Below, piece after piece: positions 1 through 64,000 of a stretch of DNA of 64,000 nucleotides (positions are counted from its first letter, which is position 1; each line of letters starts with the position of its first letter). The DNA is from Tetraselmis striata (lineage: Eukaryota; Chlorophyta; Chlorodendrophyceae; Chlorodendrales; Chlorodendraceae), in assembly GCA_006384855.1 (NCBI GenBank), contig VCJN01001892.1, positions 1-64,000 of the forward strand. The letters run 5' to 3'. Made by a program: the position numbers and the translations under genes. Below the pieces are notes generated by a model. It was not told the DNA's origin. It worked only from the letters and a program-made list of their open reading frames with translations, and ran no database searches.

Positions 1-2283
1 ACTGTGAAGATGATATTCTGGGCCCTTTTGGGTGCCTCGTCACCCCTGCGTACGCGTGTATGTATATGCTACATGTGGGGCTGTCGCGGAGGCCATGGCG
101 CAGTAGCCGTGCTGCACGGAAGTATGCTGCAAAGAGAGCCGTGCGGTTTCTCACATCTTTGTTCCTGTTCATTCTTTGATGCTAAATTGGCCAGCTGTCT
201 TACGGCCGCTGTCTTACGCCCCGACAGACACGAGCCCACATAGGGTCTGCTGCCCCCAGGAGGTGGGGTATTGCGTGGTCCTCTGAAGGCCAATTGACGG
301 CGCGCCGAATGTGGACAGAGTTTTTGAGTTGGCTTGATTTGTTGTGGGCGGGGACTGCCATGTTGCCCATTACACGGGAAGTGTTGCTCCACGTGGATGC
401 CGCCGAGCCGTGGGAAGCAGCTCTCCCTCCATGCATTCCACGATATTAAAGGCGACTTTAGACTGCATGGGGTCGTGCACTTGAATCGCATTCTTGTGCG
501 CGAACACAAAATTGCACCCTCGTGACATCATCACATTTTAGGGTTTTGCGTCGAACTTGTACGTCGAATTTGTCGTCGACATGGAACACCGACACGCGAG
601 CCGATATTTCTTGCGGTGGGAGCACCGCCGGCGCGACTGAGGGTTATCCTCGCGAAATAAGGCGTCGTGTTTGCTTGTCGCACATGGAAGGGCGCGGTCA
701 TTCTTGCAGCCGCGGGCTTGAAACCGGTCGATCTAAAATTGATGCTTGAAAAGTGGGTAAAACTTCTGTGGCGGACTGTACATTCTGGACAGGACCCAGC
801 AGTACACTTTTACACAAAAATTCAGCCCTACACGAATCTGCATGTGGACGCATCGCTGCGCACTAGCATATAGCCAAAACCACGCATAGTCTTTTACTTT
901 ACCGAAGCTTAGCTTCCGTGACCTTGGTTGCAGCGCACCCTCCGGAATGCCGCGCTGATGCATCACTTTCTGATGCTCCTTTTTCCACTCACAGTAGAAA
1001 AATGCCGCTTTTCAGCGGAGAATAATCGCATAATGCGATTGCACGTGTTTCGGCTTCATGGGGGTGCGCATGCCCCCAAGCCTTTACGCACGGATAATAT
1101 GATAGTATGTGAATGACGAATTGTGGGCGGAGTGTCGTGCCAATTGGATGATGACGTGGCATCACAGCCGTGCACGCGCCACTACCCCTACATGTTTGTC
1201 AGTGCTCGGGAAGGGCCTAAACTTGCAGTCCATTGGTAGCATAACACGCGACGCGCTATATGGCCCAAGCTTCACCATGTGAATAGCCCATATAAAAAAT
1301 CCTTCTGATGCACTACTGCCACGACGCAGCGCGGGAGGTGTGGGAGGAAAGACAGGCATAGTGCCAAAGCACCAATTACTGCGAAATTGCATGGCGGGCA
1401 GAAAAATGTCTGCTAATTTGGGGACACGATATAATGAAGCTGTTTGTTTACTCGAGACCTATAGTGGGCTCGAGTCTGAGGCAGTATGGGTTGCACCTAG
1501 GCGCCCGTTACGAGGCCTGACATTGGGCTCCAAAGTTTGAAAACATGTTTTTGGAGCTCGCAGACCCCTTAAACGTTAGCAAATGGCAATTATGAGCGCG
1601 AAAGTCCGGGCGATATAAGTCCCAAAAATATCCGCTTTTGCGGCCACGCGCTTTCCAGCTCGACCTCGTACGCCTCAATAATCCGACACCGTTTCACGAA
1701 ATTATGCCTCCTGGCACACCTCCCAAAACTGCAATTGCAGCATTTTTTTCCAACACTGACGGCGCTCGGATTCATGTACCCCCCTCGCCTGGAGACTCGT
1801 TTTAACTAAATAAAAATACGAAGTGGTCGCATGACACTACCCCTATGTCGGTGAAATTCTGAAGAACACCGCACCTGGGCTTGCCAAAACCATTATTTAC
1901 ATGCTTCGAATTCGCTTACAATGCTAAGAATGGGGCATTGTTGCAGCTGTTCTACCACTGTATCACACACATCTCCGCGCCAAAATAACCGACATTTACC
2001 ACTTTAAGACGATGCACCCAGTGGCTATTGAGTGTACCTACGGTCGATTGAATGGCATCCAATCAATGATAATTCCGTATATCCGCTTAATAGTAGATCA
2101 CTGAGCGTGTTGTGTGATTTTGATGGGGGCGAGACTTTTGGTGGCGGGTGTACGTACCCACGCATCAGCATCATCAGCAGCAGCAGCGCAGTTGCGCGCG
2201 ACAATAGTTATTAATCCTCGTTACTGGTTGTGTACACAAAAGCGCCAGCAAAAAATAATCGTCCACCGCTATACAATTATTAG
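1..2283. other. Gene-poor flank, nothing recognised
   Basis: Only short open frames occur here, with no recognisable domain and no chain of splice-compatible exons. The composition is mixed and moderately AT-rich compared with the gene regions to the right. I see no rRNA, tRNA or large repeat. Confidence 0.5.
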
Positions 2284-2285
2284 TA

Positions 2286-2451
2286 CGGGTGGCGACGCAC
2301 TTGAAGAACGCGAATATTTGATGTAGAAGTCGGAAAGCCGGCATAAACGTTCTTAACTTCGCAACTCAGCTGTGACCACTTCGTCTGATTTGACCTAGAA
2401 AGGGCATGGTACATAGTTAATTATGCGTTCTTCAAAGTGCGTCGCCACCCG
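2286..2451. mobile_element. Short foldback element (MITE-like) with TA flanks
   Basis: The two ends are inverted copies of each other. The left end reads CGGGTGGCGACGCACTT then GAAGAACGC; the reverse complement of the right end is the same with one extra T, so the paired arms are about 27 bp. The dinucleotide TA sits immediately outside both ends (2284-2285 and 2452-2453), as expected for a Tc1/mariner-type target duplication. There is no coding capacity between the arms. It could instead be a simple structural inverted repeat; a second copy elsewhere in the genome would settle this. Confidence 0.55.
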
Positions 2452-2453
2452 TA

Positions 2454-4105
2454 CTTGTACTGGTGCGCGTATCAATGATGGCGATGAGCGCACATCCTTC
2501 CCCAATTGTCGTCAAGGCAATAGTCGTCAACAGGCGACAAGGAGAACATCACATCAACGCAGCAACCCTCGCCGAGCTGGTGCTGATTGCTTCATTGCAG
2601 GCGGGGGCAAGTGGGTTAGAGAGAGAGAGAGAGATACATTACAATCATAAATGAATTGGCGTGGCTAAAGGGCATCACGCGGCCCGTGGGTCCGACGCTA
2701 GAGCCCTAAGGGCAAGTGGGTTAATTAGATGTGACAGATAGAATGTGGCCCGGGGATTAACGGATTAAATAGCATGCAGGAAGGGTCATGAATAGGACCG
2801 GTACTGAGCAGTCAACACCGCAAGGTAATCATCCATGTGTGTCGCGGTATCAAGATGCGTTCTATTATTGGTGACGTATTATCACAATCGAAGCGACATC
2901 CGCCTCAAAAGCACAATGCTTGCCACACGGCCGAGTGATATCCTATAATATGTACTTGTTGTACCCCCATGTTCACATCGTACACGTACCCGTAGTAGCA
3001 TATATAGACGTCGTACTTGTCACACTACCCCCTCCCCCGGCGAGATATCAATTATCGGTTTCGGTAGGGATTGAAACCGATGTGACGACCTCTACATTCT
3101 ATGTCCCTGGATGGAGAACTCATGCTCCGAAAACCAGTGTAACAATCGAGGCGACATTCGCCTCCGCACGTCGAGTACCCTTCCATGCTACTCCTTGACG
3201 CTTCGGTGGCACGACTCTAAGCAGAGTCCGATACGCATAATTTCACCGCAGGCACGGTCGTGCCCCCGCCTTCTCTGCTCCGGGATCCGTGGATGATGCA
3301 TGCACCTCCCAGGTCTCAGTCAGATAGACCCCCCCCCCCCCCCCAACACACACACACAAACGTTCTGAGTGACTCATTCTATATATGACTGTATTAAGCC
3401 AGTGAAGTCATTTCCCCTGCTTTAGCAACCATGTACTTCCAGCTGCTTGACAGCAACACTGAGGGGGGTCTCGGGGGTCTCTGTTATTGTAGAGCGAGTG
3501 ACTTCGAGTTGTGGTGGTTGGGTCCCTTAGTCGGAGGCTCGATCCCTGTCGGGGGCAGGTTTCTTAATATCATCGTCATGGCGGCTCCACGCGCTATAAG
3601 GAAGTGGTCGCTATTCCTGGCTCATTGTAATATCACCACAAACATACTACGAAATTCAAGTAAGTGCGGTCACCGACCCCCAAGGGTCTTAAACCGTGTC
3701 TTTATTATAGGTGCGTCGGCACCCGTAGTAGTAATAGTAGTTGTAGTACTAGTAGCGCAGTAGTAGTAGTAGTGTAGTACTAGTACTAGTAGTAGAGGGA
3801 GACAGAGACAGAGAGGAAGAGAGGGAGAGGCAGAGAGAGACGAAAATGAAATCGGAATTGAAATTTGGTACGACGCGCTAGTCTGCCGCTCTCCACGGCT
3901 CAGATTGACTTGTTCTGAGGGCCTGCTATCTCTAGCCGCTATGGGAAACAAGTGGTGATATCACAGCTCAAGCTACCGGCCGGCCTCTTTTGTGCCCACG
4001 TCCCTCCTTCCGTCTCTTCTTTCCAGCGGGTTGGTCTCAGGGGCGGCGGCTGCGTCGAGGGAAAAGCTGAGAATACTGGCCGACTGGCTTTCGACCCACA
4101 AGGGG

Positions 4106-4143
<38 letters not shown>

Positions 4144-4745
4144 CGACCACTGCGGAAGGCCGTGCGTACGCCACGGCCCCCTTGCTGATGCCGTGGACGA
4201 CTCCCCCCCCCCCTCCCCCCCTACCTATGTAATAACTTGAGTAATTACTGGTTTACTCCCCCGAGTTTCTTACCCACGCAAAAAGACCCAGTAGGGGCCA
4301 CTTCGGGCATTTGACAGACTGGCTGCTGGGCCCCTGGGGGGGGGGGGGGTTCAGGTAATTACCTGAGTATTTACTGGTTTACCTCTATCTGGGGGTTTTT
4401 ACATGTAAGGGATAATTTTCATCCTAGGCTAGTGCTTCCCGCGATTACACGCCCAGAGGGAGACGGAGAGAAACCTTACATGGAGCTGTAGGTGGTTGGA
4501 GGGCATCACGGCATCCCAGTTGGGCAACGCTTGTGGTACATAATTCATACCCAAAATCGCGGTGTTAGTTGACGCTGCTGATTCCTGGGCCGAAGTTATA
4601 TCAAGGTATACGTAGTCGGGGTGCGACATGCGCGGTAGGTGAGGTTACACGGCGGCCACGTGGACGGCTGCTTGGGCGGTACACCGCCAGCTCCGCGCCC
4701 TCACAGCGGCACCGCCCTACAGGGCCGCCGGTGGCGGCGCGTCAC
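2454..4745. other. Non-coding stretch with simple-sequence tracts
   Basis: No convincing gene. It holds a C run at 3329-3344 followed by a CA tract, a GTA/TAG-rich stretch near 3720-3800, a GA-rich stretch near 3795-3842, a 34-G run at 4109-4142 and a 14-G run at 4336-4349. Open frames here are created by these tracts (poly-Gly, poly-Tyr, Ser/Leu). Confidence 0.55.
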
Positions 4746-5823
4746 CTCCGCCTCCGCGGTCCTCTGCCTCAGCGGCCGCCGCCCTGCCGCCGGCGAGCTC
4801 CTCCAGGGCCGTCTCCATCTCCCGCTGGGCGCGCGGCCACTTGGCGTCCGCCGCCGGGACGGCCTCCCTGCACGTGAATGACGTGTTACATGCCGTGAAA
4901 GCACCACTGCAAAACATCGCGCTTCATCAAATCCTTGACCCGCCGCGTAGGGGGAAGAAAGCTTTGAACAGTGGAAACGCGCTGTAATAATACATCTTGA
5001 AAATATGACTTCACACCACAAGGCTCTCGACCTAACGTAATGAATTAAGATTCATATTGTTTTAGCGGCCTCCACGCCCACATAAATGGCACCTTACGGG
5101 TGAGGGCGGATGCACCGCGATGCGGACATGCCGCCGAAGGCACAGTCAGGGCGAAACGTGTCGGGGGCAAGGGGACAAATCCCCAGCCAAAACATTGAAC
5201 TTTTGTTGTCGCACTCATCACGACGATTGGTGACACCTGGCCGCGTTGGCGGGGTAGGGCTTAAACTAGGGTATTGTTTACCCGATTCCAGCATTGGTTC
5301 AATCAGAGCCTTAATTGCGAACTTTGAGGTTCCGTATTGATGGCAGGCTCTGTTACGCGTCAAAAAATTGGACGAAGTTCGGGTTTAATATAGGTTTTAG
5401 TCGAGAAGCAAGCCCTGGCATGTTTCAAGGCGGAGATTTTGCAACTGTTGATCAGCTCAGTGACGGCTTTGTTATGCATCATGGAGTTCAATTAGGGTTT
5501 CTCAGGGTTTGGGTAACAGACCTGGCAGACGCGGGCTCCGCGGCGGCCGGGGCTGCCGGGGCAGCAGGGGCGGCAGCAGGTGCGGGCTGGGCGTCCGCTT
5601 TCCTGGTTGGCTCCTTTGGCTCTGGGGGCGCGGGCTGCCTCCGGCCCTCCCCCGCCAGGCTCTGCACCCGCGGCCAGAGCCCCGGCTCCTGCGGCTCGGA
5701 CGCACCCCCCGCGGCCGTGGCTGCCACTGAGGCCGAAGCTGAGGCCGCCGCGGGCGGAGATGCGGCGGTTCCCCCGGCCGCCTCCGGCTCTACCGCGGGC
5801 GGACCCGGCTTCTCGTTCAGCAT
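4746..5823 (-). CDS. Ala/Pro-rich protein of unknown function (two exons, 3' end not found)
   Basis: I do not recognise this protein. Exon 1 (5522-5823) starts at ATG 5823 with MLNEKPGPPAVEPEAAGG and is dominated by Ala, Pro and Glu. It ends at CAG|GTCTGT in phase 2. Exon 2 (4746-4867) begins after the acceptor GTGCAG and restores the frame to give REAVPAADAKWPRAQ and then a charged, helix-prone stretch EMETALEELAGG. It ends at a GTGACG donor in phase 1. The phase match and the change from low complexity to a coiled-coil-like segment argue for a real gene. The 654-bp intron contains several AGGGTTT motifs. I could not find a convincing terminal exon below 4740. It may be a low-complexity shadow, so confidence is limited. 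Confidence 0.42.
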
Positions 5824-5938
5824 GGCCTGCGCCGGGGGGAAGGCGGAGCGGGAAGGGCGGAGGTGAGAAGCTGTGAGCATTGCTTGTTTGGGCGGTCTGT
5901 CAAACAGCAGCTCCCGGGAATTATTGTCATAGAGCAGG

Positions 5939-5941
<3 letters not shown>

Positions 5942-5975
<34 letters not shown>

Positions 5976-6000
5976 CCTTACATTGGGGATATATAGGGTT

Positions 6001-6038
<38 letters not shown>
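5942..6038. repeat. Two (GA)n microsatellite tracts
   Basis: Pure GA runs lie at 5942-5973 and 6003-6038. They are followed at 6073-6140 by sequence resembling 4470-4530 (a cttacatRgagctg start and a catcac core about 40 bp later), so a diverged dispersed repeat seems to accompany the GA tract. Confidence 0.8.
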
Positions 6039-6044
<6 letters not shown>

Positions 6045-6679
6045 AAGAGGGGAAGGGGGAGAGGGAGAGAGGGAGCTTACATAGAGCTGCTGCGGGGCTG
6101 CAGATGATTGAGGAACATCACCGCCCCCCAATTGGACAAACAGCTCAGCGCTGATATGGCAGAAAGAGGAGTATGGCAATGCCACTGCACTCTTATTTTG
6201 ACGATGAAAATACCCTTCTTGGGTGTCTGTGTTTATGCACGTTCGATTTCGCGCACACTGTGGGGGTTTCGCAACACATGCATGTGCTAAGCACAGTATG
6301 GGTCTGCAAACAATTAGTACTTTGCGCCAATAATAGTAACACATTCTGTCATAAGGAAACTACACCCATGCATAGCGTGTCTGATTGGCCTTCAGAGGGC
6401 TGCACGCTACGCGCTTCCCTTAGTGGGCCCTGTCCAAACCCAATGGAAAGGACAGGTATATCCTAGTGTTAAATTCGTTGCTATTCTCAGTACGACGAGC
6501 GCGTTTCGTTTCTCCTTTACTTGGGGGGGGGGGGGGGGGTATCATGCGTTTGGTTAGAAGTATTGAATTTGCGGTCACGGTTATTGAAAGATTGCCATGC
6601 ACCTCACCGATGACCGGCACACACCCCCCTAGTTACACCCCCCTAGTTCGGATGAATGATCAGTTGGCGCGCCCAGCCT

Positions 6680-7222
6680 CGCGCGTGCACACCCAATGGC
6701 GCATCGGCGATGTGTGAGCGGGGCACATACTGAGACGTTTGGACGATTGGCAGTATCAGTGAGCAGCCACGTGTGAACTGTCTCTTGAAGGTGTACTTTT
6801 GCTTGCGAGTTATAGTAAGAACACTGTGTAAGGCCCGGCCTGACAGAGGTCAAATGCAGAAGAAACTATAGCGGAACTACAGTGAATGTTTGCATAGGTT
6901 GCATGCAAGCCCAATTTGAGGCTTATGCTAAGGATTCTTATAAGCGCGTCAGCATCCATAGACTGTTAGTTAGCTGTGTGATGGAATGGACATGAACAAG
7001 TGTGAAGCGCTCTCCAAAAAGGGTAAAGGATATTCGTTTATTGTTCCCAGTCGTGGTACCGTGGGCATCATTATTGACAGACAACCACATACCTAACTAA
7101 TGTCATGGACACATGCGTCTCTAGTCGCACGGGTGAATGCCTGAGCGTGCGCGTACACACCCAACGACGCGCCGGCAATGTGTGAGAGGGACATCCTGAA
7201 ACATAAGAACGGTTGGTAGTAC
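6680..7222. repeat. Pair of diverged direct repeats, about 77 bp, 465 bp apart
   Basis: 6680-6757 and 7147-7222 align over their length, sharing gcgcgtRcacacccaaYg, gatgtgtgag and ggttggYagta-like blocks. A second shared block, gtgtgatggaatggacatga, occurs near 6975 and 7272. The pair lies 3' of the carrier gene and looks like an old local duplication. Confidence 0.6.
6811..6944 (+). repeat. Dispersed repeat, copy 1 of 3
   Basis: This segment aligns with 8846-8985 and 50521-50670 in the same orientation. Shared blocks include aggtcaaatgYaga, the gcggaRctR core and gcaagcccaatttgaggctt. The copies are diverged, lack coding capacity and resemble an old short interspersed element. Confidence 0.6.
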
Positions 7223-7224
7223 CC

Positions 7225-10200
7225 CTAAACAATCACCGTACTCGGTAATCGTTGCTTGGCAGTGTAGACTGGTAGGGGGGCGTGTGATGGAATGGACATG
7301 AACAGGTATGAAGCGGGTATGAAGCGGGTGTGAACTGGTCTCCCCTGAAGGAGAAGGGGGGGGGGGGGAAGGGGGGGGGGGGCGTTGATGAGGCCGCCAA
7401 CATCCGCACTCACGTTCTTGGCCAGCTCGTAGCCGGCGAAGTTCATGGCGCCCAGCGGCGCGATCCAGAACATGCGCGGCACCGCGCCCTTGAAAAAGGC
7501 GGCGAAGCCCTCGCGCTGCGCGATGTCGATCACCATCTTGCCGATCTGGAAGCTCTGCCCCGCGGGCAGCGTCATGATGCGCGTCTTCATCACGTCCGCG
7601 GGCGTCGTGAGGATGGACGCGATGGCACCGGCGAGCGCGCCGGTGGCGACCGTCTCCGTGGAGGACAGCTCCCGCTTGCAGCCCGGCCCGCCCAGCATCT
7701 CGCCCTGCGCATCATGCAGATCAGGGTCGCTAGGGTTTTTCGCATCATACAGTCGAAACCTATACCGCATCAACACAAGTTCAGGGTTGATGGAGGGTTC
7801 TGAGGACCAGCTACCATGTGAATGTTTAGGGTATTCGCCGCTTAAGATAGGGTTTGTAAACTACCAAGCCAGGGTCTCTAGGAGTTGGATGGCCATGGCA
7901 GGGGGTCTTCCGGTTTGGGGAGGCCTACTCAGGGCATTCAGGGCCTGAGGGGTTTCCTTGCCGTGCAAAGTATCTGAATTAGTAGGTGCTTTGGGCTAGG
8001 ACTTAGAACAGCTACGACTGCTAGTCTAGGGTGTATTCAGCCCAACTATGCTTTGAATTCGCTTAGTCAAAAGTGCTCCTGCTTTCCAATCAATGCAAGC
8101 AGGGAGAAAGGGCAAAATTAAATATCCGAAATGTTATCAGAATACACAAAGAATAAATCGCGGATATTCCAACTCGATTCTGCGAACATAATAATGGTCC
8201 TGTAAGCCGAAAAACCGGATTAAATGGGCGACAATGACTGTCACGAGGCGACCCGGTGCGGTGAAATTGCCTTGACAGCATTGATCTTGTCAGCGCTGTA
8301 AGTTGTCCCCCTGTTGATATAAGAGGGGGGGGGGGGGGGGGGGAGCTAGGCGCAGGCCCCACCGAGAAGAGTTTCTTCAGTGCCTGGTAGCCCATCATGC
8401 CAAACACGTAGAAGGGCACCTCGCGCGCCATGGTGGCCACCGTGCCGCGGAAGAGGCCCGCCACGCCGCTCTCGCGCGTCGCCACGCGCAGCGCCTCGCC
8501 CGCGTTGGCGTGCGCTCCCACCTGCAGCCGCTGTTTGAGAACTTCGCACGGGATGCGGAAGGCGGTGCCGCATAGGGTGCCCACGCCCGACGCCAGCCCC
8601 GTGGCCTGCGGCGGCGCGCAGGAGGAGAGCTTTGTGAGGAGGCGCCCAAATCAGGCGGGCACGGCAGGGTCCATGGCCACAGCAACAATCGGCCTACTGG
8701 GGAAAACATCTCGGCCATCTCGCGTTGTCATGACCCCGGGGCGTGGCCGGCGGGGGAGGGGGGGAGGGGGGGGGGGGGTTCCCCTTCACTCGTGGCTCTG
8801 CTCAAGACAATGCTGCATAACAATCGTCTACACGTACCGGCGCGGTAGTAGTAATAACACTTTGAATAGAAACCTGCTATGCCTGCAAGAGATCAAATGT
8901 AGACGAAACTATCGCGGAGCTATAGTGAATGTTCCTATAGATTGCACGCGAGCCCAATTTGGGGTTAATGAAAAGGATTTTCATGGGTGAGTTTGCTCCT
9001 AAAGCACACTACTCCCTCTAACACAATGATGCCTAATACTTTGAGGAGGAAGGGTATGTATTCCCCATGCCAGCAGTGGTTATAGCTGCATCGTTCGTCG
9101 CCGTGAGTGGGTACTCCCGACGCGTAGCTAGCCATGTTTGGACGAGGCTTCGGCCAGTTCCTGAAGGATGTCTACCGACGCGGCGACTTCACATCTGAAC
9201 CGGTCTTGCCTGACTTACAAACCGCTATTGTGTGAATGGTGTGTCCTCTAGCGCAGGTCCGGAGATTCATACATGGTGCGCAGGGAAGTCTACGGGCCAG
9301 GGAGAATAAATGTAACGACCCACCCCCCACCCCCCAATGGATGATTCGTGCAAGTATAATAATGGATATAGCATCACTGCCGATTGGTTGCGGTGGGGAG
9401 GCTTTTTCTTGGGGGAGGGGGTGGGGGGGGGGGGGGAAGGGGAAATTTGAGCGCATGGCCTGCTGCACGCCAGTCCTCCGAGAATGGGGGAGTCAAGGGG
9501 GCGTAAAGGGGGGAGGGGAGGGGGGGTGGGGGGGGGGGATCCACCGCGGTACAGCGTTACTGGGCTTGCGGTGGTAAGGAAAGCTACCGACGGACCGCAA
9601 GCGGGCGCCAAGGGGACAAGATGAGGGGTGGTGGGCATGCGGCGGCAGTGAGTGCGGGGGATGAAACCTCGCCATCACATGCAGACGAAAAGGAGAGACG
9701 TCGCGGAAGACGAGGACGCGGCGGAGGAGGAAGACGAGGAGGAAGATGGCGTGCTGGCGCAGCAAACATCGCCTCCAGTAGTAGCCACAGCTTTACCGCC
9801 AAAAAGGTATCTCACCGACCGCACACAACCCCTCTCCTACGCATCAACGGCTTGCGTGGCCAGGCAAGCCGCGAAAACGAGCCACCATCCTAAGGGATGC
9901 CTGTCAACATGAGGTTTTCATGACCTTGCTTGGTCCATTTCTGTGATACATGCAAGGTAAATGGACATTCATATGATTGCCGACAGACCGATGATACACA
10001 CATACCCGTTACTGCCCGCTCTCCGGAAAGTCAAGTAGTGACACTGACACGCCTGTGATAATACCGACACAGTACCATACCGTGATGCGTTTGCCGGAAT
10101 ATGTTTAAGAATGGTAAATAATGCACGAGCATCCTATTCTAAGTTCTAGTTTCAAATGCTGATGTTTGATAATATTAGTCTTTTTAGTAATCGTTATTAT

Positions 10201-13200
10201 TAGGAACCGATACACTATTTGAAATAGAGAGACAGAAGACTCCCACCCCCCCGCCCCTTCTTGCTGTCCTTCTGCCGAGTCTCGCGCCGACGCCGGTGGC
10301 CCGCCGCACCTGCAGCTCCAGTGCGCCGCCCGCGACCGTCTTGAGCAGGCGCAGCGTGAGCTCAAACACGCCGGTGCGCACGCCGTGGCTGGCGGCGGAC
10401 CCCACGGTGGCGGGGACAATGCCGCGGTAAAGGCCCACCAGGCCAATCTCCGGCACAGACGCCACCACGGAGCGCAGCGTGGCGGAGGCGCCCTTGGATG
10501 CCTGCCCAGGGAAAGAGGCGCACAGAAGGAAAGAAGGCGACGAGTTAATGCCCCCTCAACCCCCTGCCCTCCCATTGGCCCCTCTCACACCCTCCATATC
10601 ATTCGGCACATCCGATCATGTCCCCGGTAAGCACGGTGACTGTTATTTTAGGAGCCGGTACGGGCGCCAGTGTGGCGATCTGGATCATTCCACAGGTGCA
10701 GAAGGCGTCAGCTTTATCGACTTTGTCATCCTGAGTACTTTGTCATCATTCTTTTTCCTTGGACCCCCCAACTCTGTGGGGCCTGTGCGCGAAAAGAGGT
10801 AAAAGCAATAAACAAATAATGTTCACCAGAACACACCACCAACATATTTCACTTGTAGATTAACGCAATTCGGTGAATTAGTGGATGCTATTGGGACCCG
10901 CAAGCCAAATTGAATGGCGCGGCAGCAGTGATTCATTTATAAATGGCTTGCTTTGTAGGGCATTAGGCTTGCCGAGTTCAGGATTTACCTTCAAGGGTTA
11001 TCATCAGGGTTTATATTTCCCATACCCCCCGGCCCTGCCCAAAAAAGTATGATCAGGGTTTGGTTCAGGGTTTTAATGGTTGCCGCAAGTTTGTTGTTGA
11101 TTCAAGGCAGGCAGAGGGCTTGTCGTTCTAAGCTTAGGGTTTTGGGGTTCTACTGCGTCATTCCACAGCAATATCGTGCTTAGGGTTCAGGGTGCTGCCG
11201 CTTGGGGTTTGTGGATTTGTCACCCCCATCGCCCCACCACGCGGCGGCGGGGGCCCTCGTGCCTGCAGTCGCGTCTTGAGCGTGTCCAGCGGGTGCAGCG
11301 TGAAGGTGGTGGAGCCGGACGCCATCGCGCCCGCCAGCGCTGCGGTGAAGACGACCTTGGCGGAGCTGTTCTCGCTGATGGGGTACGCTGCGGGCCCGGG
11401 GGGGGGGGGGGGTGGTCAATTCCATTTTGGCTGGAACCTCTTGATAAAAACGCCCGAAAATCAAGTCAGGCTGAATTCAGGCTAGACGGCATTCACTTGA
11501 ATCGAGGTGAATCTAGCCCAAATTTGGTTGAAATTCAGGCAAATTGAGGTGAATCTAGCCCAAATTCAGTCAAAATTCAGGCGAATTGAGGTGAATTCAG
11601 CGCAAATGCCAAGTGAGACTCCCACCACTGCAGTGCTCATGAGCAAATTACACCTTTCACATATGGCAGTCGTCCGGGAGCAATGAACGGCTGATTTCCG
11701 ACTGAGCATCAGTACTACTCCGACAAACTGAAAGCCATTCAGTGGAATTTACGTAGATTCGGTTCCTATGGAACCGAATACTCCCCACCCCCCCCCCCCC
11801 CCTTCCCGCTTCCGCGCAGCCCGGGTCAAGACGCACAACTGCAGGGCCTGGCAGGATTCTGTCAACCGGGGCAGCGCCGTGTCCCCCGACCTGAGGATGG
11901 ATGTGTGTGGTGAGGGGAGGGGGGGGGGGGGGGGGGGCGCGGGCAGACGCACTGACGGGCACCATCGTGGCGGACTCGAACCACGCCACCGCGGGGTCCA
12001 TTTCCGACTCGAGCTTGCCGTCCGGCAGCAGGATGAGAAAGTTGCGGAACTTGCCGTACGTCACCAGCCCGTCGGGGGACGTCTCCAGCGCGCTGCCGCC
12101 ACACCGGGGCCGCCAGCACACAGGGGCGTCAACGGGGCAACAGGCAGAGAGAGCCATGACAGGGGTGTGTGGGGTCACCAAGGGGGGGAAGGACGGCGGG
12201 TCACCTGAGCATGGCGATGGCGTTCTCGTCGGTGGCGGGTAGACCCGCCTTCTCCAGCGTCTCTGCAGCCGCGGCAGCACCGCACGTTGTCAGAGCGTCC
12301 GAGTGCCTTCGTGGCAAATTGAGCCATGGTTTTGGGGCGGCCACTGCACTTGAGCACGTGACGTGGGCAGAGCAGATGTCCATGCAGCGCGGTCTAGCCA
12401 ACAAGCACGTGGTCAGAGGGTGCGAGATAGTCAGCTTTATGCATCCATGTTGGCCACGGGTGATGCCGTTTGCGCTGATGACGGTCTTCACGGTGCTCGC
12501 GGGCCCATCTCCCTCCCTCCCTCCCTCTCTCGTGCGCTCTCTCCGAATTATGTATGCATATGCATGTGTGGGGAGGGAGCCAGGGAGGGGGGGGGAGGCG
12601 GGGGGGGGGGGGGGGGGGCACTCTTGACGCCCCGCAGCTGCACATGCCCGTCCGGCGCCAGCTCCAGCGTGGTGAACGCGTTGAGCATGTGCGCCTCGCG
12701 CTCGTCCACCAGCGACTTGAAGTCCTCCCAGCTGCCCCGCGGCAGCGTCCCGCCGCTCAGCGCCCGCCATTCGCCACCCCCCACAGGACAACCCACAGAG
12801 TTGTAGCAGAGGGGGGGGGAGGGGGGAAAAGGGGGCGCACCCGAAGGAGGACAGCCACCAGCGGTTGCGCCGCACGCGGTTCATGAGGTCGGTCGCGTAC
12901 TTGTCCGGCAGGTTGCGCCGCCGCAGCGCCGCCTTGACGTCCGCCAGCGTCACGCGCCCGTCGCCGTCGCGGTCCAGCTCCTCAAAGAAGCGCCGCCCTG
13001 ATGGAGCGGGCATCAGCAGTGGGGGACAGGCAAGGGCAACGCTCGCCGTCATGCGGTCAGCCCACAGCCGCCCACCCCTGGCGGCCCCGAGCCCGCCCCA
13101 AGATATGGGACCAGCCAGACTCTTCCAAGCGCATTGTATCATTTGGCGTGTGCTGTGAACAGCGGTACGCAGTGAGGGAGGCCGGTGGTTAAGATACATA

Positions 13201-13968
13201 GCCTAGGTAGCGGTTTCCGGCCGGTGTCTTACTATAGAAAGGTCTTATAAAAGAAGTCGCTAAATCTAGTCTTGATGGTTATTACATATACATACCAGCA
13301 TATATAGCTACTTAGATATTGCCTTACATAAATACCTGCGGTAACTACAATTATATGCTGAGCCTAATTCAAGACTTCATTTCTGGCAGCCTCAGCTAGG
13401 TAGGTCATCTTGCGGTAAATCGTATGCACATGCGGTTCAAACTTCGAGGTTGAACCGAGCGTGGATTCTCCGCCGATTATAATATGTCGGCCCTTCCTAC
13501 TTCGCCCCTGTCGGGGATAGCAGACGGGTTCGTGGGGGGCGCACCCTCGGCGTTGGTGTATCGGAAAAAGTCCTGCACCGTCATGAGGCGGCTCTTGCTG
13601 GGCGTGGCGCCGGTGGGCGTCACGGCCACCCACAGCGGCAGCTGCGGCAGGCGCAGCCCGCCCAGGTCCGGCCCCGCCCGGCCGATGGCGTCCATCAGCC
13701 CGCGCACCCCCTCGCCCAGTGACAGGCTCGCGAAGACGCCCAGCGCGCCCGCCCCCCGCCGCCGAACCGCCTCATCTGGCTCGTCGGCAAAGCAGCCGGT
13801 GGGGTTACTCGCGCCGCCGGCGAGCTGCATGTTGACAGTATGCTGCAAGTTGGCGACGGTATGCTGCAAGTTGGCAACTCCAACGGCGATGCCACTGCCG
13901 ATCGCGGTCGTGCTCGCCGTGACGCGCAGGAGCCAGGCTGGCGGGTGGGGTGCTGACGAGGACGCCAT
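7225..13968 (-). CDS. EF-hand mitochondrial carrier, SAMTL-like (S-adenosylmethionine transporter-like)
   Basis: Ten exons splice in frame: 13968-13545, 12997-12841, 12731-12622, 12262-12205, 12092-11953, 11387-11224, 10501-10310, 8605-8363, 7704-7414 and 7344-7225, giving 632 aa. Residues 150-161 form one EF-hand loop, DRDGDGRVTLAD, preceded by AEGRRFFEEL. Three carrier repeats follow, with signatures HPLDTLKTRLQ (about 328), IPCEVLKQRLQ (about 433) and TPADVMKTRIM (about 530). The order and flanking sequence match plant SAMTL (Arabidopsis At2g35800), a putative inner-membrane carrier of mitochondria or plastids; substrate is inferred only. Position 12 of the EF loop is Asp, not the usual Glu. 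The start is uncertain: the frame stays open to 14106, where a CAG acceptor suggests an extra 5' exon, perhaps for a transit peptide. The exon 6 donor (GTGACA at 11223) is my least certain junction. Several introns carry long C runs. Confidence 0.88.
8846..8985 (+). repeat. Dispersed repeat, copy 2 of 3, inside a carrier intron
   Basis: It aligns with 6811-6944 and 50521-50670. It lies within the 1.7-kb intron between carrier exons 8605-8363 and 10501-10310, in the antisense direction relative to that gene. Confidence 0.6.
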
Positions 13969-16006
13969 CGCGCGCTCCTCCGCCCACCGCCGCGCCGCGG
14001 CGCCCCCAGCGGAACAGCCATCCGCATCCGCTGGCGAGGCGTCCCAAGCGCCCCGTGGGCGTGCCAGTCGCGGCATCGTGCGCCAACGAGGAGGGCGGCG
14101 GGGGCGCTGAAGGTGCAATCAGTTCTGATCATCAAAAAAAGTTCATCATCATGCATATACTATTACGCCGTCACCAGTACCCGGACCAGTACCGGCGGTA
14201 CCAGCCTTTTTGTATATCGTGCACGGGTGCATTTTAACACACATGTCTAAAATAGAGCGATTATGGGTAGTGTATTTTAACACCCATTTATTTTCAGATG
14301 ATATACGGGTGTAATATAAAGGAGGTCTAAAGAAATCACGCCTCGTAGCGTGCTGCTGCCGCCGCTACGTCTGGGCTCCGACGATGGGCTCACAATAGCA
14401 TCACGGCGCGCGCTCAGCACGTCGACCGCAAGAGCGCGAGCCGCGAAAATGACGCGCGCGGTTTTTCGTGCGCGCATTAATATGTATAATTAGCAGGGGC
14501 GCGCGAGTGCGCCGCAATAGAGCAGCAGAAGCGTGCACGTTCCCGAGTGGTCTCACTGCTCGCGCGCCAAGTCTCTCTCCGATTGTAGACAAGTCGCCTC
14601 CAAAACTACCACAGCCAGGTGCAGTGGTGCACAGACAAGTGGCGGTCTCCTTCGCGGCGTCGGCGCGTGGCGGACGTTCACGAGCGGTGACGAACTAACG
14701 CAGGGCCCTGGCATAGCAGTAAGGAATAGTAGGGACCTGCGTACCACAAATAATATGACAATTTCATCACCGAGTCTCGTCTCTAAGACTCGCAGAGTCG
14801 CTATAGATTTGGTCATACCAGGTAACTAGAGTTGCGGGTGGCCAGTCTGCACAGACGCGAAGCGTCGAGAGGATAGTCGCATATAGCCGGCGGCGCGCGG
14901 CCTCCACAGTCCCTCCCGGGATGCAGAAGCAAGCAGCAGCAGTCAAGCAGTATTATTAGCAATCGAACTCCTCTCCCGTATGAGTCTCATCACTGAAGCT
15001 AAGTTGTTAGTCGCAGTACAGCACGAGCCATGAGGCGGGTGAATCAGATTAAGAGAAGCGCAACGGCAGACGGGCGCTCGGGGTCTCGTATCGGCGTACC
15101 GGTAGGACCGCTGTTCTGGCCACCGCCGGCACTTATTCTGTTTCACGAGGCTCTGGCTCGAACTAGCTTCTAGAAACAATTATAACTTCAGTAGTCCACT
15201 ACTGCTATACCTCGCCTGCTACTTGCTTTCATCCTACCGCGGAAATCACTATCCGGGATTACCCAAGCATATAAATGCCTCGCCGTATAGAGCTACTGCT
15301 GCTGCCGCTCATCGTCCGCCTTTTACTACGTGATGCCCATGTAGTCGCTGGTTGCTGACGAGGCTGACTATGAACAGCTTCTTTTTTATCAGTATGTTAT
15401 GTAGTGATTGCTTGATAAATACGGGCACGGCGCCCAGAAATATGTAACGGACGGGGCCGGCAGTAGCTCCAAACCTGCCGCCTGCTACCCGAGATACTAC
15501 ACCACTGCTACTACGCCACTCGAACGTTGCACTCGCTACGTCACCATTTTAGATAATTGCGAGATTATAAAGCATCGCAGATACAACACAAAACCGCTCT
15601 GCTCACTATGTCGGAACGATACGATGCGACTTGTACCACTGTTCAAAGTGTTGAGTTCGATCGCCCCCCGACATTAAACGCCCCAGCATCACGCACACAC
15701 ATTCAATGCGTGAAAGGCTGACAGCATCGAGGTCTATTCAGCATTTGGCTTTTTAAACCAGAGCAAGGCTCGGCGCCGGTGTGGCTAAGTTTGCGTCTCT
15801 CAGTATAAAACATCGAGACGCACATCCTGCAGCACCGACGAGGCTAGCTGCAATCGCCAGTGCTTGACCCGGGGTGGCCATTGCAAGCGGCCACTGTCTA
15901 TATCTACGGCTGAATTGATGACCGCAGCGGCATCTCAGAGCTGCCACGCCCTCAGCAGCGTGCTGTAGTATATGTACTTGGGTATTTCCTTTGGGGCGCT
16001 GCAGCT
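13969..16006. other. Spacer between topoisomerase II 3' end and carrier 5' end
   Basis: Both flanking genes run on the minus strand, so this holds the carrier promoter/5' leader and the topoisomerase 3' flank. I see no additional gene. A possible 5' extension of the carrier frame runs to a CAG acceptor at about 14107. The rest is mixed-composition DNA without an obvious repeat. Confidence 0.5.
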
Positions 16007-18039
16007 CTAGTCGGACTCGCCGTTGTAGTCGGACTCGTCCGACTCGACAATCTCCACTTCGCTGTCCTCCTCATCGCTGTCCTCCACAACATACGTTTTC
16101 CGCGCAGCGGCAGCAGCGCGGCGAGCTGGGCGACGGCCACCCGCCGGCTGGACGGGAGCCTCCGAGGGGGCGGCCTCGTCTTCGTCCTCCTCATCGACGG
16201 TCTCAATGGGCGGGGATTTGGGCGCGGGCGTGGTGGCCATGGCCCCGCTCCCCTTGTGGAAGGGCGACTCGCGCATGCGGCGCACCTTCAACGACTGCGC
16301 CACCGCAGGCGAGGGCGACTCGAGCTCATAGTCCATCGCGCCAGACCTGGTGGGCTGCGGCGTGGGCGGCACATCGCTGGCCACCTTCTTCTTGGGTGCG
16401 GGCTTGCGCTTGGCAGCCGCAGCAGCGGGTTGCTTCTTGGCGGCTGCCTTCTTCTTGGCAGGGTGCGGCGACATGATCTCCGGCTCGCCCTCGCTCTCTG
16501 AGCTGCTGTCGTCCACCTCGATCTCCGCGTCAGACTCCGAGTCGTCCGAGAGCATCACCGCCTTGCTGCGGGCCTTGGAAGCCGCGGCGCGGGGCGCACG
16601 GGCAGGCGCCGGCTTGCTGGCCTGAGGGGCGGTGGCCTTGGCTACCTTCATCTTTGCCAGCCGATCCGCCAGGCTGCCAAAGGACTTTGCGTCCGCCTCT
16701 TCCACAACTGTGGCCTCCTGTCAGGATCCATTTCCAGCGCAGGTGTCAGCACATTGCCGACACGCACACGGAAATGTGAAACTGAAAATACCTGCAAGAA
16801 CTAGTACTCCGAAATTCTCACACGTCAGTCTCACCACACCCAACGCAGACACCCATGTGACAGAGAAAGCAAACAGCCCCATTTATATGTTCTGTGATTC
16901 TAAAGGGTATATCATGTATAGCCACTGGTAACCAAGGAAATAGCAGCACTGCTGCCTCGCGGGCTACTCACCGGCTCAGACACCGCGGACTCAGGCACCA
17001 GGACGGGAGCGGCTGCAGCCACAGCCGCGGCCTTGGGCTTGGGAGCTGGCGCCTTTCGTGCGGCAGGGGCCCGCTTGGCAGGGGCAGCCTGAGAGGACGC
17101 CAGCGGAGAGGGATAATGTCAGCGGCCCTATCAAGGAGCAACCTTCGAACAAAGCAGTGGCAATAGAGCCTGATCCCTAAAGTGCAATCACCTTCGAGGC
17201 CGCCTTGCTGCTGGGCGCCCAGTCGTCGTCAGACTCGGAGCCCTCATCGCCCGTGCGAGCCTTTCCACGCGCCTTGCCGCCCCCAGCCCGCTTCCGGGCA
17301 GCCAGCTGCTGCTTCGCCACCTTGGCGTCCTCCGCCTCCTTGTCCGCCAATGCCTCCAGGAAGGCGTCCAGGTCGTCCTCCCACATCTCGCGCGCGGTGG
17401 TGCTCTTCAGCCGCTCCACCTCCTGCGTCTGCGCGTCCGCGTCGTCCTTGAGCGCCTCCACGCGCTCCAGGGTCAGGCTCCAGATTGGCATGGACAAGAG
17501 GTAGTCGTAGCTCAGCGCTGCAGCGGCCGCGGCGTCCGCCTCCTCATCACCGTCCTCCGGATCAGCGGCCACAGTTACCGCCTTCTTCTTGGTGCTGGGC
17601 AGCGCGTCATAGCCGCGCGCCACCAGGTCCGCCTCGATGTCCTTCTTCTTGCGGTTGTTCACCACCATCTTGCCATCAATCACCTCCAGGATAAAGCGCA
17701 TCTTGTTGGTGAGGCGCTGCAGGTCCGCCTCCGCACACTACACAGCACATCAAGCCATATCAGCGCGCCACACTGAGACCCCGCATGCCAGGGCAAGGTG
17801 GGCGCCCACCAACACAAAGGCGGCAATGGCAGTGAGTCACACCTGAATGAGGCTGGCACGGCGCTTATCGTAATACGAGAGGCGCAGGTCATAGAACTCC
17901 TCCAGGATCTCCTCCGGGGTGTCAAACTTGCGGATGACGCCGTTCTTGTCCCAGAGCATCATGTTGCCTGCGCGCCAAATACAACCCGCTCAGCGAATGA
18001 CAAACCAGGCATGACTTCACATAGCGATCGCACAGTGAC

Positions 18040-18070
<31 letters not shown>

Positions 18071-21052
18071 AGGCGGGGGACCTGTGGAGATGGTGCTTTG
18101 CAACTTGAACTTCTTCTCAATACCCGCCTTGACGGCCTCGGCCAGCTTATCCTGTGACAGCGCCACGCTGAAGTGAACAGTGGTGTCGGTGTGATACTCC
18201 TTGTAGTCGGTGATGAAGGGAGTCTCGGCCTTGTTCTCCGGCTTAATGAGAGCCTCCAGGTACTCCTTGTAGTCCTGCGTCCACTTGCGCACCGGCAGCT
18301 CGGTGATATCCAGGCCGCCCTCCGACTGCTCAAACACGCCGGTCACCTGGTAGGTGCGCCCGCCACTCTTCGTGGTCACCTCTTCGATGGAGCCCTTGAA
18401 GTGGTTGTACCACGGCAGCATGGCCACCTGCTCCTCGCGCCGCATGAGGCGCTTGAGGTTGGCAACGATGTCGCGCGGGTTGTAGTTGGGGATCGAGGTA
18501 GACCAGCCCGTGCCAATACCGTCCGCGCCGTTGATCAGAACCATGGGCAGAATGGGCATGTACCACTCCGGCTCGATGGTCTGCCCCTCCTCGTCCAGGT
18601 AGTTGAGCAACTTGTCGTCGCCGGCGTTGAAGATGTGGCGGGCCAGGGGCGCGAGCCGGGTGAAAATGTACCTGGGGCTGGCCGAGTCCTTGCCGCCCTG
18701 GAGGCGGGTACCAAACTGGCCGCTGGGGACGAGCAGGTTAATGTTGTTACTGCCGCAGTAGTCCTGGGCAAGGCCAACGATCGTGGAGGCCAGGCTGGTC
18801 TCGCCGTGGTGGTAGGCCGAGTGCTCCGCAACGTAGCCGCTCAGCTGCGCCACCTTGATGTCGCTCTTCAGATTGCGCTTGAAGCACGAGTAGAGGATCT
18901 TGCGCTGGCCAGGCTTCAGGCCGTCTACCATGGAGGGAATGGAGCGGAAAAGGTCAGCGCGCGAGAAGAGGATGAGCTCCTTGTGAACAAACTCGCTGTA
19001 GGAGATCGTGTCGCCGCTCTGGTCCAGGAAGGTGCCGGGCTGGTACTCGCGCAGCCACGTCTTCCGGTCCTCCACGCGCTTCTTGGAGAAGGCCATTGAG
19101 AGGCTGTCGCCATCCTCATCTCCCTCCCACACAAACTCCTTCTTGTGGTCTGTCAGTGCGGCGAAGTACTCCTTGGCCTCCTTTGCGGTGGATGTACCCA
19201 GACCTGCAGACGCGTCGCCATGCAGCGGATGGTGAGCGCAATTGCAATGATACAGCATTGATGACACCATGAACACCATGATAGCTGCAAGAAGATAGGG
19301 TAAATGGGGGAGAGGGAGGGTAGTACCTTTGTAGTACTTGATGGACCAGCCACGCGCGCTCGTCAGCGACTCGCGCCACGATTCGTACTCAGGCAGCGTG
19401 TAGAAAACACGCGAATCACGGCCCTTGGAGGCCTTGATGATAGGCGTGATGAACTCAACAAGGAAGCCGGGCACCTTGAGCAGCGACGGGTAGAAGTGGT
19501 GGATGAAGTTCATGATGAGGCCCTTGATGTGCGAGCCATCCTGGTCCTGATCTGTCATGATCATGATGTGCCCGTAGCGCAGGCCCTTGGTATCGTTGTA
19601 AACCTTGCCGTGCTGCAGGCCCAGGATCTGCTTGATGTTGTTTATTTCCGCGTTGTTCATGATCTGGGTGTGGCTTGCGTCGCGCACGTTGAGCAGCTTG
19701 CCTCGGAGCGGGAAGATGCCGTACTTGTCGCGACCCACGACGCTTAAGCCGCTCACCGCCAGCGTCTTGGCAGAGTCACCCTCCGTCAGGATGAGCGTGC
19801 AGCTCGCTGAATTGCGGCCACCAGCGTCATTGGCGTCGTCCAGCTTCGGAATGCCCACCAGGCGCTGGCGCTTGGCGCCGTCATTCTTCTTCAGCTCCTT
19901 GGACTGCTTGAAGGCGGCGTATGACAGGATGTTCTCCATGATCCCGCAGTTGGCCACCTTCTTCAGGAAGGCGTCAGACAGCGCGCACTTTGAGCCAAAG
20001 CAGGAGGGCTTGAGCGTCAGGTTCTCCTTGGTCTGCGAGTCGAACGCCGGATTCTCGATGTGAGAGTTGACAAACACCCAGAGGTGGTTCTTCACGTGGT
20101 TGGCCTTTACGCCTGCGTTCTTGTTCTTCTTGGAGATGAGCTCCACCAGTTTCCTGCAGACCGAGCCTTGATATGTCAGTCATCAAGTCAAGGCCAAAGA
20201 AAGGGGATGGGGTGGCAGGCAGAATGTGAACCGTCAGCGTGCTGGGCAAGAGCTCACCCTGCGATCTGGTCGGTCACATGCACCACGTGTGTACCGCCCT
20301 TGTAGGTGCAGATGGAGTTGGCGAAGCTGACCTGCAGGCCACACCAGTGGCGACTAAGACGGGAGTGGGCTTCTTGGACGCACAAGCAGAGGTGCATGGT
20401 AGCTTGGGTGGGACGGGGGCAGCCTGGCACGCACCTGCTGGAAGCTGCCGTCACTAACGCTGATGCAGACCTCCCATCGGTCGTTGGCCTTCTCATAGAT
20501 GCGCGGAGCGCCGTTGTCCTTGGGGCCGAGATATAGCTCCACGTACTCCTGGAAGCTCTTGCATGCAATGCGCTGCCCATTCAGGTACACCTTCACGCCC
20601 TTGCCCAGCACACCCGCCAGGTCGTACACGCGCTTCTTCATCAGCTGCACCGTCTCCTCCTCCAGCTCCGTCATGCCAAACTTGGCCAGGTCGGGCTTGA
20701 ACTCCACGGCCGTCCAGTTGTCGCTGGCCTTGCACTTGGTGATCTTGGGGTTGCCCTTCACCGTCATGTTCTGGGTGAAGACCTGCTTATACCTGCGCCG
20801 CCAGGGACACCCCTTGTCTCAGCCTCAAGGGCCGCCGTGAGCGCACTGGCGGTAGGCAGTGGCGGCCTGCCCCTCACCTCTTCTCCCGCGAACCATCCGC
20901 CGTCTCCACGGTGAACTCGGTGGAGAATATGTTGGCCAGCTTGGCGCCATAGCCGTTGCGCCCACCCGTGATCTGGTGCAGGTCACAGGGCAGGGGTCAT
21001 GTTGCGCCCAGAAAGGGGGACGGGGTGGGTGTGGGTGTGTGTGGGTGTGTGT

Positions 21053-21109
<57 letters not shown>

Positions 21110-21734
21110 ATCACAGCGCTGAGGGTGGCATGGAGGCCGGCAGCGCACCTTCTTCTGCTGGTCGTCGTAGTTGGAGCTGGTGAGGAGGTGGCCGAAGATA
21201 AGCTCCGGCACATAGACACCCTCGCCCTTGTGCACCTCCACCGGGATGCCTGCGCCGTTGTTCATCACGCGCACGGTGTTGCTCTCCTGCACCGGAAAGG
21301 CAGCATCCGAGTCATGCCAGGGACCGGCGCTGCGCAGGAGGCATCACGCCCGTCCGAATGCGGCTGAGCTGGTGGCAGGTGCCGCTGCCTGGATAGCCAA
21401 CCACCAATGCCTAAAAACACAAGCATGTGTGTGTTCAACATCAAAGTTTTACGAAACAATAATACACATTTCATAGGGTCGGGAACCCGAATGGTTTCAA
21501 ACATAGAGGTCTGCAATGCATTTGTTTACAGCATACAGACCTTACACAGGCATCTCCAGGAGGGAGTTGCTCTGACAGCATGGTATTAAGGCACTCAACA
21601 AGACACCGCGCTCTGATAATAAATATTGGTTTAAGGCACTGCGTCCGCGGTATTTGGCAACCATGGTGGGAGAGGGCCGGACAGGATTGAAAAAGCGGGG
21701 CTGAGAGGCGCGGCGGCGGAGGCGCAGGGGCAAG

Positions 21735-21766
<32 letters not shown>

Positions 21767-22795
21767 GACTCACCGGCAGGATGTCCACCTTGAGCGTGTC
21801 CATCGACGCGTCGCGCACCTTGTTGTCCGCGGCGTTGACCAGGATCTCGTCAAAGATCTTGTAGAGCCCGGGCACGAAGGAGATGGTGCGCTGCACCATG
21901 CGGCCGTCCTCCAGCACCCACATCGGCTGCTGCTGGTGCTCCGTGCTGCCGATGTAGGTGTCGGGGCGCAGCAGGATGTGCTCCAGCTGCGTCATCTTCT
22001 GATAAATCTCCTCCACGCTGCGCCCGTCCGTGGGCATCACGTTCGCGCTGTTACTGGGGCCCAGCGGCGCCTTGGCCTTGCCACCCTTGGCCTTGCCCTG
22101 CGAACCATTCCGACAGCGAGCTCAGTCGGCGATATACGGGTGGTCGGAGTGCTGTAAATATCCTCCCCGCGCCATTGCGACGTTCGCATCCGAGGTCGTA
22201 GAGGTGGGCGGAGGGCAGCGGACGCTATGAAGGAGACAGGAAGCTGGACTGTCAGCGGTTCGAGCGATATTGAGCGCAGTGCTCCCGTCCTAGCGTTCGG
22301 GTGACGTCGGCACACCCGGCCTTATCCAGTCAACGACTCTCGTTGACCTGCACATACGACCGCCCCATCGACCGATACTGCCGGCGCGGTTGGCCTGCAA
22401 CCTCTGCGCGAGACTAGCTGGTACAGCAAATGCAGGGGTTCAGCTCTTCTATCTAGTGTTGGGAACGGGCGTAGCGGCCGCCGGCGCTCGCGGTGGTTTG
22501 CCAGTGCGTCGCCGTCTTGTGGGTGTCAGCGTGGCGCGGCGTTGACGGCTTCAGTCAACGCACAGTGACGACACACCAACAACGGGCCGGTCCGACCCGC
22601 CGAACCGGAGGATGGGTGGCCTGCCAACCACGGCTACTTGGCGTGCCTGTGGGGCTGCGTAACAGGGTGCCTCGGAAAGGCAGTGCTCGCCAGTGCTTGG
22701 CAGGGATCCTGGCTTGGCCAGGTGCGGCGCGCTACCTTGCCGGCGCCCGACGCGACGGAGTTCTCCACCGACATCGTATCCATCTCCACCTCCAT
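16007..22795 (-). CDS. TOP2: DNA topoisomerase II (complete, 12 exons)
   Basis: ATP-dependent type IIA topoisomerase that passes one DNA duplex through another in the nucleus; needed for decatenation and chromosome condensation. Exons: 22795-22736, 22097-21774, 21286-21149, 20972-20878, 20792-20435, 20331-20258, 20153-19327, 19203-18082, 17967-17843, 17737-17192, 17088-16972, 16717-16007. Together they make 4497 nt, 1498 aa, close to the family length. Visible motifs: ATP-binding GGRNGYGAK (about 177-185), K-loop QTKEN, TOPRIM EGDSA (about 474) and DQDQDG (about 551), YKGLGTST, and the catalytic tyrosine in SASPRYIFTRL (about Tyr804). The C-terminus is Ala/Lys-rich, then Ser/Asp/Glu-rich, as in other eukaryotic TOP2 tails. 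The short first exon (MEVEMDTMSVENS) joins in phase 0 and ends in Lys before a GTAGCG donor. Introns 2, 3 and 8 contain runs of 29-55 C on the sense strand. Confidence 0.96.
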
Positions 22796-22981
22796 CGCGG
22801 AGAGCGCTTTGAGAGGGGGAAGCAGGGGGAGGTGCGCGGAGATGGATCGAGCTCCTGCCCGGAATCCAGGCGTATTTCCTGGGGTCGTTGCCTTGCAAGC
22901 TCGCCTTGGACGAAGTTGCGTCGGCTTGCGGGTGCGACGAGTCTGCTACTGGACTCATATGGGCGGAGCAGACAACCCTTA

Positions 22982-23010
22982 TTCCCGCCCCGCCCCGCCC
23001 CGCCCCGCCT
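22982..23010 (-). promoter_or_regulatory. GC-box cluster with E2F-like site upstream of topoisomerase II
   Basis: About 190-215 bp upstream of the topoisomerase II ATG the sequence is four to five overlapping CCCCG units, preceded by TTCCCGCC. The latter fits the E2F consensus, and E2F sites are common in S-phase genes such as TOP2. The function is inferred from position and motif only. Confidence 0.4.
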
Positions 23011-23113
23011 GCCCGCGCGGACTGCCCCACCGCGACTTCGATCACTAGTCGCTACCCTGTACAGCTGCAATGGTCCGTGATGACTGCGCACTAGCGACTG
23101 CAGGTGTGAATTA

Positions 23114-23885
23114 GGGTCGAAGGATAGAAGACGCTTGCGTAACGCGTAACGCTAAATACTCGCACCAGAACGTGCCACGTCGATCGAGGCGTCACCGGAG
23201 CGTCACTTCCCGGCGTGACGAGTATTCCGGAATACTCGTCACAAACCGTAACGGATACTTTTTTGGGCAAAATTCGAAATGGAAAAAGTCCCAAAAAAAA
23301 CGTTACGCGTAACGCCTGTATGACCCCGCGGCGCGGCTTTGCGTCGCACAATCCGCAAGATCCACAGCCACCGCCGCCATGATCGGGCAGTATGACCCCA
23401 CCCGAAGTACCCTCGCCGCGCGCCCCCGGGTTTGCCGGGTCGTATGCTGCGTCTAGGCGGCGGTGAACTGAGAGGACAGGGGGCGAGGATCAGCGTCTAG
23501 GGAACCGGAGGCGCGGGCACCCTTCTCGGCCGACAGCAGTTGGTGCCGCTACGCGCGTGCGGAACTACCATCCCCTGTGCCACAAGAGGACATAGTGACT
23601 ACCCTGTATCAGCGGGTAACGGGTAGCGGCGGCGGGGGTGAGTCAGGTGGCAGTGGGCAGTGGCCAATCGGGGGTGGATTCGGCTCGCAATGCCGCTGTT
23701 GACCGGGTCGCGGTAGCACGGAACCCCCGGCCCGCGTGACGCGTGACAGGGAGTCGCACGAGCGTCTTCTATCCTCTCAGGTAAATTGGGTGATCGATTT
23801 AGCTGAGAGCGTAAACTTCGGAGCCAATCATATCGCAGTATTTGCTGCGTCACGCGTTACGCAAGCGTCTTCTATCCTTCGACCC
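23114..23885. mobile_element. Non-autonomous PIF/Harbinger-like element (MITE), 772 bp
   Basis: The ends are inverted repeats starting GGGTCGAAGGATAGAAGACG. The match is perfect for 34 bp, then continues with one mismatch and a small indel to about 50 bp (23114 onwards; reverse complement from 23885). The trinucleotide TTA flanks both ends (23111-23113, 23886-23888). A 3-bp TTA/TAA target duplication is the hallmark of PIF/Harbinger transposons. No transposase frame is present, so it would need a helper. Internal copies of gcgtcttctatcct (about 23762) and of the acgcgtaacgc motif (about 23302) suggest nested or subterminal repeats. The near-perfect arms imply fairly recent insertion. Confidence 0.82.
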
Positions 23886-23894
23886 TTACAATAA

Positions 23895-23965
23895 GGGCAG
23901 TTCCCCAGAATTATAAAACTGCAGGGGTGAATTACAAAAAGGACAGTTCCCCAGAATTAGAAAAT
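23895..23965. repeat. Two 24-bp direct repeats, 46-bp period
   Basis: The block gcagttccccagaatta plus a short A-rich tail occurs at about 23897 and again, with one or two changes, at about 23943. It lies directly beside the Harbinger-like element. Confidence 0.6.
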
Positions 23966-24099
23966 CAACACTGCAAGCCGCCTAAAAGCGGCCCGCATCC
24001 CGCATAAGGCGGGATGGATGAGTGATGCGCGCACGGTTCAGAGTCCGGGCCACGCGAGCACGTGTGTGTGTGGGTGATCCTCGGACGTGCTGTGTAGCT

Positions 24100-25578
24100 T
24101 CAGCAACGGGATGGCAGACGAATCTGCGCCGTCTGATGAGGCAGCGAGCGCGCTCTCGAGCGGCCACCAAGCAAGCTCAGGACCCCGAGGAAATCTCTTG
24201 CGAGCAAGCGAGATTCTTGGTGAGCCCGGGTGATGCACCGAGTGCCCCGCGATGAGAGGGCACCCCGATCCGCAGCCAAGCATGCGATACCACGCACTGT
24301 GCGGTGCACCCCCTTGCTCACCTCACCCACTGTGCCGAAGACCATGCCCGTGTACTCCGACATATCCAGGATGTCTCGAAGAGGACCCTTCTGTCCGGGC
24401 TCTGTGTTGTGCCACGCCGCATCCCGCGCAGCCATCCCCCGTTGTATGTCGCCCAACAGGGAGCGCGCAAACCGATCCACAGCCGTGGCCCGGGGCACAG
24501 AAGTGTACTTGACACCGTACCGCATAGTCTTGAACTCCAACAGCGTGGACTTCAAGCTCCGGGGATCATAGCTCCCGGTCACGACGTTGAACGCCGGAAG
24601 GGAGAGCTCTGCGTCCGGCACTAGGTCCTTGAGCTCATCCCTGGGTACGGTGTTGCCGAGAGGCACTGCCTGCTGGAACAAGTCATCCACCTCCCGCCGT
24701 ACTGCGATACCTAGATCGTGAACACAGTGATCGCGGAAGGCATCTGCGATAGCGTCGTGCTGTACACGCCAGTGAGCGTCTCCAGGCGCCGGGAGGTTCA
24801 TGAGCGCGTCGCCGTATAGATCAACAATGACAGGGTTGTGCTCTATCGAGGGCAGAATGATCTGGCACCCAACCACCGGGGCCAAGCACGGGCTAGGCAG
24901 AAAGAAGTACCCGGCAGCGACCTCCCGCAGCTCATGCGGAGTCATGGCTGTCCGCGCGGTGGGGATGGCCACTGTCCACATGGTCACTGACGCCGCGTCG
25001 AGCTGGTTGAACAAGATCCGTTCCCTACATGTGGCGGGGAGAGCGCACACCTCATTTCGAAGCCGAGAGTTGTTGGTCTGGTCTAGAAATGCCGTCAGCT
25101 CCTTTTGCGAGCCCGACGCAGCCTCCACTTCCCGCTCCATCTGGCGCGCATCTGCGTCGCCGAGATGGCCAGCAGTAGCCGCTTGGAGGCGGCCCCACGC
25201 CTCGCGCATCTCTGCAGCGTAGCTGTCCGACCCATGAGCATCGTTGAGGAAGTGGTCATACTGGCGGGCGGAAGAATTTGCGTTGAAGCTGCCTCGGCCA
25301 AGTACGGACCCGAGCTGTGGGTCGAAGAAACCAGGGGTGGGGGTGTTGGTGCCGGAGTTCCTAGTCAGGAACCTTGGGAGGATGGCATTCATGCAGCCGA
25401 CGAAGGCGGCATCACGAACGGTAGCCATGCGGCGGATGCCAGCTCCCTTCAATCGAGTGGGGAGGTGAAGCCTGCTGCGCGCCCTGGCCACTGCATCCTC
25501 GCTCAAGGTAGCCACCTCCGCTGCCATGGGGTCGGGGTCGTGCAAAAGAAAACTGCAGGTACAGTAGGTATCTCTCAT
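24100..25578 (-). pseudogene. 3' part of a retroelement ORF: post-RT region with PD-(D/E)XK-like nuclease domain
   Basis: One 492-codon frame without stops. The start matches the segment just after the reverse transcriptase in algal/protist retroelements (LPTRLKGAGIRRMATVRDA, residues 39-57; AFVGCMNAILPRF). The middle has WRVQHDAIADAFRDHC (270-285). A nuclease-like pair follows: VPD at 320-322 and LLEFKTMRYG at 346-355. The end has GPLRDILDMSEYTGMVFGTV and GEVSKGVH, typical of the same family's C-terminus. No RT domain is present in the window, so the copy is 5'-truncated, as LINE-type insertions often are. The final 60 residues after GEVSKGVH look non-homologous, and a GGTGAG|GTGAGC donor-like site lies there. 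The intact frame suggests a young insertion or an unrecognised domesticated gene. Confidence 0.6.
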
Positions 25579-26303
25579 CCTAGAGGGGGTAATCCCTACA
25601 GGACACTAAGGTACAGGTACAGACGTACAGACTACAGACGCTGCTGGGTCACCACCGCGCGAAACAGTACACTGCCGCACGGTATCTTGCTACCAGCCCT
25701 TACAATCGCTACTGAGCTCGCGTCGGAATATTTCGTTACATGAGCTAGCTGCAATACGCGATCAGAACTATATTCGCGTCGGAATACAGTACTTCACTGC
25801 AGGTTTATGATACACCGTAGTGTAATGTTTACCTACTGCATTATAATTGTTTACTCGGCCCGGATGAGCTCGGCAGTCGCTACTGGTAATCCTTAGTAGC
25901 GTCGTGTTGCGGACTGTCGCGCCTCGGCCGTCGACGCGACCGCGCGCGGCAGTATCCTTGCGCCATCGCGCCATATATAGCGACTGTACTATGTCGTATA
26001 TATGGCGACTGCTACTGCTGTACTATCAGGGGTAGTATACTGTCCTGGTAATGTCTACCTGTACCAGCAGTCGCGTCTGGCGCGCGTAGTTCATGCCGGC
26101 GCGGCAGCTTTCAGCGGTTGACGACGACAACGACAACGAAATAACATACCTCGTCATAACAGCAACCGCAGGAGGGTGGCGGTCCGTCGCCTGAGACTTG
26201 CCCGCCTGCCAGCAAACACGCGGCTGGCACGGCTGCAGGCACAGCGGCCCGGTGGCTTTCGCAGCGAGGCTGCGCTGCTGTCTGTCCAGCGGGGCCGCGG
26301 GCG
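25579..26303. other. Divergent spacer between retroelement fragment and GT29 gene
   Basis: No gene seen. Short repeats such as gcgtcggaata (25722, 25769) and tatatRgcgact (25974, 25998) occur. It probably includes the 5' flank of the plus-strand GT29 gene. Confidence 0.45.
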
Positions 26304-26711
26304 ATGCCGCCGGCTGTGCGGCGAGTGCGGCGGGTGGCGCTCTGCTCGCTACAAGTAGCGCTGCCGATGCTGCTGGCGCTGCTACCGCGCGCACCGCTGG
26401 GGCCGCTGCCCGCGGCTGCGGCGGCGGAGCAGCTGGATTGCGGCGTTAAAGGGCGAGCGGTGCGTCGCACGAACACAGTTCCGGTCGAAGGAGGGAAAAA
26501 GCCGAGCGCCGCGAGCGGGCAGCCCCGGCAGCAGTCGACGCCTCACTTGTTTGTGCGGCACTATTATTGGGATAACGCTTTCGCCACTGATGGGGCGCCC
26601 TCTCGCTCAGCTTGGAGATCACAGGAATGGTTCTTCCGCAGTCCCGGCAACAGTCAGTCATTCAGTGTTAATTGCTGTCAAGAAAATGATCACGGACGAA
26701 GGGCCATGTGA
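26304..26711 (+). CDS. Possible 5' exon of the GT29 gene (signal-anchor)
   Basis: The frame starts MPPAVRRVRRVALCSLQVAL and continues with LPMLLALLPRAPLGPLP: a short basic tail and a hydrophobic segment, as expected for the type II membrane anchor of a Golgi glycosyltransferase. It is on the right strand, 0.8 kb before the first certain GT29 exon. I could not find a donor and middle exon whose phases connect it to 27504. A candidate middle exon ends near 27168 and contains ADTAQSLLQSLEQQAEVRRG. Confidence is low because the region is GC-rich and other frames are also open. Confidence 0.35.
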   Translation: MPPAVRRVRRVALCSLQVALPMLLALLPRAPLGPLPAAAAAEQLDCGVKGRAVRRTNTVPVEGGKKPSAASGQPRQQSTPHLFVRHYYWDNAFATDGAPSRSAWRSQEWFFRSPGNSQSFSVNCCQENDHGRRAM

Positions 26712-27503
26712 ATAGACAAGGATTCTTCGGGAACTGTTAGGTGGAGTACCTGAAGGTCGCTACTGTGTTACGGGGCTACACTACATACACTACGCTATGG
26801 ATTGTCTATGTTGCGCCTCGCCCGCTTCGTCCTGTCCTTGAAGTCGTCAGGTGCTGTCTGGCCAGTCAGTATTGTTTTCCATGTTGCCGCAGACTTTAAA
26901 CCTCTTGAGGGCTTTCTGAGCCGTGTGGCCATAAATCGGGTTGGGGGCTCTAGGGCGTTTGTGATTCACCCATGATGACGACATGCGGCGGGGTAGGAGC
27001 CCAAACGCCCAGCATCACCGCAGGAACACTGACGCATCTTCCGCCTCGGGACCCGCCCAGATTTTGCAGGCGGATGAGGCGGCTGACACGGCGCAGAGCC
27101 TGTTGCAGTCGCTGGAGCAACAGGCGGAGGTTCGGCGAGGGGGAGCGGGGGCAGGGGGGGCAGGCGAGTGATCCTCGGTCCACTGATTCAGTGGCACCTT
27201 CGAATCAATGCCTGAATAATGGCAACATGTGATATAATTACATGATGGTGCTGTGCCTTAACGGGCGGCTCGTGGGCGCATCTGCTGTAATCCGCAGGCA
27301 ATGCCACACGTGCGCATTCTGTGCCGAGGCGCAGCCGGGCGGAAGCTGCCAAGTGCAGCGGTATCGCCACCCTTCCCCACTCGCCCCCTGACTCGCGCTG
27401 AGCACAGTCCCGCCGTCAAGCCAAAAGGCCGTTGCCCCAACAAGCATGCCATGCCCATGTTATACCTGCGCACTGAGCCGGTGCCTTGTCAAACCCTGCG
27501 CAG

Positions 27504-27694
27504 GGCGGCAGCTCGTCCAGCATCTCCCCATCGCGCAGCGCGCGCTGAAGACGATTAGCAACCAGGGGGTCACCGTGGCGGACGGCAAGCGGTACGAGTC
27601 CTGCGCTGTCATTGGCAACTCGGGCAACATGCAGGGCACGCGCTACGGCGCTGTCATCGACACCCACCAGGCAAGGTCGCCCCCCTCCCCACCA

Positions 27695-27752
<58 letters not shown>

Positions 27753-28943
27753 GCGCGCACACACACGCGCGCGCGCGCACACATCTCACTGTGGCATTGG
27801 CAGCGACAGTGGCGCTAACAGTAGCAGCTCCTAGGCCGGTGGGGGGGGGGGGGGTAGGGGGGGGGGCAGATGGCATGGCGTGGGACATCTCAGCGTGGAT
27901 GTCTGCTCAGCACGCTGCACTGCCTCTGGCCCCCGTAGGTTGTGATACGCCTGAACCAAGCGCCGACGGAAGGCTACGAGCCGGTGGTGGGGTCGAAGGC
28001 CTCGTACAGGTGAGTCTCGGCCCTGCCCGCGCCTCCTCCCGCTGCGACCCCTCCGTGCCCCACACCCCACCCCATCCCCCCTCCCAGGATGGCAGATGGC
28101 TGATTCCGAAGGTGGCGCGTCAGGCTGATAAACAAGGAGTGGGTGAAGAAGTACACGGAGGGGCACACAAAGTGGTTGCCGCTGGAGGAGGGAGTCTCCC
28201 TGGTGTCCCGAGGCGATCCGGAGGTGAGACAGCACTGCGGAGTGGCATCCCTTGCGCCCATATCTGTGTCTCCGGGCATGCTGTGAGTACCGGCTGGCTC
28301 TCCCCTTGCTGCTGGTGATGTGTGTTCGTCACGGGCCAGACGCGAGTGCGGCGCGGCGTCTTCGTGTGCATCTTATGCGTCCCCGAATGGGCCAACAAGG
28401 TGCGCCGGGACGTGCAGCATGCGGGACTCCCATCATGCCGGCAGCGCCAGGCCTGGGCGCCTTGCACACTGCCGCACTCACCGGCACGCGCCCCACCATG
28501 TCCCCACGCATGCCATGCTGCAGGCGAAGAAGTTCATGTCGAAGCAGAAGGACCACCAGATTGTGAAGCTCAGCGCCAATTTGCTGGCAAAGGCGTGGCA
28601 CATGGTGAAGAGCTTCATACCGTGCTCCCCTGAAGTGTGAGTGAATTGCCCCCACACACGCATTATGCCTCCCTCCTCTCCTGCCACACACGCGCTCACA
28701 GCCACTACGATTATCAGTGCCCCTTGTACCTGGGGCACGTACTCCCGCTGATGCCTTGGGAGGTGAACTGACGCACGTATGCCTTCCTCTGTCTTTGGGA
28801 TGCCAGCCCAAAGAAGTGTCCGGACTGCAAGCCGAGCAGCGGCATCTTGGCGGTGGCGATGGCGCTGTCGATGTGTGACAAGGTCACGGTCTACGGCATG
28901 GCAGGCACCCGCGTGACGCATGCCGGCTGGCCATACCAGTGAG

Positions 28944-28977
<34 letters not shown>

Positions 28978-29304
28978 AATATGGGCACCACGCCACCAGC
29001 CCTGTCAGGGTGTCGTGCCCTACCCTCCCTAACACACCCGCCGGCCGAGTTACTAAAGCAGGTCACACATGTGCTACTGTCGCTGTCCGCTTGTGCCAGC
29101 TACTACTCCTTCCATGGGACAGAGCTGACGAAAGGCTACTCTGGGCACATGTTTGAGGTCGAGAAGGAGCTGGTGGCCAAGCTGGGAGCGGATTCTCTGC
29201 TGACGTTATGCGGACCTGATAATGCAGTAACGTGCGCCACACCGCACTGGCAGGAAAATTCGTGCTGCCAGAGCCTGCAGGCCGGAAACGCAACCATGAC
29301 ATAG
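27504..29304 (+). CDS. Sialyltransferase-like glycosyltransferase, family GT29 (catalytic domain, 7 exons)
   Basis: GT29 enzymes transfer sialic acid (or related sugars such as Kdo in plants) from a CMP-sugar to glycans in the Golgi. Exons: 27504-27670, 27939-28009, 28124-28223, 28340-28399, 28524-28636, 28807-28938, 29100-29304, all phase-compatible, 281 codons. Sialylmotif L is CAVIGNSGNMQGTRYGAVID followed by VVIRLNQAPTEGYEPVVGSK. Motif S is PKKCPDCKPSSGILAVAMAL then SMCDKVTVYG. Motif III is HYYSFHG, and motif VS is GHMFEVE (H-x4-E). All catalytic motifs are present, so it should be active, but the algal substrate is unknown. The first intron uses a GC donor (CAG|GCAAGG), required to keep motif L continuous. 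The N-terminus upstream of GRQLVQHL is unresolved. Confidence 0.9.
27701..27782. repeat. (CA)n-(CG)n microsatellite inside a GT29 intron
   Basis: An alternating CA tract turns into CG and back to CA/CG, inside the GC-AG intron 27671-27938. Alternating purine-pyrimidine tracts of this kind can adopt Z-DNA. G runs at 27841-27867 follow. Confidence 0.9.
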
Positions 29305-32300
29305 CGGGATATGAAGCTGAATTCATCATTGTGAGGCACTACCGACTTACCACAGCATGCATAGGCCTCAACTCCACTATAAGCTAGCTTGAGGCTGGTG
29401 AATGTGTGATGCAACAGGGTTTGACTCACGTAGCTGCGGGCCATGTCGACAACTTCTTTCCAGTGTAAGAAAGAAGTACAACTTCTACAGGCAGTAACTA
29501 GGCTGATGCCTGCGACTGGATATAATTGCATGGTAATTTAGTATGTTATTAATTAAACTTATAAAATATGCACATGTATCTGCGTCCACAATAAATAAAT
29601 GTGTAGTTGCTGCATTAATGGTATCTACGGTACTGTCCATACCTGGTCCATGATATGGTATGTTTTTATTTTTAAGTATATCTTCAAGACGAGGTTATCC
29701 CCAGCGCAAAGCGAGCGCACACATATTATGAACAAGTCGCACAGTGTATATGAAGTAACTTGACAGTTGAATCAGCGATGCGTCGATTTTTCAGGAAATT
29801 TTACAAGAACGGGTTCTATATCACTGGCCTACAGTTCCATGAATTGCATTGCCAGCGCTTTGAAGTACCAGAGTTTTTTTTTTCCATGACAAGCAGCGAG
29901 TAGCGAGTACCAGTACCAGTACCATCAGCGAGTAGCGAGTACCATTACCAGCAGCGAGCGTTCGAATTGCCAGCGCTTTGAAGTACCTGAGTTTTTTTCC
30001 ATTACCAGCACCGAGTAGGTAGAGAGTACCAGTACTCATAGCCTCCCAACCGCGAGGTCGTAAACTCGTAATCGGACGGCTGTGTAATTAAGGACCGTGG
30101 GCGGGCGGGCGGGTGGGTGGATTATAGTACTTAGTAGTACATGCCAGTAGATAAGCGCTTTAATCATGCACCTATGGGCCCGATCCGCTGCACTATACGG
30201 GTACCCTTACGGCAATAAAGCTCACCGCCGAAAAATCGACGCTGGATTAAGGGTAATAAAATACGAGCACTGTACTAACAGCAGGGGCAAAGATTTTTGT
30301 TTGCTGACAATAATATGCTTTAAAAGCCTCATGCTGAATTCACCCCTCCACAGAAATAGTCCGGGATTCGCGCGGATTATTCTATCGGCATGCCCATACT
30401 ACGTGGCTGCATTGACGCCGCCGAACGAGTGCATGCAGCATGATGCTGCTCAGGGTAGTGTGACTTCGGAAATTAATGTGCTAGTACGTTAGACCTGATA
30501 TTGCTATATACGTGGTACTGGGGGTAGCTGTTGCCATCAGCACTGTTTTGTTTGGAAAAATATTGCAGTAGTGGCGCTAGCGCTTTAGAACCACATATTG
30601 CCCCATTTGTGTGCGTACATAGCCATAGGACACAATTGCCGGCGTTACTCAGGATACCTCATCACAATTGGTGTGATAAACATCGACCATGTGTGTATTA
30701 GGCATTGCTCAAACTGGGTCATCCAAGGTATGGGGATACAAACCCTGTCTATGATTCCGCTAGTTCAGCAGGAAAAACCGGAAAAACATGGAAAATGTCG
30801 CATTATCATTATCATTTCAATCGCACTGATGTGCGCGTAGTCATGAGAGGCGGGTGATTAAGATATTATCCTGCGGCCTCCTTGCCCTAGATAAAAGCTT
30901 AGCGGTAGCTCGCTCCTGTAGATTATAGTAGTGCATGGCTTCATGGCCATTGCGATTCAGCATATCGCCAGTGGGCAGCCAAGTGACACGCAAATAAGGA
31001 TTAGTGCTGGCATGCACTTTAATGCGTCGATCGCTGGTGGAAATAATAACGATGGGGGGGGTGGGGCACGCGGGGGGGGCGCGGCATGGGTGAGCGTGCT
31101 GCCATCACTGAAGGGGGAAATATCCTATTGTTTAAGTCTATAGGAGCTCGCCCGTGCGCTGAATACACGCAACACACATGTGAACACTACTATCACGCCA
31201 TCCGGGTATTGGGTTCCGCTGAGACGCCACCGTTGCCGGAAAGTTTCTACGCCCATGATGTTGGCCACATATAGCAACAGGCCAATCCACGCCCTAATTT
31301 CGACCTTTGGTATTAGAAGCTAGACTGAATACCCCGTGAATTTAGGTTTGGTTATTTCCAATTCAACAACTAGAAAATCTACGTTGCTTGCCGACAGGTG
31401 CATTGTGAATAGGCTGAGTGGACTATCTATTGGACGTAACGGAGTTCCTATGTGCGTGGCGGTCGAACCAATTATACTCTGCTGATCGTCGTGCATGTCT
31501 ATTCTAGGCTATTTTACTCTGTCTCGTACGTCCAACAAAGATGACTGCCCGCGTGGCACAGAATTGCGAGGCGTGATGAGAGCACATCAATCTTTTTTTT
31601 AGAATTCCGAGCATATGTAAGGTTTCGCGAGTTTTCGACTGCCAAATAGCGAATACTAGACGAATTGTACACGTGGCATAACGAACTATTCGTTCAGTCA
31701 ACCAAAGCCCGAACTCATAAATCCGGCTATGTCACGCCCTCGGCCCGTTATAACTGAGGGTACTCTCCTGAGAAAGTGTCACTTTGGAGTCGGCACCTCC
31801 AGAGAGCCATCGCTTTCAATACCACGATTGTCGGCGTTGTTGTTTCGGCGAGTATTCGTTATTCCACCCACCGCTGTTCGGCAGCACCCGCAGCATAACG
31901 ACCAAATTCCATGTACATTATTCCGGTACCTTTAATATTTCTCGAATTCTAAATAGGATTGTTGTGAGTCGCGCGCGCGCGACGTCCAGCCTGGCGGCCT
32001 CTGTCTCGCCATTATGTACAACGGGGCTCAACGAAGCGCGGGCGCCGGCGCGAGGTCGGCTCGAACAATTTTGCAGTGCGTGGGGCTTGCGCGGGCGGAG
32101 GATCGAAACACATTCCGCCCCCCCCCCCTTCCCCCCGACTTTGTGGTGGCGAGATCTTCGGCATACACCTTCCGCACCGTGCTATGCACGGGAGGGGCGG
32201 GGGATAGCCGCGAAGGTGGGGGAGACGGGGCGGGGGGGGGGGGGGGGGGTTCGCTATCGCTCGCTCGAGGGGGGGGCCGGGGGCAGTAGGTCACGCTCGG

Positions 32301-32404
32301 CCCCACGGCGGCCTCCGCACCGCACCAACTGCCCCCTCCCCGAAGGTACGTGCAACGCACGGGCGGGAGTACGGGTACTTTAATTCGGCGTGAGGTGCAC
32401 CCCA

Positions 32405-32459
<55 letters not shown>

Positions 32460-33439
32460 GCCCACGGCCCCCTCACCCGCCATGCTCGCTGGTGATGCTC
32501 ACCCTGACCCCATCCATGCTCCCGTACCCTTTAAGGTCGCCCCGGTAGGCTCCGCACCGATTGCCACCCTTCCTCCCTAGCGGCCTCCGCACCGGCCTTT
32601 CCCCGTCGCCAAAGGCGCCCGCCGCCAGGCAGCGGCCTACCACGAGCGGAGGATCCTTGGTGCGGCAGGCCCGGCGGCACCACCCCCACCTCCACATGGT
32701 GAGCGTTGGTAACCCCTTAGACCCGTGCCCGGCTGGGTGCGGCAGGGGGCTGAGCGGGGTGGCCGGTTGTGGCCGGTCCTTGGATCATGCGACGACCGGG
32801 GAGCCCGACGGGGGGCTTTTCAAATAATACTCGTAGTCCTAGTAGCGCTTGCTGGCACCGCCGGGCAGCAACCCCGTACGGGGGGCTGCTAAAAATAATT
32901 CATGTTGGACCTCGGCCTTGCGTCGGCCTCTCCGAGATCCGCCAACGGGTAAGGAGGGGGTGTGTACGACTCGGACAGGGGCAGTCCACTCGCGAGGGTT
33001 GTTCGAAATAAAGTCGTGTTCTCGTACCTCGGTACGACCCGCGACCTACATGCAGATTATCTGTCGAATGTGTTCCACCTATGAACCACTCGAATCCGGG
33101 CCTAGTCCCGCGGAGTAATCGGTGGCGCCCTGCGACCCACCCGTTTGGAACACCCGGGAAACCCTCAGCCGTCCCGTGAGAACGGGCGAGAGCGGCGAGC
33201 GCGGGGAGACGGGAGCCCTACACTTTAAGGCGGGGCGGGCGTTCGGGGGCGGAGAGGCCGGGCACAGCAGCGACTTAGGGGGCAAGAGACACTAGCCGGA
33301 GTGAATTGACGGAGTCGCAGCCATGCAGCAAAAGGAGTCAGCTGGCGGCCAGCTCGGTCTGACATTGGACAGGCGGCTACATCGACGATGCACGCTACGG
33401 AGGCGAGCGGCGTGCGGGCGAGCAGAACCGGCGTACCGA
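29305..33439. other. Gene-poor region with local duplications and simple repeats
   Basis: No gene recognised. A block attgccagcgctttgaagta followed by ccWgagttttttt occurs at about 29847 and 29968 (121 bp apart), with gcgagtagcgagtacca repeats between and around them. A (CA)n tract lies at 32405-32458 and a G run at about 32231-32250. gcggcctccgcaccg occurs at about 32309 and 32580. Open frames are short and without domains. Confidence 0.5.
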
Positions 33440-34790
33440 CCACGGAAGTTGAAATTGAAAACGATTTACAACATGCTAACTTGCTGCTCTCCACTGCCCA
33501 AGCCGAGTTGTTTTCTAGGACCTGCTTTATCCAACCGTTGTGGGAACCCTAGGGATTACGGATGCAGTTTTCGGCCTTCCTCCTTTTCGCCCGCGCCCCT
33601 CCTCCTTCCATGCCGCTTGATGTTGTCCCCCCTTGCCGTAGCGGGGGTGTCGTGTACGGAGATCTGCGGAAGCGTGTATGTTAACGGTGGGTGTGCATGC
33701 GGGGTTTGTGGGAGGTACTGGGGTTGGACATGGCAGGTTTGAGAGACTGTCGGGATATGCGGAGGAGAGTATGTAGCCATCCGATTGAGTGTCTTTGGAG
33801 TTTCCTACAGAGGCGGATTGCAGCGGCGCTGTGAGGCGGCGCGGGTTTGTCCGGGGGTTACTTCTTAGGCGGGGGACCGTGAGGCTATGGAGGGCTGCTA
33901 GTGTGAGTTTGTACATGGTGCCGCTGCGGCGGAGGGTGACGGGGATGATTTAAATCGGACACTGCCAGCCTTGTTGACGTAGGGCGCTAACCATGTGTTC
34001 GTATTTTTCGCAGATGCTTGAGAGCGTGTACGGTGGCATGATTGAGATCAGTGCAGTATTTCAATTCAATTATCTGTATCGTTTGATTGCTTTAGGATCG
34101 GTGCTGGGAGATATGGTTTCGGTGTCCAGGTCCCAGTCGAATGCGACGATGCGTACTGCGTCCGGCTTGCAGTGTTCAAGGCGGAGGTGAGGGGGGGAAT
34201 AATCGTGGGGAGTTGGGTGGGTGGGTGCTTGGTCGGCGCTGGGACCTTCGGTTGCCCCCGTCTTGGGTATCCGCTAAGCGATCGGGTATGTTGATGCACG
34301 GGACTGTGTGTGTGATTCTGTCGGTTAGGTTGGAGATCAAGGTGTCTCTGTTGGGGCAAGAGAAGTCAGCCACAGATTTGTTGCCCGCGTCCGTGGATAG
34401 TACGTGCAAGCGACTGCCGTTCAGGACTTCCAGCTCGTTGAGGAGGAGTTTAAGCGTGTTGTTGTGTCGATCTGTCTTAAGGCCGGCCATGGAGGGGCAC
34501 TTCCCTGCCATGTGGCCGTTGCTGAGGTGCTGTCCGCATTTCCCTCATGTGGAGGACGGCCGGCCTCTGCGTCTCATTCGGCTTCCCCACATGAATTCCA
34601 GCCTGTGGATTCTTTCCGAGGTGGTGATGTCCGAGGGGGTGACGAGGTCCGGCATTACACCTGTGGCCAACGCGTATTCTATGAGGTGGGATTGTAGGGT
34701 TTCGTCGGAGACGTCGCAGCCTACTGTAGCGTTGGCGTGTTTCCGGAGGGCGGCTTTCAAGTTGTGGGGGGTGTGAGTGGTGGGGAAGGG
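33440..34790 (-). pseudogene. Degenerate retroelement 3' region, copy 1 (inverted relative to 55.0 kb)
   Basis: Read on the minus strand, the 5' half (34790-34300) contains a zinc-binding-like CGQHLSNGHMAGKCP followed by LKTDRHNNTLKLLLNELEVL, resembling the C...C...H...C/RHN segment downstream of RT in many retroelements. Then come KHCKPDAVRIV (the PD of a PD-(D/E)XK nuclease), a diverged EFK region, and EKYEHMVSALRQQGWQCPI, which matches the family's conserved C-terminal helix and strand. Stops and frame changes interrupt it. About 860 bp (33440-34300) is repeated in opposite orientation at 55020-55900. It continues into a shared tail with YILSSAYPDS/PTVSQTCH-like frames that is probably the 3' UTR. 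Confidence 0.6.
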
Positions 34791-36267
34791 AAATTAATGG
34801 CTGGCATGTATGTTTCTAGTACGAGGGTCCGAATTTGTTGAGGATACTACCGCTCGATGGTGAAAATGGTAATATCGTGATTAATTGACTGGGGAGTATG
34901 TACAAGATACAACGTCCGTTGCGTCGTACTCGCGAATTAAGGCGTAAAAACCATAGAATTGGGATCCTTTTTAAGTATTTCGCGAGCCGTGGCTTTGGCA
35001 TGTACAATCCCCTTCGCAAGTCTTGCCATGTACGTATCTGTCCGTATCGCCACGTCAGCACCGGCACCGCCAACCGCCGAGTGGTATAGAGGCGCACTTT
35101 TATGATATAGTAACTTAGAATATTCATCAACGGCTTGAGATGTGACAGGTGGCGGAGGGGGGCTGTCTGTTTTGCTCGTGATTCCGCTCTGCTCAGGTCC
35201 GAATCATGCCGAGCCCCGCGGTGGAAATATAACCGAGGGGGATGCAAGAACAATACGTTCTCCTACAAACCCTAATGCACTGGCTTGCCGCGCGATCCGC
35301 GTATCCCGATAAAAAGGCGATGTACTCGCCCAATAGGTGGATTTTCCCCGCGAAGGGGCCCGCTAGGCGCAGCCCAATAGCAGAATATGGGATCGTGTTG
35401 ATGGCCGCCCAGCCGTACCCCATACCGTGGACGATGCCCTAGCAGGTGACCATATGGACCCACCCTCTGACTCGGGGGCTGCACCCCGGCGCATTACGGG
35501 CTTTAGCCTGGGTCTACCAATGGCGCATTGAACGCGGACATCATCAGATAGCGGGCTGGTTTTGGAGCATGCCTTATTTACAGTGTTGGCCGTTTTGCGG
35601 GAACTGCTCACTGGCTTGCTTGCCGACGGCGGAGAGAGCACGCATTTGTGATTGTGTCCCACGACGGTAGAGCTAACTCTTGGCGTGCAGCCCTACACAT
35701 AGAACGCGTATACGTGCTATCCAAAAATTCATGCCCTCGTGACATTGGGTTATCACATTCATTAGTAACCCTGAAGAATGCCCACGCACATGTATGGCTT
35801 TTGCAACGAGAGCACAAAAAATGCCACTTAGGGCTCCCCCCACGCATGATGTCATGTTCACGTATGGCAGCACATGGTAGGGCGCGGCCGGAAACGTAGG
35901 CGAGGGCTGATAATGGGCCAATCTACAATTGATGCTTGACTAGGGGGGCAAGACTTTTGTTGGAAGGTATACATGACGTCGGTATTACTAGAGCGGGTTC
36001 GACTGGATATAGGTGAGTAGGTGACACTGCGGCCTTCATTCGGCGGATGTAATAAGGGTGCCGGCGGTTCAACTACTATCCGGGTGGCGACTATGATGAA
36101 TAACATGCCGAGAACATTCTGCAAGTTGGTGATAGGAACGAATTCAACATGTGCTCGATATTTGTAAGTGTGCAGCTGAAATGTAGGTGTAGGACTCCGA
36201 CGATATAAAGGCACAATAGGTCTACAGCCATACAGTCACATCGCATAGGTTATTTCTAGCGGCGCGG
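34791..36267. other. No gene recognised
   Basis: Short open frames on both strands without domains or splice continuity. No long repeat was noticed. Confidence 0.45.
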
Positions 36268-36287
36268 TAAAGGTACCGGTACCTTTA
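36268..36287. repeat. Perfect 20-bp palindrome
   Basis: TAAAGGTACCGGTACCTTTA equals its own reverse complement. It contains two KpnI-type GGTACC cores. It lies about 370 bp left of the palindrome array and shares the GTACCGGTA vocabulary with the array's flanking repeats. Confidence 0.9.
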
Positions 36288-36537
36288 TCATCAAATATTT
36301 GCGGGCATGCAGACGTAGGCGTCATTTATAAAACACAGGGGCACGCCGGAGTCTAAAGCATGGTAGGAAGCGGCAGGTTGGGACGGTCGGGCAATTTGTG
36401 TTTTAACAGCTGCAATAAGTTGTTTTCGGACATAGAGGTTACGAAAGCGTTTTCGGTTTCAAAGCGGGGCTGATGCGACTATTATCGGGCACATAGGTCT
36501 GACCTTGAGACTATGTGGCAGCTATACTCGTACCGAT

Positions 36538-37546
36538 ACTCGGCTGCCCGATACCGATACGAGTACAGCGCAATATACCGGTACTCGGCTGCACGTGTAC
36601 CGGCTATATGGCTATATATGTTCAGACCCATGTACGAAAATGCCATGTGTACACACAAGTCGCCATATTTTCAATTGATATGTGTACACACATGTTAACA
36701 TTTGCATGTGTATACACAGGTCGATACCGTTATGACCTGTGTGTACACAGGTCATGTTTACTTTGACCCGTGTACACACATGTCACTTTTTATGACCCAT
36801 GTACAAACAAATCAAAGTGATCATGACCTGTGTATACACGGGTCACCAATGATACCTAAAACCCGACACCTTGTTTGCACATGGGGGCATCTGTGAAATG
36901 GCATGGGTGAAAACATGTACTTGGGTCATATGTCGTATATATGACATGTGTACAAACAAGGCAGCCATGTTCGCACTTTGGTCATTTTCCATGACCTGTG
37001 TGTACACATGGCGATTTCAAGTGATCTGTGTATACACATGTCATTGTCAAAATGATCAGTGTGTACACATGTCAATGCAAGTGACCCGTGTGTACACATA
37101 CATGGCAAGTGACCTCTGTGTACACATGGCGATTTCAAGTGACCTGTGTATACACATGTCATGGTCAAAATGACATGTGTGTACACATGTCAATGCAAGT
37201 GACCTGTGTATACACAGGGCATTTTGACCACGGGTCGTAACATGGGTCTCAACATATATGCGGCTGCCCGCAGGTATATGACATGCTCGGATCTTCCGTA
37301 GCGGCGTTATTGCTTGCACTGGTTTCTCGGAGCCTTGGCTACGATCCAAAGGGTCACTTATTCGATTTCCCTATCACCCGGAAATTAGTCGTCCATGGAT
37401 GGGACAAGATGGAATGTTAGCTACATTCGTACATATATTCGGCTGCCCGTTATCGATACGAGTACAACGCGATATACCGGTACTCGGCTACCCGTGTACC
37501 GGCTAGATATGCGGCTGCCCGCAGGTATATGACATGCTCGGATCTT
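36538..37546. repeat. Direct repeats framing the palindrome array
   Basis: A block of about 68 bp at 36538-36606 (cggctgcccg, taccgatacgagtac, atataccggtactcggct) recurs at 37439-37505. A separate identical 40-bp block, starting atatgcggctgcccgcaggt, occurs at 37256-37295 and 37507-37546. The array therefore sits inside a larger duplicated structure. Confidence 0.8.
36640..37222. repeat. Array of 16 imperfect 24-bp palindromes, about 30-bp period
   Basis: Each unit is an inverted repeat centred on TGTGTRTACACA, usually flanked by TGACC on the left and GGTCA/TGTCA on the right. One copy (36732-36755) is a perfect 24-bp palindrome. Centres in the dense blocks (36744-36835, 37002-37212) are 27-32 bp apart, mostly 29-31. 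A higher-order period of 118 bp (four units) is visible: gcgatttcaa at 37011 and 37129. Because the units are palindromic, both strands appear to encode CVYTG/CVHTG-type peptides; I do not regard these as proteins. No homology to a known element was recognised. Confidence 0.85.
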
Positions 37547-38260
37547 TTGTATTGCTTTCACTCTAGCTCAAGAGCATGAACTTGTTTGAACCGCCACAGA
37601 CTGTCGGTGTGCGTGGTGGCTGCATGGTCGTCGACACTGTGGTTGGCAAAATAGACATCGATGATGTAGTTGGTCGGTGGCATAAACAGGTCGTCAGTGG
37701 CAAATGTGGCAGTGTGGGACAAATATGTGCCGGCCGGGTACGGGTGGATGAGGTGGCACTTGGGCAATTGGGGCGCCGGGACTGAGTTCACTATCCGAGC
37801 GCGGGGAAAGAAAAAGAATGGCACGAGTGACAGCGATTCACTCTTAGCACGACTACTTACCCTATATACATCGCGCAACCGCGGGGAAACATTCGTATCT
37901 CAAGGTATCTCCGGTACCACATACTTCTACTTTCAAGCCGCCGTACTAGGGCGGTATATGGGGTTACTACCAAAAACTTTTACATCAAGGCTTTAATTAA
38001 CATGGCCCAAGGGGCAACATGAGTACGGCAACATGGGTGACTACTAATCGCACCCTTAGCCGTACCACGCGGGGCGCCTATCAATCCTTACCGCCGTGTC
38101 ACATGGGGGTGAATAAACTCATTCTCCCCATATGACCGATAGCCGATGTAGCAGACGGTATAATGTGTGTACAAAAATTCGGACGAACCGCGTTTAACGC
38201 AGAAGCAAAGCAGTAAGGATACGCGGGCCATAGTTGTAGTCCCTACTTAGTCCTTTTGTT
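37547..38260. other. No gene recognised
   Basis: A 108-codon plus-strand frame (37670-37996) and a minus-strand frame overlap here, but neither shows a domain. The segment separates the palindrome array from satellite A. Confidence 0.4.
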
Positions 38261-40496
38261 GTGGTCGCCAGGTACCGTCACATTGCGCGGGAAAATAATG
38301 CGCATACGGGCAACCATGAGATGCACGACGAACGAAGCGGACACGGTCCGGCATGTTGGGGCTAGTGCGGATGGCCTCTTGTACGGTGCCGCGGTTTGGC
38401 GCCGCAAACCGCATGGCGCCTCAAGCACAGAACGCGCCTTACCGGAGCCGTCACAAAGCGCAACAAGAGAACGCCCATACGGGCAATCATGAGTTGCACG
38501 AAGCAGACGGGCTCCGACATGCCGCATATCGTGTGGATGACCGCTTGGCGGTGGCGTGCCGTGGTTTGGCGCCTCAAACCGCATGGCGCCTCAAGCACGG
38601 CACGCGCTATACCGGAGCCATCACAAAGCGTGGCAAAAAACCCCGCATACATGCAACCTTGAGATGCACGAAGCGGACACGATCCGACATGCCGCGGCTC
38701 GTGCGGATGACCGCTTGGTGCCGTTCTGCGGTAGGTGTGGCGCCGCAAACCGCATTTCGCCCCTAAAATACATGCGCCTCAAGCACAACACACGCTTTAC
38801 CGGAGCCGTCTCAAAGCGCGCCCGTCGGGCCGCACGCATACGGGCAGCTTCTAAGGGACGAGGCATACACGCTCTATTATGCCGCGGCTCGTCCGGATGG
38901 CCGCTTGGCGGCGCGGAGTGGCGCCATAAACCGCACAGTGGACATGCGTATGGTTTTGGAAGAGTGTATTTAATGTGACATAACGCGCACTACCGAAGCC
39001 GCCCCGAAGCGCGGCAAGGGAATGCGCATACAAGGAAATGTCAGTTGAACGAAGGTGACAAGTTCCGACAAGCATGCCGCATTCCGTGCGGATGACCGCT
39101 TGGTACCGTGCTGCGGTTTGGCGCCGCAAAGTGCATGGCGCCTCAAGCACGGTGCGCTCTATACCGGAGCCGTCACAAAGCGCGGCAAGGAATGCGCATG
39201 CGAGCAAACATCAGTTGAACGAAGCTGACAAGCTCCGACATGCCGCATATCGTGCGGATGACTGCTTGTTGCCGTGCCGTGGTTTGGCGCCTCAAACCGC
39301 ATGGCGCGTCAAGCACGGCACGCGCTATACCGGCGCCGTCACAAAACGCGGCCAAAAACACCGCATACATGCAACCACGAGTTGCACGAAGTGGACACGG
39401 TCCGACACGCCGCGGCTCATGCGGGTGACCGATTGGTACCGTTCCGCAGTCCGGCCCCGTAAACCGCCATTACATATACATGCGCCTCAAGCACGGCACG
39501 CGCTTTACCGGAGCCGTCACAAAGCGCGCCGGTCGGGCCGCGCGCATATGGGCAAGCATCTAAGGGACGAGGCAAACACGCTCTAACATGCCGTGGCTCG
39601 TCCGGATGGCCGCATGGTGCCGCGGAGTGGCGCCATAAACCGCACGGCGCCCATGCGTATGCTTTTGGAAGAGTGTATGAACGGTGATGGAGCGCGCACT
39701 ACCGGAGCCGTCAAGAAGCGCGGCAAGGAATGCGCATGCGAGCAAACATCAGTTGCACGAAGCTGAAGCTCCGACATGCCGCATCTCGTACGGACGACCG
39801 CTTGGTGCCGTGCCGTGGTTTGGCGCCTCAAACCCCATGGCGCCTCAAGCATGGCACGCGCTATACCGGAGCCGCCACAAAGCGCGGCCAAAAAACGCAC
39901 ATACAGGCAACCACGAGTTGCACGAAGCGGACACGATCCGACACGCCGCGGCTCGTGCGGGTGACCGCTTGGTACCGTTCCGCAGTCCGGCCCCGTAAAC
40001 CGCATTGCGTCCCTACATATATGTACATGCGCCTCAAGCACTGCACACGCTTCACCGGAGCCGTCATAAAGCGCGCCCGCCGGGCCGCACGCATATGGGC
40101 AAGCATATAAGGGACGAGGCAAACACACTCTAACATGCCGCGGCTCGTCCGGATGGCCGCATGGTGCCGCGGAGTGGCGCCATAAGCCCCACAGTGGCCA
40201 TTAGTATGTTTTTTGGAAAAACTATTTACAGTATTAGAACGCGCACTACCGGAGCCGCTACGAAGCGCGGCAAGGAATGGGCATGCGAGCATACATCAAT
40301 TGCACGAAGCGGACACGGTCCGACATGCCGCATTTCGTACGGATGACTGCTTGGTTCTGTGCCGCGGTTCGGCGCCTCAATTGCACGGTGCCGCCTCGAG
40401 CACGGCACGCGCTATACCGGCGCCGTCTCAAAGCGCGGCAAGAGAACGCACATACGGGAGCCGTGAGTTGCACGAAGCGGACACGGTCCGACATCA
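38260..40496. repeat. Satellite A, array 1: 165-195-bp monomers in a three-monomer higher-order repeat
   Basis: The anchor accggagccgtcacaaagcg recurs at 38441, 38611, 38799, 38992, 39163, 39329, 39507, 39701, 39865, 40054, 40248 and 40416. Spacings are 170, 188, 193, 171, 166, 178, 194, 164, 189, 194 and 168 bp. Three monomer types alternate. A (about 168 bp) carries ggtttggcgcctcaaaccgc. B (about 188) ends tacatgcgcctcaagcac. C (about 194) carries a ggaagagtgtat tail. The order is ABC ABC-like, with one extra A at 39163-39329. All monomers share cgaagcggacacggtccgac- and accgcttggtgccgt-like blocks. Translated frames in it are repeats, not genes. Confidence 0.92.
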
Positions 40497-41130
40497 GAGC
40501 GCACAGCGCGCACCGCGCGCCCCGATTATTTCTACCCCGTATACTCTACAGGTGGGCCCCGAAGAGCCCTTTTGCCGGCCCGCGACATTGCACTGTCGGC
40601 CCACTTACATCAACCGTCACAACCCTGACGCCCGCCGGGCCTACCCGCCATTCCACCAAATCTGCCCGCACAAACCCGGTCCCCACCCCTTTGACCGACC
40701 TTTAACCGGTGGTGGTGCCTCCGGAGCTGCCTAGTATGAGGTCAACACCCCGTTCCCAACTACCCGCATGCCGGTAGATGCTGCCCCACCACCCACTCGA
40801 CACGCGAGATGCATGTCACCGTGAGAAGTTGCGTTTACGAACCACGCCCGCTCAGCGGCTGTAAACGGTCCCCACGGGTGCGTATATATGTGTTGTGCAT
40901 AGAACTACACGGGGGTTAGTGTCACTATCGATTGTGCAGCCCGTCGGTGCGTCTCGCGTTGCGGGGGGCTCACCGTGTTGTGCCGCGTGCAGCCAAATGT
41001 TGTTGTATTTGCTTACACGAGATGAACAAGCAAGACACGCCGCTCGACGCCGACACGCCCTGCATCAAGTGCGAGGGCCACCTCCGGCCGCCTTTTGTAA
41101 TTATAGGGTGCATGGACTATGCTGCCAACG
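40497..41130. other. Non-satellite insert, left part
   Basis: The satellite stops abruptly near 40496. A plus-strand 105-codon frame (40932-41249) contains ICLHEMNKQDTPLDADTPCI then KCEGHLRPP, a Cys/His pattern vaguely like a zinc ribbon. It overlaps the minus-strand gene's 3' end, and I cannot support it as a gene. Confidence 0.35.
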
Positions 41131-41864
41131 CTAGGCTGGTGGTATACGACGTACTTGGGACCAAGAGCATGGCCAATCCGCGGTCACCTGGCGCTGCCGA
41201 CGGTGCCGCATCGGCTGTGTTGATGCATAACACCACCTTCCCGCTCTAGCTTCTGCAGCGGTGGCTCGCGCGGATGTACGCGTCGATGCTGTCCTTCGAT
41301 ACCGGGACTGCCCTCCGCAGCTTGTCCCCAGATGCATCCCGTTCGGGCGATTCCGCCGTATGCGTTTTCTCGGCTCCTCACCGTTGTCGCTGTTGTCCCC
41401 CCCCTCCGCGGACTCGCTTCCTGGTTCATCCCCCGCCTGACAGTCCTCCTCGTCAGCACCGTGCTTGCGCTTTCTGACGTTGTACCGATGCATGTACAGC
41501 TTTGACTGGGCATCGCGCGCTGCTTGCTTGCTTTGCTCCGCTGACATCTCGGCAGCCGACAGCCGCGACCGCAGCTCATTAACCGTCTCGCGGTGTTGCG
41601 CCGCTGCGGCCCTCGGCTGCTCCTCACCCTCCACGGTCAAGCGTAAGACCTTTTTGGTCAACGCGTCCGCCCCTGCCAAAACGGTTGACAGCTGCGTCAC
41701 CGGGCGAGGCGCCCGTCCGTTAGGTTGATCAGGCGGCAGCGAAGTGGCATGCCTGCCGCAGCCCGCCCGCCGTGGCCCGGACGCGGGCCGCCGGCATCGG
41801 CACTTGCGGCCGCCGCAGCCACCCGTGCCCTCACCTTGCGAGATTTCTCACTCTCGTACGCCAT
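41131..41864 (-). CDS. Small coiled-coil protein of unknown function (two exons)
   Basis: Exon 1 (41864-41835) encodes MAYESEKSRK and ends at AAG|GTGAGG. Exon 2 starts at 41691 after a GACGCAG acceptor in matching phase 0, continuing LSTVLAGADALTKKVLRLTV. A heptad-like helix follows (HRETVNELRSRLSAAEMSAE then QSKQAARDAQSKL), then a basic KRKHG and an acidic stretch (DEEDCQAGDEPGSESAEGGD). The frame after an 8-G run is uncertain: the open frame continues to 41131, but another frame gives the more protein-like DASGDKLRRAVPVSKDSIDA ending in a stop at about 41248. A homopolymer indel is possible. I do not recognise the family. It is the only supported gene between the two satellite arrays. Confidence 0.5.
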
Positions 41865-41939
41865 TGTTGGCACTTGTGAGTGCTCGTGGGTGCGTTATGG
41901 TGGCGAAGTGGGTAGAACTGTGTGATACGCCGCATCGGC

Positions 41940-43279
41940 GCACAAAAAAATTCAGAAACTTGCGATTTCAGCGCGCTACGATGCCGCGGCTTGTGCATAT
42001 CACTTGATACGGCTTGGCAGTGTGGCCCCATAAACCGGATCATTTCGCCCCTACATATCACAACACTTCCCGCGGTAACCCGTACGGTAGTTCGCGGTGC
42101 GAATGAATCCCGGATTATCGGCATGAGCGCGACGCGCCAGAAGTGCGACTACATCATGGTATGCACACACAGTACATAGTATAAGTAGCATCGCGCGCCA
42201 GCAATCCGCAACGCCGCCCGCGCAGGGCCGCATCACCAGCAGACAAGAAGACACTCCCTATATGAGCTCAGGCAGGCGAAAGCTCACCCCGCCGACCACG
42301 CGACGCCAGCGCGACAGTATATAGGTCTACATAAGCAACCGACCGGCGGGATGGCGCCCGGCGGTATCGTTGTGCACGCCCATGGGCGAGCGCGACGTTT
42401 GCTGCTATTAGTTTACTATCGACGCGCAAGCATGTAGCCCCGGCGAGCCGGCGACGGGTAGCCTGACGTAATGCTGGGCAAACACATTACGTTATAACAT
42501 CATTCCGACGGACAGAGAGGGATGGCGGGGGTGGGCGGTCGAAGTGGGGGGGCGGGGGGGGGGGGGGCAGGGGACGTTGTGCTGGGTCGGACTGCCCCAA
42601 CGCCACCGACGGCACAAAGCTACACTTACCGCGCTCATCCCGCCTAGTCTCGCCGACGAGCGCTCGTTCTGCCCGTTAATCTGCAAGGTCCCCCTCATAC
42701 CCCTCCTTGCACTGCATAGGGTGGTTTCGTGGCGAGCTGCTTGCTAGACGAGTTGTAATTGGTAGTGGTTGTGTGTGCGGCCACGGGCGGCCGCACAGTC
42801 CCATACTCGGGAAGATCCGCGTTTGCCGACCCGTCCGGCCACAAAAGCAAATTCTCCTCAGATAGGCTTGAGTTTTAGTCAAAGTAGATGCCCTAGAGCA
42901 CTTTAGACGATACTTAGTCGACCTACGCAATTTGGCCCACTGGTGCAGAGATTGGGTACCGGGATGGGCATGGGCGCGCGCGGGCCGCGTGGCGGGCATG
43001 ACAGCGGGAGGTCCGAGCTCAGTCAGCCTAGGCGGCCCAAGCTCGGACGCACGACCAGGCCACCGCAAGATATGTATCATGGCTACGTGGCTTGGGCAGT
43101 TATAATGCAAACGGCGAGTTGGTGAGGCTGTGGCGGGGCATCGTGTGCATATGGTAATTGGTCGGCGGGTTAAGGTGCGCGGCCGCAATCGCCGTGTGTA
43201 CTAACATCTTCAACCGCAGCGGCCGGTCTTTTATCGTGTGCATTCGGAATGTCGTACGGGTACTGAAGGGAAGTGTAGT
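41940..43279. other. Spacer with a degenerate satellite A monomer
   Basis: About 41980-42060 still resembles satellite A (atgccgcggctYgtgc, cgcttggca, ccccataaaccg, cgcccctacatat). The rest, including a G run near 42554-42567, shows no gene or clear repeat. Confidence 0.5.
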
Positions 43280-44440
43280 GATATACATGCGCCTCAAGCA
43301 CGGCGCACATTTTACTTGAGCCGTCACAAAGCGCGCCAGTCGGGCCGCACTCATGTGGGCAAGCATCGAATAGACGAGGCATACACGCTCTGTAACACGC
43401 CATGGCTCGTCCGGATGGCCGCCTAACGCCGCAGAGTGGCGCCAAAAGCCGCACGGCGCCCATGCGTATTTTTTTGGAAGACTTTATTTACAGTCACAGA
43501 ACGTGCTATATACCGGAGCCGTCACGAAGGGCGGCAAGGAATGCCCATGCGAGCAAATATCAATTGCACGAAGCTGACAAGCTCCGACACGCCGCATATC
43601 GTACGGATGACTGCTTGGTCCCGAGCCACGGTTTGGCGCCTCAAATCGCATGGCACCTCAAGCACGGTACGCGCTATATATGGGCGTCGTCACAAAGCGC
43701 CGGAAAAGAACGCACATACACGCAACCATGAGTTGCACGAAGCGGACACGGTCCGACACGCCGCGGCTCGTACGGGTGACCACTTGGTACCGTTCCGCGG
43801 TGTGGCGCCGGAAACCGCATTGCGCCCCTACATATACATGCGCCTCAAGCACGACACACGCTTTATCGGAGCCGTCACAAAGCGCACCAGTCAGGCCGCG
43901 CGCATATGGGCAAGCATCTAAGGAACGAAGCAAACACGCGCTAACATGCCGCAGCTCGTCCGGATGGCCGCATGGTGCCGCGGAGTGGGGCCATATATAA
44001 ACCGCACGGTGGCCATGCATGTGTTTTTGAGGAAAGTATATTTACAGTGACGGAGCGCACTATACCGGAGCTGTCACGAAGCGCGGCAAGGAATGCTCAT
44101 GCGAGCAAACATCAATTGCACGAAGCGGACACGGTCCGACATGCCACATCTCGTACGGATGACCGTTTGGTGCCGTGTCGCGGTTTGGCGCCTCAAGCAC
44201 GGCACACGCTTTAACGGAGCCGTCACAAAGCGCGCCACTCGGGCCGCGCGCGCATGGACAAGCATCTAATGAACGAGACAAACATGCTCTAAAATGCCGC
44301 GGCTGGTCCGGATGGCCACCCGGTGCCGAGGAATGGCCCCATAAACCTCACCACTACATGAGTATGTTTCGTGGAAGAGTGTATTTACAGTAACGGAACG
44401 AGTTATACGGGAGCCGTCAAGAAGCGCGGCAAGGAATGCG
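43280..44440. repeat. Satellite A, array 2
   Basis: The same monomers as in array 1 resume, with anchors near 43314, 43512, 43680, 43865, 44064, 44213 and 44405 (spacings 198, 168, 185, 199, 149, 192). The order is C A B C A(shortened) C, so one B is missing. Orientation is the same as array 1. Confidence 0.9.
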
Positions 44441-46160
44441 CCCAAACCCCTAAATCCCGCACGAGCCGCTCAGTGCCGCTCAGTTGCAATAATGGGCACT
44501 GTGACGTTACATTTTGCCGCCGCACTCCGGATGACCGCTTGGAGCCGTTCCGCGGGGTGGCCGACAAACCGCATTGCGCCCGTATTTATGTGCCCATGCA
44601 CGGCACGAGCTACACCGCATAGTACGAAATGCGCGCCGAGGAGACCCGCATTTAGAAAAGCACGTGTTGGACAAGACTGAGGCGAAGCAACACGCCACGG
44701 CTCTTCAAGATGACCGCATGATGGTGCCGTTGCGCGGTGTGAATTAGTAAAACGTGACCCGACGCATACATGATGATTCATGTGTATGCGCCCCAAGCAC
44801 AGCGCGCCCAATGCCGGACACGTACCAATGCGTGACGCTGAGACGCGCATATCTGCTAGCATGTATCGGACGAGGCAAACACGCGGCAATATGCCGCACC
44901 TCGTCCGGATGAGCACTTGCACCGGTTTCACAGCGCGGCGATAGTAACCTGATAGCGGCCATGCCAATGTGGCCCACGCACGTCACGTGCCACACCGGAG
45001 CGTTCATAACGCGCGCCGAGGAGACGCGGGCACAGGCAAGCATGTGTCGGACGAGACTAACGCGATGCAACATGCCGCGCCTATTCGCGATGACCGTCTG
45101 GTGTTGTTGCGTTGTGTGGATCTGTGAACCAAAACACGCCACATGCATGTATGTATGCCCCAAGCACGGCACGCGCTATGCCGGAGCCGTTCCAATGCGC
45201 GCCACTTAGACGCGGCTGTCGGGTAGCATCTATCGGACGAGCCAACACGCGGCAACATGCCGCAGCTCGTCCCAACGGGCACTGGTAGGTTCCCGCGACT
45301 CGGCGCCGTAAACTCATAATGCATATATCTCCGAAACCAGTCTGGTAAACCGCGGAACGCGGTTTACCGGAGGCCACACATAGCGTGCAATGGGGGCGCG
45401 CATGTGGGCTAGCATCTGCCGGATGAGATTGCACCATGCCGCCGCACTCCGGATGAGCGCTTGGAGCCGTTCCGCGGGGTGGCCGCGGATTGCGCCGCCG
45501 CCTGTGTATTGCGCCCGTACCCTTGCTTGTGCCCATGCACGACACGGGCTATACCGCATTGTACAAAATACGCGCCGAGGAGCCGCGGGTTTAGCAAAGC
45601 CCGTGTTGGACGAGACTAACGCGATGCAAAACGCCACGGCTATTTACGATGACTGCTTGGTGCCGTTGCGCGGCGTAGAGTAGTAAACCGTGACCCGACG
45701 AATAACTAATATATATGTGCCCCAAGCAAGGCGCGCGCGACGCCGGAGCCGTACCAATGCGCGACGCTGGGACGCGCATATCCGCTAGCATATATCGGAC
45801 GATCCAAACACGCGGCGGCATGCCGCATCTTGTCCGGACGAGCACTTGTAGGCGTTCCGCGGGGTGGCACCGCATGATTCATATAGCTCCGAGACCAGTC
45901 TGATAAGCCGCGGAACGTGCTGTACCGTAGGCTTCACGTTGCGCTCAATGAGGGCGCACATGTGGGCTAGCATCTGCCAGACTAGGCAAACACGACGATG
46001 TATCACGGCGCCCCACTCCGCCGCCGCCGCATCACTCACGAGGACCGCTTGGAGCCGTTCGTAGGTGGGTTGGCTGGTAAGCTTTATTGCGCCCATACAT
46101 TTGTGCCCATACACGGCACTGGCAACACCGCATCGTGCGATATTCACGCGCCGAGGAGAC
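44441..46160. repeat. Diverged satellite A subfamily
   Basis: A related monomer with the core gccggagccgtaccaatgcg and gcgccgaggagacgcg recurs near 44612, 44811, 44994, 45179, 45552 and 45742, at about 183-207-bp steps or multiples of them. It retains the catgccgc and gatgaccgcttgg blocks of satellite A but is clearly older. Confidence 0.75.
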
Positions 46161-47687
46161 GCGCGTTTAGGAAAACACGTGTTAAACAAGCAACAAGCTC
46201 GTACTCCGAGGGGCAAGAATCATAGGAGTGCAGAAAGGGCATGGTATTCCACTAGACAATAAAGCGGGGCAAAGGTGGGAGGTGTAGGCAAGGGTCTCAC
46301 CATGCATGCAGCGGGGGAAATTGACCCAAGTGCGACAGTGGCATATTTTGCCGGCTCATTCAGAGGCATCAGGCATTGCCCGTGCGTACCAATGGGGGTG
46401 GAAAAGGGGGGTTATTGTACAACACTTCGCTCCAAAACCATTTTACCGGGGTTAAACGCACGCATTTCATCGGCTGTCATTTAGACTTGTCATTTAGACA
46501 AATATCAACCGTAGATGTAATCAACCGCAAGCAAGAGACAATCCGAAACAAGCCTAGCTTGCGGTTTTCCCGATGCCTTGCTGACATGCATTCTTTTAAG
46601 ATATCGACGGCTGTGGTTTTTTAGCGCAGGTAAATGCTTTTCTTGGTTGCAGAAGGGGTGGGGGGCCTTGGTAGGTAGCATCTGTGCGATTTTTAATTGT
46701 TTTTTCTTGTCGATTACATGGGTTTACCGCCAAGCCTATGCACATGGATGGCTGCGCCGACTCACCCTGATGCGGGAGTTGCAGCATAACTTGCTACGCA
46801 GTCGCAGCAACATGTTGGCTACTCAATCAACACAGTTCGCCGTGCGGGGTGTCGCTGCATGCAACGGGCGGCACGGAGCATGAGGTGGTTGCAGCATCTC
46901 ATCTCCATTAAACTTCAAGTTCAAGTAGGGGGTGGCGGTTCCGCATTGTTTCGCATTTCATCCACATATTTCTTTGGTTGTAGAAGTCCCGCAGAGGCAG
47001 CCACGCATGCTTCCACGCGCGGGTGACAGTCCGCCGAGCAAGTCACTCCTGGAAGTCGATGAGGTCACTACCCCAGATTCTATTGGCGGGGTCACTCGAC
47101 CAGGGTACGGTTCCCGTCGGCTGCCTTTTTCCGGATGCGCGTCCACAACTCGTGTGGCAGGCTGTCCCACGCGGAAGTTCAACGCTCCATCCGGGTTCAT
47201 GCTGTCTATCTCCGTCCGCATGGAGCATTCATGTCGGTGGCGCAGGCCACACTTGGTTGTGATTGAGGCAAACACTGCTACCCGCTGCAACTAATATTTA
47301 ATGATTTATGCTGCGCCGGCTTTGATTTGTTCCCCAACAATCACTCCGTAAAATATCGTCCGTACCTGTAATAGATGGTAATAGATAGCGCGCGAGCGCG
47401 AGCGCAATTCCGGAGCAAGGGAACTCGCCCTACTGCGTGGTGGCCCGCACAATTGCTATAAAGTGCGAAGAACCAGTCGCTAAGAACACCAGCGAGGTGT
47501 GATTACAATCAAAACGGTACAATAAAGTCGGGTCTACGCAAGTGCAGCAAGGTTTCCGCAAGTGTTCGGTCCAATTTTGTGACCTCGGCTCGAGCCCTAT
47601 CGTTGTCGGATGACGACGTCTCGTTGACTCCCGTCGGCAATGTCTCGTTTTCTTTGGTGTCCGAATGCAGTTGGGGGGTCAAAGGGC
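46161..47687. other. No gene firmly recognised
   Basis: A short minus-strand stretch near 47075-47160 reads WDSLPHELWTRIRKKAADGN, protein-like but isolated by stops. Nothing else stands out. Confidence 0.35.
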
Positions 47688-48714
47688 TCATGCCAGGTGC
47701 TCTACGACGCATGTGAGGAGTCGGCTGGGTCTGATGAGGAGCTCCGGCATTACTCTCGTCTTCCAACGACGAACCCTCTTTTCCGCTTCCTCTCTCGAGC
47801 CAAGCATGACTCTTGCATCCGGCAAGTCGAGCTCGGATACATGTTGCATGGCCTTAAGGGGCGTCGACCCGCCTAATGAAGGGAGACAAAAGGTCTTCAA
47901 GAGATCATGCGATACACCCTTATATTGGGGGAAGGACACGGAGGCGCTGGAGTGCTCGATGCCGTTATTCTGTTGAATTTCCCACAGCCGTGACTCGCCG
48001 TTGCGTTGCACGCGAGCATGGGCGGGCACCCGACATGCATGTAACAACAAAAGACCTGCCACAACTGGTGTGTCAACTATGGAATCCACACGCCACCACG
48101 ATGCGCAGTTCGTGCAAAGGTAAATAAGCTTACAAGCTCCCCCCTTGTATGCCTTTCCATTGCATAGATACCGCCTCTTAACGGCCGCCACGTCGAGATG
48201 TGCCATGACGTCTTGATAGCTCTCAAAACATGCCTCATCTTGCACGGGGTCCAGCCAGACACCTGCCGCATCCTTTGTGTTCTCGAATTCGTAATATGAT
48301 TCTAAGAGCGTGTCCGGCTCGTCGAAGCGGGGAGCCGGAGCCACACGGCTTTCTCCGAGATACGTTTGTGAGACTGACGCGGGCCCCGGTGAGGGAGCCG
48401 ACGCGTGTTCGGCGCTCCCTTGCTGACCGGCACTGTTGGGTATGTTTGAAACGGGTGAACGTTCCGCCAAGGCTTGAGTTGTGGTTTTGGGAGGGGCCCG
48501 GCTGGCGGGGCCGGCCGGTATGCTATGGAGTGTGTACACCTACGTCCGCGTCGATTTTATCTAACTTCCTATCTATGATGTTGTGCATCTGATGCCGCAT
48601 TTCACTAACGCCAAAGACTTGCCCATGCCTATCCACGCACGACCCCGCCGCCTGGAGGACGGTGTCGAGCTCCTCCAATTCGCTCAACACCTCGCTCACC
48701 GTGCCGGACACCAT
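47688..48714 (-). CDS. Putative DNA-binding protein with FAR1/MULE-like zinc-finger region
   Basis: The main frame (48539-47688) has a Pro/Ala/Ser-rich start, then ACFESYQDVMAHLDVAAVKR, RYLCNGKAYKGGACKLIYLC, TNCASWW, and later LWEIQQNNGIEHSS. This spacing (a stretch beginning F-x-S, then paired Cys, W-x-I and His) resembles the WRKY-GCM1-type finger at the N-terminus of FAR1/MULE transposase proteins. The similarity is weak. GTGTGG...GGCAG between CASWW and the downstream part may be a short intron. An upstream overlapping frame (48714-48523) encodes a helical segment VSEVLSELEELDTVLQAAG in another frame. It could be exon 1 with an unidentified junction or a frameshift. No transposase core is visible. 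It could be a transposon remnant or host gene. Confidence 0.4.
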
Positions 48715-49223
48715 GCTCCTATATAGGAGTCAACCATGGAAGCGAGGGGGCGGGGGCCGGAAGACGGATTGAGAGAAACGTGAGTACTGTTGGGCCGTGC
48801 CCTTGCTGGCACACAGTAGTAGTGGCGCCGCCGACCACTACAGACAATACTACACCACCAATACTTTTTTGTAGTTTGTACTGTCCTTATTAACCCTGTA
48901 GTCGTCGCCGAATAACGCCCATTCTGGCTCGTATTCGGCACCGGTCATTTACCGGTACCGAATGCATACGAGCTCGCAAAACGCCCCAACACGACTCACA
49001 ACCGGTATTTGTCCCAACTATTATCATCATATTATCAGCGAATATGTTATCATTAAAACAATCATAATCGCTATTTATTGTTCCGTATTGTTCCGCACGC
49101 TTGGGGGGTCATCCCTATATGTTCGAAGACGGGCACCCACGCGCCAAGCTGGGCGCTCAAGCAATCAAAGTTAGACATCCTAACCCGCCAATTCGTCCCT
49201 TGTTGATCGCTTATCACCCCTAG
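48715..49223. other. Spacer with a 14-bp TATA palindrome
   Basis: CTCCTATATAGGAG, a perfect palindrome, starts at about 48717, directly before the ATG of the minus-strand helical frame. It is too close to a start codon for a normal TATA box. The rest shows nothing recognisable. Confidence 0.4.
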
Positions 49224-49700
49224 TTGGTTCGCACCAATCCCTTATGGGTCACCCGTGCATTGCGGGGCGCCCGCCCGTATGTGGTGGAGTACATCAAGCT
49301 GCTTGTCCGCGACACCAGGCCGCCAATGCCGGAGGCCGACATGGCCGTCATCAGCCCCTACCACAAGCAGGTCATGAAGATTTAGCAGGCGCTGCGGCGG
49401 GAGGGGCTGGCTTGCGTCATTGTGGGCAGGACGGAGCGGCTGCAGGGCCAGAAACGCCGCGTCATCATCACCTCCACCGCGCGCAGCAACCCCGAGCATC
49501 TGGAGTTCGACACGCGCCACGTGCTGGGCTTCGTGGCCAATCCCAAGCGCTTCAACGTGGCCGCCACCACACGCGCCATGGCGCTGCCCATCGTGGTGGG
49601 CAACCAAGATATCCTCCTGCGCGACCCAGGTTGGGCGCGCTGCTGCATGACCGCGCTATCCGGGGACCATGGAGCGGCTCCGGCCGTGAGGACGCCATGC
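49224..49700 (+). pseudogene. Decayed C-terminal fragment of a MOV10/SDE3-type RNA helicase
   Basis: SF1 helicases of the UPF1/MOV10 group unwind RNA; plant SDE3 acts in RNA silencing. The frame reads PYVVEYIKLLVRDTRPP, MAVISPYHKQVMKI, an in-frame TAG at 49383-49385, QALRREGLACVIVGRTERLQ, GQKRRVIITSTARSNPEHLE, LGFVANPKRFNVAATTRAMA and LPIVVGNQDILLRDPGW. These are motifs IV-VI of the family. Motif V has RLQGQK where family members have EFQGQE, and motif VI has an extra residue (VAATTRAMA instead of VAVTRAKA). No Walker A or B region lies upstream. Stop, truncation and motif damage together indicate a pseudogene; intron gain at GATTTAG|CAG is a less likely alternative. Confidence 0.75.
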
Positions 49701-51490
49701 AACTACCACCGCCGCCGCCACCACCGCGTCTCCACTGCCGCCTCCGCCGCAAGATCGTGAGAAAGTCATGATACCCCTGCCACCAGCACCAGAACTACCA
49801 CCACAATGGCCGCCATCACCTGCCCCACCTGCAAATGGCGGACCTAGCCAGTGTGGACCCGGAGTGCTGGCGGTGACTGGACAGGCACACCGACTGGGCG
49901 TGGTCCATGCAGGTGGGCCTGCCGCGGATGGCGCTCCGTCCCATCAGACGGAGCAGGAGGGGCCATCCTGGCGCCGTCCCGATGAGTGATGAAGAAACGG
50001 TGCATGGCCTGCTGCCTGTACGCGCCAGGTCCATCCGGCAGAGTTCCGCAGGTCCGTTGAGTCGTTGGCTACTGCGACTGGGACACCGGGCAGCGCCAGT
50101 AGCACTAGCACAGCACAGGTGCCGGCGCACGTGAAAGGAGCAGTGAATCAACAATGCGTATATCACCAATCCTGTATCAAATTGGGACGGATCCGACCTG
50201 TCAGATAATTCTGCACATTTCTGCCACGTTGCTTTTGCCACAACCTGACCTCCCGCGTCCAGGCATCGGGATCTCATTGGCGGTGTTCACAACTGATGCA
50301 TCCTGGCACCCAGGGATCAGCAAGTTAGGAGGGTACAGCTACCATCCCCCTGTGCGCTTGTTCGATCATAGTGCTATGGATACTCCGGCATGGGCATCGA
50401 AGAAGCAGTGGCCACTCTCGTGTTGGCCATGGCTTTCTGGGGGCATTTGAGCATGTTTCGGCATCTGTCCGACTATCAACAGTAGTAAGGGACCCGGCAA
50501 CATAGTAAGGGTGCCGGCGTGGTAATAAGAATACTGCAAATAAGACCCTGCCCTACCTGGTACTCTGTCAGAGGTCAAATGTAGAGGAAACAATAGCGGA
50601 GCTGTACCAAATGTTCTCATAGGTTGAGTGCAAGCCCAATTTGAGGCTTATAATAAGGGTTTCATAGGTGCAGCGGCACCGCTATACGAGACGGAATGAA
50701 ACTTTGGTGGCCGCATGTGGCCACACATATGGGTGTGTAACTTTTCGCCACGCGCCTCGTCAGAGCCCAATACATACTCGGTGATAGGAGTTGTGTCGGT
50801 TGTACTTTTACACGTATCACCCGCACGTGATTCCCCCCCCCTTCCCCACCCCAATCTCTTGCGACACCGATGTGCATGCCGCCATTAAGCGACATGCCCC
50901 CGCTGTGCTCCACAATATCATTGTTCAACCAAATCATATACACATAACCAAGGCGAGTGCACGCTGTCCCATCGCATGCCAGTCTGCTCACGATCAAGTG
51001 CAATGCGCACGCATGCAGCCATCCACGCGCACTTGGCCTCAGTGCCGCTAGGCGAGAGGGGATGATGAGTGAATGTGTGAAACCCATACTTATATGGGGA
51101 GATGTACATCGGAATTAGATATGGATTTCAATATGCCAATATCACCAGCGGTAGAGAGAGTACATCTGAGATAATATATGAACGATAGTTGGCATTTTTT
51201 GAATTGAATGTAACTGCCATCCCTAGAGCTGCTCACCGCTTCCCTCCACTCATCTGGACACCAGCCTACAGACAACCCAGGAATCAAAAGCACATGCTTC
51301 TCCGCCGCCCCCTCCCCACCCAGCTTATCTTCTGAAGTTGATATATGCCAAGAATGGTGGGCATCTGCCTATGGCTTCATGAGCGAATATGCTGAGGCGT
51401 CAGCGGCCAGGACACAGCGGTCAAAGCAATATCTTGGGCAGGGCGCATGCGATTGGTCAGAGGCCTCGAGGGCTGGCAGTTACACTCGCT
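49701..51490. other. No gene recognised; contains dispersed repeat copy 3
   Basis: After the helicase fragment there are only short unsupported frames. The dispersed repeat lies at 50521-50670. A C run is at about 50833-50842. Confidence 0.45.
50521..50670 (+). repeat. Dispersed repeat, copy 3 of 3
   Basis: It aligns with 6811-6944 and 8846-8985. It is closest to copy 1 in the 3' half (gcaagcccaatttgaggctt), some 43 kb away. Confidence 0.6.
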
Positions 51491-52325
51491 CTACAGGAGC
51501 GAGCCGCCAGAGCTGTCATACACGAAACCGGTGGTGTTCTTGCTCAGCATGAGGGTGAGGATGGACTGAGCCACATCAAAGTAGCTCGTCTTAAACTCGG
51601 TGACGCCACTGGTGCGGGGCACGCCTGGCTCCGCGGAGATGCCGTCCGGCGCCACCACATTCACCCGCACGGGAGCGAGTTCCACGGCCAGGCACTTTGC
51701 CAGGCCCTCAATCGCGGCGTTGACGGCGCACTTCTGGTTGGCGCCGGGAATGGGCTTGCGGCTGAGGAAGCCGCCGACAAAGGTGATGCTGGTCGAGCAT
51801 AGCGGGGCGCCGTACCGCGCGGGGATGACTTCACCCCAATACTTTGCCGTCCAGATGCCCTGCAGCTGCGCCAGGCTCTGGTCAATGAACTTGCCACCCG
51901 GGGCGCCTCCGCTGGAGAGGACCAGGTGATCGAACCCTCCGATGCCTTCGAAAGCCTTCTGCACCGCGCTCTCGTCGGTGGCATCGCAGGCGATGGCCGT
52001 GGAGGAGGGGCCGAGCTCTGCGGCAGCGCTGGCGAGTTTGTTCTCTGACCGCCCCAGAATCACAACTTTGCCGCCAGCAGCTACGACCTGCCGGGCGACG
52101 TGAAGGCCGACGCCAGAGGTGCCGCCAACCTGAAAAAGCGAGCACGGGCCAGCGCGCGGCGGTCATTAGCTTCGGAAACTGAACCGCCGACGAAGACGAA
52201 AACACCAGAGACTTGCCTTGCAGGCGGCGCCGTTCGGGGGATCAGCCAAAAATATTACAGGCATGGAGGCTTACCACGACGGTGCGAGTGCCGGCAAGGG
52301 CAGCGGGGCCAAAGATAGTAGCCAT
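51491..52325 (-). CDS. Short-chain dehydrogenase/reductase (SDR), atypical active site
   Basis: Two exons: 52325-52275 (17 codons, MATIFGPAALAGTRTVV, donor GTAAGC) and 52129-51491, joined in phase 0, 229 aa. The Rossmann start is VVVGGTSGVGLHVARQVVAA with KVVILGRS, the NAD(P)-binding GxxxGxG motif. ACDATDESAV and the later LSSGGAPGG correspond to the D-x-x-D and NNAG positions. The family's YxxxK is not present: the equivalent segment is PIPGANQKCAVNAAIEGLAK, with Gly where Tyr is expected. The rest (CLAVELAPVRVNVVAPDG) is a normal SDR C-terminal half. Some bacterial SDRs share this ELAPVRVN form without YxxxK. It probably binds a nucleotide, but dehydrogenase activity is doubtful. Substrate unknown. 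Confidence 0.85.
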
Positions 52326-55019
52326 CGACGCAGCTGTTCGCTCTTGACCGTGTCTTGCTCTGTTACCTTGTCCTGTACAGAAAGTAGAGGTAGTTAGGGT
52401 TTTTTTGGCCGACTGCGGAGCGATGGGGCTGGCCACACTCGTCGGCGGGCTCGCGGTCCGCGGCAGCACAGGGCCCGCGTCAGCCGGATGGCAGACTTCG
52501 AAGCTATGCTTGTGTACCTTGGAAGGACGTGAGATCGGCAAAGTCGCCACCTCAAGACTGACAGCCCCATATACACCACCGCGCTCACTACTTCACGAGG
52601 CAACAAAGCCTAGATGGCCCGGTCGGCGATCGGCGATCGCCGCCTCCCCTTTACTACGAAAGCAACGTCGCCTCCGAACAGTGGGGCAAAGCGACTACCG
52701 CACAACCTAACACCCAATTTTCGGCGCTGTGCCAGAGTCAAACGACTGGCACAGGGCGGATCACGATTTCGCGGGGTTGTGTCGGAGACTCGGAGAATGG
52801 GTGGGCAGGTGGCACCCACTAATCACCTTTGGCCACTACTCCGAGGTGTTGCGAAGGCTTCCGCTCCCGGCGGTTCGACGGCAGCCAATCGGCGCACGAT
52901 GCTTCAGTGGTGTCGCTCGACTACACTGGGCGCAAGGTCTCCCGGTGCAGCTGCGGATTTGATACGAAAGAGGCTGGGCTTGGTCTGGAGAGAGTGAGAG
53001 GTGTTGAGTCGTTATCGTCAGGCTCGCCCACCCTTTATAGTTCTGACCTGCCTCGGTGTGTTCTGCACAGCGTACGCCCAGCAATCGCAGTTGGACTATT
53101 GTACTGCGGAAAACGGTACAGGTAGTCTGACGCGGGGCGCAGCGCCGCAACGGTGCCCTGAAGCTGTCGCGATCGCAGCAGCGCAGTAGCGATTATGCAG
53201 TAACGTCCGAGGGTTAGGAGTAGCGCGTACCTGTAAGGATTAGTCGCTACCGTACCTGTACGACTGTTAACAGTGATCGCACCTGATGATCGCCGCGCGC
53301 GCCGCCGGCGGTCGGTGACTCGGTGAGGGATATGGCCTACAAGTAGGTACAGTATTTGATGATTACATGAGCTAGACGCAACATTCAAGAAATCCACACA
53401 GAAATCCAGAAGGAAATCCAGAAGTCGTAGTACCAGACTTGTCCCGGGGGTGGAAAAATCCAGTACCTGATCTGCAGTGTTGATCTTTTAGTACCTGTAC
53501 TGCTTTTCGCCGTAGTGGATTTGAATTGTTACTGGCCGTTTTGTAATCCACATAGACAGCAAGTAATACAGTGTGCATGTTTAGCGGCGCGCGGCACCGC
53601 CGGGTAAGAATTCATATATGCCCTAAATAGGAAGTGATAGTGACACTGCGGTTCTTGCGAGGCGGCGCGGCGCCCTGGCGGTCCTCGTATATTCTCGAGA
53701 TCCGGATCGTCCTTAGCCACGCAGTTGTAGTGGGGTTTGCAATGAGGGGGATATCTGCCAGCACAACCCAAAGCGAAGACAAGGGGTAATTTATAACTGG
53801 TGTGAGATTTGGCTACGAGGGTGGCGTCTTCAAAGCGTTATAAGCGGGCGGGGTACATCGGGGTTTCTATATTAATCTAGCGGCTAAGCAAGTTCAGCAC
53901 ATGGCGAAGCTCAGGGGACGAGGCATCATCGGGTGATTGCCCTTAATGGCGGCAGGATGGCACGTGGCGTTCCGGTCGAGTTATTCATCAGCGTCATACT
54001 ATGGTCGTATATTATACCAGCGCGTAGGTGGCAGAAATTTTAAGTGGCAGTGCCTGCCCTAGCCGTGTTTTGCCACCTTTCTATAGCGTTTTCCAATCAT
54101 GTTTTGCTGCTAACATGCCATTATACTAGTGGAATGTTTACATTATTATTCTCCTGTTGTTAATTACAACAGTATATTTTTAGTAGTAATAATAGTATCA
54201 ATATTAAAAAATAGAATAACATTAGATAAAACTAAATATTCGCTAATAGTATCAATTGTATTGTAAACGTTCCATCGTACTGAATGTTCGTGATAAGGAT
54301 GTCATTGTATTTATTATCAGCAGTTGGCGTTTCCTTTAGCAGGTGCGGTACGGCACAAATACGGTGCTATGTCCTGTGCTAGTATGCCGTACCGCCCGAG
54401 GGGCTGCATCGACCCGCAGCGCCTCGAGGAGCTGCGTCAACATGATCGTACTCCGATACGGCACCTCCGCATGCGGTTCCCGACGCAGCCATCCCGAGTG
54501 GCGCTGCCCCCGGATGTTGCTTCGTCGTGTGCTTAAAAGCACCAGGGGGCTTGTCTGTCTCCACCTTTCTTTGTCGCGGCGCACCCACCATGGGGTCGCA
54601 TCGCGACGCAGCTCGTGTCTTCGTGACATGCAAGGTCTTTGGTTTTACAAGTCACTCGGAAGTGATGCCCCGCGCCCAGCTCGAGGACATGTCTCGGTGG
54701 CCGAGAGGCGGTCGACGCTCGTCCAGAGGGCACCGTGCGCGGGCTCTTCGCGCTGTCAACCAGTGTCCAACACGGACAGCAACCGTTTGACTGAATGATT
54801 CGGGGGGAACGCTCTTCACGCCTCGCGATACAAGAGGCCCCATGCCGCCGGCTTTTGGCTCGCCGGCGAAGAAGACACTATCCCCGGGCAGGAACGCGCG
54901 ATTCATGAGCCGGTGGAACCTGCGGCTTCAACGCGCTACTCAGCGCCACAATCGGGCTGCCCCTCGCAGTAGCCCCAGGAACACAGCCGGTCGGCGCCAA
55001 CCGGCCACTGACCAATGTA
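52326..55019. other. SDR 5' flank and AT-rich gene-poor DNA
   Basis: No gene supported. 52729-52962 (plus) gives a protein-like frame, WHRADHDFAGLCRRLGEWVG, that I cannot place. 54100-54300 is strongly AT-rich with repeated taatagtatcaat. Frames at 54324-54800 have no recognisable domain. Confidence 0.4.
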
Positions 55020-55900
55020 TTCCGCCCCCGAATTGCCTAGCGGACGCCCAAGAAGGGCAACCGAAGGACCGCCCAGCGCCGCCCAAGCACCCACCCTGCT
55101 CCCCACGACGATGTTACCCCCTCACCTCCGCCCTAAACACTGCAAGCCGGACGCAGTACGCATCGTCGGATTCGACTGGGACCCGGCCACCGAATAAACC
55201 ATATCTCCCAGCACCGATCCCAGAGCAGTCCAAAAAATACAGATAATCGAATTCAAATAATGTACTGATCTCAATCATGCCACCGTGCACGCTCTCATCC
55301 ACGAAAAATACCAACACATGGTGAGCGCCCTACGTCAACAAGGCTGGCAGTGTCCGATTGAAATCATCCCCGTCACCCTCAGCCGCAGCGGCATCATGCA
55401 CGACAAACTCAGACTAGAAGCCATCCATAGCCTCACGGTCCTCCGCCCCAAGAAGCAACCCCCGGACAAGCCCCCTCCGCCTCGAAACGCCGCTGCAATA
55501 CGCCTCTGTAGGAAACTCCGACGACACTCAATCATTCGGATGGCTACATATCCTCCTCCGCATATCCCGACAGTCCCTCAAACCTGCCATGCTGTCCAAC
55601 CCCAGTACCTCCCACAAACCCCGCACGCACACCCACCGTCAACATACACGCTTCCACAGACCATCGTACACGACACCCCCGCCACGGCAGGGGGGGGGGG
55701 GGGGGGGGCAATACCAAGCATCATGGAAGGAGGGGGGCCGCAGGGCGACAAGGAGGAAGGCCAGAAGCTGCATCCGTAATCCCCAGGGTTCCCACAGCGG
55801 CTGGAGAAAGCATGTCCTAAAATAAATTCGGCTTGGGCAGTGGAGAGCAGCAAGTCATCATGTTGTGAATCAATTTCAATTTCAGTTTCTGTCCCCGGGC
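55020..55900 (+). pseudogene. Degenerate retroelement 3' region, copy 2
   Basis: The plus-strand equivalent of 33440-34300. It carries KHCKPDAVRIVGFDWDPATE, a stop, IIEFK, another stop, then HEKYQHMVSALRQQGWQCPI and EIIPVTLSRSGIMHD: the PD...EFK and C-terminal helix-strand of the retroelement nuclease region. Downstream, MATYPPPHIPTVPQTCH and TYTLPQTIVHDTPATAG match copy 1. A G run (about 55690-55708) interrupts it. The two copies are inverted relative to each other, about 21 kb apart. Confidence 0.6.
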
Positions 55901-56010
55901 ACCCGCGCTGGTCGGCGCCATCGGGCCGTCCCTGGGCCAAATGTGCCTCCCGGTTGCCTCCGCGGCCTAAGCACACAGGTAGTCGGCGCCAACGGGGCGC
56001 AGCTGCGCCT

Positions 56011-56470
56011 CGTGTTTCAATAGCCTTCGCAGCCCCGGACTTGCAGCTGGTCGGCGCCATCCGGCCGTCACTGCACTCTACTATGCCCCGGCCGCTTCTG
56101 CGGCATGCACACGCAGCTGGTCGGCACCATCAACTGGCCGTCACTGCACCATATGCCGCTGTCTTTTCCGCGGCCCGGTCACGCGCAGATGGTCGGCGCC
56201 GTCCCGTCCCTGCACCATGCGCCCCGGTCGCCTCAATGGCCGTGTTTCAATGGCCTTCGCAGCCCCGGACTTGCAGTTGGTCGGCGCCATCCGGCCGTCA
56301 ATGCACTCTACTATGCCCCGGCCGCTTCTGCGGCACGCACACGCAGCTGGTCGGCACCATCAACTGGCCGTCACTGCACCATATGCCGCTGTCTTTTCCG
56401 CGGCCCGGTCACGCGCAGATGGTCGGCGCCGTCCCGTCCCTGCACCATGCGCCCCGGTCGCCTCCGCGGC
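56011..56470 (+). repeat. Tandem duplication of a 230-bp unit built from about 77-bp submonomers
   Basis: 56011-56240 and 56241-56470 are nearly identical, starting cgtgtttcaaTRgccttcgc. Each contains three versions of ctggtcggcRccatc/gtc followed by ccgtcactgcac/ccgtccctgcac, spaced about 70-80 bp. Diverged submonomers extend left to about 55905. Confidence 0.85.
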
Positions 56471-56693
56471 TAAGGAGCCGAGGAATCCGAGGGTACCAAG
56501 GTTTTGGGGGCAATTCGTTTTCTTTACGAAGTCATTCTGTGAAAACTAGATTTTATGGCAAATTGCTGGTGTCGCCAATTGGGTGACGCTTCTCCTTACC
56601 ATGTTGCTGCAGCGAGTCTCTGCTTGCGTGCATGGTACATTGGGCGGCATTATTGGGAATGGGACAAGATTATAGCGTAAACGGTACATGCCA

Positions 56694-56739
56694 CTATACT
56701 TCACTTTTGACTCACTGAAAATGGGACAATTTACTAGCT
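56694..56739 (+). repeat. Left arm of a perfect 46-bp inverted repeat
   Basis: Starts CTATACTTCACTTTTGACTC. Its exact reverse complement is at 61717-61762, 5.07 kb away. Weaker inverted similarity extends outwards to about 56655 on the left and 61830 on the right. Confidence 0.9.
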
Positions 56740-56955
56740 TTAAACCCTGTGCCGGTTTTTAGGGTTCGCGTGTACTAGCGCAAAGTACATGATCACTTGG
56801 TGGCGGCGGAACGAGGCAAAGGCGGCGGGTGGAGGCAGGTTCTCCGAAGGTAGGTAGGTAGGTAGGTTGCCGCGAAGTCGAGGCAGTTCTCCGCCTCCCA
56901 CACATGTCTAACAGTTCTCGCTGAAACAAGTAGGAAGTAGGGCTGCGGGGTCAGT

Positions 56956-57309
56956 ATGGGTTCCCCCTTCAGGGCTATACACGAACTTCGCGCTGCACTT
57001 GGGGAGGTGCGGGAACTCCTTCAAGATCATGAGGGAATGTCGAGTAGGGAAGTTCTTCTCGAGATGGCAACAAGTTGTACCGGGTCTGCCGTTGGGCGGC
57101 CCGTCTCCTCGCGTGGGGCAGCCTTGCGTGATGTTGCGACCTTGAAAGAGTCGTTAAGGGGGGGTGGCCAGCGCCCCCCTTCGTCTTTGGCCGAAGTAGT
57201 GGCGTCTGAAGAGGGTGCCGCAGGCAGCCCCGGTATGCAAGGCAGCGCTAAGCGTTCCGACACGGCAGTTGCAGGGGCTCCACGGCCCACCCCGCCCGGC
57301 TGGGGCTGA
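56956..57309 (+). CDS. Hypothetical protein within the inverted-repeat-bounded segment
   Basis: I do not recognise it. The 117-codon frame starts MGSPFRAIHELRAALGEVRE and continues LLQDHEGMSSREVLLEMATS, a helix-prone N-terminus, then becomes Gly/Ser/Ala-rich. It is one of the few protein-like frames between the 46-bp inverted repeats, so it may belong to a mobile element. A following frame, YADYKAVKSVISGLPTNWRF (about 57370-57435), may be a continuation after an unresolved junction. Confidence 0.33.
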   Translation: MGSPFRAIHELRAALGEVRELLQDHEGMSSREVLLEMATSCTGSAVGRPVSSRGAALRDVATLKESLRGGGQRPPSSLAEVVASEEGAAGSPGMQGSAKRSDTAVAGAPRPTPPGWG

Positions 57310-57519
57310 GGTACAACCACACCATATCGGTCACTGGCTTCCTGCCGAAGACGGCCACACTGAATATGCCGACTACAAAGCGGTCAAGTCGGTAATCTCA
57401 GGCCTCCCTACTAATTGGCGGTTCTTGTATGCCTCGGCGGCTACAAAGGTATGCTGCCCCTCGTCAAATTATTTCCGCGTGCAGGTAGCAGTCACCTGCG
57501 GTTGAACCAACGGATACAT

Positions 57520-58450
57520 TACAGCAAGGCCGCCCACCTTGCGACTGGCGTCGCTTCTTTTGAGGCCGGTTGCGACTATGCGGCAGCAAGGCGAGGGGGT
57601 GCGTCGCTCGTGCAGCTAGCAGTCGGGGGGATGTGGGTAGTAGGTTGAACGCGCGATGGCGACATAAGTAGCAAGCCATAAAATGCAAAGGTGGACAACA
57701 ACATTATGTCGCAGCAAGGCCGACCACCTTGGCGGTGTGCGTCGCTTCTTTTGAGGGCGGCTGCGACTCGTTGGCGGCGGGCGAGGAGATGCGTCGCTTG
57801 TGCCAGGTTTTGCACCCGGGGATGTGGGTCGAACGTGCGACGGCGACATTATAACTAGCAAGCCGAAAACTGAAACAGCCCAGCATAGCCTTATCTCGCA
57901 AAAAGGCCGCCCACCTTGGCGACTCGCGGCGCCTCTTGCAAGCCGGCTGCGACTCGTCGGTAGCAAGGCGAGGGGGTGCGTCGCTCGTGCCAGCTTTTGC
58001 ACTTGGGGGCTGTCGGACGAACGTGCGATGGCGACATAATTAGCAAGTCGGAAACTAACTAAAACAACCTAGCATAGCCTTACAGCATCGCAGCAAGGCC
58101 GCCCACCCTTGCGACTTCCCGGCGCCTCTTGCGAGCCGGCTGCGACTCGTCGGCAGCGAAGCGAGGGGGTGCGTCGCTCGGGGGCTGTGGGTCGAACGTG
58201 CGATGGCGACATAATTAGCAAGCCGAAAACTACAGAAGCCCAGGATAGCCTTACATCGCAGCACGGCCGCCCACCTTGGCGACTGGCGTTGCTTGTTTTA
58301 AGGCCTACTGCAACTCGTCGGCAGCGGGGGCATGGAGTGCGTTGCTTGTGCCAGCTTTTGCAGTCGGATGCTGTGGGTCGAACATGCTATGGCGACATAA
58401 TTAGCAAGCCGTAAAATTACAAAGGTGCACCACAACATTATATCGCAGCA
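57520..58450. repeat. Satellite B, block 1 (about 184-bp monomers)
   Basis: The anchor gtcgaacgtgcgatggcgac recurs with gcgatgg at 57653, 57837, 58025, 58200 and 58386 (steps 184, 188, 175, 186). Each monomer contains aaggccgcccaccttg, gaggccggctgcgactcg, gggggtgcgtcgctcg and ataattagcaagc. It is unrelated in sequence to satellite A. Confidence 0.92.
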
Positions 58451-58455
58451 CGGCC

Positions 58456-58489
<34 letters not shown>

Positions 58490-58833
58490 ACCCTGCCCTC
58501 CATCCCGCCTATTCCGCATATCTTTTAGTGGACATGGTGGTTGTCGCACCTTTAGCCTCCGAGCCGCTGGCATCCGGCACGCCCTCACCCCCGCCTAATG
58601 CGAGCGCAAGTCCTAAGAGTGTGGCTGCCGACGCGCCGGCTCCCTGCCCGCCGCTCTCCCCCGCATGGCTATCGCCAGGCGTAGGCAAGCCCTCGGCCGC
58701 ATCGCCAGCGGCAGCCGCCAAACTCGGCGACATGTCCGCCGCTGGCGGGCCCTGCCCCTGACCCGCCACTGCCTGCGTATCGGCCCAGCTAGGTCCAACG
58801 GCAAGGGCCGCCACGCGACGAGAGCGTTTGGCA
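58451..58833. repeat. Poly-C plus about 375-bp unit, copy 1 of a duplicated segment
   Basis: A C run (about 58457-58486) and following sequence (gacatggtggttgtcgc, agcctccgagccgc, gagagcgtttggc at the end) recur at 60780-61137. On the minus strand it reads as Ala/Gly-rich protein (TPGDSHAGESGGQGAGASAA), probably not coding. Confidence 0.85.
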
Positions 58834-58859
58834 TGCGGGTCAGGAGCAGCGCCGCGAGG

Positions 58860-59260
58860 GGGTTCGTCGCTCGGGCCAGCTTCTGTGCTTGGGGTCTGCG
58901 GGGGCCAACGTGCGATGGCGACTCAATTAGCATGCCGTAAAAGTAACAAGTGCGCAACGGCAATAAAGGTGCAGCGGGTCCAACCCACCTTGGCGACATG
59001 AGGCGCCCCTGTCGAGGCCGGCTGCGACTCGGGAGCAGCGCTTCGAGGGGGTGCGTCGCTCGGGCAAGCCTCTGCGCTCGGGGTATGCGGGGCCAACGTG
59101 CGATGTCGACTCTATTAGCGAGCCGTAAAAGTAATAGGTGCGCAATGGCAACATACGTGCGGCGGGGCCAACTCACCTTGGCGACTCGCGGCGCTCATGT
59201 CGAGGCCGGCTGCGGCTCGGCAGCAGGCACGCGAGGGGGTGCGTCAACACGACTGCCATA
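58860..59260. repeat. Satellite B, block 2 (diverged)
   Basis: Two monomers with anchors at 58912 and 59100 (188 bp), carrying caacgtgcgatg and cgactc changes not seen in the other blocks. Confidence 0.8.
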
Positions 59261-59719
59261 CAACACGACTGTCACTCCGAGTACCAGGTCACCAAGGCGC
59301 GCATTGTCGCGTATACCAACAATAGGCGAGGATTGCTGCCCTTGCAACTCCTTGCAAGCCGTCCACAGAGTTTGTTGTCGACTGAAGTGCGTTTCTGCGG
59401 GCGACTATGGAGTTTCCTGCGACTGCGACGAGTCCAGAAGGTGCCGGCAGTGCAGCCACCTTTATCTCTGGCGGGCACTTTTGCATACATCACCAGAGTC
59501 TCAGGCTCCGCTGCGCCCGGCACCACTTCAGCGGTGCCCACCCCATAGTAGAGCTGGCCATCATGCGCTCCGCCCTCCTCCTCACGGCCGCGCTTGGAGC
59601 CAGCACTACCCTGCCCGCGTTTGCCCTTGCCTTTTCCCCATGTTTGCTTCTCCCGGCCTGCACAGGCGTCACCAAAGAATTGCCGCCACTGTGAGCAAAC
59701 TGTGAGGGTCGTTCGGGCC
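59261..59719 (-). other. Unique island between satellite blocks
   Basis: The minus strand holds a protein-like frame: SQWRQFFGDACAGREKQTWG, then KGKGKRGQGSAGSKRGREEE and DGQLYYGVGTAEVVPGAAEP. It might be an exon, but no partners were found. Confidence 0.3.
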
Positions 59720-60780
59720 TTTTGCAGCGGGGGCAGCGGGTGCCCCGCTCGTGCCAGATTTTGCAGTCGGGAGGTATGGGTCGAATGTGCGATGGCGCCT
59801 ACATAATCAGCAAGTCGGAAGCTAAAAAAACCCAACATAGCCTCACATCGCAGGCGTCGCTTCTTTTGAGGCCGGTTGCGACTATGCGGCAGCAAGGCGA
59901 GGGGGTGCGTCGCTCGTGCAGCTAGCAGTCGGGGGGGGGGGGGGGGGGGGAGATAGGTCGAACGCGCGATGGCGACATATTTAGCAAGCCATAAAAATGC
60001 AAAGGTGGACAACAACATTATGTCGCAGCAAGGCCGCCCGCCTTGGCGACGTGCGTCGCCTCGGTTGAAGCCGGCTGCGACTCGTCAGCATCGGGCGAGG
60101 GGGTGCGTCGCTCGTGCAAGGTTTGGCACTCGGGGCTATCGGTGGAACGTGCGATGGCGGCATAATAATTAGCAAGCCGGAAACTACAAAAAGACTAGCT
60201 TAACCTTACATCGCAGCAAGACCGCCCACCCTTGCGACTGGTGGTGCCTGCGAGCCGGCTGCGACTCGTCGGCAGCAAGGCGAAGGGGGTGCGTCGCTTG
60301 TGCCACATTTTGCACTCGGGGGCTGTGGGTGGAACGTGCGATGGCGACATAATTAGCCAGTCGAAAACTAAAACAGCCTAGCATAGCCTTACATCGAAGC
60401 AAGGCCGCCCACCGAAGCGACTGGCGTCGCTTCATTTGAGGCCGGCTGCGACTCGTCGGCAGCAAGGCAAGGAGGGTGCGTCGCTCGTGCTTTGCAATCG
60501 GGGGCTGTGGGTCGAACGTGCGATGGCGACATAATTGCAAGCCGAAAACAACAGAAGCCCAGAACAACATTACATCGCAGCAAGGCCGCCCACCTTGACG
60601 ACTGGCGTTGCTTTTTTTGAGGCCGGCTGCAACTCGTCGGCAGCGGGGGCAGGGAGTGCGTTGCTCGTGCTAGTTTTTGGAGTCGGGGGCTGTCAGTCGA
60701 ACGTGCAATGGCGACATAATTAGCAAGCCGTAAGAATGCAAAGGTGCACCACATTACCACAGCATTACATCACAGCACGG
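59720..60780. repeat. Satellite B, block 3
   Basis: Anchors at 59789, 59966, 60151, 60338, 60520 and 60705 (steps 177, 185, 187, 182, 185). A G run interrupts the array at about 59933-59950. Same orientation as block 1. Confidence 0.92.
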
Positions 60781-61137
60781 CCACAACCCCCCCCCCCCCC
60801 CCCCCGCCCTCCATCCCGCCTATTCCACAGCTCTTACCGTGGGCATGGTGGTTGTCGCGCCTTTAGCCTCCGAGCCGCAGGCATCCGGCACGCCCCCACC
60901 CGCGCCTAATGCCAGCGCAAGTCCTAAGAGTGTGGCTGCCGAGGCGCCGGCTCCCTGCCCGCCGCTCTCCCCAGCCTAGCTATCGCTATGCGTAGGCCAG
61001 CCCTCGGCCGCATCGCCAGCGACAGCCAAGCTCGGCGACATGTCTGCCGCTAGCGGGCCCTGCCCCTGATCCGCCACTGACTGCGTATCGGCCCGGCTAG
61101 GTCCAACGGCAAGGGCCGCCACGCGACGAGAGCGTTG
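60781..61137. repeat. Poly-C plus about 350-bp unit, copy 2
   Basis: Second copy of 58451-58833, ending gagagcgttgggtgg. With blocks 1 and 3 it defines a tandem segmental duplication of about 2.3 kb. Confidence 0.85.
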
Positions 61138-62103
61138 GGTGGGGGCACGTCGAGCAGACGCAGCCCTTGGTAGAGCTGGTCGGGCGGACCGGCTGGCAGA
61201 CTCTCGAGAGGGTGGCCGCGTGCGGGGGGGAAGGGGGGGGGGTTGCTAGGCACCTCCATCGCGATGGGACCTACCCCAGCCTGCATGGTAGTAACCGATA
61301 GCGTGAGCTGCAAGTCTCGCGACATGGCAGGGAATGCAGGGCAAGTAAGGCACATGGACGCAGGGACGTAAGAGGCGGCAGCATGCCTACTCACCAGCCG
61401 TGCAGACCTACGCCGAAGGTAGGCGGAGTCCATTCACGTCACGGATCCGGGCGTTCGCGCCATTTTGTGTCAGTTAAGACCCTGCATGCCTTTATTTGTC
61501 GCGTGGGATCCTTTCCTATAAATAACTGTCTGCCACGGCCCGGTTTGGGTTCTGGGCAGCCTTGGCGGTGGTGGAAAGGTATACCAGTAGCGACTAGTAG
61601 TACTGCGCAGCCCGCCCTCCACTCGAGTGAGCGGGATAAGGGATGGCGGCGGCGACGGCGAGTATACAGTACTTTGCGATGTATATATATGTCTGTAGTA
61701 CATTGTTTGGCGCGCGAGCTAGTAAATTGTCCCATTTTCAGTGAGTCAAAAGTGAAGTATAGCGACTACCCGGGTAGTGGCCTGCACCGCTTACGCTACA
61801 GGCTATAATATTGCCCTTTTCCCGGCATTATTACCTCTGCCGGGGTGCAGACGATCTGATGCGTCTGCCCCGCGCTCATTCCGCACCCTCTTCTGGTGCT
61901 GCTTCCAACGCGCAATTGCTGTAGTGGACATTTACTATTAAATTTTCGGGTGGCTTATTGATCGCCTTTTGCAGCTAGCTCATGTCACTATATATTTCAT
62001 TTTCCCCTCCTGTATCGCATCCATCCCTCGTCCGCTCGGTTGAGCGGTCGTCGTCTCGTACGCGAGAGGTCCGGGTAACGACTCCTGGCCCATGTATTTC
62101 CGG
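61138..62103. other. Right end of the inverted-repeat-bounded segment and spacer
   Basis: No gene recognised. It contains the right arm of the 46-bp inverted repeat (61717-61762). Confidence 0.45.
61717..61762 (-). repeat. Right arm of the perfect 46-bp inverted repeat
   Basis: Exact reverse complement of 56694-56739. The arm is followed by gactacccgggtagt, itself a short palindrome, which is absent from the left side. Confidence 0.9.
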
Positions 62104-62436
62104 CATTTCAAAGTTGAGTCTGGTTTTGCCAAAAAGGTCGCGCAGGCTGTTTTACACGGTCAAGAGCCGAAATTGGCAGGAAGGTTTAGCGAAAAGCGTG
62201 GAGGGAAAACGGAGGCAGGGGGGGCGCTGCGTGGAACGCAGCGAAAACTGGAAGATGGCAGGCTCAGCTGTTCTGGCTGCTTTTATGTCTACTCGTGCTG
62301 CACCCAACAAGGGCGCAACAACAGTTACTAGTTCCCGTACCACTGCGCAGCACTTGTAGCTGAAAAGCGGTTAGGTCAAGGATGGAAACCCCATAAACTA
62401 GTTTAGATCATTTCAAAGTTGAGTCTGGTTTTGCCA
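62104..62436. repeat. Pair of 28-bp direct repeats next to the recombinase gene
   Basis: CATTTCAAAGTTGAGTCTGG followed by TTTTGCCA occurs exactly at 62104-62131 and 62409-62436, 305 bp apart, just past the recombinase stop codon. Split direct repeats are typical of PAT/Ngaro-type DIRS elements, so these may be part of the element's terminal structure. Confidence 0.75.
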
Positions 62437-62489
62437 GTCTTGAGCGAACGGAGAGAGCGGTGGATTGACGGAGAAGGGGTAGCGCCAAG

Positions 62490-63998
62490 TCATGAAGGAG
62501 GCACTGGGAAGGCCACCGCTGCGGAGTCCTGTTGGACTTGGAAGTGGCGGAGAGGGGCGATGTGTCCAAAGAAGAACCACGCGCCAGGAGAAGGAAGAAC
62601 GTTGGGGTCGATGTAGTCCAGAACGACATCAGAGTTAGTGGCCCAACCGCCCTGGTAGCGGATGTGGGACAGTGGCGCTCCAATGGCGTTTGCTGCAGAG
62701 GCTGCGCCCTTGCGTAGACTGTGTGAAGTCCAGGAAGTGCCAGCAGGGGGGGCAGCGTTGACTAGGTTGACTGCTGTAGACAACCAGTCTGACATCGTAG
62801 TAGCAGTCCAAGGTTTCGACTGCTCAGCCACATTGACAGCCCAGAAGTTGGAGGTAGCCAAGCCAACAGTAACCAGGGGGACAGACTGGACGTTGTCGAT
62901 GAAGTAGCGCAAGAGACGTGCCACTCGAGGGTGCTCGGACACTGGAAGGAGAAGTACGCGCAGGTCGTCAGGTCCCCGCCGGCCGGCGCGACCCTTCTCG
63001 CGGTAGATCTGCAAGGTGATGTTGTAGGTGTCGACATGCACATCTTGCACTCGACAGGAGACGCCAGTAAGGCCCCTGGCAAAGAACAGGAAGTTGACAA
63101 CCGAGGCCAAGAGGGCTCGGTAGTCGAGGTGGGACTCTGGGTAAGGAGCAGACACAATTAGCTCGGCCTTTGAGACGAAGCGGTAAGCTACATCCGCAGG
63201 CAGAGGGACACGCAAAGGGGCAGCGTCCAGTCGACGCTGACGTAACATTAACCCACGTCTTGCCGAAGTGAGGTGTAGGCTGTCCTTGGCGATCGGGACG
63301 AGGTTGTGCAGCTCGAAGGAGGTGTTGATGGCAGACAGATAGGGCTGCAGCGACTTAGCTGCGATATGCCCTCGCTCCCCGATCCAGGCAACGTACCGAA
63401 CAACAGTAGCAGTAGTCGCCTCTAGCGGGCTGATGTTCTCGGAGTCGTGGCAGAACTCAGCGAACTGAGCCAACCTGCCGGCGTAGCTCTTGAGGGTCTG
63501 AGCGCTGAGGGAGCTGGAGAGCAGGTCGAGCGTCCGCTGGCCTAGCTCGTCTGAGCCGAACGCGTCCTGTAGTCGGGATCGCAGTGACGCAGCCCACGGA
63601 GCGATAGCTGCGGGCTCGTCGATTACGTAAGTGCGTCGTTTTACTGACAGAGTGCCACCGGGACGGCTACTGTTCGCAAAGTACTCGGCAGCAGCGGTTA
63701 GGTTCCCGGCGGTTGGCCGGTAGTTGCTGGACGGGTTTGCAGTAGCTCCAGTACGGGTTTGCGGGGCTAGGTTCAGGTAGGAGGGCCGCCCCGCGCGCCC
63801 TTCGCGCTCATAGCGCCTGTCCCGTGCGTAACGTACACGCGCGAAACTTGGTCGTTGCGAACCGGTTGTAACTCGTAGTGTAACAACCGACGAACGCAGA
63901 GATGGGGTTGTAAGAAAGGCGGATGGTTGAGCCGCCATGTGCAGGTGTGCGGATGGTTGAGCCGCACTCGGCTGTAGCTGTAAGAAGCGCCGCACCGA
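62490..63998 (-). CDS. Tyrosine recombinase of a DIRS/Ngaro/Crypton-like mobile element (5' end beyond the window)
   Basis: The frame stays open to the window edge; the first ATG is at 63938. Residue numbers count from the left end of a 501-codon frame. An N-terminal core-binding-like domain (LSAQTLKSYAGRLAQFAEFC, about 163-182) precedes the catalytic domain. The expected residues are present: Arg307 in FLFFARGLTGV, a Lys in YREKGRAG (about 334), HSLRKG with His425 and Arg428, Trp451 in QGGW, and the nucleophile Tyr461 in VVLDYIDP. HSLRKGAASAA is characteristic of eukaryotic YR elements. Such recombinases integrate a circular DNA intermediate. No RT or RNase H is visible in the window. The frame is uninterrupted, so it may be active. 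It ends 80 bp before the direct repeats at 62.1-62.4 kb. Confidence 0.85.
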   Translation of the reverse strand, partial: SVRRFLQLQPSAAQPSAHLHMAAQPSAFLTTPSLRSSVVTLRVTTGSQRPSFARVRYARDRRYEREGRAGRPSYLNLAPQTRTGATANPSSNYRPTAGNLTAAAEYFANSSRPGGTLSVKRRTYVIDEPAAIAPWAASLRSRLQDAFGSDELGQRTLDLLSSSLSAQTLKSYAGRLAQFAEFCHDSENISPLEATTATVVRYVAWIGERGHIAAKSLQPYLSAINTSFELHNLVPIAKDSLHLTSARRGLMLRQRRLDAAPLRVPLPADVAYRFVSKAELIVSAPYPESHLDYRALLASVVNFLFFARGLTGVSCRVQDVHVDTYNITLQIYREKGRAGRRGPDDLRVLLLPVSEHPRVARLLRYFIDNVQSVPLVTVGLATSNFWAVNVAEQSKPWTATTMSDWLSTAVNLVNAAPPAGTSWTSHSLRKGAASAANAIGAPLSHIRYQGGWATNSDVVLDYIDPNVLPSPGAWFFFGHIAPLRHFQVQQDSAAVAFPVPPS

Positions 63999-64000
63999 GG

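What the first reader, a model, noticed from the sequence alone, without database searches (positions are those of the whole stretch)
36640..37222. Helically phased array of 16 near-palindromic 24-bp units
Units with the core CCTGTGTRTACACABG and TGA/TCA arms repeat mostly every 29-31 bp, about three helical turns, so the dyads face the same side of DNA. Some copies diverge in outer bases but keep the dyad (ACCTGTGTGTACACAGGT and ACATGTGTACAAACAAG variants), suggesting selection on symmetry or slippage with a palindromic template. A 118-bp higher-order period is also visible. It looks like an operator cluster for a dimeric DNA-binding protein, an origin-like array, or a foldback satellite. I know of no named element with this form.
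Basis: partly seen in the sequence, partly recalled or inferred. Interest (0 to 1): 0.72.

Follow-up and report, generated by a model that had tools for sequence, protein, structure and literature searches.

The report
Algal jumping gene with palindrome arrays
The repeat array is the inside of a short, non-coding jumping gene related to the Ginger2 transposons, and related transposon families in the same genome carry similar arrays built from their own palindromes, which most likely are docking sites of the enzyme that moves them.

Summary
The array is real: 16 units scoring at least 16/22 against TGACCTGTGTRTACACAGGTCA, all at 36641-37221, none elsewhere in the window. It is not a free-standing operator cluster or satellite. 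It fills a 636-bp non-autonomous DNA transposon, 36619-37254, with inverted termini (TGTTSAGACCCATGT), a TATA target-site duplication and a nearby empty paralogous site. The same arrays form both ends of 3.6-4.7-kb elements with pieces of a gypsy/IS481-type integrase. Termini, 4-bp TSDs and target fit Ginger2/Tdd; phylogeny was not tested. The new part: three related families, integrase pieces about 50-65% identical to this one, carry the same kind of array on other palindromes (CCATGTGNACATGG, TTGTTTGCAAACAA, ACACATGTGCACATGTGT). Both half-sites differ together between families. This favours family-specific sites for a dimeric transposase; no binding was tested. Against selection within one array: arms are not compensated, and units are not consistently better conserved than linkers. 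Spacings cluster near 20 and 27-33 bp, only loosely helical, and hardly so in family D. Verdict: new variant of a known kind.

The parts
36615..36618 (.). left target-site duplication TATA
   Evidence: identical to 37255-37258 directly outside the termini
36619..37254 (.). 636-bp non-autonomous transposon (family A, MITE-like) that contains the whole array
   Evidence: inverted termini, TSD, relatives with the same ends; empty paralogous site
36619..36636 (+). left terminal inverted repeat core TGTTCAGACCCATGTACG
   Evidence: this end type has 82+86 matches (up to 2 mismatches) in the genome against 0 control hits
36641..36845 (.). left block of 7 dyad units (starts 36641, 36676, 36702, 36733, 36764, 36793, 36824), derived from the left end of the long element
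   Evidence: element positions 28-227 match L006 element 76-273 at 85%
36824..36845 (.). unit shared by the left-end and right-end matches: probable junction of the internal deletion that made the short element
   Evidence: the two best BLAST matches overlap at element positions 206-227, which is this unit; alignments
36942..37221 (.). right block of 9 dyad units (starts 36942, 36992, 37022, 37053, 37082, 37110, 37140, 37171, 37200), derived from the right end of the long element
   Evidence: element positions 206-544 match L006 element 3253-3594 at 84.6%, 492-604 match 3422-3534 at 93.8%
36992..37216 (.). 118-bp tandem duplication of a four-unit block (the higher-order period)
   Evidence: 1.9 copies, 93% matches
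37237..37254 (-). right terminal inverted repeat core (reverse complement TGTTGAGACCCATGTTAC)
37255..37258 (.). right target-site duplication TATA
37419..37562 (.). paralogous copy of the flanks without the element (empty site)
   Evidence: joined flanks align to it across the insertion point; direct repeats D14 and D15

Best explanation
The feature is a short internally deleted copy of a Ginger2/Tdd-like cut-and-paste DNA transposon in a genome that encodes chlorophyll a/b-binding proteins. It keeps the two ends of a 3.6-4.7-kb parent and lost the gene between them, probably by a deletion between two array units. The array is the subterminal part of both ends. Most likely each near-palindromic 22-bp unit is bound by a dimer of the element's own integrase-type transposase; several dimers spaced about two to three helical turns apart would load the transposase on each end, help to pair the ends, and let the protein tell its own family from its relatives by the variable bases of the half-site. 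Shown: element limits, TSD, relatives, integrase pieces, and the link of one integrase family with one palindrome family in the copies examined. Inferred: that the units are bound, that the transposase binds them, that binding is dimeric, and that the window copy was moved in trans.
For: Termini and TSD: 12 of 16 non-redundant insertions have identical 4-bp TSDs and the other 4 differ by one base (taken from 19 rows, of which L028, L032 and L034 were dropped as repeats of an insertion already counted; L014, L026, L027, L033 are further repeats; where one search gave several pairings of ends for one locus I took one). Array pairs 3.1-4.5 kb apart, start to start, at L006-L010 and L015. 18 candidate head-to-head pairs of exact termini, picked by me from the cut listing, span 134-4741 bp: 11 of 2.9-4.7 kb, 4 of 0.62-0.72 kb, 3 others. 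Integrase: one family-B copy joins by GT-AG introns into H2C2 plus D-58-D-54-E; IS481 transposase model 2.5e-13; rve 1.1e-3 and H2C2 0.043. Family-specific dyads: consensus units of A, B, C, D pair at 10, 10, 11, 11 of 11 positions. Of 20 family-B integrase hits that I selected, 19 have B units 1.33-1.38 kb upstream and 17 have them 3.0-3.1 kb downstream. Genome counts against the reversed control: A 1287+1314 versus 7+3, B 447+432 versus 7+7, D 470 sites versus 0. In A, half-site positions 4 and 10 hardly differ between copies (1.0% and 0%; 4.2% and 0% in left and right arrays); position 1 in the left and 8 in the right array also show none. Precedent: Hermes BED domains bind subterminal repeats, cooperatively at a quasi-palindrome (PMC10368747, passages).
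Against: Arms within the window array are not compensated. Comparing four A copies with L010, unit cores differ less than linkers in the left array (8.8% versus 12.5%) but more in the right array (9.0% versus 2.2%), so purifying selection on units is not shown. Pfam scores of the integrase lie under curated cut-offs, the IS481 score (50 bits) is far under that model's cut-off (224), and no solved structure matched the joined protein by sequence. No DNA-binding domain was tied to the unit. At the right end of one C element only 5 units score, against 8-10 at left ends. The genome-wide count for C could not be run. Phasing is weak in D.
Confidence: 0.72

Rival explanations
1. The arrays are a by-product: a palindromic unit in the terminal repeat was multiplied by slippage and unequal exchange, and persists because it hitchhikes with the transposon. 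Only the outer ~40 bp matter for transposition.
For: One 118-bp block duplication; locus pairs with shared flanks differ in element length by 27 and 39 bp (L019/L034, L029/L032); no arm compensation within the array; no consistent conservation of units over linkers.
Against: Four families keep the same design with different palindromes, symmetric in each; unit slots keep much the same spacing order across copies; slippage alone does not explain why both arms differ together between families.
Confidence: 0.17
2. The units are host transcription-factor or insulator sites carried by the transposons (promoter or silencing control).
For: Dyads of about 18-22 bp at two- to three-turn spacing resemble operator arrays; one array sits upstream of the integrase gene.
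Against: Arrays also lie at the downstream end, and the motif switches with the transposon family in one and the same genome, which a single host factor would not predict.
Confidence: 0.07
3. A free-standing satellite, replication origin or centromere-like array.
For: Tandem near-palindromic organisation.
Against: Units dispersed over many contigs, and in the loci examined they lie in short elements or paired ends of long ones, most with TSDs.
Confidence: 0.01
4. In addition to the main reading, the arrays act as landing sites: the A unit core GTATAC is a Ginger2-type target, and family B inserts into it.
For: L044: a family B element sits in the core of an A unit with TATA duplicated. 12 of 13 zero-mismatch hits of A half-unit plus terminus are B ends, on 9 contigs, where about 0.16 ends would be expected from 225 exact A cores (rough estimate from RTATAY density in the window).
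Against: Three of the loci (C22, C1007, C2441) share the insertion offset of 55 bp, so some may be one composite copied; insertions in transposons may survive better; the expectation is rough.
Confidence: 0.2

Closest known systems
Ginger2/Tdd DNA transposons (Bao et al. 2010, PMC2836005; parts 1-2 of 5 of the text read, plus a term search)
   Same: TGTNR termini, inverted ends, 4-bp TSD, AT-rich target like RTATAY, H2C2 plus DDE integrase, no GPY/F or YPYY motif found in the frames searched, non-autonomous short forms
   Different: Arrays of near-palindromic subterminal units with family-specific sequence; the terms palindrom- and subterminal have 0 occurrences in that paper's main text. D2-E spacing of 54 residues in the joined copy.
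Hermes (hAT) transposon with subterminal repeats (PMC10368747, passages)
   Same: many short transposase-binding motifs in both ends (17 and 14 by that paper), a quasi-palindromic pair bound cooperatively
   Different: hAT superfamily, BED zinc finger, a short AAGT motif with only two pairs arranged as palindromes, not arrays of long dyads
IS481EU / IS481 (PMC10045372, passages)
   Same: related DDE core (IS481 model 2.5e-13), TG..CA ends in IS481
   Different: by that paper IS481EU lacks the HHCC motif and has TSDs of about 4, 15 or 25 bp

Membership tests
Ginger2/Tdd | termini 5'-TGTNR | tested here: met
   TGTTG or TGTTA at most ends of A-D read here; exceptions: window left end TGTTC, L045 (D) TATTA, L039 (C) TACTA
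Ginger2/Tdd | 4-bp (4-5) target-site duplication | tested here: met
   12 of 16 non-redundant insertions (15 A, 1 B) identical, the other 4 one base off
Ginger2/Tdd | target preference RTATAY | tested here: met
   of the 12 with exact TSD, 9 are TATA, 11 have R before and Y after, 8 are full RTATAY, the window copy (ATATAT) among them
Ginger2/Tdd | H2C2 zinc finger followed by DDE integrase core | tested here: met
   motif pieces in A-D; full H2C2 + D-D-E seen joined in one B copy only; IS481 model 2.5e-13; but rve 1.1e-3 and H2C2 0.043 are under Pfam cut-offs, a conserved Cys reads S in the C piece L040, and no E exon was found in the fetched D stretch
Ginger2/Tdd | no GPY/F and no YPYY motif | tested here: inconclusive
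   no YPYY in three forward frames of L041 (part of an element), L044, L010; two GP[YF] strings, which I place in an array and an intron; a motif split by an intron would be missed
Ginger2/Tdd | terminal inverted repeats of about 45-297 bp | tested here: inconclusive
   in L006-L010 the ends are identical for the first 20-33 bp and match at 40-42 of the first 45, then run into the arrays
Ginger2/Tdd | integrase clusters with TDD-4 and Ginger2 in a tree | not tested
   no Ginger2 reference proteins on hand
Ginger1 | CCGG/CCGT TSD, GPY/F motif, OTU or Ulp1 domain | tested here: not met
   TSDs are mostly TATA-like; no OTU or Ulp1 match in Pfam scans of the pieces submitted
LTR retrotransposon | direct long terminal repeats | tested here: not met
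   termini are inverted; reverse transcriptase was not looked for beyond the Pfam scans

The most novel reading that the evidence does not exclude
In one genome, at least four lineages of a Ginger2-like transposon have each re-coded the same place of the half-site on both arms of their units (A CTG, C TTG, D ACA in the frame TGAC-nnn-TKT; B CCA before TGT with a variable outer part), so that arrays of such dyads act as a family barcode read by a co-evolving dimeric transposase; and the A array, whose core is a Ginger2-type target sequence, also serves as a landing site for its relatives.
Probability: 0.3. Interest if true: 0.72.

Novelty: new variant of a known kind. Interest (0 to 1): 0.52.

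Why it matters
How eukaryotic integrase-like DNA transposases find their own ends has, to my knowledge (recalled), been little studied. Four sister families in one genome, each with a different palindrome repeated roughly 5 to 17 times per end, are a natural experiment on how a transposase and its binding site change together, and on why some transposon ends need many binding sites.

Tried and rejected
Rfam and tRNA searches: nothing in the window. Pfam on single integrase pieces: mostly nothing, best rve 1.1e-3. Solved structures by sequence: no convincing match. Arm compensation inside the window array: not found. Conservation of units over linkers: inconsistent. L047 seemed to lack an array; later listed D units at C489:58896 and 58957, beyond the stretch fetched. 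Family D right end: no terminus found in the fetched piece. Papers: the listings show no title or abstract start on palindromic arrays in Ginger2 in that open library (each lists only its best 10-15 papers; one search found 2 papers with Ginger2, palindromic and transposon, seen as listing only); in PMC8226300 a passage search found no Ginger transposon (the one match is a surname). Pfam on window ORFs to place the host: ordinary eukaryotic genes only.

Full report
Observation. Scanning the window with TGACCTGTGTRTACACAGGTCA gives 16 units with at least 16 of 22 matches, all at 36641-37221; 60 simulated order-1 sequences of window length gave 0.27 on average, at most 2. Ten of 15 spacings are 29-31 bp. 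The 118-bp period is a single doubling of a four-unit block at 93%.

Element. The array lies in a 636-bp element, 36619-37254, with inverted ends TGTTCAGACCC / TGTTGAGACCC (15 of the first 20 bases equal) and TATA on both sides. A copy of the flanks 0.9 kb away (37419-37562) lacks it; the joined flanks align to that copy across the insertion point. In the genome (G000, 224 Mb, 2903 contigs) the terminus has 82+86 matches with up to 2 mismatches against 0 in the reversed control and the unit 1287+1314 with up to 3 mismatches against 7+3. The window copy with its flanks also lies, 99-100% identical, on contigs C205 and C2511, perhaps as haplotype or segmental copies, so these count as one insertion.

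Parents. L006-L010 are 3.6-4.7-kb elements with such arrays at both ends; L015 is alike but cut at its right end. TSDs are TACG, TATA, TATT, TATA, TATA for L006-L010. The window element matches positions 76-273 and 3253-3594 of the L006 element, and the two best matches overlap in exactly one unit, 36824-36845, which suggests deletion between units.

Gene. Interiors encode pieces of a gypsy/IS481-type integrase: H2C2, IDLIDYQ or VDLIDYQ, LQADNGREF and the like, SPSNGGxERFNR and the like, and a Cys-rich C-terminal stretch. In one family-B copy, L041, GT-AG introns join five open stretches into H2C2 plus D-58-D-54-E (the 5' start of the gene is not in this join). That protein scores 1.1e-3 with rve and 0.043 with H2C2, both under cut-off; its first 278 residues score 2.5e-13 with the IS481 transposase model (50 bits, cut-off 224). 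The names of the motifs are recalled; the strings are from the calls.

Four families. Searches with integrase pieces found relatives (85 matches; 100 matches). Family B (L044, L041, L043): CCATGTGNACATGG units; L044 586-5083 is a 4498-bp element with TATA on both sides. Family C (L038, L039, L040; 61-65% identical to the A piece): TTGTTTGCAAACAA. Family D (L045, L046; integrase hits 53-59% to the A or B piece): TGACACATGTGCACATGTGTCA. In the copies examined each integrase family goes with one unit: A 2 of 2 (C39, C1496); B 20 of 20 selected hits on at least one side (19 upstream, 17 downstream; selected for about 85% identity or more, near-full length and contigs inside the cut listing); C 3 of 3; D 2 of 2 by sequence and a third (C489) by listing only. 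Consensus units from left arrays pair at 10, 10, 11 and 11 of 11 positions. Set side by side at TGT, the bases before it are CTG (A), CCA (B), TTG (C; with TTT for TGT) and ACA (D), and TGAC precedes them in A, C and D; in B the outer part is variable. So the family-specific bases differ on both arms. This is my reading of the consensuses; four families are few and no tree of events was made.

Spacing. Slots fall mostly at 20-21 and 27-33 bp, with some 17s in B and D. 55 slot spacings, taken by hand, give a resultant of 0.56 at 10.5 bp and 0.53-0.55 at 10 and 11; by family 0.68, 0.55, 0.65, 0.27. Two- to three-turn spacing is supported; strict phasing is not.

Results against. Arm compensation inside the window array was looked for and not found. 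Units are not consistently better conserved than linkers among A copies. One C right end has few recognisable units.

Nested insertions. In L044 family B sits in the TATA of an A unit core. 12 of 13 zero-mismatch hits of CTGTGTATA plus terminus are B ends, on 9 contigs; B ends total 96+89 with up to 1 mismatch, exact A cores 225; a rough expectation is 0.16 ends. C22, C1007 and C2441 share the offset of 55 bp from the A terminus, L044 has 83 with a degenerate A terminus, so events may be fewer than contigs.

Host. 63 chlorophyll a/b-binding matches; one of them (L050) matches light-harvesting proteins in the PDB best (6kac, among the top, is a Chlamydomonas entry from recall). A green-plastid eukaryote, perhaps a green alga, is likely but not shown.

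Comparison. Ginger2/Tdd features are taken from PMC2836005. Hermes subterminal repeats from PMC10368747 passages. IS481EU from PMC10045372 passages. The mechanism (transposase dimers on each dyad) is an inference by analogy; no binding was tested. Confidence: element identity about 0.95, Ginger2-like about 0.85, arrays as transposase sites about 0.7.

Noticed in passing
L044 586-5083; G000 C22, C98, C1007, C1985, C2017, C2240, C2441, C2500: Family B ends abutting the TATA core of family A half-units (L044 read in full; the others from the listing).
   Followed up: partly
L019/L034 and L029/L032: Pairs of loci with the same flanks (probably the same insertion) differ in element length by 27 and 39 bp; possible unit-number variation.
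   Followed up: no
window 36480-37600; C205:118862-119984; C2511:25748-26866: Element and flanks present three times at 99-100% identity; perhaps haplotype or segmental duplicates in the assembly.
   Followed up: no
window 38275-40493: Satellite-like repeats of about 166-170 bp in many copies.
   Followed up: no
window 57522-60730: Second repeat field with periods of 181-188 bp.
   Followed up: no
window 62490-63995 (-): 501-aa ORF with weak tyrosine-recombinase matches (Phage_int_SAM_1 1.7e-6, Phage_integrase 1.1e-3), perhaps a Crypton- or DIRS-like element.
   Followed up: no
window 18017-20146 (-); 27446-28318 (+): Topoisomerase II gene and a piece with a sialyltransferase family match (GT29, 4.8e-7).
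   Followed up: no
window 21053-21107 and others: Long poly-G runs, one of 55 bases.
   Followed up: no
L010 5759-6038; L015 7284-7717: Repeats of about 75 bp inside the transposase region, a peptide repeat (PAASEPMAEDAAAPP...), apparently in more copies in L015 than in L010.
   Followed up: no
L006 5818-6183; L044 4485-4673: Cys-rich C-terminal stretch of the transposase (KCSCKGPCKTNACACRKA... in L006), only weak metallothionein and CXC matches for L006 and none for L044; a candidate DNA-binding part.
   Followed up: partly
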